Source: a bacterium (GTDB taxonomy: Bacteria; Myxococcota_A; UBA9160; SZUA-336). From it: a stretch of DNA of 45,864 nt. Both the position numbers and the translations under genes were made by a program. The notes below the pieces were generated by a model. It was not told the DNA's origin. It saw only the letters and a list, made by a program, of their open reading frames with translations, and searched no databases. Shown here in pieces: positions 1-45,864 of the stretch. How positions within the stretch are numbered: position 1 is the first letter of the stretch; the number at the start of each line of letters is the position of its first letter. The stretch lies in contig JAAELY010000083.1 in the NCBI GenBank assembly GCA_024226335.1, positions 1 through 45,864 on the forward strand, read 5' to 3'.

Positions 1-114
1 AAGGCTCATCTCCGGAGGCCGGGGAGTAGGCGCGTTTTCGGCACCAGCCGGACAGCGCCGCCGCGCGCGTTCGTATTCCTGGGTCTGGACCTGGGGCAGT
101 GAGTCCTAGAAGAC
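1..114. other. left-edge stretch without an assigned feature
   Basis: GC-rich sequence downstream of tRNA-Glu on the minus strand. I see no gene, tRNA or convincing terminator; it may be the edge of a feature outside the window. Confidence 0.4.
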
Positions 115-190
115 TGGTGGTCCCAACGGGAATCGAACCCGTGTCTCCAGGGTGAGAACCTGACATCCTAGACCGCTAGACGATGGGACC
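115..190 (-). tRNA. tRNA-Glu (anticodon CUC)
   Basis: The minus strand folds as a full cloverleaf. The acceptor stem GGTCCCA/TGGGACC pairs over 7 bp, the T-loop is TTCGATT, and the anticodon loop TTCTCAC gives anticodon CTC, which reads GAG (Glu). The discriminator A and a genome-encoded CCA tail (115-117) are present. It is transcribed on the same strand as gltX and tRNA-Gln further right. A promoter-like element lies just upstream at 205-233. Confidence 0.96.
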
Positions 191-204
191 AGTCGGAAGG
201 CGGC

Positions 205-233
205 AAGGTAGGGGGGGCGCCCCGGCTCGTCAA
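205..233 (-). promoter_or_regulatory. putative sigma-70 promoter of tRNA-Glu
   Basis: On the minus strand there is a -35-like TTGACG (228-233), a 17-nt spacer and a -10-like TACCTT (205-210). This puts a start near 198, a few bases before the tRNA 5' end at 190. The -10 match is only 3/6, so this is a position-supported prediction. Confidence 0.4.
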
Positions 234-284
234 ACCGGGGCCCGGGCGATCCGCGCGTTTGGCCCCGCGAGGCCACGACGTACG

Positions 285-326
285 AGACCCCCGGCCCGCC
301 GCGTTTCCGCAGCAGACCGGGGGTCT
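285..326 (-). terminator. hairpin downstream of the H1-like gene
   Basis: AGACCCCCGG (285-294) and CCGGGGGTCT (317-326) form a perfect 10-bp inverted repeat with a 22-nt spacer. It starts 28 nt after the stop codon of the minus-strand H1-like gene. No U-tract follows, so it may be a 3'-end stabilising or Rho-assisted hairpin more than a classical intrinsic terminator. Confidence 0.35.
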
Positions 327-353
327 ACGCTGAGACGGTCAAACCTGTTTGGT

Positions 354-695
354 TCAGCCCTGCCGTCGCTTCATCGTGCGCCGCTTCTTGGAAGCGGTCC
401 AGCGAGTCGTCTTCGCCGGAGTTCGACGCTTCGCCGTGGTGCGGCGCTTCGCCGTCGTGCGACGCTTCGGCGTGGTCCGCTTCTTCGCCGTCGTCTTGCG
501 CTTCATCGCCGGCTTCGGCTTCGACGCTGTCTTGAGCTTCGCAGCTGCGTTCTCAGTGGACTTCATGGCTTCGCGAAAATACTTCGCCATCTGCTTGTCC
601 ATGGGATAGTGCTTGCTGAAGTAATTGGCGAATCGCTGCCAATCGTTGTTCATCTTCGACGTGTGCCAAACTCTTTTTGCGACCTTGATTGCCAT
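354..695 (-). CDS. histone H1-like, lysine/arginine-rich protein
   Basis: This is a 113-aa protein. Residues 1-50 form a compact, moderately charged N-terminus with an aromatic cluster (NDWQRFANYF). From residue 53 on it is an extremely basic, low-complexity tail. Residues 65-94 are five hexapeptide units of the type K-[RK]-[RK]-T-[TP]-[AP], encoded by five 18-bp DNA repeats. Such tails occur in bacterial H1-like nucleoid proteins (Hc1/Hc2, BpH1 and AlgP types), where they bind DNA non-specifically. The ATG at 695 is preceded by GGGGAG at a 9-nt spacing, which supports the start. The N-terminal domain is not recognised. A DNA- or RNA-binding role is inferred from composition only. Confidence 0.75.
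   Translation of the reverse strand: MAIKVAKRVWHTSKMNNDWQRFANYFSKHYPMDKQMAKYFREAMKSTENAAAKLKTASKPKPAMKRKTTAKKRTTPKRRTTAKRRTTAKRRTPAKTTRWTASKKRRTMKRRQG
414..503 (-). repeat. five tandem 18-bp repeats inside the H1-like gene
   Basis: Units lie at 414-431, 432-449, 450-467, 468-485 and 486-503. Each encodes K[R/K][R/K]T[T/P][A/P], with scattered synonymous and non-synonymous differences. Copy number in such basic tails often varies between strains (general knowledge of the class). Confidence 0.85.
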
Positions 696-944
696 GTGGT
701 TGTACTCCCCACGATTTTCAATGAACCCGGTTTCGGACGAAATTCACGAAAGCGTTAGCTTTTACTTTCGGCCAGCCCGTGAAGCTGCCGATCGGTGCTG
801 CTTTTTCGCGCTTGAAAATCTCGGCGCACGGGGTTCTGCTGTTGGCGAGTTCGAGTGGACTGCGCGATGGTGAGCGCTCGTTGCGCCCGGTGACGCGATT
901 GCGTGTGGGAACGGAAGCACCCGGAAATAGAGGAGAATTCCGAA

Positions 945-1739
945 GTGAGTGAGATGAGTGACGAGCCGGGACAGCCGATCACGGGTCTGAAGAGCGGGCA
1001 AATGCCCGAGAACGTTTTCCTCGCCGGGGATCCGGCGAGGGTCGCGCGAATATCGAAGAACTGGTCGAACACGCGCGAGGTCTGCAATGTGCGCGAGTAC
1101 CGCGTCGTGGTCGGAGAGCACGAAGGCGTGACGATGGCCGCCGCCTCCACCGGTATTGGCGCACCGAGTACCGCGATCCTGGTCGAGGAGCTTGCCAAGG
1201 TCGGGGGGAAGCGCTTCATCCGCATCGGCAACTCCGGCGGACTCGCACCTGATCTCGATCTGGGCGACCTGGTGATCACCACTGGTTCGGTGCGCGACGA
1301 CGGAACTTCGCGAAGCTATATCACGACCGAGTATCCGGCAGTGGCCAGTTACGACGTCGTCAGTGCACTGGTGTCAGCAGCGCGATCGCTCGGCGTGCAC
1401 CACCAGGTGGGCATCACCTGGTCCATGGATGCGTTCTACGCGCGCAACGCCGTACTCGGCGAAGGTGGAGCGATCGAACCCATGAGCTACGGCGGCTACC
1501 GTCCGCCCGAGCTGTCCAGTCGTATCGAGCAATTGCGAGCCGCTCGCGTGCTCAACGCCGAAATGGAAAGCGGCATCCTGCTCACGCTGGCAAATCTCTA
1601 CGGGCTTTCAGCGGGTTGTGTGTGTGTCGTATCGGATCGCGCTCCGTGGCCGGGCCCGGCTGAACTCGACATCGACAAAAACATGGACTCCGCCATTTCC
1701 GTCGCGCTGGCGGCGATGCTGCATCTCGCGAAGAATTGA
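945..1739 (+). CDS. nucleoside phosphorylase, Udp/DeoD (PNP_UDP_1) family
   Basis: Predicted to cleave a nucleoside with phosphate to a free base and (deoxy)ribose-1-phosphate in the cytosol. Family landmarks with this start: the phosphate-site GDPARV around residues 28-33, STGIGAPST (68-76), RIGNSGG (93-99) and the ribose-site EMES (206-209). The overall layout is closest to E. coli uridine phosphorylase (Udp). However, the loop that carries the uracil-binding Gln and Arg in Udp (FYPGQER) reads FYARNAV here, so substrate is uncertain and no symbol is given. The GTG at 945 was chosen because AGAGGAG (929-935) sits 9 nt upstream; an ATG at 954 and a GTG at 903 are alternatives. Its TGA overlaps the TTG start of nagA, implying translational coupling and a shared salvage role. 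Confidence 0.88.
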   Translation: MSEMSDEPGQPITGLKSGQMPENVFLAGDPARVARISKNWSNTREVCNVREYRVVVGEHEGVTMAAASTGIGAPSTAILVEELAKVGGKRFIRIGNSGGLAPDLDLGDLVITTGSVRDDGTSRSYITTEYPAVASYDVVSALVSAARSLGVHHQVGITWSMDAFYARNAVLGEGGAIEPMSYGGYRPPELSSRIEQLRAARVLNAEMESGILLTLANLYGLSAGCVCVVSDRAPWPGPAELDIDKNMDSAISVALAAMLHLAKN

Positions 1740-2926
1740 GCGATCGCAGCATCTGGGCCGCGCGCGCGATCACGCCTCAGGGGGTGCTCGAGCGGGTCCG
1801 CCTGGAGGTGCGTTCGGGTCGCATCGCCGAGCTTCTGGCGGACACCGACCCTGGACCCGACGACGAACGCTTCGACGACGCCACACTGGTGGCCGGTCTG
1901 GTCGATCTTCAGGTGAACGGCGCTGACGGCGGTTCCTATGACGATCCCGATCCCGCGGCTCGTCGGCGCGCAACCGACTACCACCTGCGCTCGGGTACCA
2001 CGAGTCTGCTGGCCACTCTGGTGACCGCGCCGCTGGACCACTTGGAGGCAGCGCTTCGGCGGCTCGCTCCCGAGGTCAGCGAAGACGGGCCGGTGCTCGG
2101 CGTACACCTCGAAGGCCCATTCCTTTCCGAGGCCAAGAGCGGTGCACATGCCAGTCGCAACCTATGCGATCCGACGCCCGGTGCGCTTTCAGGCCTGCTC
2201 GACGCTGCCGGTCCTTCTTTGCGCATGCTCACCCTGGCGCCCGAACGCGAGGGCGCGCTCGACGCGATTGAGCGCTTGGCCAAGGCCGGGGTCGTCACCG
2301 CCGCCGGTCACTCCCTGGCCAGCTTCGAGCAGCTTCGGGCCGCGATCGATCGCGGTCTTTCCTTCGTGACGCACGTGGGCAATGCCAGCGACTGGCCTTC
2401 CCGACCCTATGACGAAGCTCTCGGCTACCGGCGCTCGGAGCCCGGTCTGATCGGCGCCTTCATGGTCGATGAGCGCCTGCGCGGGAGCGTGATTCTCGAC
2501 GGTCGGCATCTGCACCCGCAACTGGCTGCGGCGCTCTACCGGTTGCGCAAGCGCGCGTTGCTACTCGTTTCCGATGCCACACCCGCCGCGGGTCTGCCTC
2601 CGGGGGAGTATCCGATGGGCGCGCTGCGCGCGACCGTGCATTCCGAAGGCTATGCGACCGCCGGTCAGGGCCTGGCCGGCAGTACGATCACCCTGCTCGA
2701 CGCCGTGCGTATTGGGGTGGACGAGGCCGGGATCCCTCTGCCCGACGCGCTTCACATGGCCAGCGAGGGACCGGCGAGCCTGATCGGTGCCCAGCGAAAA
2801 GGCCGTTTGGCGACGGGCTGTGACGCGGATCTCTTGCTCCTGAATGAGCGCCTCGAAGTCCGCGCACTGTACCGCGCCGGGGCGCCAGTGGTGACTGGAA
2901 AAGTCCGGCCAGGTGCTTCTGGGTAG
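1736..2926 (+). CDS. nagA: N-acetylglucosamine-6-phosphate deacetylase
   Basis: Removes the acetyl group from GlcNAc-6-phosphate in amino-sugar and cell-wall recycling; cytosolic, metal-dependent amidohydrolase. At 396 aa it has the usual length. Visible motifs: the Q-x-N form of the first metal motif (DLQVNG, 57-62), the metal ligand Glu in HLEGPF (E126), H192 in GHS, H213 in THVGNA, and the catalytic Asp in VSDAT (D280). The TTG start overlaps the preceding stop in the sequence TTGA, so translation is probably coupled to the nucleoside phosphorylase. No nagB is present in the window. Confidence 0.93.
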   Translation: MSDRSIWAARAITPQGVLERVRLEVRSGRIAELLADTDPGPDDERFDDATLVAGLVDLQVNGADGGSYDDPDPAARRRATDYHLRSGTTSLLATLVTAPLDHLEAALRRLAPEVSEDGPVLGVHLEGPFLSEAKSGAHASRNLCDPTPGALSGLLDAAGPSLRMLTLAPEREGALDAIERLAKAGVVTAAGHSLASFEQLRAAIDRGLSFVTHVGNASDWPSRPYDEALGYRRSEPGLIGAFMVDERLRGSVILDGRHLHPQLAAALYRLRKRALLLVSDATPAAGLPPGEYPMGALRATVHSEGYATAGQGLAGSTITLLDAVRIGVDEAGIPLPDALHMASEGPASLIGAQRKGRLATGCDADLLLLNERLEVRALYRAGAPVVTGKVRPGASG

Positions 2927-3010
2927 CTCCCGCAAGTCAAGTTGTACGACACGGGGCCGATTGGCACCAAGAGATCTTTCGGGACGGATGTTCCCTGCGA
3001 GGAGACTTTC

Positions 3011-3337
3011 ATGCGCAATCTCGGTCGTAACCTGCTAGTTGGACTTGTACTCGCGGGGCTACTCGGTATGGCGGGCCCGGCATCCGCAGTCGGATATGAG
3101 GATTCGCTGGACGATTGTGCGTATCCGAAGGTTTTCGACGTTGCCGTCATGCGCCCGCTTTCCTTCGTTACGATGGTGGCCGGCGCCGTGGTGCTCGTCT
3201 TTCCGGTTGGCCCGATTGCAGGCGTCACTGCGCCGCAACAGTTCGGTGAAGTCGCGGAAGCGCTGGTCGTTTCGCCTGCGCGTTTCACGTTCAAGCGCCC
3301 ACTCGGTGAGTGCTCGGGCGTGACCGTCGCCTACTGA
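3011..3337 (+). CDS. small exported or membrane protein of unknown function
   Basis: The protein is 108 aa. It has a clear signal peptide (basic MRNLGRN, a hydrophobic core, then PASA at residues 23-26 as a likely cleavage site). The mature part starts VGYEDSLDDC and contains a second hydrophobic segment (about 50-72) after MRPLSF, then TFKRPLGEC. A reading frame extends upstream to 2942, but the ATG at 3011 has GAGGAG at about 7 nt and begins the signal peptide, so it is preferred. I recall similar short proteins with an RPLG...PARYTF pattern in proteobacteria, but no function is known to me. It appears monocistronic and is followed by a strong hairpin terminator at 3368-3401. Confidence 0.75.
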   Translation: MRNLGRNLLVGLVLAGLLGMAGPASAVGYEDSLDDCAYPKVFDVAVMRPLSFVTMVAGAVVLVFPVGPIAGVTAPQQFGEVAEALVVSPARFTFKRPLGECSGVTVAY

Positions 3338-3367
3338 TTCACTCGCTTCTACCCACAGGAAGCACAG

Positions 3368-3401
3368 AGAGCCATCGCGGTCTTCGGACTGCGATGGCTT
3401 T
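3368..3401 (+). terminator. intrinsic terminator-like hairpin after the small exported protein
   Basis: AGCCATCGC (3370-3378) pairs with GCGATGGCT (3391-3399). The stem continues through a G-U pair and GTC/GAC to a UUCG tetraloop (3383-3386), giving 13 bp in all. A short TTTC follows. It lies 32 nt after the stop codon. The UUCG loop makes it very stable, but the U-tract is weak. Confidence 0.7.
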
Positions 3402-3435
3402 CGCGCGTCTGGCGCTGGTCTCTTCGGTCGATCGT

Positions 3436-3479
3436 TAAAGAAAAACCGGGGGGCCGAGCCTTTCGGCTGGCCCCCCGGT
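3436..3479 (-). terminator. strong intrinsic terminator on the minus strand
   Basis: ACCGGGGGGCC-g-AGCC (3445-3460) pairs with GGCTGGCCCCCCGGT (3465-3479) around a TTTC loop, with one bulged G. Read on the minus strand, the stem is followed directly by TTTTTCTTT, a textbook U-tract. On the plus strand no U-tract follows. No minus-strand gene is recognised upstream of it. Confidence 0.75.
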
Positions 3480-3917
3480 CATCCTGGGAAGGGAAGGGTG
3501 GATGAAGAAGCGATGAGCAAAACTCGTTGAACCGGTCAGCACCCGATTTCCGAAAGCGACCCGCGGGGGCAAGAGGCGATCTCTGCGTTGGACGGAGGGA
3601 GTACAGCCATTCCGGACGCGATCTCTCTTGCGATGTCTCAAACCCCCACGGGTCTCGGGTTGGGTGCTATCGGTTGCACTGGTTATGACGGGGGCGCCGG
3701 GGAAATCTTCAATGCCCCCAAAAAAACTCTCGGATCGGAGACCTCTTTCGCGGAGCAGCGGCCGAGCCCGCCGAGTTGCACACGAACTGCGTCCGGGCTC
3801 CCGCCAGTCCGATGAACCTGGGGTCCGCAGTCCGCGCGCGATAGTCTCCACGAAGACCCATCCAGTGGGAGCCCAGATGTCCGTCGATCACCACACCATC
3901 ACCCCGAGCGCGACCTG

Positions 3918-4523
3918 ATGCTCAAGACGCTGCTTCTGGCCGCGGCAATTGCCACGCATCAGGTTCCGATGGACGTCTACGTAATGAACGATCTGGTCGT
4001 GGACAATCCGAACTGGCGAGAGGACGTCCGCACCCTGATCGAGCACGCGAACCGGCGCTATCAGGCGGTGCAGGTTTCGGATCCCGCGTACCCAACCCCC
4101 GACTTTCCCTGCCCGTTCGAGATCCATATCAAGAAGCTCGAGGTCTTCGACGGCCGGGACCCGAAGCTTCAGCGCCGGCGCGGCGGCATGGGCAAGAAGC
4201 CGGGGCTCTACCTGGCGACCGGACCCGGCCCGGCTTGGTCGCTTCTCGGCCTGCCCAAAGCCTATGTGTGGACCGGACCGGCATTGCTGCACAAGAAATA
4301 CGGCACCAGCTGGCGAATCGCGCACGAGATCGGCCACACCCTGGGCCTCGGGCATATCGTGGTCGACGGACCCGAGGACGCCTGCACGATGATGAGCTAC
4401 GGCAAGGCGCTGTTGAAGTACGCGCCCTGTCGCAAGGCGGCGCCCGCGCAACGCCTGTCGCGGGCGCAGTGCCAGCACCTGCTGAGCCATCCGCGCGTAC
4501 GCCGCGTTCCGCCGCCCGACTGA
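3918..4523 (+). CDS. predicted secreted metzincin-type zinc metalloprotease
   Basis: The protein is 201 aa. The zinc site HEIGHTLGLGH (136-146) is a full HExxHxxGxxH motif. A Met-turn candidate (CTMMSYG, residues 156-162) lies at the expected distance, so this is a metzincin-fold peptidase. A short hydrophobic N-terminus (residues 4-12) may be a signal peptide, and several cysteines (C65, C156, C171 and one near residue 185) fit an exported, disulphide-bonded protein. No propeptide or extra domain is present, so it is a minimal catalytic domain. The ribosome site before the ATG is weak. It stands alone between a gene-free stretch and tRNA-Gln. Substrate is unknown. Confidence 0.8.
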   Translation: MLKTLLLAAAIATHQVPMDVYVMNDLVVDNPNWREDVRTLIEHANRRYQAVQVSDPAYPTPDFPCPFEIHIKKLEVFDGRDPKLQRRRGGMGKKPGLYLATGPGPAWSLLGLPKAYVWTGPALLHKKYGTSWRIAHEIGHTLGLGHIVVDGPEDACTMMSYGKALLKYAPCRKAAPAQRLSRAQCQHLLSHPRVRRVPPPD

Positions 4524-4564
4524 GTTCGAAGCCGCGGCCCGAGCCTCGGGTTTGGAGAAACCGA

Positions 4565-4638
4565 TGGCTGGCGGACTAGGATTTGAACCTAGATCAATGG
4601 GACCAGAACCCACCGTCCTACCATTAGACGATCCGCCA
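4565..4638 (-). tRNA. tRNA-Gln (anticodon CUG)
   Basis: On the minus strand the acceptor stem TGGCGGA pairs with TCCGCCA. The anticodon loop TTCTGGT gives CTG (reads CAG, Gln), and the T-arm is CTAGG-TTCAAAT-CCTAG. The discriminator is G, with an encoded CCA (4565-4567). It lies 65 nt downstream of the gltX stop codon on the same strand. Confidence 0.95.
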
Positions 4639-4643
4639 GCGGA

Positions 4644-4667
4644 AGACGCCCCGGTGAAGCGGCGTCT
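4644..4667 (-). other. hairpin in the leader between gltX and tRNA-Gln
   Basis: AGACGCC (4644-4650) and GGCGTCT (4661-4667) form a perfect 7-bp stem with a 10-nt loop. It sits between the predicted tRNA-Gln promoter and the tRNA 5' end. No U-tract follows on either strand, so a processing or attenuation role is only a guess. Confidence 0.35.
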
Positions 4668-4679
4668 ACGTGAGTCGGG

Positions 4680-4707
4680 AGTATAGATCCCCGATCCTGA
4701 GCTTCAA
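4680..4707 (-). promoter_or_regulatory. putative promoter of tRNA-Gln overlapping the gltX stop codon
   Basis: On the minus strand there is a -35-like TTGAAG (4702-4707), a 16-nt spacer and a -10-like TATACT (4680-4685, 5/6 match). The -35 overlaps the gltX stop codon. This would allow independent tRNA-Gln transcription in addition to read-through from gltX. Confidence 0.5.
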
Positions 4708-6119
4708 TCGGTCTGTGGGATTTGCTCCTGAACCTCGGCCAGGCGGCGCAGTGTGCGCTCGCGGCCCAGGGCCACCAGGGTCTCGAAGATTCCCGGGCTG
4801 ACCGAGGTGCCCGATACGGCCACGCGGACCGGCTGCGCCAGCGCTCCCATCTTCAACTCGCACTTCTCGAGCACGGCGTTGAAGGCCCCTTCCAGTCCGG
4901 CCTCATCCCAGTCCGGCAGTTTCTCGAACAACGCCGCCAGCTGCGTCAGTGGTTCGGCGGCGCCCGGCTTGAGGAACTTGCGTACCGCCTTGGGCTCGTA
5001 TTCGAGTGGGTCGACGAAATAGCTGCTGGCCTTCTCGGCCATCTCGACCAGGGTCTTGCTGCGCTCGCGCAGAAGATCGACCAGCGACTGGAAGCTGGTG
5101 TCGTCGTTCAACTCGTCGGATACGAAGCGGCTCAGGTGTCTCAGCAACTCCTCGCGGGGCAAAGACTTGATGTACTGCTGGTTGAGCCAGATGAGTTTGT
5201 CGTCGTGTACCTGGGAAGGGGAGCGACCACAGCCTTCGAGTGTGAACAACTCGACGAGTTTGTCGGCATCGAAGATCTCCAGATCACCGTGGCTCCAGCC
5301 CAGACGGGAAATATAGTTGAGTACTGCCTGAGGCAGGAAACCGCGGTCGCGGTAGGCCTGCACCGATACCGATTCGACCCGCTTCGAAAGTTTCTTGCCG
5401 CCGGACTCGACGAGTAGCGGCACGTGAGCGAACTGCGGAGGCGGCAATTCCAGGGCGGTGTAGAGCAGCAACTGGCGCGAGGTGCTCGTCATGTGCTCCC
5501 GGCCGCGCACGACGTGGCTCACGTGCATGTCGTGATCGTCGATCACCACGGCCAAGTGGTAGATTGCCGTACCGTCGGTCCGTGCGACGATGAAGTCGTC
5601 CAGTTCCGCTGCATCCTGGCCGCTGGACCCCGCGATCAGATCGTTCCAGCGCGTCACTGCGCCTTCGTCGGGCACCTTGATGCGCACGCAAAAACTCTCG
5701 CTGCAGTTCGCGGGGATGTTCTTGTCGCGGCACCTTCGGTCGTAGCCTGGATTGCGTCCGGCCGCCCTGGCTGCCTCGCGCATGGCGTTGACCTGGTCGG
5801 GAGTGCAGGTGCAGCGGTAGGCGTGACCGCCCTCCAGGAGCTGGTTGACGGCCTCCTGGTAGCGTCGAGAGCGCTCGCTCTGACGCGGGATGCCCTCGAA
5901 CCCTGGGACAGGGTCGAAGTCGATGCCCAGCCACTCCATGGCCTCCAGCAGCAGCTGTTCGGACTCCTCGCTCGAACGTTCGCGGTCGGTGTCTTCGAAG
6001 CGCAAGAGGAACGAGCCGCCCTCGTGGCGGGCCAGCGCCCAGTTGTACAGCGCGGTGCGAGCGCCTCCGATGTGGAGAGCGCCGGTCGGGCTCGGCGCGT
6101 AGCGGGTGATGACGGACAT
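4704..6119 (-). CDS. gltX: glutamyl-tRNA synthetase (class I)
   Basis: Charges tRNA-Glu with glutamate. In bacteria without GlnRS it also mis-charges tRNA-Gln for GatCAB. At 471 aa it is full length. It has the HIGH signature as HIGG (16-19) in the RYAPSPTG context, the KMSKS signature as KLSKR (243-247), and a zinc site C103-x-C105...Y126...C130 that matches the E. coli enzyme's CxC/YxxxC set. It is the only long gene on the minus strand here and is divergent from yceD. Whether it is discriminating cannot be read from the sequence by eye. Confidence 0.97.
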   Translation of the reverse strand: MSVITRYAPSPTGALHIGGARTALYNWALARHEGGSFLLRFEDTDRERSSEESEQLLLEAMEWLGIDFDPVPGFEGIPRQSERSRRYQEAVNQLLEGGHAYRCTCTPDQVNAMREAARAAGRNPGYDRRCRDKNIPANCSESFCVRIKVPDEGAVTRWNDLIAGSSGQDAAELDDFIVARTDGTAIYHLAVVIDDHDMHVSHVVRGREHMTSTSRQLLLYTALELPPPQFAHVPLLVESGGKKLSKRVESVSVQAYRDRGFLPQAVLNYISRLGWSHGDLEIFDADKLVELFTLEGCGRSPSQVHDDKLIWLNQQYIKSLPREELLRHLSRFVSDELNDDTSFQSLVDLLRERSKTLVEMAEKASSYFVDPLEYEPKAVRKFLKPGAAEPLTQLAALFEKLPDWDEAGLEGAFNAVLEKCELKMGALAQPVRVAVSGTSVSPGIFETLVALGRERTLRRLAEVQEQIPQTD

Positions 6120-6127
6120 AGCGGCGC

Positions 6128-6133
6128 ATGATA
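6128..6133 (-). promoter_or_regulatory. possible -10 element for gltX
   Basis: The minus strand reads TATCAT (5/6 to TATAAT) 9 nt upstream of the gltX ATG. No convincing -35 is found at the right distance, so this is a weak call. If used, the leader would be almost absent. Confidence 0.25.
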
Positions 6134-6157
6134 GCAGCCCGTTCCCCGAGCCTCGGG

Positions 6158-6186
6158 TTGACAGCCCAAGTCTTCCGGTCTAGATA
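6158..6186 (+). promoter_or_regulatory. sigma-70-like promoter for the yceD-rpmF-fab run
   Basis: A perfect -35 TTGACA (6158-6163) is followed by a 17-nt spacer and TAGATA (6181-6186). The predicted start, near 6193, is 35 nt before the yceD GTG. The -35 is directly preceded by the inverted repeat CCCGAG-C-CTCGGG (6145-6157). Confidence 0.55.
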
Positions 6187-6227
6187 GAGCATTCGCTCAA
6201 CTATTTGAACTATTTGGGGTTTTCGAC

Positions 6228-6794
6228 GTGGCCGGATTCAGCCTGCGCCCCGAAGACGTCTTGGAAAGCCCGCTTTCCTTCGAACTGGTTTCCGATCCCG
6301 GGTGGTGGGAGGAAGCCCGTCGGGTTCTGGGCGATTCCGAACTCTCGCTGGCTGAGCCGTTCGAGCTGCATCTGGAGGCGTATCGCATCGGTGCGCGGCT
6401 GTTGGTTCGCGGCCATCTGCGCGGGGCCATCGAATTGGTGTGTGGACGCTGCACTTCGGTCTTTCGCCGGATTTTCGAAGAACCCGTCGAGTTGCTGCTG
6501 GAGCCGGCGTCCAGAACCCAGGAGCTGCCCGAAAGTGGCATCGCCCTGGACCCCGAAGATCTCCAACTCGGGCACTATGGCGGCGACGAGCTAGACTTCG
6601 GGCCGATTATCCTGGAGATTCTGGCGCTCGAGTGGCCCATGCAGCCGCTGTGCTCGAAATCTTGTCTCGGTCTGTGCCCGGTCTGTGGTCGCAACCGAAG
6701 CAAAGAAGGCTGCACCTGCGAGACGGGCGAAAAGAACCGCCCTTTCGCGGGACTCGATAAGTTACTGGAGCGGTCCCGGTCCAAGGGACGCTGA
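6228..6794 (+). CDS. yceD: YceD/DUF177 family protein
   Basis: Members of this family sit directly upstream of rpmF in most bacteria and are linked to 23S rRNA and ribosome large-subunit maturation (family knowledge; the mechanism is unclear). The 188-aa protein has the conserved cysteine pairs: CGRC near residues 72-75 and a second set in the C-terminal third (CSKSCLGLCPVCG, then CTC). The GTG start at 6228 follows a good promoter. rpmF begins 24 nt downstream. Confidence 0.9.
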   Translation: MAGFSLRPEDVLESPLSFELVSDPGWWEEARRVLGDSELSLAEPFELHLEAYRIGARLLVRGHLRGAIELVCGRCTSVFRRIFEEPVELLLEPASRTQELPESGIALDPEDLQLGHYGGDELDFGPIILEILALEWPMQPLCSKSCLGLCPVCGRNRSKEGCTCETGEKNRPFAGLDKLLERSRSKGR

Positions 6795-6818
6795 TTCTCG
6801 GAAAAGAAGGACAGGCAG

Positions 6819-7010
6819 ATGGCGGAACCAAAGAAGAAGACGTCGAAATCGCGGACTCGCATGCGACGCGCCCACGATTCGCTCGCAGCACCCGGACTGT
6901 CGAAGTGCCCGCAGTGCGGAGCCACGAAGCAGCCCCATCGGGTCTGTCCGGAGTGCGGCCACTACCGCGGCCGACAGGTATTCCAGGTCGAGAAGGAAGA
7001 CGAGGTTTAG
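6819..7010 (+). CDS. rpmF: 50S ribosomal protein L32
   Basis: A 63-aa basic protein of the large ribosomal subunit. It has the L32 N-terminus ([15 protein letters not shown]) and a four-cysteine zinc ribbon, CPQC...CPEC (residues 30-46). It follows yceD as usual. plsX and fabH normally follow next, but here fabD comes directly after it. Confidence 0.97.
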
Positions 7011-7045
7011 GTCTTCCCGGCCCAACACCTCCCCTTACCTCGATA

Positions 7046-7990
7046 ATGTTGAGCGTCGTATTCCCTGGGCAGGGTTCCCAGGCCGTTGGAATGAGCATGG
7101 ACTTCGTGCGCGCCCATCCGCGCGCGCGCGCCGCACTCGAAGAAGCGGACGCCGCGTATGGCGGTGGCTTGATCGACCTGATCACCCACGGCCCCGAAGA
7201 AGAACTGCTGCGCACCGAAATCACCCAGCCCGCGGTACTGGCGGCGAGCATCGCCATCTACCGCGAGGTCGAGCCGCGTCTTCCCGTACCCCCAGGGGTG
7301 TTCGCCGGGCATAGCCTCGGTGAATACTCGGCACTCGTGGCGGCGGGCGGTCTGGACCTGGCCGACGCCGTGCGTCTGGTGCGACGCCGCGGGGCGCTCA
7401 TGCAACAGGCCGTTCCCGAGGGGACGGGAGCGATGGCCGCGATCCTGGGGCTTTCGGGCGAGCAGGTCAGCGAGATCTGCGCGGCGACGTCGGGAGTCGT
7501 TTCGCCGGCCAACTACAATTCGCCCGTTCAGACGGTGATCGCCGGTGAGCGCGCGCCGGTCGCGAGCGCGTCGAAAGCGGCGGAGGAAGCCGGCGCAAAG
7601 CGCGTGGTGCTACTCGCGGTATCCGCGCCGTTTCACTGCAAACTAATGGCGCCCGCGATGGAGAAGCTCACGCCGGAACTCGCGGAGGTGGCGTTGCGCG
7701 ATCTGCGCATTCCAGTAGTCGCGAACGTCACAGCCCAGCCCAACGGCGATGCCGAGACCGCGCGCCGCCTGCTTCGCGAGCAGGTTTGTGCGCCGGTGCG
7801 CTGGACGGAGTGCATTCAGACCATGGTCGCCGCCGGTGCGACGGTACAACTCGAGGTCGGGCCCGGACGCGTTCTGTCCGGATTGGCTGCCAAGACGGAT
7901 CGCGGGCTGGCCCGCGCAAGCATCGAGAAGCTCGAAGACCTCGACGGAGCCCTTGAACGGGTGGCGAAGACACTGGAGGAGGGCGCTTGA
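7046..7990 (+). CDS. fabD: malonyl-CoA:ACP transacylase
   Basis: Transfers malonyl from CoA to ACP for fatty-acid elongation; cytosolic. The 314-aa protein shows the start motif FPGQGSQ (6-12), the catalytic GHSLGEY with Ser90, and the catalytic His in APFHCKLM. The frame is open further upstream, but the ATG at 7046 gives the canonical N-terminus; its ribosome site is weak. The stop overlaps the TTG start of fabG. Confidence 0.96.
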   Translation: MLSVVFPGQGSQAVGMSMDFVRAHPRARAALEEADAAYGGGLIDLITHGPEEELLRTEITQPAVLAASIAIYREVEPRLPVPPGVFAGHSLGEYSALVAAGGLDLADAVRLVRRRGALMQQAVPEGTGAMAAILGLSGEQVSEICAATSGVVSPANYNSPVQTVIAGERAPVASASKAAEEAGAKRVVLLAVSAPFHCKLMAPAMEKLTPELAEVALRDLRIPVVANVTAQPNGDAETARRLLREQVCAPVRWTECIQTMVAAGATVQLEVGPGRVLSGLAAKTDRGLARASIEKLEDLDGALERVAKTLEEGA

Positions 7991-8733
7991 GCCGGCCACT
8001 TCACGAACGGGTTGCACTGGTCACCGGCGGTTCGCGCGGTATCGGACAGGAAATCGCCCGCGAGCTTGCGCGCGCCGGTGCGAGCGTGGCCATCACCTAT
8101 CGCAGCTCACCCGACGGAGCGCGCGAAACCGTCAAGAGCATCGAAGAGCACGGGGGGCGCGCACTCGCGCTGGAGTGCGATGTGTCGGATTTCGAGGCCG
8201 TCGAAGCCCTGGTCGCCAAGACCCTGCAGGAGTTCGGCCGGCTCGACATCGCAGTCAACAACGCCGGCGTCACGCGCGACCAGCTGATCATGCGTATGAA
8301 GCCAGCGGACTTCGACGATGTGATCGCGACGAATCTGAGGGGCACCTGGAACATCTGTCGGGCGGTCACGCGGCCCATGCTCAAGGCGCGGCGGGGGCGG
8401 GTGATCAACCTGTCTTCGGTGGTCGCCCAGATGGGCAATCCGGGTCAGACGAATTACGCGGCCAGCAAGGGCGGAATCGAGTCACTGACGCGCTCGCTGG
8501 CGCGAGAACTGGGTAGCCGGGGAATTACCGTCAATGCGGTGGCTCCGGGCTTCATCGACACTGAAATGACCCAGGGGCTGGGCGAGGAGGTCCGGGCGGG
8601 CCTGCAGGATCGCATTCCCCTGGGCCGTTTGGGTACAGTTGCGGATGTGGCTCACGCGGTGCGGTTCTTGGCGACCGACGACGCGAGCTACATCACGGGT
8701 CAGGTCATTCAAGTGAACGGCGGGTTGGACTGA
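7987..8733 (+). CDS. fabG: 3-oxoacyl-ACP reductase
   Basis: NADPH-dependent reduction of beta-ketoacyl-ACP. This short-chain dehydrogenase of 248 aa has the nucleotide motif TGGSRGIG (13-20), NNAG (91-94) and the catalytic triad S144, Y157, K161. It ends with the usual [12 protein letters not shown]. The TTG start overlaps the fabD stop (TTGA), so it is translationally coupled. Confidence 0.96.
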
Positions 8734-8759
8734 GGCCGCCTCGAGGCTGGAGGGAAAGC

Positions 8760-8999
8760 ATGTCCATCGAAGCAAAGATCAAGGATCTCATCGTCGAGCA
8801 ACTCGCAGTTGCAGCAACGGAAGTCGTGCCGGAGGCGTCGTTCATCGACGATCTCGGCGCGGACTCGCTCGACATCGTCGAACTGGTGATGGCGATCGAG
8901 GAGGAGTTCGGTCTCGAAATTCCGGACGATGACGCGGAGAAGATTCAGAGCATCGGCGACGCGATCAGCTACGTCGAGGAACGAACCACGAAGGACTGA
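8760..8999 (+). CDS. acpP: acyl carrier protein
   Basis: A 79-aa acidic helical carrier. The 4'-phosphopantetheine attachment site is Ser36 in GADSLD. A strong ribosome site (GGAGGG) precedes the ATG, in keeping with high expression. It sits between fabG and fabF in the standard order. Confidence 0.98.
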
Positions 9000-9005
9000 G
9001 CGCAG

Positions 9006-10289
9006 ATGCCCCCTCGCCTGACGACCCGAACCATCGACTTGCGCCGCGTGGTGATCACCGGCATGGGTACGGTGAATCCGCTCGGCAATGACGTGCCCAC
9101 CAGCTGGAATGCTCTGCTCAAGGGCGTGTCCGGTGTCGGACCGCTCGAGGGTCTTGACGCCTCCAGTCTGCGAGTGCGTATTGGCGGGCAGCTCAAGGGT
9201 TTCGATCCGACCGTCGCGCTCGACAAGAAAGAAGTCCGGCGTCTCGATCCCTATCTGCAGTACTCGATCGTGGCGGCCGAAGAAGCCGTCGCGCGATCTG
9301 GCCTCGTGGTCGATCCGGCGCGTGCGGAACGCGTGGGCGTACTGATCGGTTCGGGCATTGCCGGATTGAACACGATCTTCGACAACTCCATGTCGCTGGT
9401 GGAAAAGGGCAAGGTCTCGCCTTTCTTCATTCCCTCATCGATTGCGAACATGGCCTCGGGCCTGGTCTCGATTCGCCACGGCGCGCGTGGCCCCAACACC
9501 TGTGTGGTCACGGCGTGCACGACGGGGACGCATGCGGTCGGAGACGCGTACCGCATCATCCAGCGTGGCGACGCCGATGCCATGATCGCCGGTGGCGGCG
9601 AGGCACCCGTCAATCGACTGGCGATCGCGGGTTTCTCCTCGATGAAGGCACTCTCGACACGCAATGACGATCCTCAGCGTGCGAGTCGTCCCTTCGACGC
9701 AGGTCGCGACGGCTTCGTCATCGCCGAAGGCGCGGGCGTGGTGGTGCTCGAGTCGCTCGAGCACGCGCTGAACCGCGGCGCGAAGATTGTCGCGGAAGTG
9801 GTCGGTTACGGCATGTCTTCTGATGCCCATCACATGACGGCTCCGCCCGATGACGGCGGCGGCGCCCAGCTGTGTATGCGCAACGCGTTGAACGACGCGG
9901 GTCTTCGGCCCGAAGACGTCGACTACATCAACGCCCATGGCACGAGCACGCCACTCAACGATCGTATCGAAAGCCAGGCCATCCGCGCGGTCTTTGGCGA
10001 ACACGCGTCAAAACTCGCCGTCTCCTCGACGAAGTCGATGACCGGTCACACGCTCGGCGGTGCCGGGGGTATCGAAGCCATCTTCACGGCCCTCGCGCTC
10101 GCGGAAGGCAAGCTGCCTCCGACGGTCAACTTGACCGATCCGGATCCCGATTGTGATCTGGACTACGTGCCGGACGAGATGCGCGAATCCGCCATTTCAG
10201 TTGCGCTAAGCAACTCGTTCGGTTTCGGCGGCACCAACGGCACGCTGGCCTTCGCGCGCTACGATCAGATCGAGGAGGGACAGTCGTGA
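9006..10289 (+). CDS. fabF: beta-ketoacyl-ACP synthase II (KAS II)
   Basis: Condenses malonyl-ACP with acyl-ACP to extend fatty acids. The 427-aa protein has the Cys-His-His triad: C171 in [10 protein letters not shown]311 in [11 protein letters not shown] and H348 in [12 protein letters not shown], with K343. It has a slightly longer N-terminus ([12 protein letters not shown]) than typical FabF. Its stop overlaps the glyA GTG start. Confidence 0.96.
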
Positions 10290-11530
10290 CTCTTAGAGAA
10301 ACCGATCCCGAGATCGCTCGCGCGATCGACAGCGAGGTCGAACGACAGCAGTCCGGCCTCGAACTGATTGCGAGCGAGAACTTTACGTCGCCCGCAGTAC
10401 TCGAAGCGATGGGCACTGCACTGACCAACAAGTACGCCGAAGGTTATTCCGGCAAGCGCTACTACGGTGGGTGCGAGTTCATCGACGTGGTCGAGACCCT
10501 GGCCATCGAACGCGCCAAGCGCTTGTTCGGAGCCGAGCACGCCAACGTACAACCGCACTCGGGTTCGGGTGCGAACATGGCGGTGTACTTCGGCGCGCTG
10601 GAAACCGGCGACAAGATCCTGGGCATGGAACTCTCGCACGGTGGGCATCTGACCCACGGGTCCCCCGTCAATTTCTCGGCGCGTTTCTTCGAATTCGTGC
10701 GCTACGGCGTGAATGGTCCGGAGCAGGTGATCGACTACGACCAGGTGCGCAGGCTGGCGCGCGAGCATCGCCCCAAGATGATCCAGACCGGCTATAGCGC
10801 CTATCCGCGCACGATCGACTTCAAGGCCTTTGGCGAGATTGCTCGGGAAGTCGATGCGGTGCTGTTCGCCGACATCGCGCACATTGCGGGGCTCGTGGCG
10901 GCCGGAGTGCATCCCTCGCCAATGGGGCATGCGCAGATCGTCAGTACGACGACCCACAAGACGTTACGCGGTCCGCGCGGCGGCTTGATTCTATGCGACG
11001 AAGCTCACGCCAGCGCGATCGACAAGGCGATCTTTCCGCACACACAGGGCGGCCCGCTGGAGCATGTGATCGCAGCCAAGGCGGTGGCCTTCGAAGAAGC
11101 GGCTCGGCCGGACTTCAAGGAGTACGCCGCACAGATCGTGAAGAACGCGCGAGCCATGGCAGAACGGGTGAAGGAGCGCGGTTTCAAGCTGTTCACCGGT
11201 GGAACGGACAACCACCTCTTTGTGATCGACTTCAGCGACCGGGAGATTTCGGGTTTGAAGGCTCAGCGCGCGTTGGATCGCGCGGCGATCACCACCTCGA
11301 AGAGCACCGTTCCCGGAGACACGCGCTCGCCCTGGGTGACCAGCGGCCTGCGCATCGGCACGCCGGCGCTCACGACGCGCGGCATGGCGGAAGCCGAGAT
11401 GGTGCGCGTGGCCGACTGGATGTGTGATGTACTCGGGAATCCCGACGATGAGTCCCTGACCCAGCGAATCCGCTCCGAGGTCGAGGAGTTCACCGGCGGC
11501 TTCCCGCTGCCGTACACGCGCCCCGCATAG
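10286..11530 (+). CDS. glyA: serine hydroxymethyltransferase
   Basis: PLP enzyme interconverting serine and glycine with tetrahydrofolate; supplies one-carbon units. It is full length at 414 aa. The PLP-binding Lys225 lies in [13 protein letters not shown]. Also conserved are LIASENFTS (28-36), [15 protein letters not shown] (48-62) and HGGHLTHG (118-125). The GTG start overlaps the fabF stop in GTGA. nrdR follows after 8 nt, a pairing common in proteobacteria. Confidence 0.97.
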
Positions 11531-11538
11531 GCTGATCC

Positions 11539-12009
11539 TTGCGCTGTCCCTTCTGCGATCACCCCGACACCAAGGTGGTCGATGCGCGAAATCAGCGCGA
11601 CGCACCGGTCAAACGGCGCCGACGGGAGTGCTCCGAGTGTGCGCGTCGTTTCACGACCTACGAGCGGATCGAAGATCTGCTGCCGATGGTGGTGAAGCGC
11701 GACGGGCGCAGGGAGCCACTGGATCGCTTGAAGATCGTCTCCGGACTGCAAAAAGCCTGTGAGAAGCGCCCCGTTTCGGTCGATGCAATCGAAGACGCCA
11801 CGCAGCGTATCGAGCGCGTGTTGCTCGACCTGGGTCTGCGCGAACTGCCGAGCCCGCGCATCGGCGAAGAAGTGCGCATGGAGTTGCGGGCGCTCGATCC
11901 CGTCGCATGGCTGCGTTTCACCTCGGTCTACTTGAACTTCAAGACGATCGAGGACTTCCGCAAGGCGCTCGATGAGATCGGACCCGAAACCGACCTTGGC
12001 TCGAAGTAG
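11539..12009 (+). CDS. nrdR: ribonucleotide reductase transcriptional repressor NrdR
   Basis: ATP/dATP-sensing repressor of ribonucleotide reductase genes. The 156-aa protein has an N-terminal zinc ribbon with C3-x2-C6 and C31-x2-C34, followed by the ATP-cone domain (from about residue 49). The TTG start lies directly before the R-C-P-F-C ribbon and is 8 nt after the glyA stop. No NrdR box was assigned by eye in the window. Confidence 0.94.
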   Translation: MRCPFCDHPDTKVVDARNQRDAPVKRRRRECSECARRFTTYERIEDLLPMVVKRDGRREPLDRLKIVSGLQKACEKRPVSVDAIEDATQRIERVLLDLGLRELPSPRIGEEVRMELRALDPVAWLRFTSVYLNFKTIEDFRKALDEIGPETDLGSK

Positions 12010-13099
12010 CTCCGACGATGCGCGTTGGATGCGAGCTGCACTGAGTCTGGCTCGCCGTGCGCGCGGTGCAACGGCGCCCAATCCGGCTGTAGGCGCGATG
12101 ATCGTGCACCGAGGCCAGCGCATTGCTGCGGGCAGCACGCGACCCTTTCCCGGCGCCCACGCCGAGGCCGTTGCGCTGGTTCGGGCGGGCCAGTCCGCTC
12201 GAGGGGCCACGCTGTACGTGACGCTCGAACCGTGCGCCCATCACGGCAACAATCCGCCCTGCGTCGACGCGCTGATCGCAGCGAAGATCGCGCGCGTGGT
12301 CGTCGGTCAGCGCGACCCGAATCCGAACACGAACGGGAAGGGTCTGGCGAAGCTGCGACGAGCTGGAATTCGCGTCGACCTCGGCGTGGAAGAAGCAGCG
12401 TGTCGCGAGTTGCACGAAGGATTCGTTTCCCGAGTCGAGCGCGGTCGACCATTCACCACTCTGAAGCTGGCGGCCAGCCTCGATGGTCGTATCGCCACGC
12501 GCACCGGGGAGTCGCGCTGGATCACCGGGCCCAAGGCACGCGCATACGTGCATCGCATTCGCGCGAGTTGTGATGCGGTCGCCGTCGGCTCGGGCACGCT
12601 ACTGGCCGACGATCCCCAGCTATGTGCCCGGGCGCGCAACAAGATCGTGCACGTGCCCACCCGCATCGTCGTGGACTCGAAGCTGAAGACGCCGCCGGGG
12701 GCTCGCGCGATCGATCCCGAGGCTCCCGAACGCACCTGGCTGCTGACCTCGAAGTCCGCACCGGCTGCGCGGCGCCGCCGTCTGGAGCGCGCGGGGGTCA
12801 GGCTGCTCGAAGTGCGCCAGCGCGCCGGTCAACTCGATCTGCGGGCGGCCTGGAAAAGGCTCGGAGCGCTCGGCGTGAACGATCTGCTGGTGGAGGGCGG
12901 GGGCGGCCTGGCCGCGGCGCTGCTTCGCGCGGGGCTGGTCGATCGCCTGCTCTGGTTCAGCGCACCGCTGCTGATCGGCTCAGACGGTCGTCCCGTGCTC
13001 CAGGAGCTCGGAGTGGGGCGGCTGGGTGCAGCGCTCCGGCCCCGCGACATGCAGGTACGCCGCCTCGGAGCGGATTTCCTCTTCGTGGCGGAATGGTAA
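11972..13099 (+). CDS. ribD: riboflavin biosynthesis deaminase/reductase RibD
   Basis: Bifunctional enzyme for the second and third steps from GTP in riboflavin synthesis. The N-terminal deaminase has HAE (63-65) and the zinc cysteines C88 and C97 in the PCAHHG..PPC motif. The C-terminal reductase starts near residue 155 with TLKLAASLDGRIA. The 375-aa length is normal. The ATG at 11972 overlaps nrdR by 38 nt; a TTG at 11996 is another possible start. ribH follows, whereas ribE and ribBA, often between them, are absent. Confidence 0.94.
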   Translation: MRSDPKPTLARSSSDDARWMRAALSLARRARGATAPNPAVGAMIVHRGQRIAAGSTRPFPGAHAEAVALVRAGQSARGATLYVTLEPCAHHGNNPPCVDALIAAKIARVVVGQRDPNPNTNGKGLAKLRRAGIRVDLGVEEAACRELHEGFVSRVERGRPFTTLKLAASLDGRIATRTGESRWITGPKARAYVHRIRASCDAVAVGSGTLLADDPQLCARARNKIVHVPTRIVVDSKLKTPPGARAIDPEAPERTWLLTSKSAPAARRRRLERAGVRLLEVRQRAGQLDLRAAWKRLGALGVNDLLVEGGGGLAAALLRAGLVDRLLWFSAPLLIGSDGRPVLQELGVGRLGAALRPRDMQVRRLGADFLFVAEW

Positions 13100-13109
13100 T
13101 CTCGCTCTG

Positions 13110-13586
13110 ATGGAAAACAGCGAAACTCGACTCTCGGGCCAGGGGCTTCGCGTCGGCATCATCGTCGCGCGCTTCAACCACATGATCACGCTCCGCCTGC
13201 TCAACGGGTGTCGCGAGCGGTTGAATGAACTCGGTGCGACCGAGATGGACGAAATCTGGGTGCCCGGGGCTTTTGAGATCCCGCTGGCCGCCCAGGAGGC
13301 CGCCGTGAGCGGGCGCTATGATGCCCTGGTCGCGATCGGAGTGGTGATTCGCGGCGGCACGCCGCATTTTGACTACGTGTGCCGCGCGGTGACTGACGGC
13401 GTCCGCGAGGTCGGCATGAGCGCGCGCATTCCGATTGCGTTCTGCGTGCTTACCACCGATAACGTCCATCAGGCGCTCGAACGCGCGGTGCGAGAGGGCG
13501 AGTCGGGCACGAACAAGGGCGCAGAGGCGGCCGACTGCGTGGCCGAGATGTGCAGCTTGCTAGGGCAAATCCGCAAGGGAAACTAG
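13110..13586 (+). CDS. ribH: 6,7-dimethyl-8-ribityllumazine synthase
   Basis: Makes lumazine from the ribityl-pyrimidine and the four-carbon ketone phosphate; icosahedral or pentameric assemblies. The 158-aa protein has the substrate-site F22, GAFEIP (53-58), GVVIRGGTPHFDYV (77-90) with catalytic H86, and a C-terminal NKGAEAA. The frame is open upstream, but the ATG at 13110 fits the family N-terminus and lies 10 nt after the ribD stop. Confidence 0.96.
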   Translation: MENSETRLSGQGLRVGIIVARFNHMITLRLLNGCRERLNELGATEMDEIWVPGAFEIPLAAQEAAVSGRYDALVAIGVVIRGGTPHFDYVCRAVTDGVREVGMSARIPIAFCVLTTDNVHQALERAVREGESGTNKGAEAADCVAEMCSLLGQIRKGN

Positions 13587-13591
13587 AGAAC

Positions 13592-14029
13592 GTGGGAATT
13601 CACGGTGAACGCAGAATGGCTCGCGAAGCGGCACTTCAGGTGCTGTACGCGGCCGATTCCACCGGCGGGATCCTGCCCGAATCCGTTCTGTCCGCCTACG
13701 CAGAGGTAGAGCAGGAATTCTCGCTACCCACGCGCGCTCGAGAACGCGCCCGTGAACTCGTGTCCGGCGTGTCGCAGAACTTGAAGCAGCTGGACGAGGC
13801 GATCTCGCTGGTGAGCGCAAACTGGAGCCTGAACCGGCTTGCGACCGTCGAGCGCAATCTCCTGCGCATTTCTGCGTATGAGCTCTTGCACGAACCCCAG
13901 ACGCCTGTCGAAGTGGTTCTGGACGAGGCGGTCGAGGTTGCGCGCCGCTTTGGAGGCGATTCCTCGCCGTCCTTCGTCAATGGTGTGCTCGATGAACTCG
14001 CGCGACGCCACAGGCGCCGGGAAGCATGA
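13592..14029 (+). CDS. nusB: transcription antitermination factor NusB
   Basis: RNA-binding all-helical factor that works with NusE (S10) at boxA in rRNA antitermination. The signature RRMAREAALQVLYA is followed by RNLLRISAYELL, then PVEVVLDEAVEVARRF and a SPSFVNGVLD end. The GTG at 13592 keeps the conserved basic RR before AREAALQ; an ATG at 13550 (overlapping ribH) and an ATG at 13616 are alternatives. The ribH-nusB order is standard. Its stop overlaps the next ATG (ATGA). Confidence 0.94.
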   Translation: MGIHGERRMAREAALQVLYAADSTGGILPESVLSAYAEVEQEFSLPTRARERARELVSGVSQNLKQLDEAISLVSANWSLNRLATVERNLLRISAYELLHEPQTPVEVVLDEAVEVARRFGGDSSPSFVNGVLDELARRHRRREA

Positions 14030-14616
14030 GTCAGCTCGCACTGTCGTTGTTCCCGGGACCGGCGACGCTAGCGCAGGCCGAAACCTGCCTGGTCCCCGTT
14101 CCCGAAGACGAGCGTCCGCTGCGCGGTGACGCAGGATGGATCGATTGGCGGCTCTGCGGTCGGATTTCGGAGCAGCTCCGTTCGGGTTACGTCTCTGGAA
14201 TGCCGGGTGAGGCGGCGCTACTGCCCGGAGGCGTACCGTTGCACATCAGCCGGATCCTCTTGGTGGGGGTTGGGCCCAGCGCTCTGCTCGCCGGGGGGCC
14301 GCTCGCGAACGCGATGCGCGGCGCCGTGAGCAAGCTTCTGGCGCTGCAATGTGGTGCGGCACTGCTGGCGTGTCCGGGCAGCATCGATTTGCAGTCCGAA
14401 GCCGCCAGCCTCCTGAGTGGCGTGGTCCAGGGACTCTCCGAGGCACCCGAGGATTCCAGGCTGAACATCGTGCTGGCCGACGGTCAGCAATGCGAGAAGG
14501 CGCTCTTGTCCGCATTGGCGAGTGTCGTTCCTGATGCGCACGGCTGTGGTGTGTCGATCGAGCTCAGCTGGGTCGGGACGGCCGAAGACCCGGAGCCCGT
14601 TCTACAGCAGGCGTAA
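14026..14616 (+). CDS. stand-alone M17 leucyl-aminopeptidase N-terminal (macro-like) domain protein
   Basis: The 196-aa protein resembles the N-terminal, non-catalytic domain of peptidase M17 (PepA). Features are WIDWRLCGRISEQLRSGYVSGMPGEA-type spacing, LPGGVPLHISRILLVGVG (residues 66-83), and an alternating hydrophobic/helical alpha-beta pattern. The catalytic C-terminal domain, with its metal ligands (the NTDAEGR-type motif), is absent, so peptidase activity is not expected. The start overlaps the nusB stop by 4 nt. It precedes two signalling-type proteins. A ligand-binding or regulatory role is inferred only. Confidence 0.6.
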   Translation: MSQLALSLFPGPATLAQAETCLVPVPEDERPLRGDAGWIDWRLCGRISEQLRSGYVSGMPGEAALLPGGVPLHISRILLVGVGPSALLAGGPLANAMRGAVSKLLALQCGAALLACPGSIDLQSEAASLLSGVVQGLSEAPEDSRLNIVLADGQQCEKALLSALASVVPDAHGCGVSIELSWVGTAEDPEPVLQQA

Positions 14617-14686
14617 GGTCAGCTCGGCTCCCGTCCGATTCAGACTCGAGAATCATGTGTCTACCCAGAGGATCGGACTCCTTCTG

Positions 14687-15649
14687 ATGAGCCTCCGCGG
14701 AAATCTCAATGCACTCAGCCTTCCGGAGCTGCTGCAGATCGTGGCGCTGGCGAAGAAGACCGGCGCGCTCGAGATCTGTTCGGAGCAGGGGGTGGCCTGG
14801 CTGGGTCTGGAAGACGGCGGAATCGTGCGCGTTGCGCGAGACGGCGATGTTCTGGATCGCGAGTCGGTGCTCAAATCCCAGAACCTGACACCTGAAAGCG
14901 ATCAGGCGCAGATCGAATCTGCGCTCTGGGACTCCGCCGTTCACGCGATCCTAGAGATTTTCGACTGGCGCGAGGGAGAGTTCATGTTCGAACCCGTCGG
15001 GAATGCCGAGATGGACTGGCGAGGTCCCGAGGGCCTGCGACTACCCGCTCCTGTGGCACCCGAGTTCCTGGCGCTCGAGGGTGCGCGACTCGAAGACGAG
15101 CGCCACAGCCCGGAGCTGAAGCCCGAACCCTTCAATGCAGTCCCGGTTGATCCGGGCATGGACTGGTCGGATCTCAACGAGGGTCCCGCCGGGGTGCTCG
15201 AAACGCCCCCTGTTGTCCCGCCGGTCCCGGTGCCTTCGGGGAAATCCGCGCCAGGCGTGATCATCTGCGTCGATCCGGATCTCTCACTGCTCGAACGCAT
15301 GAAGGAATTGCTCGCGCGTGACAGCAACCGCGTGCACATCTTCCAGGATGGCAATGACGCACTCACACGATTGAAGCAGTACATCATCAGCGGGGATTTT
15401 CCCGTCTTCGTTTTGAGTACTGCCATCGAGGATCCACTGGACGCCCGGCGCGGTCTGGGCTGGCGCCGTTTTGTGGCGCGCCTGCGCAGTCTTGCACCAA
15501 GCATACGCCTGGTGCTGCTGCGAGACGGTGAAGATGGGTCTGATTCCGGGCTCGAGGAAGTCGTGAAGCCCGATCCGCGCTTTGCGACAGAAGTCGACGT
15601 AGTCGACTTTCTCAGTTCTCTCGGGGACGTACTGGGTATGAATGCGTAA
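14687..15649 (+). CDS. PATAN (DUF4388) protein with degenerate C-terminal receiver domain
   Basis: The protein is 320 aa. Residues 1-115 match the PATAN/DUF4388 pattern (LRGNLNALSLPELLQIV, then KTGALEI and a DGGIVRVA strand). PATAN is a protein-interaction domain of delta-proteobacterial and cyanobacterial signalling proteins (named after PatA). A Pro-rich linker (about 140-185) leads to a receiver-like fold (189-318). There the acidic pair (CVDPD, D196/D198) and the Lys (VVKP, K294) remain, but the phospho-accepting Asp position reads Ser (FVLSTA, S244), so it is a pseudo-receiver. The ATG at 14687 begins the PATAN motif; an open frame runs further upstream without domain content. Function unknown, probably regulatory. 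Confidence 0.7.
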   Translation: MSLRGNLNALSLPELLQIVALAKKTGALEICSEQGVAWLGLEDGGIVRVARDGDVLDRESVLKSQNLTPESDQAQIESALWDSAVHAILEIFDWREGEFMFEPVGNAEMDWRGPEGLRLPAPVAPEFLALEGARLEDERHSPELKPEPFNAVPVDPGMDWSDLNEGPAGVLETPPVVPPVPVPSGKSAPGVIICVDPDLSLLERMKELLARDSNRVHIFQDGNDALTRLKQYIISGDFPVFVLSTAIEDPLDARRGLGWRRFVARLRSLAPSIRLVLLRDGEDGSDSGLEEVVKPDPRFATEVDVVDFLSSLGDVLGMNA

Positions 15650-15716
15650 AGGCCGGCGCATAGCCGTCCGATAGTCCACTTGACCCAGCTTGCGACCTGA
15701 GCAGGAGATGTCGCAT

Positions 15717-16886
15717 TTGATCGCCAGTTGTCCACAATGCAATAGCCGCTACCGAATCGCGCGTGAAAAGATCAGTGCGGCCGGCGCTCGAATTCGCTGC
15801 AGTCGCTGCGAGACGATTTTTCGCGTCGAGTCGCCGGGGCCTCGACCCGTCGAAAGTGATCCGCCCGTCGCACAACCCGCTGCGCCCCAGCCAGTCCCCG
15901 CGCAGGTTCCGGCAGCGCCCCAGACCGAGGCGCCCGCATTTCCTTCTCCGAGCCAAGCTGAGGCACCCGCAATTTCTTCTCCGGGCCAAGCTGAGGCACC
16001 GGCTGATCCATCGCTTCAGCAATCGCCGGCCACGGTTCCGACGGCTCCAACACCACCGGTGCCCGCACGTCCCAAGACGCGCGTGCTCGTGGCCGAGGGT
16101 GATTCTGACGTCGCGAAAAAGCTCGCCACCTTTCTGACCGACTGGGGACTGGACCCGGAAGTCGTTCACGACGGTGGCGAAGCCCTGCTGCGCCTGTTCC
16201 GCAACCGTCCCAAATTGGCGGTTCTGGGCGGTCACTTGCCGGGCGTTTCTTCGGTCGTCCTGGCCGAGGTGTTGCGTCGCAGTGCAGACCTGCAGGACAT
16301 GACTCTGATTCGTGTTGCACCGATGGACGAGCCTGCAGGTGCACCCGAGTTCGACGCGAACCACACTCTGGAGCCAGGTGATCTGCCGGACGGCCTCGCT
16401 GCCCTGCTCGAGACTCATGGGCTTGGAGCCAGGCCGACACCAGAACCCGAACTCGAACGGCCGGTGGCTCCCGCACCCGAGCCGCCCTCCGAGCCCGTTG
16501 CCGTAGCCCCGACTCCGGCCCCAGAAACACCTGCTGTATCTGAAAAGAGCAGTCCGGGTCAGCAGGCTCCGATGCCCGGCTCCCCGACGGCTCCCGAAGC
16601 GGAAGCGAAACCGAGACGACGTCGTCGCCCGCCGCCGCTTTCTGACGATCCCGAGATCGCGGCGGCGGAACGGCTGGCTCGGATCGCAGTTTCGGACGTG
16701 ATCCTCTACAACGAGGAGAAGTTCGCGGACGCCGTGAAGCAGGGAAACGTCGCCGACAGCATGGCCGCCGATATTCAGGAAGCGCGCCACCATTTCAACC
16801 AGCGCATTCCCGAAGAAGTCCGGTCCAAGAAGGACTATCTGATCGAAGAGCTGGAACGCCGCGCGTCGATCGCCGCAAGCGCGTAA
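15717..16886 (+). CDS. MJ0042-type zinc ribbon / pseudo-receiver regulatory protein
   Basis: The protein is 389 aa. It has an N-terminal zinc ribbon, C5-x2-C8...C28-x2-C31, of the MJ0042 type (CPQCNSRYRI...RCSRC), then a Pro/Ala/Glu linker with near-repeats, and a receiver-like domain (about 119-235). The Asp position of that domain reads Gly (LAVLGGHLPG) and the usual Lys-Pro reads Glu-Pro, so phosphorylation is unlikely. A second Pro-rich linker follows, then a helical C-terminal module (about 315-389: AERLARIAVSDVILYNEEKF and onward). I recall similar tails in other delta-proteobacterial proteins. I chose TTG 15717 because AGGAG (15703-15707) sits 9 nt upstream and proteins of this type begin M-I-x-x-C-P; ATG 15708 touches the AGGAG directly. 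Confidence 0.7.
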   Translation: MIASCPQCNSRYRIAREKISAAGARIRCSRCETIFRVESPGPRPVESDPPVAQPAAPQPVPAQVPAAPQTEAPAFPSPSQAEAPAISSPGQAEAPADPSLQQSPATVPTAPTPPVPARPKTRVLVAEGDSDVAKKLATFLTDWGLDPEVVHDGGEALLRLFRNRPKLAVLGGHLPGVSSVVLAEVLRRSADLQDMTLIRVAPMDEPAGAPEFDANHTLEPGDLPDGLAALLETHGLGARPTPEPELERPVAPAPEPPSEPVAVAPTPAPETPAVSEKSSPGQQAPMPGSPTAPEAEAKPRRRRRPPPLSDDPEIAAAERLARIAVSDVILYNEEKFADAVKQGNVADSMAADIQEARHHFNQRIPEEVRSKKDYLIEELERRASIAASA

Positions 16887-16892
16887 CCGCCT

Positions 16893-16917
16893 CCAGGCCC
16901 GGTCCCTCGGAGCCTGG
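16893..16917 (+). terminator. terminator-like hairpin between the pseudo-receiver gene and trkA
   Basis: CCAGGC-CCG (16893-16901) pairs with CGG-a-GCCTGG (16908-16917) around a 6-nt loop with one bulge. It starts 7 nt after the stop codon. No U-tract follows, so it could be a Rho-assisted end or only an RNA-stability hairpin. Confidence 0.35.
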
Positions 16918-16939
16918 CGCGCTGCCAGCCCGGAGTGGC

Positions 16940-16945
16940 TATACT
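16940..16945 (+). promoter_or_regulatory. possible -10 element of a leaderless trkA transcript
   Basis: TATACT (5/6 to TATAAT) ends 7 nt before the GTG start of trkA, so a transcript would begin at or next to the start codon. No ribosome-binding site is visible before the GTG. No clear -35 is present. Confidence 0.35.
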
Positions 16946-16952
16946 TCGCGCC

Positions 16953-18308
16953 GTGAGCATCGTGATCGTCGGGGGTGGAGAAATCGGCGCTACTCTCGCA
17001 GAGCATCTGTCTCGCGAGAGCAAGGACGTCATCGTGATCGAGGCCGATGAGGCTCGCGTCCGCGAGCTTCGCGATGCCGCCGATGTGAGCGTCGTACACG
17101 GCAACGGCTCCAATCCCGAAGTCCTCAAGGCGGCCGGTCTCGACGAGGCCGAGATGCTGATTGCCGTAACCAACTCCGACGAGGTGAACATCGTCGCCAG
17201 TCTGGTTGCCACCAAGCAGAGTGTCATTCGCACGAATATCGCGCGCGTGCGCGATCCGGACCTGGCGGCGGCGGTACCCGCCTTGTTCGAAGACGATCCA
17301 CTCGATCTGAATATCAATCCCGAAGAGGTGGCGGCCCGCAACATCCTCAAGACGCTGCGTGTTCCCGGAGCAGCCGGTGTCTTCGACTTCGCGGACGGCC
17401 GCGTGCAGGTCGGGGCCTTCACCGTCGATCAAGACTGCGCCACCGTCGGCGTGCCGTTGTTCGAACTCGCGAACAAGTTCGATTTCGATTTCAATATCGT
17501 CGCGATCTCGCGTCGCGGTCCAGCGTTCATTCCCGACGGTCGCTCTCAGATCGAAATTGGCGACAAGATCTACGCGGCGGGTTCACCCGAAGCCCTCAGC
17601 GAACTGGCGTCTCTACTGGGAAAGCCCAATGTAGACACGCGCCGTATCGTGATCGCCGGTGGCGGGAACATCACCTATCACCTGGCGCAGATGCTCGAGG
17701 ACGAGGAAATCTCCTGCAAGATCATCGAAGCCGATGCCGGCCGGTGCAAGTACCTGGCTGAACGCCTGGGTCGCAGCGTGATCCTGCACGGCGCCGCGAC
17801 GGATCCCGATCTGCTGCGCGAGGAAAACGTCGGTAGCACCGACGCTTTTCTCGCGTTTACGAAGGACGAAGAAGACAACATCCTGGCCGCGCTACTCGCC
17901 AAGCGGGCCGGAGCGGCCCGCGTGATGGCGTTGGTCAATAAACCTTCCTATGCGTCGCTCGTCATGACCATCGGAGTGGATGCGGTGATCAGTCCGAACG
18001 CCGCAGCGGTCTCCGCCATCTTGCACTTCATTCGCAAGGGTAAAGTGGTGTCGGTTACGACCGTGGGCGAGGAGGCGGCCGAGGCGCTCGAGGTCGTCGC
18101 TCTCGAGACATCGGAACTGGTCGGCAAGCCGCTGAAAGAAGGCGGCTTCAAGAACGCGATCGTCGGCGCGATCGTGCGCGGCGACGAAGTACACATCCCT
18201 TCGGGCGAGGACATCATCGAAGTGGGGGATCACGTCGTGATCTTCGCGCTCAAGAGCGCGATTCCCGACGTGGAACGGCTCATGATGGTTCAGTTGCGGT
18301 ACTTTTGA
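16953..18308 (+). CDS. trkA: Trk potassium uptake system regulatory subunit TrkA
   Basis: Peripheral cytosolic subunit that gates a TrkH/TrkG potassium channel by binding NAD(H)/ATP. At 451 aa it has the full double layout: the first Rossmann RCK_N with IVIVGGGEIG, an RCK_C, the second RCK_N (IVIAGGGNIT near residue 232) and the second RCK_C ending in DHVVIFAL. The GTG at 16953 gives the canonical M-S-I-V-I-V-G-G-G start; an in-frame GTG lies at 16935. No trkH is found in the window. The stop overlaps the lptE start. Confidence 0.94.
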   Translation: MSIVIVGGGEIGATLAEHLSRESKDVIVIEADEARVRELRDAADVSVVHGNGSNPEVLKAAGLDEAEMLIAVTNSDEVNIVASLVATKQSVIRTNIARVRDPDLAAAVPALFEDDPLDLNINPEEVAARNILKTLRVPGAAGVFDFADGRVQVGAFTVDQDCATVGVPLFELANKFDFDFNIVAISRRGPAFIPDGRSQIEIGDKIYAAGSPEALSELASLLGKPNVDTRRIVIAGGGNITYHLAQMLEDEEISCKIIEADAGRCKYLAERLGRSVILHGAATDPDLLREENVGSTDAFLAFTKDEEDNILAALLAKRAGAARVMALVNKPSYASLVMTIGVDAVISPNAAAVSAILHFIRKGKVVSVTTVGEEAAEALEVVALETSELVGKPLKEGGFKNAIVGAIVRGDEVHIPSGEDIIEVGDHVVIFALKSAIPDVERLMMVQLRYF

Positions 18309-18853
18309 TGCTTGCGCTCATGCACCAGGATTCCTTCAAACGCGCCATTGCGGCCCTGCTTCTCTCGTGTGTCTGTTTCGCCTGCGGATACCGCGTGATC
18401 GACGGTCGAGGTGGGCTGGGGGTCGACTTCGATCGCATCGAGATCCGGGCATTCGAAAATCGCACGTCCGAGCCGGGTCTGGAACAGATGCTGGCTTCGG
18501 CTTTGACCGAGGAGTTTGCGCGGCGCGACTGGTTGACGCCCGTCTACTCCAAAGGGGCCGCACCCGGCGACCTGATCCTTGTTGGTGTCGTGCAGCGCGT
18601 CCACGTGCGACCGAGTTCGTATTCGTCGGTGGCACTTGCACTCGAGGATCGAATCGAAATCAGCGTCGACGTCGAGGTCCGGCAAGCCGGTTCCGGCGAT
18701 CTGGTCTGGGAACATCCGGATCTGAATGTGAGTGAACTGTTCCAATCGAGCCCCGAACCGCAGGTGTACGAGTCCAACAAGGAGCAGGCCATGCGACGCG
18801 TGTCAGCCCTGCTCTCGGAGAGAATTCACGATGAGCTCTTCCAGCGCTTCTGA
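18308..18853 (+). CDS. lptE: LPS-assembly lipoprotein LptE
   Basis: Outer-membrane lipoprotein that plugs the LptD barrel in LPS export. The 181-aa protein has a hydrophobic signal ending CFAC-GYRV, with the Cys followed by the G-Y-R that is typical of LptE, then IEIRAFENRTSEPGLE and a C-terminal helix. The lipobox is non-standard at the -3 position. The ATG at 18308 overlaps the trkA stop (TGATG); TTG 18305 and ATG 18320 are alternatives. holA follows, as rlpB-holA does in E. coli, which supports the call. Confidence 0.88.
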   Translation: MLALMHQDSFKRAIAALLLSCVCFACGYRVIDGRGGLGVDFDRIEIRAFENRTSEPGLEQMLASALTEEFARRDWLTPVYSKGAAPGDLILVGVVQRVHVRPSSYSSVALALEDRIEISVDVEVRQAGSGDLVWEHPDLNVSELFQSSPEPQVYESNKEQAMRRVSALLSERIHDELFQRF

Positions 18854-19820
18854 GACGGCCCACCCCCCTGTCGTGCTGGTAACGGGAGATTCGAACACGT
18901 TGCGGGATGCGGCGATCGCCGAATTGCGCGAACAGGTGATCGGCGAGGGACCCCGCGACTTCAACGAGGACCGCTTCGATCTCGCGGGCCCAAAGGTCGA
19001 TCCCGGGAGCGTCATTTCCGTGGCGCGCACGCATCCGGTCATGGCCCCCGGGCGCCTGTTGATCGTGCGCGGGCTCGGCGCAAAGAAAGCTGCGAAATTC
19101 ATCGAGCAGGCCCTGATTCCGTATCTGGAAGATCCGGTGGGCACCACCTGTCTGATCCTGGAAGCTGAAAAACTCGACAAGCGCCTGAAGTGGGTCAAGC
19201 GGGTGGCCAAGCTCGGAAAACTGCTCGATTGCGCCGGCCCCAAGCGCCCCGCCGAGGCCAAACAGTTCGTCGAAAGGCGCCTCAAGACGCTGGGCAAGAA
19301 GCCCGGACAGGGTACGGCCTCCGCCCTCGTGGAACTGGTCGGTCCCGACCTCGATCGACTCCATATGGAGATCGAGAAGCTCGTGCTGTACCTCGGCGAT
19401 CGACAGGAGGCCGGTGCGGATGATGTCGCCGAGGTGACCGGCCACCTGCGGCCCACGGCCCTCTACGAGCTCACAGACGCGATCGGGCGCCGCAAGCTTG
19501 CCGAGGCGCTGAAGATCTTACGCCAGCTCACAGAGCACGGTGAGGCGCCGCTGGCGATTCTGGGAGCGCTGGCGAATCACTTTCGACGCCTCCTGAGAGC
19601 CCGGGAGTGCCGGCCTCTGGAAGCCCGCGAAGTCGAGGCCCGTCTCTCCGTTCACCCCTACGCGGCGCGTATGCTGGTGGAGCAGGCGCGAGGCTTCGAT
19701 TTGAGGCGCTTGCGCGTCTGTCTGGAAGCCGTGCGGCGCACGGATGAAGCTCTCAAAGGTCGCCTGCCGCTGACGCCGGGACTGGCGATCGAACGGCTGG
19801 TTCTGGCCGTCTGCTCGTGA
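18831..19820 (+). CDS. holA: DNA polymerase III delta subunit
   Basis: Clamp-loader subunit that opens the beta clamp. The 329-aa protein shows VVLVTGDSNTLRDAA at the N-terminus, the domain-II pattern with TTCLILEAEKLDKRLKW, and the C-terminal collar helices (AILGALANHFRRLLRAR). The ATG at 18831 has GGAGAG 8 nt upstream and overlaps the lptE 3' end by 23 nt. It converges with rpsT. I see no obvious terminator in the 68 nt between them. Confidence 0.93.
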   Translation: MSSSSASETAHPPVVLVTGDSNTLRDAAIAELREQVIGEGPRDFNEDRFDLAGPKVDPGSVISVARTHPVMAPGRLLIVRGLGAKKAAKFIEQALIPYLEDPVGTTCLILEAEKLDKRLKWVKRVAKLGKLLDCAGPKRPAEAKQFVERRLKTLGKKPGQGTASALVELVGPDLDRLHMEIEKLVLYLGDRQEAGADDVAEVTGHLRPTALYELTDAIGRRKLAEALKILRQLTEHGEAPLAILGALANHFRRLLRARECRPLEAREVEARLSVHPYAARMLVEQARGFDLRRLRVCLEAVRRTDEALKGRLPLTPGLAIERLVLAVCS

Positions 19821-19888
19821 AATCACGGCCGCGTCCAGCCGTTCTCCGGGAAGGCCAGAAGGACGGGGTGGACTCTCTCCGCAGTCAG

Positions 19889-20137
19889 CTAGACGAGCTT
19901 GCTGAGCCGGGAAACGGTGCGAGAGGTCGTTCTGGGGTGAAAAACGCCCTTGGTCGTGGCTCTGCGCAGCAAGCGTTCGGCCTGCTGGAAGAGTTCGGCC
20001 CGATCGGGCGAATCGTCCGCTGCCGCCTGGCGGAGTTTACGGACTGCGCCGCGGACGGTGGCCCGGATATGGTTGTTCCGGTCCGCCCTCTTGAGCGACT
20101 GACGATGACGTTTTGCTGCGGATTTGTGATTTGCCAT
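19889..20137 (-). CDS. rpsT: 30S ribosomal protein S20
   Basis: A basic 82-aa helical protein of the small subunit. It begins MANHKSAAKRHRQS, as S20 does, and continues NHIRATVRGAVRKL and RLLRRATTKGVFHPRT. It is on the minus strand, divergent from murJ and convergent with holA. Its promoter is predicted at 20159-20187. Confidence 0.97.
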   Translation of the reverse strand: MANHKSAAKRHRQSLKRADRNNHIRATVRGAVRKLRQAAADDSPDRAELFQQAERLLRRATTKGVFHPRTTSRTVSRLSKLV

Positions 20138-20158
20138 GGGTAACTACGAGCCGAGCGG

Positions 20159-20187
20159 TAGATACCCCGATGAGAGCGGCGTGTCAA
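20159..20187 (-). promoter_or_regulatory. sigma-70-like promoter of rpsT
   Basis: The minus strand carries a perfect -35 TTGACA (20182-20187), a 17-nt spacer and TATCTA (20159-20164). The start would fall near 20152, 15 nt before the rpsT ATG. The -35 overlaps the proposed GTG start of murJ on the other strand. Confidence 0.55.
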
Positions 20188-21818
20188 CGGCCACGGGCGA
20201 AGAGGTCGCCCGTTCGGCCGGTGTGGTGGGGGCGGCGACCCTGGCCAGCCGCGTTCTGGGACTGGTTCGCGACGTCGTTCTGGCCAGCCTTTTCGCCGTC
20301 GCTTCGACCGATGCCTTCTTCGTCGCCTTCATGATTCCCAATCTCTTCCGCCGGCTGGTGGGCGAGGGTTCTCTCACGATCAGCTTCGTGCCGGTCTTTA
20401 CCGGCTCGCTTCGCGAGGGGCGCGAGGAAGCGCGTCGGGTCTTCAATGCCACCTGGACTCTGGCCGCGATCGCCGGGCTGGTCATTGCGGTTCTGGGCGT
20501 GCTGTTCTCGGATCAGCTGATCAGCCTGTTTGCACCCGGCTTCGCACTCGAACCCGGCAAGCACGATCTGGCCGTGCAACTGCTCCAGTTGTGCTTTCCG
20601 TACATTGCCATGCTGACGCTCGTGGCCATCGCCATGGGCGCTCTCAACGCGCTGGGGCACTTCTTTACACCGGCGATCTCGCCGGTACTGCTCAACGTCT
20701 GCCTGGTTGCTGGAGCCGCTCTCGGTGTGGCCTGGTTCGACACGCCGATCCTGGTGCTCGGCTACGCGGTTATCGTCGCGGGTGTGTTGCAGGTCGCGGT
20801 CCAGATTCCAGCGCTCGCGCGTCGAGGCTTGACACCGAAACCAGTCATGGCGCCCGGCCATCCGGCGATCCGGCGACTGGGCGGGTTGATGCTCCCGGCC
20901 GCGCTCGGGGCTTCGGTCTATCAGTTGAATCTGCTGGTCTCTCGCTTCCTGGCTTCCTTTCAAGGAGACGGAGCCGTCTCGTATCTGTACTACGCGAATC
21001 GCTTGATCGAGTTCCCGTTGGGTGTCTTTATTTTCGCGCTGGGGATGGTCGGGCTCACCCGCTTCGCGCACCTGGCGAAGTCCGCGGACCGCGCGCTGTT
21101 GCGTCAGACGTTCTGCTCCACACTGGGCATGGCACTGGCTCTCGCTCTGCCGTCCGCGATCGGGTTGATCCTCCTGCGCGAACTCTTGATCTCGCAACTC
21201 TTCGCCTGGAATCCCTCCGTATTCGGAGCTGAAGCCGTTCGTTCGTGTACTCCGGTCCTGGCGCTGGCAGCTCTGGGTCTGGTGCCGATTGCGGTCTCTC
21301 GCATCTACGTGAACCTGTGTGTTGCCCACGAGAACACGAAGACCGGGGCGCGCGCAGCGCTGCTCAGCCTCGTCGTGAATTTCTTTGCCTCGCTGGCGTT
21401 GATCGGTCCGCTGCCGCTGGCCAGCTTGCCGGAGCCGTGGATCGGCTGGCAGCACGCGATCGTGGTCGCCGATCTGGGGTATTCCGGTCTGGCTCTCGCA
21501 GCGTCGATCGCGGCCCTCGTGAACATGTTCTACGTGATTGTCGCCACCCGCTCTCGTTACGGTGCGCTGGTCGATGCGCGTCAGGTTTTTGACTGGCTGC
21601 GTCTGGTCGTCGCAAGCTCTTTCATGGCTCTCGCCATCTGGATGCTGACCCAGCGCATCCCGGTGGATACCCAGACGGCATCTCTGTCCGGCGTGCTCTT
21701 CCTGTTCACGAGCGTCGCATTCGGTGCCGGGATCTACCTCCTGTCGCTATTCGTCCTGCGCGCGCCGGAGCTACGCGCATTGCTCGCGATCGTGCGACGC
21801 CGAACTTCATCGACCTGA
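20181..21818 (+). CDS. murJ: lipid II flippase MurJ (MviN)
   Basis: Inner-membrane flippase that moves lipid II to the periplasmic face for peptidoglycan synthesis. The 545-aa protein has about 14 predicted membrane helices. Family motifs are ARSAGVVGAATLASRVLGLVRDV, DAFFVAFMIPNLFRRLVGEGS and the GALNALGHFFTPA region. The frame opens at an ATG (20136) that shares bases with the rpsT start codon and has no ribosome site. GTG 20181 gives the usual short N-terminus and is preferred, though the shared space with the rpsT promoter leaves some doubt. Confidence 0.94.
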   Translation: MSTATGEEVARSAGVVGAATLASRVLGLVRDVVLASLFAVASTDAFFVAFMIPNLFRRLVGEGSLTISFVPVFTGSLREGREEARRVFNATWTLAAIAGLVIAVLGVLFSDQLISLFAPGFALEPGKHDLAVQLLQLCFPYIAMLTLVAIAMGALNALGHFFTPAISPVLLNVCLVAGAALGVAWFDTPILVLGYAVIVAGVLQVAVQIPALARRGLTPKPVMAPGHPAIRRLGGLMLPAALGASVYQLNLLVSRFLASFQGDGAVSYLYYANRLIEFPLGVFIFALGMVGLTRFAHLAKSADRALLRQTFCSTLGMALALALPSAIGLILLRELLISQLFAWNPSVFGAEAVRSCTPVLALAALGLVPIAVSRIYVNLCVAHENTKTGARAALLSLVVNFFASLALIGPLPLASLPEPWIGWQHAIVVADLGYSGLALAASIAALVNMFYVIVATRSRYGALVDARQVFDWLRLVVASSFMALAIWMLTQRIPVDTQTASLSGVLFLFTSVAFGAGIYLLSLFVLRAPELRALLAIVRRRTSST

Positions 21819-21914
21819 ACGCCGATTGCGAAACGATGCCTTCAGTGGCCCATACATGGAGCCGAAAAATGAAGGAACCGAGTCCCGCGCGGGAAGTGTC
21901 ATGAGGGGATCCAT

Positions 21915-23750
21915 CTGCGCGCTCTTATACGAATTGGAACGTTCGCGCTCATCGCCTTTTCGGCGCTGACGCTACACCCGTCCGTCGGCTCGACGGAGGC
22001 GGCAACGGAGCACTCCGACCCGCTACTCGTTCCTTCGGAACCTCTCCCGGTGCCCGAGGCCGTGGTCAAGTCCAGCGTGGCGGGGCGCATCCTGATGGCA
22101 TCCGAGCGCTATCGGGAACACGGCTACGATCAGCTGCCCGTCCTCGCTCTCGCCTTGCTCGACGAGGCCCGCCAGCGCTCGAATCTGCTCCTCGTGGACA
22201 AGGCGGTTGTACTCGCCCCGAATTCTCCCGCAGTTCGCTTCGAGGCCGCTCGGCTCGCGCATAGTCCGATGGATCTTTTCGCGGCTCTCTGGGCGTTGAT
22301 GACTCGGCTTCCAGGATTGCTCTGGCTCTTGCAGTTGGTCGGTGCCATGTTCTGCATCGGCCTCGCGCTGGCCACCTCATTGATGATCGTGGTGGCGCTG
22401 GTGCGCAGCGCGCCCCAGCACACCCACGCACTCGGACACCTGGGAAACTCGAAGGACCTGCCCGGTCTTCCCGGTTTCGTCACGATACTGGCTCTGCTCG
22501 GGTTGCTCCCGCTGGCGGGCTTTGGTCCCGCTCTGGTGCTCGCGGTCGCCGGAGCTTTTGCGGCGTTGCGCCTGTCTCGCCGCGAGGCCTGCGGGGTCGG
22601 TTTCGCGCTGCTCGTTTCGGGTCTGTGCCTCGGACCCCTGCTCGACGGCTGGTCCCGCGTGGCCGCGATCCAGGAAGGCAACGCGCATGTTCTGGCGGCC
22701 TGGCGGGTGGAACGCGCACAGCCTCTACCGGGGGATCTCGCGCGTCTGACGGCTGCTCACGAGCGCAGCCCCGACGACATCCTGGTGCGTCTGGCCCTGG
22801 CCACTCTGTACGAACGCGAGGGAAATCTGGATCGCGCGATCCAGATTCTCGGTCGACCCCCGGCGAATGCGAACGGGTCGATGTTGAGTGCGATGTTCAA
22901 TCTGCGCGGAATCATCGCGCTCGCTCAGGGCAGGGCGCAGGATGGCATTCACGAGTTTCAATCGGCGCGCTCGGCGCATGAATCTGCTGCGGTCCTGTTC
23001 AATCTATCCCAGGCCTATGGAAGAGCTTTGCGTCTAGCGGAACAGCAACCGTTGTTCAGCGCTGCGCGCGCACTCGATCCCGGTCTCATCAGTCGCGTAT
23101 CCTCGCTCGATGGGCGCACTATTCACGATCATCTGATTCACGCCCGCCTGCCGCTTTTGACCTATCTAGAGGAAGCCACGAGCAGCGATGTCAGCTCAAA
23201 TGCGCTCGCCCGCGAGATGCGCATGCGCGCTCTCGGCCCGCGCTTTTCGGACCTCGGCTGGATCGCGTTGCCCGTGCTCGGCATCCTGGGCGTACTCCTG
23301 CGTCGCTCGGATATCGGGCACTGCCGACGCTGTTCCCGCGCAATCTGCGCGGCCTGTGAGACCGAGTCCAACACACGAGATACCTGTGTTCGATGCGAAG
23401 CGTTGTTCGGCCGTTCGACGATCAGGGATCCCCGAGTGCACCGTGAGCAATTGCGTCACGAGCGTCGCCGACAGAAACACGAGTTGTACGGCCTGGCGCT
23501 GGCCGGTCTGCTGGTCCCAGGCACGCCCGAGGTCTACAACGGACGCCTCGGAGCGGGTTTCGCAAGGCTCTGGTTCCTTGCGGTCGCGGCATTCCTGCTC
23601 CTGATGGCCGATCTCCTGCCAACGCCCTGGGACGTGGGTGAACTCGGATTCTGGCTACCCACTGGGTTCGGATTGCTCGTCCTGGTGCCGCTCTATCTGA
23701 ACTCGGTTCTGCGCGCGGTCCAATCGCTCGCTGAAGCAAGGGCAATCTGA
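21915..23750 (+). CDS. membrane protein with TPR-like repeats and a cysteine-rich zinc ribbon
   Basis: Family not recognised. The frame contains a signal-peptide-like segment (about residues 1-30, IGTFALIAFSALTL), a helical region, two hydrophobic hairpins (about 120-150 and 165-230), TPR-like helices with the P-D-D-I-L-V-R-L-A-L-A pattern (about 260-400), a further membrane helix, a C-x2-C...C-x2-C...C-x2-C ribbon (CRRCSRAICAAC..CVRC, near 470-495), a charged linker and two last membrane helices. A safe GTG start is 22050, but the signal peptide lies upstream of it in frame. CTG 21915 has GAGGGG 6 nt before it; otherwise ATG 21901 would need one extra G in the GGGG run. Its TGA overlaps the ATG of the next PATAN gene. 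Confidence 0.62.
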   Translation: MRALIRIGTFALIAFSALTLHPSVGSTEAATEHSDPLLVPSEPLPVPEAVVKSSVAGRILMASERYREHGYDQLPVLALALLDEARQRSNLLLVDKAVVLAPNSPAVRFEAARLAHSPMDLFAALWALMTRLPGLLWLLQLVGAMFCIGLALATSLMIVVALVRSAPQHTHALGHLGNSKDLPGLPGFVTILALLGLLPLAGFGPALVLAVAGAFAALRLSRREACGVGFALLVSGLCLGPLLDGWSRVAAIQEGNAHVLAAWRVERAQPLPGDLARLTAAHERSPDDILVRLALATLYEREGNLDRAIQILGRPPANANGSMLSAMFNLRGIIALAQGRAQDGIHEFQSARSAHESAAVLFNLSQAYGRALRLAEQQPLFSAARALDPGLISRVSSLDGRTIHDHLIHARLPLLTYLEEATSSDVSSNALAREMRMRALGPRFSDLGWIALPVLGILGVLLRRSDIGHCRRCSRAICAACETESNTRDTCVRCEALFGRSTIRDPRVHREQLRHERRRQKHELYGLALAGLLVPGTPEVYNGRLGAGFARLWFLAVAAFLLLMADLLPTPWDVGELGFWLPTGFGLLVLVPLYLNSVLRAVQSLAEARAI

Positions 23751-24838
23751 TGAGTCTTCAGGGATCCCTGACCGACTTCCCGGTTGCCGATGTCTTCCAG
23801 CTGATCGGGCATCAACGCAAGACCGGTGTGCTCGAGGTCGCTCAGGGGGATCGGAGACTCCAGGTTCTTTTCCTCGAAGGTGCCGTACTCTCGGCGCGTC
23901 CGGCCGAAGCGCGGCCCGGCGGAGCGCTCGCGGGCTTCTTGTTGCGCACAGGCGTTCTGTCCGAGGCTGAACTGGCCACTGCGCGCAGCCATCAGGAAGA
24001 GACACTCGAATCGTTGGCCCAGGCGCTGCTCTCGAAGAATCTGGTACGAGAGTCCGATCTGGAACAGGTCCAACGCCTGACGACCGACGAGTCGATCTTC
24101 GAGCTCTTCCTATGGGACGAAGGCAGCTTCTCCTTCCGTCCCGAAGAAGTCGCTTCTTCTCCTGGGGATTCCCCGATTGGTGCGGAGATGGTCCTGCTCG
24201 ACGCACTGCGCATGCGCGACGAGTGGGCGAATGTGCGCAGTCAGCTTTCCGATCTCTCGGTGAGGATTTCGCAAGCCGTCGACATCGATGAATTCCGTCT
24301 GAAGCGCGCCAGTGTTGAGCAGTCGTCCGGCATGACCGCCGGCCAACTCGAGAAACTCTTCAACCTGGCCAATGTGCCGAACACTGCGCGGCGTCTGATC
24401 GATCTTTCGCGACTCGGGACGTTTACCGGCGCACGCGCGTTGGTGGCGCTCCTGCGCCAGCAGGTCATCCGTATCGACAGCACCTCTGCGAAAGCCCGAG
24501 CCGGGCGCGTCGAGCACTCTGTGAGTGAACGCCCTCTCCTCACAGTTGCGGTTCTGGGCCTCGCGGCCATCCTCGCCGGGATTCTGTGGACCGTGCCAGA
24601 GCTGCTGGAACGAACTCATCCGATACCGGCGGATTCGCTCCGCAACGCTCGCATCGCGGCAACCACATTGCGTCTGGAAGCCGAGCTGGAGTCCTACCGC
24701 TGGGCGGAAGGGGCCTACCCGCAGTCGTTGACGGCCTTGCGCGGGCGCGGCCGCCAGAGCTTGGCGACCGTCCAACTGGATCACTACAGTTACGCCCGCT
24801 CCGAGACGGGGTTTCGCCTCCGCCGAATTCTGCCCTAG
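23750..24838 (+). CDS. PATAN (DUF4388) protein with a C-terminal membrane anchor
   Basis: The protein is 362 aa. The N-terminus is a clear PATAN/DUF4388 domain (LQGSLTDFPVADVFQLIGHQRKTGVLEV type; quoted parts: LQGSLTDFPVADV and KTGVLEV). It is followed by helical segments with SEAEL/ESDLEQ motifs like those in PATAN-GspE_N-type proteins, a region of two short helical modules to about residue 245, one hydrophobic helix (about 265-285) and a small C-terminal domain with a Y-R-W-A-E-G-A-Y-P pattern, resembling the pilin/pseudopilin-type 'yrw..G.YP.sl..L' motif. It overlaps the upstream TPR membrane gene by 1 nt, so the two are probably one functional unit. Role unknown; probably scaffolding or signalling at the membrane. 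Confidence 0.65.
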   Translation: MSLQGSLTDFPVADVFQLIGHQRKTGVLEVAQGDRRLQVLFLEGAVLSARPAEARPGGALAGFLLRTGVLSEAELATARSHQEETLESLAQALLSKNLVRESDLEQVQRLTTDESIFELFLWDEGSFSFRPEEVASSPGDSPIGAEMVLLDALRMRDEWANVRSQLSDLSVRISQAVDIDEFRLKRASVEQSSGMTAGQLEKLFNLANVPNTARRLIDLSRLGTFTGARALVALLRQQVIRIDSTSAKARAGRVEHSVSERPLLTVAVLGLAAILAGILWTVPELLERTHPIPADSLRNARIAATTLRLEAELESYRWAEGAYPQSLTALRGRGRQSLATVQLDHYSYARSETGFRLRRILP

Positions 24839-24905
24839 TCTCGGAATTCGAGGGGAATCTCACGCAACCTCTGGCTCCGAGGATCGGGCCGAGCACGAGG
24901 GTCGA

Positions 24906-25865
24906 TTGGCCGGCGAAGAACCGCTGATATTCGAAGACAACGCGGTCGCACAAGTCGTCTACGGGCAGAACGACAGGAACCTGCGTTCGCTCGAAGAGCT
25001 GGTTGGGGTCCAGATCCAGGCGCGCGGCAATCGCGTGCGGGTCAACGGGCCCAACCTCGAGTGCAAGGTCGCGCGCCGCGTACTCCAGGATCTCTACGAC
25101 ATGGCGAATGCCGGCGTGCCGGTCGAAGAGGGTGATGTCCGACACGTGGCGCGTCGCGCCGAAGAGGGCACCTCACCGGCCTCACAGGCGATCGTGGATG
25201 GGCACACGGTCGAGGTAGGTCGACGCAAGCGCATCGTTCCTCGTACCGAGAATCAGCGCATCTATCTCGAAACGATTCGCGAACACGATCTGACGTTCGG
25301 AATCGGTCCGGCGGGCACGGGCAAGACTTATCTGGCGGTTGCGATGGCTGTGTCGGCCCTGCGACGTCGCGACGTCGGCCGCATCATCTTGACGCGCCCC
25401 GCAGTTGAAGCTGGCGAGAAACTCGGTTTTCTACCGGGCACGGTGTTCGAGAAAGTGGATCCGTACCTCCGCCCGCTGATGGACGCGCTGCACGATATGC
25501 TCGATGGTGACGAGGTCGCGCGGCGCATGGAGCGCGGTAGCATCGAGATCGCTCCTCTCGCATACATGCGCGGCCGCACCCTCAATGACGCGTTCATCAT
25601 TCTGGATGAAGCGCAGAATACGACACCCGAGCAGATGCGAATGTTCCTGACCCGGATGGGCTTCGATTCCAAGGCCGTGATCAACGGGGATACCACCCAG
25701 ATCGATCTGCCTCGTGGCTCGACCTCGGGCCTGGTCGAGGCGGTCAGCGTATTGGCCGGTATCGAGGGGCTGGCCTTTGTCGAATTCGATGAAAAGGACG
25801 TCGTGCGCCATCCACTCGTGCAGGAAGTGATTCGCGCCTACGACCGCTACGAGCCTCCGGAATAG
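24906..25865 (+). CDS. phoH: PhoH family ATPase
   Basis: Cytosolic P-loop ATPase (YbeZ/PhoH-like) linked to YbeY and RNA metabolism. The 319-aa protein has Walker A GPAGTGKTYLA (about 138-148), Walker B AFIILDEAQN, and the family blocks TRPAVEAGEKLGFLPG and NGDTTQIDLPRGSTSGL. The TTG start at 24906 has GAGG about 7 nt upstream. It leads the phoH, pgpH-like, ybeY, lnt run, a classic neighbourhood. Confidence 0.95.
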   Translation: MAGEEPLIFEDNAVAQVVYGQNDRNLRSLEELVGVQIQARGNRVRVNGPNLECKVARRVLQDLYDMANAGVPVEEGDVRHVARRAEEGTSPASQAIVDGHTVEVGRRKRIVPRTENQRIYLETIREHDLTFGIGPAGTGKTYLAVAMAVSALRRRDVGRIILTRPAVEAGEKLGFLPGTVFEKVDPYLRPLMDALHDMLDGDEVARRMERGSIEIAPLAYMRGRTLNDAFIILDEAQNTTPEQMRMFLTRMGFDSKAVINGDTTQIDLPRGSTSGLVEAVSVLAGIEGLAFVEFDEKDVVRHPLVQEVIRAYDRYEPPE

Positions 25866-25878
25866 GGCAGTACGAAAC

Positions 25879-28302
25879 GTGGCCAAAAACGAAAAGAGGA
25901 CCGGATTTCCCGGGTCGGCACGGCGTCGCGGCCGCAGTTTGTGGAAGCGACGTGCTCTGATCAGTGCGGCTCTGGGTGCGAGCCTTCTGCTGTCCGCGCT
26001 GCTCACTCTGGATCTACTGCCCGTCTCGGCGGTCGGTTTTGGTGGCCGCCAGCCCCAGCTCGGCGATATTTCGGATCGCGACTACAAGGCACCCGCCGAG
26101 ATCACGATCGTCGATCAGGAGGCCACAGCGGAATTGCGCCGCGAGGCGACCGAGGGCGCACCGGTCGTCTACGATTTCGACGAACGTCGCCGTCAATCGC
26201 TCGAAAGCCGGCTTGGCGAGGCATTCAATGCCGGGCGCGCAAGCCTGGTCGCGGAAGCCGAGGAGGAGTCGGCCCAGGCGGCCGAGCCGGGTGTCGCGTT
26301 TCGCGAGGCGCTCGGCGAAGAGATCGTGGTGCCAGACCGATCCTTCGAGTATCTGATGTCGAACCGCTTCGGCGCAGAAGACGAGCGCCTGATCCTTCAG
26401 CTCGTGCAGCCTGTCGTTTCGCGCATGATCGTCGGCGATCCCGTCGAGTTCAAGAGACAGCGCGAGAAGCGTCTGGTCGTGGTGCGCGAACTCGGTTCTG
26501 GGAACGAGCGCCGGTTGACGGAGCAGGATGCCGTACTCACGATCGAGTCGGCGCAGGAGCTGGTGCAAAAGGCTGCCACGCGGCATCTGGCGGATGTCGA
26601 CAGCAAGACGCGCAAGGCGATGTTGTCGATCGCCCGCGTTCTCTTGCACGCCAATCTCAATTTCAACCTGCGCGCGAGTAACGGGCGCAAGCAGGCTGCG
26701 GAAGAGGGAGTGAAGGAGGCGACGATTTCGCTGCGCAAAGGCGAGATCATCGTGCGCGATGGCGTTGAAATCACCAAGCGCCACGAGCTCGTGTTCAACG
26801 GAATCCGCGAGCAGATGCGGGCGAGCAGTCGCGCCGAGGTATTCGTGGGCGTGGCTCTCCTGCTCATGATCACGATGGCGGTGGTCTGGCGTTTCGGCAC
26901 GCGCAGCCTGCCGCGCTTCCCGCGCCAGAACAAGGACGCGCTCTTCATCCTTTCGGCACTCGTCTTCAACACCATCGGTATCGGCCTGGGGCTCTTTCTA
27001 TGCGATGCGGCCGGCCAGACTCCGTACTTCTCGGCTCTGGTCGAGGAAAACCCCGGACTCATGTACTTCGTCATCCCGGTGGCCACAGCAACGATGCTGG
27101 TGCGCATGGTTCACAACGCCGAGACCGCGGCTCTGTTCGCGATCATGGTGTCGCTTCTGGCCGGGCTTCAGGTGAGACAGGAACTGCCCTTCGCGTTCTA
27201 CACATTGGCGGGATCTTTGACTGCGGCTCTGGGTGCTGCGCACGTCAAGCAACGTGGCACGCTACTGCGGGCAGGTGTTCGCGTCGGCATGGCGAACGCG
27301 CTGGTGATCGTCGCGCTCGGACTGCTCGAGGGACAGATTCATCCCGTGTCGCTGCTGATCTCGATGGCACTCGGCATGGTCGGTGGATTGCTGTCCGGCG
27401 TGCTCGTCACAGGCTTCGCTCCAATAGCCGAGAGCGTGTTTTTCTATACCACCGATGTGAAGTTGCTCGAGATGGCGAATCGCGAGCAACCGCTCTTGCG
27501 GGAACTCGAGATGCGCGCACCCGGTACCTACCACCACAGCATGATGGTGGGGCACCTCGCCGAGAAGGCGGCTGAGGCCATCGGTGCGAATGCGCTGCTC
27601 GTCAAAGTGGCCGGGTACTACCATGACATCGGCAAGATGCGCCGCCCGCACTTTTTCGTGGAGAACGTCACGATTCACCACGGAGAAAATCGCCACGACC
27701 GTCTGTCTCCATCGATGTCGGCGCGCATCATCCAGGCACACGTGAAGGATGGCGCAGAAATGGGCGAGAAGAACAAACTCGCGCCACCCATCATGCGCGG
27801 TATTCGCGAGCACCACGGCACGAGCATCATCCGCTTCTTCTACGAGAAGGCAAAGGAGCTGGCCGATCCCGAGAAGGGTGATCTGGTCGCCGAGCACGAT
27901 TACCGCTACCCGGGTCCGCGCCCGCAGACGCGCGAATCCGGCATCCTGATGCTCTCGGATTCGGTCGAGGCGGCATCGCGAACTCTGGCCGATACATCTC
28001 CATCTCGGGTGCAACAGCTTGTCCAACGGATCATCAACAACTACTTTCGCGATGGTCAGCTGGATGAATGCAGTCTGACGCTGCGCGATTTGCACGCGAT
28101 TGCGCGCAGCTTCATCGAAACGCTGAGCGCGATCCGACACGAACGTATCGACTACCCAGACGCCACGGACGCCGAAGGGAAAAAGCTGGAAGATGTCCCG
28201 GATGAGGGTCTGGTTGAACGGGTCGAGCCAAGGCAGAAAGATCGATCGGAGCGCTCTGGTGAGAAGCGCGACGACGACCTTAAGCGCCTTGGGCTTCCTT
28301 GA
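25879..28302 (+). CDS. 7TM-HD family membrane phosphodiesterase (PgpH/YqfF-like)
   Basis: The protein is 807 aa. It has a cytosolic basic start, one membrane helix (about 28-48), an extracytoplasmic 7TMR-HDED domain (about 50-310, including VVYDFDERRRQSLE), a seven-helix membrane block (about 315-525) and a C-terminal HD domain with HHSMMVGH (H552-H553) and HDIGK (H582-D583). PgpH of Listeria, with this architecture, degrades cyclic di-AMP; assignment here is by family. The GTG start lies 14 nt after phoH. The 3' end overlaps ybeY by about 100 nt. A potassium-system gene (trkA) in the same window is a possible c-di-AMP target, by inference. Confidence 0.9.
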   Translation: MAKNEKRTGFPGSARRRGRSLWKRRALISAALGASLLLSALLTLDLLPVSAVGFGGRQPQLGDISDRDYKAPAEITIVDQEATAELRREATEGAPVVYDFDERRRQSLESRLGEAFNAGRASLVAEAEEESAQAAEPGVAFREALGEEIVVPDRSFEYLMSNRFGAEDERLILQLVQPVVSRMIVGDPVEFKRQREKRLVVVRELGSGNERRLTEQDAVLTIESAQELVQKAATRHLADVDSKTRKAMLSIARVLLHANLNFNLRASNGRKQAAEEGVKEATISLRKGEIIVRDGVEITKRHELVFNGIREQMRASSRAEVFVGVALLLMITMAVVWRFGTRSLPRFPRQNKDALFILSALVFNTIGIGLGLFLCDAAGQTPYFSALVEENPGLMYFVIPVATATMLVRMVHNAETAALFAIMVSLLAGLQVRQELPFAFYTLAGSLTAALGAAHVKQRGTLLRAGVRVGMANALVIVALGLLEGQIHPVSLLISMALGMVGGLLSGVLVTGFAPIAESVFFYTTDVKLLEMANREQPLLRELEMRAPGTYHHSMMVGHLAEKAAEAIGANALLVKVAGYYHDIGKMRRPHFFVENVTIHHGENRHDRLSPSMSARIIQAHVKDGAEMGEKNKLAPPIMRGIREHHGTSIIRFFYEKAKELADPEKGDLVAEHDYRYPGPRPQTRESGILMLSDSVEAASRTLADTSPSRVQQLVQRIINNYFRDGQLDECSLTLRDLHAIARSFIETLSAIRHERIDYPDATDAEGKKLEDVPDEGLVERVEPRQKDRSERSGEKRDDDLKRLGLP

Positions 28303-28642
28303 CGCCGAACTCTCGATCACCCTCGTAGCTGACGCAGAGATGGCCGAGATCGCCGGCCGCTTCGGCCGCCAGCCGCGACCGACCGATGTCCTGGCTTTTT
28401 CGATGCTCGAAGGGCCCGGCAGCGAGCATCGAGCCGAGTGCCTCGGGGACGTGGTCATTTCACTGCCGACAGCGGAGCGCCAGGCGCGCGAAAACCGGCG
28501 CTCCCTGGCTTTCGAACTGCGCGATCTGCTGATTCACGGGACTCTCCACCTGGTCGGGATGGATCACGAGTACGGCCCGGACACGCGGAGCATGCGCGAA
28601 CTCGAGGCGCACCTGAGATGGGAGATCGCACGAGCATCATGA
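28202..28642 (+). CDS. ybeY: endoribonuclease YbeY
   Basis: Metal-dependent RNase in 16S rRNA 3'-end maturation and ribosome quality control. The 146-aa protein has the zinc motif HGTLHLVGMDHE (H-x3-H-x5-H) and the PTDVLAFSM strand. ATG 28202 (RVWLNG...KIDR) keeps the N-terminal strand of the family but overlaps the upstream 7TM-HD gene by 101 nt. GTG 28259 would shorten the overlap and lose that strand; ATG 28193 is also in frame. Its stop overlaps the lnt start (ATGA). Confidence 0.92.
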   Translation: MRVWLNGSSQGRKIDRSALVRSATTTLSALGFLDAELSITLVADAEMAEIAGRFGRQPRPTDVLAFSMLEGPGSEHRAECLGDVVISLPTAERQARENRRSLAFELRDLLIHGTLHLVGMDHEYGPDTRSMRELEAHLRWEIARAS

Positions 28643-30273
28643 GGGAGGCGTTCCTCGGCCGGGTTCACGGTTTACCGCGTTGGCTCTGGGCGATCGCCTT
28701 TGCCGTGCTGCTCGGGCTCTCGTTCCCGTTCCGCATGGGCGATGTGCAATTCGATATCGGCGGCGTCGCGGGCTGGCTCGCGCTCGTGCCTTTCGCCTGG
28801 ATGATCCACGGCCTCGCGCCGCGGGCTGCTTTTCGCTGGGGCACGCTATCCGGTGCGGCCGCGTATTGCTTCATCGTGTTCTGGCTGTACATCGTCGTCT
28901 ATCGGTTCGGCGGTGCACCCGGCCTCGTCGGGTTCCTGGCGGTGCTGATCATGGCCCTGTACGTCGGGCTGCACGTCGGATTGGCCGGAGCGTTGAGTGC
29001 GTGGTTGGAACCGATCGCCGGTCGCTTCGGGCTGGTGGTTCTTCCGGCCGCCTGGGTTGCCAGTGAATACCTTCGGACCTTCGATGTGTTCGGTGGTTTC
29101 CCCTGGGCGTTTCTCGGCTATGCACCCCACGCCGATGGGCCGATCCTGGAACTGGCATCTCTGGGGGGTGTCTGGGGGCTGTCGTTCCTGCTGGCCTTCT
29201 TCGCCGGCCTGCTCGCCCGCGCTCGTGCGACCGCCGCGATCGCGCTCCTGTGTGTCGCGCATCTCGTCGGTCTGGGGCTGCGCCTCTGGCAACTGCCCGA
29301 AGCCGACGCTCCGCTGCTGAAAGCCGCGTTGGTGCAAGGGAACATCGCGCAGAATATGAAATGGGATCCGAAGCTCGCCGAGGATCATTTCAAGCTACAC
29401 CTCGCCACCTCGCGGATGGTCGCCGCCGAAGGCGTCGAGCTGATTTTGTGGCCGGAGAGTGCTGCCGGAATCCTGGTCGAAAACCAGCCGCACTACGCAC
29501 TGGAGTTGCAGGCGCTGGCTCGCGAAACCGGAGCGGTACTGGTGATCGGGGGTGTGGGGATCAACTGGTCCGATCCTCCAGCCGACCCCTCCTTCTCCAA
29601 TAGCGTCTTCGCCGTGACACCAGAGGCCGGTATCGTCGATCGATACGACAAGGCCCAATTGGTGCCCTTCGGCGAGTACATTCCGCTGCGCGCGGTGCTC
29701 AACTTCCTGTCCTGGCTCGCTCCGGGCCTGGCCGGGACCTCCGACCTGGCACCGGGCCCGGGCCCCCGCGTGTTGAACAACCTGCCGTCCTTGCAGCAAA
29801 ACCATGCTCCGGCGGCACTCATTTGTTATGAAGTGATCTATCCCGATCTGGTTCGCGCTGCGGTTCGAGACGGCGCTCGCCTTTTTCTCAATTTGACGAA
29901 TGATGCCTGGTACGGTCGCAGCAGCGCGCCGCACCAGTTCCTGGCGATTGCGGCGACGCGCTCTGCGGAGCACGGCATCCCGATGTTGCGGGCTGCCAAT
30001 ACGGGTGTGAGCGCAGTGGTCGATCCGGGAGGAGTGGTTCTCAAACACACACCGATCTTCGAGCAATGGGCACTGCCCGTGGATGTCCCTCTGGCTCGCA
30101 AACAAACGACCCTCTACACGATGCTTGGCGACTGGGTCGTCTGGCTGAGCGGGTCGTTCTTGATCGGAATGGGGGGGATTGGTCTTGTCCAACGAAACAG
30201 ACAGTCAGGATCCGGTCGCGAAGGCGAGGGAGTCCCGCGAAGAACTCGAGGCTCTCGGCAAGCGCGCCGCTGA
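28639..30273 (+). CDS. lnt: apolipoprotein N-acyltransferase
   Basis: Inner-membrane enzyme adding the third acyl chain to outer-membrane lipoproteins. The 544-aa protein has about seven N-terminal membrane helices, a periplasmic nitrilase domain with the triad E273 (WPESA), K338 (YDKAQLVPFGEY) and C396 (ICYEVIYPD), and a last membrane helix. ATG 28639 overlaps the ybeY stop. The 3' end overlaps the start of prfB by 89 nt. It belongs functionally with lolC/E and lolD further on. Confidence 0.95.
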   Translation: MREAFLGRVHGLPRWLWAIAFAVLLGLSFPFRMGDVQFDIGGVAGWLALVPFAWMIHGLAPRAAFRWGTLSGAAAYCFIVFWLYIVVYRFGGAPGLVGFLAVLIMALYVGLHVGLAGALSAWLEPIAGRFGLVVLPAAWVASEYLRTFDVFGGFPWAFLGYAPHADGPILELASLGGVWGLSFLLAFFAGLLARARATAAIALLCVAHLVGLGLRLWQLPEADAPLLKAALVQGNIAQNMKWDPKLAEDHFKLHLATSRMVAAEGVELILWPESAAGILVENQPHYALELQALARETGAVLVIGGVGINWSDPPADPSFSNSVFAVTPEAGIVDRYDKAQLVPFGEYIPLRAVLNFLSWLAPGLAGTSDLAPGPGPRVLNNLPSLQQNHAPAALICYEVIYPDLVRAAVRDGARLFLNLTNDAWYGRSSAPHQFLAIAATRSAEHGIPMLRAANTGVSAVVDPGGVVLKHTPIFEQWALPVDVPLARKQTTLYTMLGDWVVWLSGSFLIGMGGIGLVQRNRQSGSGREGEGVPRRTRGSRQARR

Positions 30274-31322
30274 GCTTCGGAGGCATCTTTGACCTCGATA
30301 CGAAGCGAGCGCGAATAGAAGAGCTGGAGAAGATCTCTGAGGATCCCGAGTTGTGGAACAACCGGGAGCGCGCCGAGAAGGTTCTCAAGGAAAAGCGTTC
30401 TTTGGAACGCGAAGTCGGCTTTAGCGACGACGCTGAAACGTTGCTGTCCGAAACCGACGTGCTACTCGAACTGGCTGAGGAAGAGGCCGATGCCGATTCC
30501 GTTGCCGAGGCCGAAACCAATCTGGTCCAGTTGACGCAGCGCCTCGATGAGGCGGAGCTGCGGCACATGCTCTCGGGGCCCCACGACGCGAGCGCGACGA
30601 TCGTTTCGATCAACGCGGGTGCCGGGGGGACCGAATCCTGCGACTGGGCCGAGATGCTGCTACGCATGTACCTGCGCTGGTGCGAAGAACGCGGTTTCAA
30701 GGCAGAGATTCTCGATATCGCAGCCGGTGAGGAAGCCGGAATCAAGAGTGTGACGCTCATCGTCGAGGGCGACTACGCCTACGGCTATCTGCGCAGTGAG
30801 ATCGGCATTCACCGTCTCGTGCGGATCTCGCCTTTCGACGCCCAGAAGCGTCGGCACACGAGCTTCGCTTCGTTCTCGATGGTGCCGGATATCGGCGATG
30901 ACGTAGAAGTGGAGATCGACGAGAAGGATCTGCGCATCGATACCTATCGCGCGGGTGGTGCGGGTGGGCAGCACGTGAACCGGACGGACTCGGCCGTGCG
31001 CATCACCCACGAGCCGTCCGGAATCGTCGTGCAGTGCCAGAACGAACGCAGCCAGCACAAGAACAAGGCGTCCGCGATGAAAGTGCTGAAGGCCCGTCTG
31101 TTCGCCAGAGCGCGGATTGAGCACGACGCGCAGGTGGAAAAGCTCGCCGGAGAGAAGAAGAAGATCGACTTCGGCAGTCAGATCCGCTCGTATACGCTAC
31201 ATCCGACGCAACGCGTGAAGGACCACCGAACGAATCTCGAAATCGGCAACGCTCAGGGTGTGCTCGACGGGGCGATCGATCGATTGATTCGCGAGTATCT
31301 TCTGAGCACACCGGAGGCATAG
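30185..31322 (+). CDS. prfB: peptide chain release factor 2, with programmed +1 frameshift
   Basis: Terminates translation at UGA and UAA. It is read as 30185-30289 then 30291-31322 (378 aa). The first frame starts at TTG 30185 (S-N-E-T-D-S-Q-D-P) and reaches CTT TGA C at 30287-30293. An SD-like CGGAGG (30278-30283) sits 3 nt before CTT, as in the E. coli autoregulatory shift. After slipping one base it continues D-L-D-T-K-R-A-R-I-E-E. Downstream are the SPF codon-recognition tripeptide (RISPFDAQ) and the GGQ motif (AGGAGGQHVNRT). The start lies within the lnt 3' end; a G-rich run (30171-30177) may be its ribosome site. lysS begins 2 nt after the stop. Confidence 0.95.
30278..30293 (+). promoter_or_regulatory. 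prfB +1 recoding site
   Basis: CGGAGG-CAT-CTT-TGA-C: an internal Shine-Dalgarno-like hexamer, a 3-nt spacer, the slippery CTT and an in-frame UGA followed by C. This is the known RF2 autoregulation signal: low RF2 slows termination at UGA and favours the shift. Confidence 0.93.
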
Positions 31323-31324
31323 AG

Positions 31325-32821
31325 TTGGCGACCGAAGCCGAAATCCTCGCCGCGCGCCGCACGCGCGCCGAAAAACTGACCGAGCGCGGAGTGAATCTCT
31401 TTCCCGCACGCGTTCCGCGCGACCTCGAAAACGTCCCGAAACTGGTTGAGCGATACGGTGAGACCTCGGCCGAAGAATTTGAAAGTGAGGAGCTGAAGTT
31501 CTGCGTCGCGGGTCGGATTGTCGGCTTGCGCTCGTTCGGAAAGGCGGCCTTTGTCACGGTGCAAGCCGACGGGGAGCGCATCCAGATCTGGATGAAGCGC
31601 GATCTGGTCGAAGAACAGCGCTACGACGAGTTCAAGCTCTACGAGATCGGCGACTTCATGTGGGGCAGGGGTCGATTGATTCGCACAAAGACCGGCGCGC
31701 TCACGATCGAAGCCGTGGAGTTTGGTTTCCTGGCCAAGAGTTACCGTCCCTTGCCCGAGAAGTTTCACGGACTTCAGGACGTCGAGGCACGTTACCGCCA
31801 GCGCTACCTCGACCTGATCGCCAATCCCGACTCGCGCAACCTCGCACTCGTTCGAGCCCGTGCCGTATCCGTATTGCGACAACTTTTGGACGAGCGCGGA
31901 TTCCTCGAGGTCGAAACACCGATCCTTCAGCCGATCTACGGCGGCGCCCACGCCCGTCCGTTCACCACGCGCCACAATATCTACGATCAGGAACTCTATC
32001 TGCGCATTTCTTTTGAGTTGTATCTGAAGCGCTTGATTATCGGAGGCATCGATCGCGTCTACGAGATCGGGCGCGACTTCCGCAACGAAGGCATTTCCAA
32101 GAAGCACAATCCGGAGTTCTCCATGCTCGAGGTCTATCAGGCGTACGCGGACTACGGCGACATGATGGATCTGCTGGAGTCGCTCGTGTCGCAGTTGGCG
32201 GAGCGGGTCCTGGGAACGACGCGGCTCGAGCGCAATGGCGTCGAGATTGATCTCGCGCCACCCTGGCCGCGTCTCCCAATGGCGCAATTGATCCGCGAAG
32301 CGTCGGGTATCGACATCGAGCAGGCCACCGATCTCGAGAGCTTGCGCGCGGCCGTCAAGCAAAGCTCGGCGGGTGGCGTGGAGCCCGACAAGTCCAAGAG
32401 CTGGGGCGCGCTGGTCGACGAAATCTTTTCCGAAACCGTCGAGCCCGGCTTGCAGTCGCCGACTTTCGTTATCGACTACCCGGTGGAACTGTCACCACTC
32501 GCAAAAGGTTCGGAAGATTCGACACAGACCGTCGAGCGTTTCGAAGCGTTTGCGGGTGGCATGGAGCTCGCCAATGCTTTTTCCGAACTAAACGATCCCG
32601 ATGTGCAACGCGTGCGTTTCGAAGCACAGCAACTCGCGCGTGCACAGGGCGATCAGGACGCACAACCGTTCGATGAAGACTTCCTGCTCGCCATGGAGCA
32701 CGGCATGCCGCCTACCGGAGGTATGGGGCTGGGCATCGGTCGGCTCGTGATGATTCTTACGGGGGCCGCCCATCTGCGAGAGGTCAAGCTCTTCCCGCAC
32801 CTCCGGCCACGCAATGATTGA
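31325..32821 (+). CDS. lysS: lysyl-tRNA synthetase (class II)
   Basis: The 498-aa enzyme has an N-terminal OB-fold anticodon-binding domain (about 55-160: VAGRIVGLRSFGKAAF) and a class II catalytic core. Motif 2 is FRNEGISKKHNPEFSMLE and motif 3 is MGLGIGRLVMI near the C-terminus. The TTG start has GGAGG at 8 nt, within the prfB end. The prfB-lysS pair is conserved in many bacteria, including E. coli. Confidence 0.96.
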   Translation: MATEAEILAARRTRAEKLTERGVNLFPARVPRDLENVPKLVERYGETSAEEFESEELKFCVAGRIVGLRSFGKAAFVTVQADGERIQIWMKRDLVEEQRYDEFKLYEIGDFMWGRGRLIRTKTGALTIEAVEFGFLAKSYRPLPEKFHGLQDVEARYRQRYLDLIANPDSRNLALVRARAVSVLRQLLDERGFLEVETPILQPIYGGAHARPFTTRHNIYDQELYLRISFELYLKRLIIGGIDRVYEIGRDFRNEGISKKHNPEFSMLEVYQAYADYGDMMDLLESLVSQLAERVLGTTRLERNGVEIDLAPPWPRLPMAQLIREASGIDIEQATDLESLRAAVKQSSAGGVEPDKSKSWGALVDEIFSETVEPGLQSPTFVIDYPVELSPLAKGSEDSTQTVERFEAFAGGMELANAFSELNDPDVQRVRFEAQQLARAQGDQDAQPFDEDFLLAMEHGMPPTGGMGLGIGRLVMILTGAAHLREVKLFPHLRPRND

Positions 32822-34571
32822 AGTCCTGTCGGCTGGGCTCGGCCTGGTCTCCGCGAGCCTCGTCGCGCTCATCGCGCTCGCGTTCGGGCTGATGTTCGTT
32901 TTCTTTTCCGCTTCGGCGGCTCTGGTCTTCGGGCAGTTCCTGGGCTTTGCGCACCGACCGATCGTCGCGCTGTGTGCGGGCCTGCTCGCCGTTGTGCTGG
33001 TGTGGGTCGTGTCGCTGGCTGCGGGTCTCGAGCCCGTCTGGGCGCTCCCGACAATCCAGGCGTTCTGGGTGACGGTTTTCTACGGGTTGGTGTGCTGGAG
33101 GCGGGCCCATCGCTTCGTCTTGATTACTTTCGGCGTCCTGTTGCTGATAGGTGCGGGCGCGTTTGCCGTTTCCCTGTTTTCCGCCGACGCGGGCGAAATC
33201 GGTTTCCAGGCCGCCGCCGCTATCCAGGCGCTCCTGGCCGTAGTCGCAATCGGGCTGTGGCCGTTGATCGTCGCCGGAATGGTCACGCACTGGCGCGAGC
33301 GCCCGGTCGAATGGTTCCTTTCGCTGCGCTACCTGGTCGCCCGACGCCGCCAGGCATTCATTTCCGTCATCAGCGTGATCTGTGTAGTCGGGGTGGCACT
33401 CGGTGTGGCGGTGATCACGGTCGTACTCTCGGTGATGAACGGGTTCTCGCATATGTGGGAATCGAAGATCATCGGCGCGCGAGCGCACTTCTCCGTCATG
33501 TCGCGACTCGGCGAGTTTGCCGACTACGGCCCGATCCGCGACGAAGTCGTGAAACTGCCGGGCGTACTCGGTGCGACACCCTACGTCGCAACCGAGGCGA
33601 TACTGCGCGGGGACTCCGGCCAGATCCAGGCGGTCTACCTGAAAGGGATCGATCCATCCACTGTCGCCGACGTCACTCAGCTCGTACAGGATATGCGCCT
33701 CGGTTCGCTCGACGACATGGCGCCCGTACCTGGAGCCGAAGGTCTCGACGCTCTGCACGGTGTGATCATCGGCGGCGAACTCGCAGACCGTTTCTTTCTG
33801 CGCATCGGCGATCCGCTCGTGCTGATCTCTCCACTCGGCGGCAAACCCACGCCGCTGGGTCCGGCCCCCCGACTGGAGCGCTTCAGGATTGCTGGTGTGT
33901 TCCGTTCGAATTTCTTCCAGTTCGACGAAAGCTATGTCTACTCGAGCCTGGCCGCGGTGCAGGATTTCATGCGCCTGGAGAACGTGGTGAGTGGAATAGA
34001 GGTGCGCACGGATGATGCGTATCGCTCACTCGAAGTCGCCCGGGCCTCTGAAGCGTTACTGGGCCAGCTGTTCGTCGCGCGAGACTGGAAGACTTTCTAT
34101 CCGGGCTTCTTTCAAGCACTCAAACACGAGCGCGTGATGATGTTCGTGCTTCTCAGTTTCATCATGGTGGTGGCCGGTTTCATCATCATCGCCACGTTGA
34201 TGATGATGATCATGGAGAAGTCCCGCGATATCGCGATCCTCAAGACGATGGGTTGCCCGGATGACGGCATACTGCGGGTCTTCGCGATCCAGGGCTTTTT
34301 GATCGGAATCGCCGGGTTGGCCGTGGGGCTGGGCATGGGTCTTGTGATCACGTTCAATCTCGACGCGATCCAGTACGGAGTGGAACGCTTGATCGGCGTC
34401 GACGTTCTGCCGGCAAATGTGTATCAGCTTCAATCGTTGCCCTACCTGATCCAGGGGGAGCAACTCGCCTACATCGCCTTGATTGCCATGGTGCTTTCTA
34501 CAGGCGCGACACTGTTCCCATCGTGGCAAGCCGCCAAGCTCGATCCCGCCGAGGCGCTGCGATATGAGTGA
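32814..34571 (+). CDS. LolC/LolE-type lipoprotein-releasing ABC permease with extra N-terminal membrane domain
   Basis: Works with LolD to release lipoproteins from the inner membrane to LolA. The conserved core begins at residue 165 (VEWFLSLRYLVARRRQAF, then a helix and VLSVMNGF). It continues with the periplasmic MacB-like domain and three C-terminal helices (the KSRDIAILKTMG block and LFPSWQAAKLDPAEALRYE end). Usual LolC/E proteins are about 400 aa and start at that core. This one is 585 aa because residues 1-164 add about five membrane helices. A single permease gene beside lolD suggests a homodimer (LolF-like arrangement), by inference. It overlaps lysS by 8 nt and lolD by 8 nt. Confidence 0.88.
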   Translation: MIEVLSAGLGLVSASLVALIALAFGLMFVFFSASAALVFGQFLGFAHRPIVALCAGLLAVVLVWVVSLAAGLEPVWALPTIQAFWVTVFYGLVCWRRAHRFVLITFGVLLLIGAGAFAVSLFSADAGEIGFQAAAAIQALLAVVAIGLWPLIVAGMVTHWRERPVEWFLSLRYLVARRRQAFISVISVICVVGVALGVAVITVVLSVMNGFSHMWESKIIGARAHFSVMSRLGEFADYGPIRDEVVKLPGVLGATPYVATEAILRGDSGQIQAVYLKGIDPSTVADVTQLVQDMRLGSLDDMAPVPGAEGLDALHGVIIGGELADRFFLRIGDPLVLISPLGGKPTPLGPAPRLERFRIAGVFRSNFFQFDESYVYSSLAAVQDFMRLENVVSGIEVRTDDAYRSLEVARASEALLGQLFVARDWKTFYPGFFQALKHERVMMFVLLSFIMVVAGFIIIATLMMMIMEKSRDIAILKTMGCPDDGILRVFAIQGFLIGIAGLAVGLGMGLVITFNLDAIQYGVERLIGVDVLPANVYQLQSLPYLIQGEQLAYIALIAMVLSTGATLFPSWQAAKLDPAEALRYE

Positions 34572-35235
34572 GCTGCGCGCCGAGAACGTGATCAAACGTT
34601 TTTCGCTGGGCGCGGAGACACTCGAGATCCTGGGCAAGGTGAACTTCGCCGTTGGAGCCGGAGAGTCGGTTGCGATTCTCGGTGTGTCCGGTGCCGGAAA
34701 GTCGACGCTACTGCACATCCTGGGTGGCCTGGAACGTCCAACCGAAGGCCGAGTGCTCTACGACGAGCGCGATATCTACTCGATGGATTCGCCGGAACTG
34801 GCGCGCTTTCGCAACGAGTGCCTCGGTTTCGTGTTTCAGTTCCACCATCTGCTCCCCGAGTTCGATGCGCTCGAGAACGTCATGATGCCGTGCCTGCTCG
34901 CAGGCTGGCCGCGCAAGAAGGCCCGCGCACGCGCAGAGGAGTTGCTCGATTCCGTGGGGCTCGCAGATCGGCGCAAGCACAGTCCTGGGAAGCTCTCCGG
35001 TGGCGAACGCCAGCGGGTCGCGATCGCTCGCGCGCTCGTGATGGCGCCGCCGGTCGTGCTGGCCGACGAGCCGACCGGCAATCTGGATGCAGGTACGGCG
35101 GATGAAGTCGTCGACGGTTTCCTGCGTCTGAACGCTCAGGTAGGGACGGCACTGGTGCTCGTAACCCACAACGAGAAACTCGCGAATCGGCTGGACAAGA
35201 AGTGCTACCTGGTGGAGGGACGCCTGGAGTCGTAG
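34564..35235 (+). CDS. lolD: lipoprotein-releasing system ATP-binding protein LolD
   Basis: ABC ATPase driving lipoprotein release. The 223-aa protein has Walker A GVSGAGKST (about 39-47), a Q-loop (FVFQFHHLLPEF), the signature LSGGERQRV and Walker B VVLADEPTGNLD. The FQFHHLLPEF segment is typical of LolD. The ATG at 34564 overlaps the permease stop by 8 nt, showing tight coupling. Confidence 0.95.
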   Translation: MSELRAENVIKRFSLGAETLEILGKVNFAVGAGESVAILGVSGAGKSTLLHILGGLERPTEGRVLYDERDIYSMDSPELARFRNECLGFVFQFHHLLPEFDALENVMMPCLLAGWPRKKARARAEELLDSVGLADRRKHSPGKLSGGERQRVAIARALVMAPPVVLADEPTGNLDAGTADEVVDGFLRLNAQVGTALVLVTHNEKLANRLDKKCYLVEGRLES

Positions 35236-35332
35236 TGAGTGCACGGCAGTACCCCGCTGTACAGTCTCCCGGCTTTTCCGCTACCGGCCGCTTCCTGGCC
35301 GGAGGTCTGGTGGATGTGGGTCCGGAGGTGGA

Positions 35333-35361
35333 TTGCCGCCCCGGCATCGGGTTCGTACACT
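35333..35361 (+). promoter_or_regulatory. putative promoter upstream of bamA
   Basis: TTGCCG (35333-35338), a 17-nt spacer and TACACT (35356-35361) lie in the 201-nt lolD-bamA gap, which also holds short inverted repeats but no gene. Both hexamers match consensus at 4/6. The start would be near 35368, leaving a 69-nt leader before the bamA GTG. Confidence 0.4.
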
Positions 35362-35436
35362 CCCGGCCCCTCCATGCGATTGCTCCAACTGTCCGGAAAC
35401 TCCCGGAATTCTCGCGGCCGTGAAGGAGGGCCCGCT

Positions 35437-38061
35437 GTGATCAAGCGAAACCGCCCAGGGCGGGCCGCCCGGCTCGCACCGCTGGTCGCCCTTTTTCTAG
35501 GGGGGGCACTCTTCGGGCCCACGACGGCTGGCGCCCAGTTTCCCGACCTGGCGGGGAATAATCCTGCCACTGCGCCTGGAATCCCCGTCGTAGGCGTCGA
35601 GATCCAGGGCAATCGGCGCATCGAAGCGGACGCGATTCTCGCCGTTCTGGGGACTCGTCCAGATACCGTTCTGAGTCGCTCGGTGATCGCGGCCGACGTT
35701 CGCGAGATCTACAAGCTGGGTTTCTTCCGGAACGTCACCGTTGTGAGCAAGGACGCGCCGGGTGGACAGATCATCAGCTTCGTCGTCGAAGAGAATCCCG
35801 TCATTCGCCGGGTGACGGTCACCGGCAACTCGTCGATGGGCGCAGAGGAGGTCACGGATGTACTGACCCTGACCGTGGGTTCGACCGTCGACCGGCCCTT
35901 GATCGTCGAGAACCAGGAACGCGTCAAGGCCCTGTATCAGGCGAAGGGCTACTACCTGGCCGAGGTCAGCCACGAAATCGAACCGCTCGCCGACGGCGCG
36001 GCTGGAATCAACTTCTCGATCGTCGAAGGCGAGAAGCTCTGGTTGCGCAACGTGGTTTTCCGGGGCGCCGAGAAACTGGACCCCGACGATCTGGCGAATG
36101 TCATTCAGACCAAACCCTGGCGTTGGACCTCGTATATGACGCAGTACTGGGACAATTCCGGACTGTACGCGGAGCCAATCTTCTACCAGGACCTCGATAG
36201 CATAAACCGCCTCTACATGGACGAAGGCTTCATTCGCGTGAAGGTTGGCGAGCCCGAGGTGTCGATCACGGAAGACGGGATCGACGTTATCGTGGACATC
36301 AGTGAGGGGGCACAGTTTTCTGTCGGCCAGGTCGACGTGATCGGCGACGAGAGCATGGATCGGGAGCAACTCCTGGGCATGGTCGGGTTGACTCCGGGCA
36401 GTATTTTCAGTCGCGGCGTTCTGTCGGACGATGTCGAACGCGTAAAGGGTTTCTACGCGGACCGGGGTTTCTTCGATGCGGACGTCCTTCCTCGTACCCG
36501 GGTCGACGATGAGGCACTCAAGGTCGATTGCGCGTTCGAGGTCGAGAAGAAGGATCTGTACTTCGTCGATCGTATCGAAGTGCACGGCAACACCCGTACG
36601 CGCGATCCCGTGGTTCGTCGCGAAATGTCGATTGCAGAAGGCGAGCTCTTTTCCGCCGCCGCAGTCAAGCGCAGCAGGGCACGAGTTCGTCGTCTGGGAT
36701 TCTTCGAAGAAGTGGGGATTGAGGCCAAACGTCTCGCCAAACCGAACCGGGTGGCCCTCGGCGTCGAAGTGGTCGAACGCCCGACCGGCAGCTTCAGCTT
36801 CGGCGCTGGTGTGGGTTCGACCGACGGCTTCGTCCTGAATGCGGCGATTCGCCAGGACAATCTATTCGGGACCGGACGCGCATTGACGACCAATGCCGAT
36901 CTCGGATCGAATAACTCTCGCTTTTTCTTGCGCTTCGTCGAGCCCTATATCTTTGGGACGGCCGCCTCGTTTTCCGGCACGCTCTCGCAGACCGAGCGCG
37001 AGTTCCTCGACTTTCGCGAGCAGATCCGGGGCCTGAACTTCAATACCAGCTATCCACTCGACGAGAGCCAGACCGTGTTCGGAAGCGGCTACTCGTTTAC
37101 CGGACGCGAGGTCGAGGGCGTCGATCAGTTCCAGGCGTCGTCCCTCTTGCAACGCGAGGAATTCCAGGGTGACTCGACGACGTCGATGATCACGTTCTCG
37201 CTTCGCCGCGACACGCGCGACGATATCCGCTTTCCCAAGGACGGACAGGTGTCGGCCGTGGCGATGGAATACGCGGGTATTGGAGGCCTGAATCAGTTCC
37301 TGCGCCTGGAAGCGCGCACGACCTGGTTCCTGCCGTTGCGGAACAGGCTGTTCTCCGACTCCACCTTCATCATCAACAGTCGCATCGGCTGGGCGATCCC
37401 GCTCAACGACCTCAGTGATTTCGACCTGCCTCAATGCACCGGCACCGGCCCCAACGACTGCCAGACCTGGCTCGCCGGTTCTTCTGGTGTGCACCGGCCT
37501 CTGGAGACGATCGATCGGGATCTCAAACTACCATTGACAGAGCGCTATTTCCTGGGCGGTCTCGGATCATTTCAGGTGCGCGGTTTCAAGCAGCGTTCGC
37601 TCGGACCGCGACGTACGATCCTCGACCAGATCGGTTTTCCGCCCGATCCCGACGAACGTCTCTACATCCCGTCGGGCTATAACGACAAGACCAGTAAGAC
37701 CCCCACCTGCATCAGTGCCAAGGGTTGCAACGATGCCGACGAGACCGACGTCGACGATTTTGCCGACCTCGATTTGACGGATGTCATCGGCGGAAACAAG
37801 ATGTTTCTCTTGAATCTCGAGCTCCAGTTTCCGATCTCTGAGGATCTCGGTCTGACCGGAATCCTGTTCATGGACATGGGCAATGCGTTTTCGGAAAACG
37901 AGTCCATCAATCCGGCAGATTTGCGCTTTGGTACGGGGGCTGGAGTGCAGTGGTTCAGCCCCTTTGGGCCCATCATGGTTGTGTTGGGGGTACCCCTCGA
38001 CCGCCTCGAGGATGAAAAGTCATCTGTCTTCGAGTTTTCGCTGGGCGGATCACAGTTCTGA
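35437..38061 (+). CDS. bamA: outer membrane protein assembly factor BamA
   Basis: Central subunit of the BAM complex that folds beta-barrel proteins. The 874-aa protein has a signal peptide (residues 1-34, ending AGAQ), five POTRA-like repeats (about 47-460), then a 16-strand barrel starting near GSFSFGAGVGSTDGFVL. The VRGF motif of loop 6 is near residue 714, and the C-terminal beta-signal ends in Phe (LGGSQF). The GTG at 35437 has AGGAGG 7 nt upstream; the open frame further up has no signal peptide. Loop 6 is unusually long and holds two short-spaced Cys pairs (C667/C675 and C758/C764) and an acidic stretch. skp follows after 14 nt. Confidence 0.95.
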   Translation: MIKRNRPGRAARLAPLVALFLGGALFGPTTAGAQFPDLAGNNPATAPGIPVVGVEIQGNRRIEADAILAVLGTRPDTVLSRSVIAADVREIYKLGFFRNVTVVSKDAPGGQIISFVVEENPVIRRVTVTGNSSMGAEEVTDVLTLTVGSTVDRPLIVENQERVKALYQAKGYYLAEVSHEIEPLADGAAGINFSIVEGEKLWLRNVVFRGAEKLDPDDLANVIQTKPWRWTSYMTQYWDNSGLYAEPIFYQDLDSINRLYMDEGFIRVKVGEPEVSITEDGIDVIVDISEGAQFSVGQVDVIGDESMDREQLLGMVGLTPGSIFSRGVLSDDVERVKGFYADRGFFDADVLPRTRVDDEALKVDCAFEVEKKDLYFVDRIEVHGNTRTRDPVVRREMSIAEGELFSAAAVKRSRARVRRLGFFEEVGIEAKRLAKPNRVALGVEVVERPTGSFSFGAGVGSTDGFVLNAAIRQDNLFGTGRALTTNADLGSNNSRFFLRFVEPYIFGTAASFSGTLSQTEREFLDFREQIRGLNFNTSYPLDESQTVFGSGYSFTGREVEGVDQFQASSLLQREEFQGDSTTSMITFSLRRDTRDDIRFPKDGQVSAVAMEYAGIGGLNQFLRLEARTTWFLPLRNRLFSDSTFIINSRIGWAIPLNDLSDFDLPQCTGTGPNDCQTWLAGSSGVHRPLETIDRDLKLPLTERYFLGGLGSFQVRGFKQRSLGPRRTILDQIGFPPDPDERLYIPSGYNDKTSKTPTCISAKGCNDADETDVDDFADLDLTDVIGGNKMFLLNLELQFPISEDLGLTGILFMDMGNAFSENESINPADLRFGTGAGVQWFSPFGPIMVVLGVPLDRLEDEKSSVFEFSLGGSQF

Positions 38062-38075
38062 GCAAAGGAGATCGC

Positions 38076-38600
38076 ATGAGAATTCTCAATTTCCGAACCT
38101 GGGTCCTCCTGGGGACTTTCCTGGGTCTGCTTGCGCCGGTTTCGGACGCAGCCGCCGAGGTGAAGATCGGTTTCGTAGATCAGCAGCGGGCCGTGATGAG
38201 TTCGACGGCAGGCAAGGAAGCTGAGAAGACCCTGACGGGCCTTCAGAAGGCGAAAATGGACGAGGTCAACCCGTTGCGCGAAGAGTGCAAGCGCATGCAG
38301 GAAGAACTCGAAGCCCAGAAGTTCGTGCTGTCCAAGGAAGTCCTGCAGGAGCGGGGGATCGAGTTTCAGCGCTGCACGCGGGACCTCGAGCGCAGCGTAC
38401 AGGCGGCGCAGGACGAACTCTCGATCCAGGAGCGGAAGTACATGGCTCCCCTGATCAAGCAGTTGGAGGAATCGGTCCGTTCGATCGGCAAGAAGAACAA
38501 ATTTGACCTGATCCTCGATCGATCCAGTCCCGGCGTCCTATACTTTCCCGACGCACTCGACATCACCGACCTGGTGATCAAGCAACTCAACGGGGGCTGA
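38076..38600 (+). CDS. skp: OmpH/Skp family periplasmic chaperone
   Basis: Jellyfish-shaped trimeric holdase for unfolded outer-membrane proteins. The 174-aa protein has a signal peptide (to about residue 27, AAA|EVKIGFVD), the start of the body KIGFVDQQRAVMSSTAGKE, a long coiled-coil tentacle region (about 45-125) and a C-terminal strand (FDLILDRSSPGVLYF). A strong AAAGGAG precedes the ATG. Its position after bamA is canonical. Confidence 0.93.
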   Translation: MRILNFRTWVLLGTFLGLLAPVSDAAAEVKIGFVDQQRAVMSSTAGKEAEKTLTGLQKAKMDEVNPLREECKRMQEELEAQKFVLSKEVLQERGIEFQRCTRDLERSVQAAQDELSIQERKYMAPLIKQLEESVRSIGKKNKFDLILDRSSPGVLYFPDALDITDLVIKQLNGG

Positions 38601-38703
38601 GCCCGGTCCGTCGACAGCCAGGTCCGTTTTTTCCGCTGAATGGCGTTTGAGGATCCGGTGATCGGGTTTGCCATTCTGGAAATGGAGGCAAGAGCTGAGC
38701 GGC

Positions 38704-39156
38704 ATGTCGAAGACAGTCCTTACGGCCAAAGAAATCCGGGAACTGCTCCCGCATCGCTACCCGATGCTGATGATCGATCGCGTGGTCGAGATTGGCGACA
38801 AGGATGTGATTGCCGAAAAGCTGATCACGGCGAATGAGCCCTTCTTTCAGGGGCATTTCCCGGATCATCCGATCATGCCCGGTGTGCTGATTCTCGAAGC
38901 TCTGGCACAGACTGCAGGAGTCTGGGCGATCACTCATTCGCCCGAGAACCGGGGTCTGGCAACCGCGCTCGCCGGAATCGACAAGGCGCGCTTCCGGAAA
39001 CCGGTCCAACCCGGGGACGTGCTCCGTCTGCACGCCAACGTCGTCAATTCCCGGGGTCGTCTCCTCAAGGTCGAAGGCGTCGCGCGCGTGGACGGGGAAC
39101 CGGTGGCCGAGGCCGTCATCATGGCCGCGTTCGTCGAATGGTCGGCGCTCTCATGA
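38704..39156 (+). CDS. fabZ: 3-hydroxyacyl-ACP dehydratase FabZ
   Basis: Dehydrates beta-hydroxyacyl-ACP; competes with LpxA for hydroxyacyl-ACP. The 150-aa hot-dog-fold protein has LLPHRYPMLMIDRV, the catalytic H51 in GHFPDHPIMPGV and E65 in LILEALAQ. The ATG at 38704 is preferred; TTG 38668 is in frame. The preceding 103-nt gap holds no lpxD, which normally sits here. Its stop overlaps the lpxA ATG (ATGA). Confidence 0.96.
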   Translation: MSKTVLTAKEIRELLPHRYPMLMIDRVVEIGDKDVIAEKLITANEPFFQGHFPDHPIMPGVLILEALAQTAGVWAITHSPENRGLATALAGIDKARFRKPVQPGDVLRLHANVVNSRGRLLKVEGVARVDGEPVAEAVIMAAFVEWSALS

Positions 39157-39932
39157 GTATCCATCCCACCGCCGTCGTCGATCCGAAGGCCGAAATCGAT
39201 CCCGCCGCAGAAGTCGGTCCTTTTTCGGTCATCGGTCCGAAGGTGCGGCTTGCCGAAGGCGTCGTGGTGCACTCTCACGCAGTGGTCACCGGGCGCACCG
39301 AGGTCGGCGCCGAAACCCAGATTTTCCCCTTTGCCAGCGTCGGTGAGATTCCTCAGGACTTGAAATATGCGGGCGGCGACACGCGCGTCGTGATCGGCGC
39401 TCGCAACACGATTCGCGAACACGTGACGATTCACGCCGGGATCGAGCAGGCCGGTGGCTTGACGACGATCGGAGACGACAACCTGCTTATGGTGGGCGTG
39501 CATGTAGCGCACGACTGTCAGGTAGGCAGTCACACGATCATGGCAAATAACGTGCTTCTGGCCGGACATGTCAGTGTCGGCGACTACGCCTACCTGGCCG
39601 GTGCTTCGGGCGTACAGCAGTTCGTGCGGGTAGGCGAGTCGGCCATGGTTGCCGGTATGTCGGGTTTGATGAACGACGCCGCACCTTTTCTGATCGTGCA
39701 GGGCTACCCGGCGCGGGTCTTCAAGATCAATCGCATCAATATGGAACGCCGTGGCATGAGCAAAGAGCAGATCGAAGGGGCCGAAACGGCTTTTCGAGTG
39801 ATCTTTCGCTCCGGGCTGCGCGCCCACGAAGCCTTTGCCAAGGTCCGCGAGGATCTTCCGGATTCACAGGAGGCCGAGCGCATGGTCGCTTTCCTGGAAA
39901 AGTCGGAGCGCGGCTTCGCGCGCAGGCGGTAG
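39153..39932 (+). CDS. lpxA: UDP-N-acetylglucosamine acyltransferase LpxA
   Basis: First step of lipid A synthesis. The 259-aa left-handed beta-helix protein has hexapeptide repeats, then a C-terminal helical domain. The catalytic His is H120 in VAHDCQVG. Also present are GEIPQDLKY and the GYPARV-NRINMERRG block. By eye, the position matching the acyl-ruler Gly173 of E. coli is also Gly (VAGMSG), which would allow a long acyl chain; this alignment is approximate. It overlaps fabZ and is followed by lpxI. Confidence 0.95.
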   Translation: MSIHPTAVVDPKAEIDPAAEVGPFSVIGPKVRLAEGVVVHSHAVVTGRTEVGAETQIFPFASVGEIPQDLKYAGGDTRVVIGARNTIREHVTIHAGIEQAGGLTTIGDDNLLMVGVHVAHDCQVGSHTIMANNVLLAGHVSVGDYAYLAGASGVQQFVRVGESAMVAGMSGLMNDAAPFLIVQGYPARVFKINRINMERRGMSKEQIEGAETAFRVIFRSGLRAHEAFAKVREDLPDSQEAERMVAFLEKSERGFARRR

Positions 39933-39944
39933 GTCACCGGATTC

Positions 39945-40769
39945 GTGGCTGTCCTAGGACTCATCGCCGGCAGTGGCCCTCTGCCCTTCGAGGTTGCCCG
40001 AGCGGCTCGCGATCAGGCGATGGAGGTCGCGATCGCGGCTATCGAGAACAACACCGATCCCGAAATCGAACGGCTCATCCCGGGGCCGATTTCCTGGTTC
40101 AACGCCGGTCAACTCGGTGCGCTGATCGACTTCTTCAAGACCTCGGGAGTCCGGGAGGTGATCCTGGCGGGCGCCGTTTCGAAGCGACGCATCTTGCAAA
40201 ACCCCAGCCTTCTCAAGCCCGACGAGCGCGCTCTGGGCCTGCTTTCGAAACTGGCCGAACGCGGCGACGATGCGATTCTTCGCGCACTGGCCGGGGAGTT
40301 TGAAAGGGACGGCCTGCAGGTGGTCGACTCGGCGCGTTATCTGGGCGAGCGCATGACGGCAGAAGGTCGCCTGGCGGGACCCGAACCTTCGCCCGAAGTA
40401 CTCGAAGACCTCCAACTGGGCATGAGCGTCATTCGCAGCCTGGGGCCCCTCGATGTGGGGCAAGCCGCGCTGGTCAAGGATCGCGCGGTGCTCGCGGTGG
40501 AAGCCATCGAAGGAACCGACGCGATGGTCCGACGCGGTTCCTCTTTCGGCAAGGGGGCCGTACTCGCAAAGGCTTCCAAGCCCGGCCAGGACATGCGTTT
40601 CGACGTGCCCGTGATCGGTCCGGCGACCATCGAACTCGCGCAGGAGTGCTCGTTGGCGGCGATCGGTCTCGAGGCGCGGCGCACACTCGTGCTCGAGCGC
40701 GAAAAGACACTGGATCTCGCCGATGCCGCCCAGGTCACCGTGATCGGAATGCGGATCGACGCTTCGTGA
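39945..40769 (+). CDS. lpxI: UDP-2,3-diacylglucosamine pyrophosphatase LpxI
   Basis: Hydrolyses UDP-2,3-diacylglucosamine to lipid X in bacteria that lack LpxH. The 274-aa DUF1009-family protein has an N-terminal LGLIAGSGPLPFEVARAA, a DERALGLLSKLAERGDDAIL block, and a C-terminal domain with DVGQAALVK, AVEAIEGTDAMVRR and KPGQDMRFDVPVIGP. The GTG start lies 12 nt after lpxA. Its stop overlaps the next gene's GTG. Confidence 0.95.
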   Translation: MAVLGLIAGSGPLPFEVARAARDQAMEVAIAAIENNTDPEIERLIPGPISWFNAGQLGALIDFFKTSGVREVILAGAVSKRRILQNPSLLKPDERALGLLSKLAERGDDAILRALAGEFERDGLQVVDSARYLGERMTAEGRLAGPEPSPEVLEDLQLGMSVIRSLGPLDVGQAALVKDRAVLAVEAIEGTDAMVRRGSSFGKGAVLAKASKPGQDMRFDVPVIGPATIELAQECSLAAIGLEARRTLVLEREKTLDLADAAQVTVIGMRIDAS

Positions 40770-41725
40770 GCACGCCCCGAATCGCAGTCGTGGGTTCGGG
40801 GCACATGGGATCTTTTCACGCGCAGAAACTCGCGCAACTACAAGACGAAGGAGTCGTCGAGTTCGTGGGGGTATGCGATGCGAACTCAGCGCAGGCGGCC
40901 GAGGTTGCCGCGAAGATCGGCTCCCGCGCGCTCGACAACCTCGACGCGGTGATCGCGGCGGCCGATGCGGCGTGTATTGCGGTGCCGACCACCGAGCACT
41001 TTTCTGTCGCGGGGACTCTGCTCGAGGGCGGACTCGACGTTCTGGTAGAAAAGCCGATCGCGACCACGCTGGACGAGGCGCGACAGTTGATCGAACTGGC
41101 CGGACAGCGCCAGCGCATTCTGCAGGTGGGGCATATCGAGCGATTCTCACGCGCCTTTCGCGCGATCCTGCCCGTTCTGCATCGGCCGCGCTTCATCGAG
41201 GTTCACCGCCTTGGCCCGTATCCGGCGCGAGCCACAGATGTGAGCGTCGTGCTCGATCTGATGATCCACGATCTCGATATCGTCGGCACGTTAGCCGGTG
41301 CCGAGGTCGAGCGCGTCGAGGCTGTGGGGGTGCCGGTACTCTCGACGACCGTCGATATTGCGAACGCGCGCGTCCGTTATGCCAACGGCTGCATCCTCAA
41401 TTTGACTGCAAGTCGGGTTTCGCAGGAGAAGATTCGCAAGCTGCGACTCTTCCAGTCTGACGCCTACGTATCGATCGATTTTGGCACGAGCAAGATCACG
41501 ATCGTGCGCAGGGAAGGGCTGCCCGGTGGTGAGGAGCAGCCCAAGATCAATGTCGAAACGCTCGAACTCGACTCCGGAGATGCTCTGCTCCTGCAGAATC
41601 GCGCCTTCGCAAAGGCCGTGAGCGAGCGCGGGGAGCCCGATGTCACGGGTGAAGACGGTTACCGCGCACTCGCTCTCGCGCTGCGCATCGAAGACAGCAT
41701 TCCGCCTCTCGAGGAACTGACGTGA
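40766..41725 (+). CDS. Gfo/Idh/MocA family oxidoreductase in the lipid A operon (GnnA-like candidate)
   Basis: NAD(P)-dependent sugar oxidoreductase. The 319-aa protein has a Rossmann start (IAVVGSGHMGSFHA), the family EKP motif in LVEKPIATT, QVGHIERFSRAF, and DLMIHDLDIV with the likely catalytic His. It is coupled on both sides to lpxI and lpxB by 4-nt overlaps. GnnA, which with the aminotransferase GnnB makes UDP-GlcNAc3N for amide-rich lipid A, belongs to this family and is found in lpxA-lpxB clusters of Acidithiobacillus and Leptospira. No GnnB is in this window, so GnnA function is only a candidate. Confidence 0.85.
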   Translation: MSTPRIAVVGSGHMGSFHAQKLAQLQDEGVVEFVGVCDANSAQAAEVAAKIGSRALDNLDAVIAAADAACIAVPTTEHFSVAGTLLEGGLDVLVEKPIATTLDEARQLIELAGQRQRILQVGHIERFSRAFRAILPVLHRPRFIEVHRLGPYPARATDVSVVLDLMIHDLDIVGTLAGAEVERVEAVGVPVLSTTVDIANARVRYANGCILNLTASRVSQEKIRKLRLFQSDAYVSIDFGTSKITIVRREGLPGGEEQPKINVETLELDSGDALLLQNRAFAKAVSERGEPDVTGEDGYRALALALRIEDSIPPLEELT

Positions 41726-42849
41726 AGCTCTTCCTTTCGACGGCCGATGCCTCTGGAGATCTGCACGGTGCTGCGCTGGTCGCTGCGCTGCGCGAGCGGG
41801 TTCCCGACCTGGAGGTCACGGGGCTCGGTGGGGATGCGCTACGCGCAGCCGGTATGACGCCGGTCGTGGAGCAATCCGAACTCGCGGTTGCCGGGCTGCT
41901 CGAAATCGCCAGCAGTGTTCCCGCGATCTTGCGTGCCTTCCTTTCGCTGCGTCGCAGCCTGCGCACGGACCGCCCCGATCTGGTGGTCCTGGTCGATTCA
42001 CCCGACCTGAATCTGCGGCTGGCGCCGATTGCGAAGCGCGCCGGTATTCCTGTTCTGTACTACATCGCACCACAGGTCTGGGCGTGGCGCTCCGGACGGG
42101 TCCGGCAGTTGCAGCGCTCGACCGATCGCGTCGGGGTGATCTTTCCGTTTGAAGAGGGCTTTTTGCGCAGGGCCGGCGTCAATGCGAGTTTCGTGGGCCA
42201 TCCGCTCGTCGATCGCATGGCTGACGTGCGCAAGTCATTGCGCCCCGAAGTCGTTGCGCGAGAACTCGAGCTCGATCTGGTGCGGCCTGTTCTCGGCCTT
42301 TTGCCAGGCAGCCGCCGCAACGAGTTTGCCGAGAATCTGCCGTGTTTTCTCGAGACTTCACGGATCGTCCACGAGGCCGAGCCACGGGTGCAGATCCGCC
42401 TGATCGTCGCACCCACCATCGACTCGAAGAGTCTCGATCTTCCGGATTACGTGAAGCCCGTTGAAGGTCATTCACACGAGATGATTGCGTTGTCGACCTG
42501 CGTGATCGCCGCGCCCGGTACGGTGACTGTCGAAGCCGCGTTGCTCGGTACACCGATGGTTGTCACACATCGCGTGAATCCGCTCAGTTTCGAACTAGCA
42601 CGCCGGCTGGCGCGGGTCCCTTCCAGTTGCATGGTCAATCTGCTCGCCGGTTCCGGAGTCGTTCCCGAGCGCATTCAGTGGCAATCGCGGCCTGCAGCAT
42701 TGGTTCCGCTCGTGTTGAAACTGCTGCGCGACGAGGATACCCGCCAGCAGATGCAGTTGGAGTTGGCCAAGGTTTCCGCACAACTGGGAGAGCGCGGGGC
42801 CGCCGATCGGGCGGCAGACCTCGCACTCGAGGTGGCGGGGCGCGGGTGA
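41722..42849 (+). CDS. lpxB: lipid-A-disaccharide synthase
   Basis: GT-B/GT19 glycosyltransferase joining lipid X and UDP-diacylglucosamine. The 375-aa protein has the start LFLSTADASGDLHGA, VDSPDLNLRLA with the Asp used by the family, FPFEEGFLRRAGVNASFVGHPL, GLLPGSRRNEF and APGTVTVEAALLGTPMVV. The GTG start overlaps the preceding stop. waaA follows after 7 nt. Confidence 0.96.
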   Translation: MKLFLSTADASGDLHGAALVAALRERVPDLEVTGLGGDALRAAGMTPVVEQSELAVAGLLEIASSVPAILRAFLSLRRSLRTDRPDLVVLVDSPDLNLRLAPIAKRAGIPVLYYIAPQVWAWRSGRVRQLQRSTDRVGVIFPFEEGFLRRAGVNASFVGHPLVDRMADVRKSLRPEVVARELELDLVRPVLGLLPGSRRNEFAENLPCFLETSRIVHEAEPRVQIRLIVAPTIDSKSLDLPDYVKPVEGHSHEMIALSTCVIAAPGTVTVEAALLGTPMVVTHRVNPLSFELARRLARVPSSCMVNLLAGSGVVPERIQWQSRPAALVPLVLKLLRDEDTRQQMQLELAKVSAQLGERGAADRAADLALEVAGRG

Positions 42850-42856
42850 GGCGACC

Positions 42857-44095
42857 GTGATCGTCGTTTACAATATTCTGCTCCTGCCGGTGCTCGTACT
42901 CGGGTTGCCATTGGCGCTCATCGCTTCGCTTTTCTCGAAGCGTCTTCGGCACGGGTTCCTCGAAAGGCTCTACCCATTGCCCGGCGCGCCGGGGCAGAAC
43001 ATCTGGTTGCATGCGGCGAGTGTGGGTGAAGTCGAAGCGGCGGCACCGCTGGTGGCCGCACTACTCGAGCGCCGCGTGGCGATGGTTGCAACGACGTCCA
43101 CGACGACCGGGCGCGATCGAATGCGCGCGCTATTTCCCGGACTCGCCGTGCGCCTGGCGCCCCTGGACTTTCCCGGCCTGGTGCAGGTTTCGGTTCGGCG
43201 GGTTCGGGTCAAGATCCTGGTGCTCGTCGAGACCGAGATCTGGCCGAATCTGATTCACGCAACCCGCGCTGCGGGCGGTCGTGTGGTCATGGTGAGTGGT
43301 CGCATCTCCGATCGAAGCCTGCCTCGCTACCGGCGGATGCGCTGGTTGTTCGCACCGGCCCTTGCGCGAATTGCCCGGATCGGAGCCCGTAGCGAGGAAG
43401 ACCGCGACCGCCTGCTCGCACTGGGGGCGAACCCGGAAACGACCCGCGTGGTCGGGGACTTGAAGCTCGATCGCGATACACCGCCCCCCGCGTCCGAAGA
43501 ACTGCGCAACGCGCTGGGCGAGGGACCGCTACTCGTCGCCGGTAGCACGCATCCGGGCGAAGAGGAGGCCCTGCTGTCCGCGTGGCAGTCATTGCGAGAA
43601 CGCGCGGCTCCCGGGATGCGTCTGGTCCTCGTTCCGCGCCATCCCGAACGCGTTCCCGAAGTCCTCAAGACCGCGAAACGCTACGGCGCGGAGGCCGAAA
43701 TGCGTTCGGCTGGCGCAGGCCGAGCCGATGTCGTGGTCGTCGACACCGTGGGTGAACTCGGCGCCATCTACGGTCTGGCAGATCTGGTTTTCGTCGGAGG
43801 TACGCTCGCGCGCATCGGTGGCCATAACCTGGTGGAACCCGTGCGCGCCGGCCGCGTCGTTGTACATGGACCGCACACGGGCAATCAACGCGCCCAACGA
43901 ACTCTCCTCGACCCGCTGGGGGTCTTGAATCCGATCGAGAACGCGCGCGAACTGGCCGAAACGCTGGAGCGATTGTGGTTGGATCCCGAGCGGCACGCGT
44001 TCGCGAAAACAGCGGGTCCGGTCTTGGATGCGCATCGCGGCGCCAGTGAGCGCTGTCTGCAGATCGTGCTCGGTTCCGAGACCGACGGTGCCTGA
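42857..44095 (+). CDS. waaA: 3-deoxy-D-manno-octulosonic acid (Kdo) transferase
   Basis: Adds Kdo to the lipid A precursor at the inner membrane. The 412-aa protein has an N-terminal membrane anchor (1-25), the catalytic Glu in HAASVGEVEA (E58), LVETEIWPNLIHA, VAGSTHPGEEE and the GGTLARIGGHNLVEP site. The number of Kdo residues added cannot be predicted from the sequence. It overlaps lpxK by 8 nt. Confidence 0.96.
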   Translation: MIVVYNILLLPVLVLGLPLALIASLFSKRLRHGFLERLYPLPGAPGQNIWLHAASVGEVEAAAPLVAALLERRVAMVATTSTTTGRDRMRALFPGLAVRLAPLDFPGLVQVSVRRVRVKILVLVETEIWPNLIHATRAAGGRVVMVSGRISDRSLPRYRRMRWLFAPALARIARIGARSEEDRDRLLALGANPETTRVVGDLKLDRDTPPPASEELRNALGEGPLLVAGSTHPGEEEALLSAWQSLRERAAPGMRLVLVPRHPERVPEVLKTAKRYGAEAEMRSAGAGRADVVVVDTVGELGAIYGLADLVFVGGTLARIGGHNLVEPVRAGRVVVHGPHTGNQRAQRTLLDPLGVLNPIENARELAETLERLWLDPERHAFAKTAGPVLDAHRGASERCLQIVLGSETDGA

Positions 44096-45137
44096 TTACC
44101 TCTGGAAGATCGACGAATCTGCGCCGCGAAAGGCCGCGCTCTCGCCGCTCCTGCTTCTCGAGGGCGTCTATCGACTCGGGGCCGTTATGCACCGCAAGCT
44201 GTACGCATGGGGTTTGTGGAAGTCCGTCCGGCTCGATCCCTGCGTAATCTCGGTCGGCAATCTGAGTGTCGGCGGTTCGGGAAAATCGCCAGTTGTCGGT
44301 TGGCTCGCCGCGCAACTGCACGCCCGCGGCCGCAAGGTCGCCGTATTGAGTCGCGGAGTCGGAGGACGTCTCGGCGCACGAGTCAACGTGGTTTCAGATG
44401 GCGAGCACGTGTTGCTCTCCCCCGCCGACGTAGGGGACGAACCCGTCATGTTGGCCGGGCGGCTGCGCGGAGTACCTGTGCTCGCCGGACGCAATCGCAT
44501 AGCTCTCGGTTTGCGCGCGGCCTCGGCGCTCAGCGCCGAGGTGTTGATCCTCGACGACGGCTTTCAGCATCACCGATTGAAGCGCGACATCGAGCTGGTC
44601 TGTATCGACGCCAACCTGGGGCTTGGCAACGGTCACGTTCTGCCCCGAGGTCCACTGAGGGAACCCCCCGGAGCGCTTTCCCACGCCGACGCGATCCTCT
44701 GGACACGCGTGTCCGAAGATCAGGAACTCCCGAGCGTGCCATCGCTACCGGCCCGGGCGCCGCAGTTTCGAGTTGCCATCGAACCCAGCCATATTCGCTG
44801 GGTCGCGAGCGGAGACCGAGAATCGACGGATCAGTTGCAAGGGAAATCGGTTGGCATGCTCGCCGCGATCGCGCGGCCCGACCGTCTCGCAGCGAGTCTG
44901 GAACGACTCGGTGCTCGCGTGCTCGAACGCTGCGTATTTCCCGATCATCATCGCTACCGGCGCTCCGATCTCGCGGGCCTGTCCGAGACTCTGCTCTGGG
45001 TGACGACGGAAAAGGACGCGGTCAAGATTCCCGTCAGCTGGGCGCCGCCTCGCCTGGTGACTCTGGAGGAGTCGGTGCACGTCAACGAAGCCAGTGCTCT
45101 GCTCGACTTCATCTTGCAACGCCTGGAAGAACGCTAA
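44088..45137 (+). CDS. lpxK: tetraacyldisaccharide 4'-kinase
   Basis: Phosphorylates the lipid A disaccharide at 4'. The 349-aa protein has a short membrane-associated N-terminal helix, a P-loop VGNLSVGGSGKSPVV (56-70), the LILDDGFQHHRL motif and the C-terminal VTTEKDAVKI. The GTG at 44088 overlaps waaA by 8 nt and starts P-D-Y-L-W-K, as expected. It closes the lipid A run. Confidence 0.95.
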   Translation: MPDYLWKIDESAPRKAALSPLLLLEGVYRLGAVMHRKLYAWGLWKSVRLDPCVISVGNLSVGGSGKSPVVGWLAAQLHARGRKVAVLSRGVGGRLGARVNVVSDGEHVLLSPADVGDEPVMLAGRLRGVPVLAGRNRIALGLRAASALSAEVLILDDGFQHHRLKRDIELVCIDANLGLGNGHVLPRGPLREPPGALSHADAILWTRVSEDQELPSVPSLPARAPQFRVAIEPSHIRWVASGDRESTDQLQGKSVGMLAAIARPDRLAASLERLGARVLERCVFPDHHRYRRSDLAGLSETLLWVTTEKDAVKIPVSWAPPRLVTLEESVHVNEASALLDFILQRLEER

Positions 45138-45197
45138 AGAAGGTGAATCTCTCGCGAGCGCGATCCGCAGTCCGCCTGCCGAACTAGCAAGACGGCA

Positions 45198-45226
45198 TTG
45201 AAAAGCCGAACAACGCGTGAGATCCT
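45198..45226 (+). promoter_or_regulatory. possible promoter of the DoxX-like gene
   Basis: TTGAAA (45198-45203), a 17-nt spacer and GATCCT (45221-45226) lie in the 116-nt gap after lpxK. The -10 matches only 3/6, so confidence is low. Confidence 0.3.
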
Positions 45227-45253
45227 ATCCCGTGAAATCGAAGGAGACAGCGA

Positions 45254-45706
45254 ATGGCTGGTGTGTCGCGACTCAGTTCGGTTCAGAATCTCGCCGGCTG
45301 GTTCCTCTGTGCCCTTCTCGCTTTTGCGTTTGCAATCGCCGGGGGCGCGAAGACCGGTCTGCTCGGTGCGGAGGCCGCTTCGGATCTGCTGGCTGACTTC
45401 GAGCGCTGGCAGTACCCCCTCTGGGCCATGACGGCGATCGGTGCGGCCGAACTGTTGGGGGCTTTGGGATTGTTGATTCCCAGGCTTTCGTCGCTGGCCG
45501 CGTGTTGCCTGATGGTGCTCATGTGCGGGGCCGTCTACGTCCACGCGAATCACGGCGAGAACGAGGCTCTCGTCCCGCCCCTCGTGTTGCTGGTGCTGTT
45601 GGGGAGCAGCGCTCTGATCCGGCGAAATTCCGCCGCGGTGCCGTCCGATAGCGCCGCTGCCGAGGCTGCGCCGGTGAGGGCGGATACCGACCACCGCGCC
45701 GCCTGA
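45254..45706 (+). CDS. DoxX-like four-helix membrane protein
   Basis: The 150-aa protein has four hydrophobic segments (about 13-33, 54-76, 79-98 and 105-123) and a DoxX-like layout: the first helix with AFAIAGGAKTGLLG, then FERWQYPLWAMTAIGAAELLGALGLLIP. The C-terminal 25 residues are Ala-rich and probably disordered. Some DoxX proteins serve in thiosulphate/quinone oxidation or oxidative-stress complexes, but the family is broad and function is unassigned. GGAG lies about 8 nt before the ATG. It is separate from the lipid A operon. Confidence 0.75.
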   Translation: MAGVSRLSSVQNLAGWFLCALLAFAFAIAGGAKTGLLGAEAASDLLADFERWQYPLWAMTAIGAAELLGALGLLIPRLSSLAACCLMVLMCGAVYVHANHGENEALVPPLVLLVLLGSSALIRRNSAAVPSDSAAAEAAPVRADTDHRAA

Positions 45707-45864
45707 GACGCTCACCGCCGTCAGGGCTAGGGAACCTCTGCACAGGGAGGCTGCGGCTGCGAAGCGCGATGCATCCGCCTGCGCTGCGTCGCGCGACCCT
45801 CTGCAGATCTACGGATCTGCGATCGGATCACGCTTCTTGCTCAGGCGGCGACTCCCGCTTCTCG
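45707..45864. other. right-edge non-coding stretch, possible insertion-sequence terminus
   Basis: No gene is seen in the last 158 nt. The string CTAGGGAACCTCTGCACA near 45727-45744 resembles terminal inverted repeats I associate with some IS5-type elements (GGGAACcTCTG pattern), with a partial echo CCCTCTGCAGA at 45798. The partner repeat and any transposase would lie beyond the window, so this is unproven. A 7-bp hairpin, GCAGATC-TACG-GATCTGC (45803-45820), is also present. Confidence 0.25.

Follow-up and report, generated by a model that had tools for sequence, protein, structure and literature searches.

The window, the whole stretch of 45,864 nucleotides analysed here, contains three genes between nusB and trkA, all on the plus strand, as the original prediction had described and as open reading frames and Pfam matches confirm. 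The features are:

13592-14029, plus strand: nusB, the upstream neighbour (PF01029, E 4.5e-35)
14026-14616, plus strand: M17_N-only protein of 196 aa (PF02789, E 1.9e-8)
14687-15649, plus strand: PATAN (DUF4388) plus pseudo-receiver protein of 320 aa, P0002 (PF14332, E 2.6e-18)
P0002, aa 1-140: PATAN (DUF4388) domain (PF14332, E 2.6e-18)
P0002, aa ~190-316: pseudo-receiver, with Ser244 at the phospho-Asp position
15650-15707, plus strand: intergenic gap of 58 bp separating the two pseudo-receiver genes, interpreted from the gene order in relatives and outgroups
15708-16886, plus strand: MJ0042 zinc ribbon, pseudo-receiver and helical tail protein of 392 aa, P0003 (PF13717, E 2.1e-11)
P0003, aa 1-42: MJ0042 zinc ribbon (PF13717, E 2.1e-11; TIGR02098, E 4.8e-10)
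P0003, aa ~122-238: pseudo-receiver, with Gly174 at the phospho-Asp position
P0003, aa ~314-392 (window 16644-16877): helical tail domain, from the AF2 model
16953-18308, plus strand: trkA, the downstream neighbour (PF02254, E 1.1e-50)

The nusB stop codon and the M17_N start codon overlap in ATGA, and the two pseudo-receiver genes likely start at ATG 14687 and ATG 15708. For the first gene, PF02789 was the sole Pfam match (aa 29-137 of 196) and no M17 catalytic C-terminal domain was found, in keeping with the proposal that it consists of the non-catalytic N-terminal domain alone.

The second gene does encode, as proposed, a PATAN domain followed by a receiver-like fold with Ser244 in place of the Asp. 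The AlphaFold2 (AF2) model of P0002 (mean pLDDT 84.9) predicts a (beta-alpha)5 receiver fold at the C-terminus, and Foldseek searches of the PDB with the models of P0002 and P0003 returned receivers almost throughout, while Pfam Response_reg had no match in P0002. In the class alignment the phospho position is occupied by Ser244 (motif FVLSTA), leaving no phospho-accepting Asp; the Lys-Pro (K294) and one acidic residue are retained. The same alignment indicates that P0002 lacks the C-terminus of its relatives, a part that we call GAF-like from inspection of the sequence by eye and not from a library search. A second PATAN-like protein, read from the list of open reading frames, lies beside phoH (window 23750-24838), and weak PATAN matches are found behind holA in relatives at a similar distance.

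All proposed features of the third gene were found as well. The N-terminal zinc ribbon of P0003 has two CxxC pairs whose cysteines (8, 11, 31 and 34) are invariant in 60 sequences, as are several residues of the tail. The AF2 model shows three folded parts with a pLDDT mostly above 90, the last being a short helical domain at the C-terminus that follows a low-confidence linker. The middle part is predicted to adopt a (beta-alpha)5 receiver fold; its best PDB match is the FrzS receiver 2i6f (E 1.4e-7; TM 0.83, normalised by target), although ordinary receivers score nearly as high. Pfam barely recognises this part (Response_reg, E 0.047), its phospho position is Gly174 (motif LAVLGGHLPG) without a phospho-accepting Asp, and the Lys-Pro of receivers is replaced by Glu222-Pro. 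Structure prediction thus supports a receiver-like fold in both proteins and the alignment restores the Asp in neither. The original prediction that both receivers have lost their phosphorylation chemistry consequently stands with regard to the Asp, but only in part for P0002, which keeps K294-Pro and an acidic residue.

The helical tail has no Pfam model. It is also found as stand-alone proteins of ~90 aa, one of which (L237:1601-1870) has a DnaJ/HTH-like gene on one side, an RluD-like gene on the other and a MinD-like ATPase nearby, and one further tail match exists in the window genome on contig C355. A profile search of the phylum outside the class gave no clear full-length MJ0042 protein and one partial match (G119), nearly all matches being single receivers or stand-alone tails; a search of a plasmid collection with P0003 gave no match. 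This analysis brings to notice an operon protein that combines a zinc ribbon, a receiver and a helical tail domain without a Pfam model. In one genome (G041) the MJ0042 protein is ~172 aa long (L129:3620-4135) and contains the zinc ribbon and the tail while the receiver is gone; this is a point against the adaptor reading given below, as this receiver may matter little.

The locus order was read in about 50 genomes of the class, which can be named only through records labelled Myxococcota, Myxococcales or Deltaproteobacteria. Most of them contain, in this order, nusB, M17_N, a PATAN-REC-GAF gene, cheY, cheA, cheW, cheW, MCP, an MJ0042-REC-tail gene, HEAT, cheR and cheB, flanked by ribD and ribH upstream and by lptE and holA further downstream, with the MCP missed by the scan in a few operons. 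The 58-bp gap is thus the site at which relatives carry cheY-cheA-cheW-cheW-MCP, and the MJ0042 gene is followed by trkA in the window as opposed to HEAT-cheR-cheB in operon-bearing relatives. The accessory genes PATAN-REC and MJ0042-REC-tail are present in the window in the ancestral order, whereas cheA, cheW, cheR and cheB, present in most relatives, are absent from its locus. The window genome and most of its relatives are metagenome assemblies, in which an absence from the draft may be an assembly gap, although each che-less locus used here was covered by a single contig spanning the gap.

In the family of the window the che core is absent, and what remains differs between genomes: the trio is retained in four (G004, G007, G009 and G010), M17_N and the MJ0042 gene in two (G005 and G006) and M17_N alone in one (G008). 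Among che-less genomes in general, several have no PATAN gene but still carry the MJ0042 gene. The trio is more than a chance arrangement: it is conserved within the family and can be followed across the class. It had been put forward as a unit of its own, a purpose-built scaffold of three proteins including M17_N, and the genes are indeed adjacent, on one strand and kept together in the four genomes named. In most relatives, however, about 6-7 kb of che genes separate the second gene from the third, and in every locus read M17_N follows nusB, even where the other two genes are lost (G008, G017 and G025). M17_N is therefore a nusB-linked gene throughout the class that probably lies outside the signalling unit, the claim of a separate unit gives way to that of the remains of a chemosensory operon in which adjacency of the PATAN and MJ0042 genes is not required, and we regard a dedicated three-gene scaffold as very improbable.

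A common che order, with PATAN-REC first and the MJ0042 protein before HEAT, is also found in Geobacter, Geomonas and other Desulfuromonadales and in Ca. Manganitrophus (Nitrospirota). Because of this matching order the che core is most simply taken, from gene order, to be older than the class and to have been lost in the family of the window. The reverse, an insertion of the core between two older neighbours, would agree with the position of this family as sister branch to the rest in a midpoint-rooted tree, which by itself cannot separate gain from loss; yet Desulfuromonadales and Nitrospirota already have the core between PATAN-REC and the MJ0042 protein, which, unless the operon was transferred as a whole, makes a later gain the least probable of the explanations considered here. 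The origin of the two pseudo-receiver genes from such an operon is well supported at the sequence level.

The loss does not seem to have been a single event. On the tree, which was calculated from RibD, RibH, NusB and HolA of 43 genomes and midpoint-rooted, the presence of the che core changes nine times, and six of these changes are forced by supported branches, which puts the estimated number of core losses in the class at about nine, six of them on supported branches. The MJ0042 protein is retained in most che-less genomes and PATAN-REC in fewer.

The proteins left behind may be decaying remnants without a present function after the loss of the kinase. The absence of PATAN-REC from many che-less genomes, the shortened PATAN-REC copy of the window with its missing GAF-like part, and receivers barely recognisable by sequence all point in this direction. 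On the other hand, the frames of both pseudo-receiver genes are open in four genera of the family, the dN/dS values of the trio are below 1 and close to those of the neighbouring nusB, holA and ribD, and the cysteines of the zinc ribbon, like several residues in the tail, do not vary in 60 sequences, so that slow decay appears improbable.

The phospho-Asp was lost differently in the two proteins. None of the 37 PATAN receivers of the class has it, with or without the operon, and Ser, Ala, Gly, Arg or Thr is found instead, while the CheY of the operon retains Asp, Thr and Lys in the alignment. In 10 of the 11 Desulfuromonadales-type copies read, including that of Geobacter, the PATAN receiver has the Asp. 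As the Asp is missing in lineages of the class that still have the kinase, its loss did not require the loss of the kinase; the most parsimonious explanation is one loss early in the class, though there may have been two. In the MJ0042 receiver the usual Thr and Lys are missing even from copies with the Asp, and the Asp itself is found in 20 of the 28 operon-bearing genomes compared to 8 of the 19 that have no operon (the partial operon of G019 has no MJ0042 protein at the locus). All copies in the family of the window have Gly at this position. A link between the loss of the MJ0042 Asp and that of the che core was considered and rejected: the raw counts of receivers without Asp (8/28 versus 11/19) suggest one, but the difference is not significant on independent pairs.

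It is seldom possible to see how pseudo-receivers come about. In this class, kinase-bearing and kinase-less close relatives stand side by side, and one may ask directly which role a response regulator has after losing its kinase. Because both receiver folds are without the phospho-Asp and are conserved outside this genome, a protein interaction independent of phosphorylation is the most natural reading, the absence of phosphorylation in the cell being our inference. This much of the original prediction holds; the scaffold that it had suggested is possible, but nothing favours it over an adaptor.

The reading that we favour, with somewhat better than even confidence, is that the two genes encode retained adaptors of an ancestral chemosensory operon which work independently of a kinase, their output likely being type IV pili. 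Under this model the ancestral PATAN protein would have been a phosphorylatable response regulator whose receiver lost its Asp in the class while most lineages still had the kinase, and the MJ0042 receiver would already have been atypical, losing its Asp in several lineages including that of the window. In the family of the window cheY, cheA, cheW, cheW and MCP, then HEAT, cheR and cheB, were lost from the locus. Today both proteins would most likely be protein-binding adaptors without phosphorylation: PATAN would engage the motor of a type IV pilus, for example PilB, while partner proteins would be held together by the zinc ribbon, the pseudo-receiver and the tail. A connection between MJ0042 zinc ribbons and MglA, suggested by work on GltJ, found no support in the literature consulted and forms no part of this model. 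Extended to the whole class, the model would state that a chemosensory system shed its kinase core about nine times and left phosphorylation-independent adaptors that still control type IV pili, with the MJ0042-pseudo-receiver-tail protein usually kept; this broader version we put forward tentatively, as possible but less likely than not to hold in full.

Some support for a connection to pili might come from the distribution of PilT, which is absent from 4 of 72 genomes, all four of them also lacking the MJ0042 protein (both present in 64 genomes, PilT present without a clear MJ0042 protein in 4, neither present in 4; Fisher p 7e-5, uncorrected for relatedness; weak matches covering only the receiver or the ribbon, in G019, G042 and G070, were scored as absent). 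Since the PilT-less genomes are few, three of them being genomes of only 2.2-2.8 Mb from one family, this link may only reflect genome reduction.

Alternatively, the two proteins could serve, unphosphorylated, as adaptors of another array, docked to its CheA, CheW or receptors. The window genome has three CheA matches (contigs C222, C147 and C118) and several CheW domains, and the same proteins lie inside the che operon in relatives. However, the CheA proteins on C222 and C147, encoded in separate che clusters (L231 and L232) that also have a CheW, CheR and CheB of their own, reach no more than 430 bits with the CheA model of the class as opposed to about 980-1170 bits for the intact operon CheA of the class and are, judged by these scores, distant from the CheA that was lost. 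In addition, the MJ0042 protein persists without any CheA match in seven genomes (G013, G016, G018, G027, G031, G057 and G076), and in the first six of these without any CheW match either. Docking to another array thus seems rather unlikely for the two proteins. A second, shorter CheA-like protein occurs through the class, with open frames mostly of about 420-600 aa and weak H-kinase_dim scores; an example in the window genome is G000:C118:21784-21972.

Among described systems, the nearest are the Esn system of G. sulfurreducens (PMC5585712) and the che clusters termed group beta, which occur in Geobacter and further delta-Proteobacteria (Tran et al. 2008, PMC2577667). In the Geobacter operons of this analysis, PATAN-REC, cheY, cheA, cheW, HEAT, cheR and cheB surround the MJ0042 protein, in agreement with a cluster conserved among delta-Proteobacteria; gene content, not a gene-by-gene match, suggests that they correspond to the group beta or Esn cluster of the literature. 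The window differs from them in lacking the whole kinase and adaptation core and in having Ser where the Geobacter PATAN receiver has Asp. For Che8 of Myxococcus xanthus (MXAN_4751-4759, PMC3945109), the order according to the published gene numbering is cheY, cheB, cheR, two genes not listed, cheW, cheW, cheA and cheY, which is the order of the class reversed; this likeness is one of gene numbers and gene order only.

The cyanobacterial PatA-type regulators PixG, PixE, PilG and LsiR also combine PATAN with a receiver and belong to systems that steer type IV pili (PMC7690835, PMC10519157); in Synechocystis, the motor protein PilB is bound by PATAN domains (PMC10519157, PMC7690835). P0002 likewise has PATAN (PF14332, E 2.6e-18) joined to a receiver fold, but it is without the phospho-Asp and its locus without a che system, and it may bind the type IV pilus motor, as published for cyanobacteria (PMC10519157). 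FrzS of M. xanthus, which has a receiver without the phospho-Asp and acts in pilus-based motility (PMC3158785), shares this feature with the P0003 receiver, for which it is the best fold match in the PDB. Whereas FrzS has a coiled coil, P0003 is without one at its C-terminus and instead carries a zinc ribbon in front of the receiver and a helical tail behind it.
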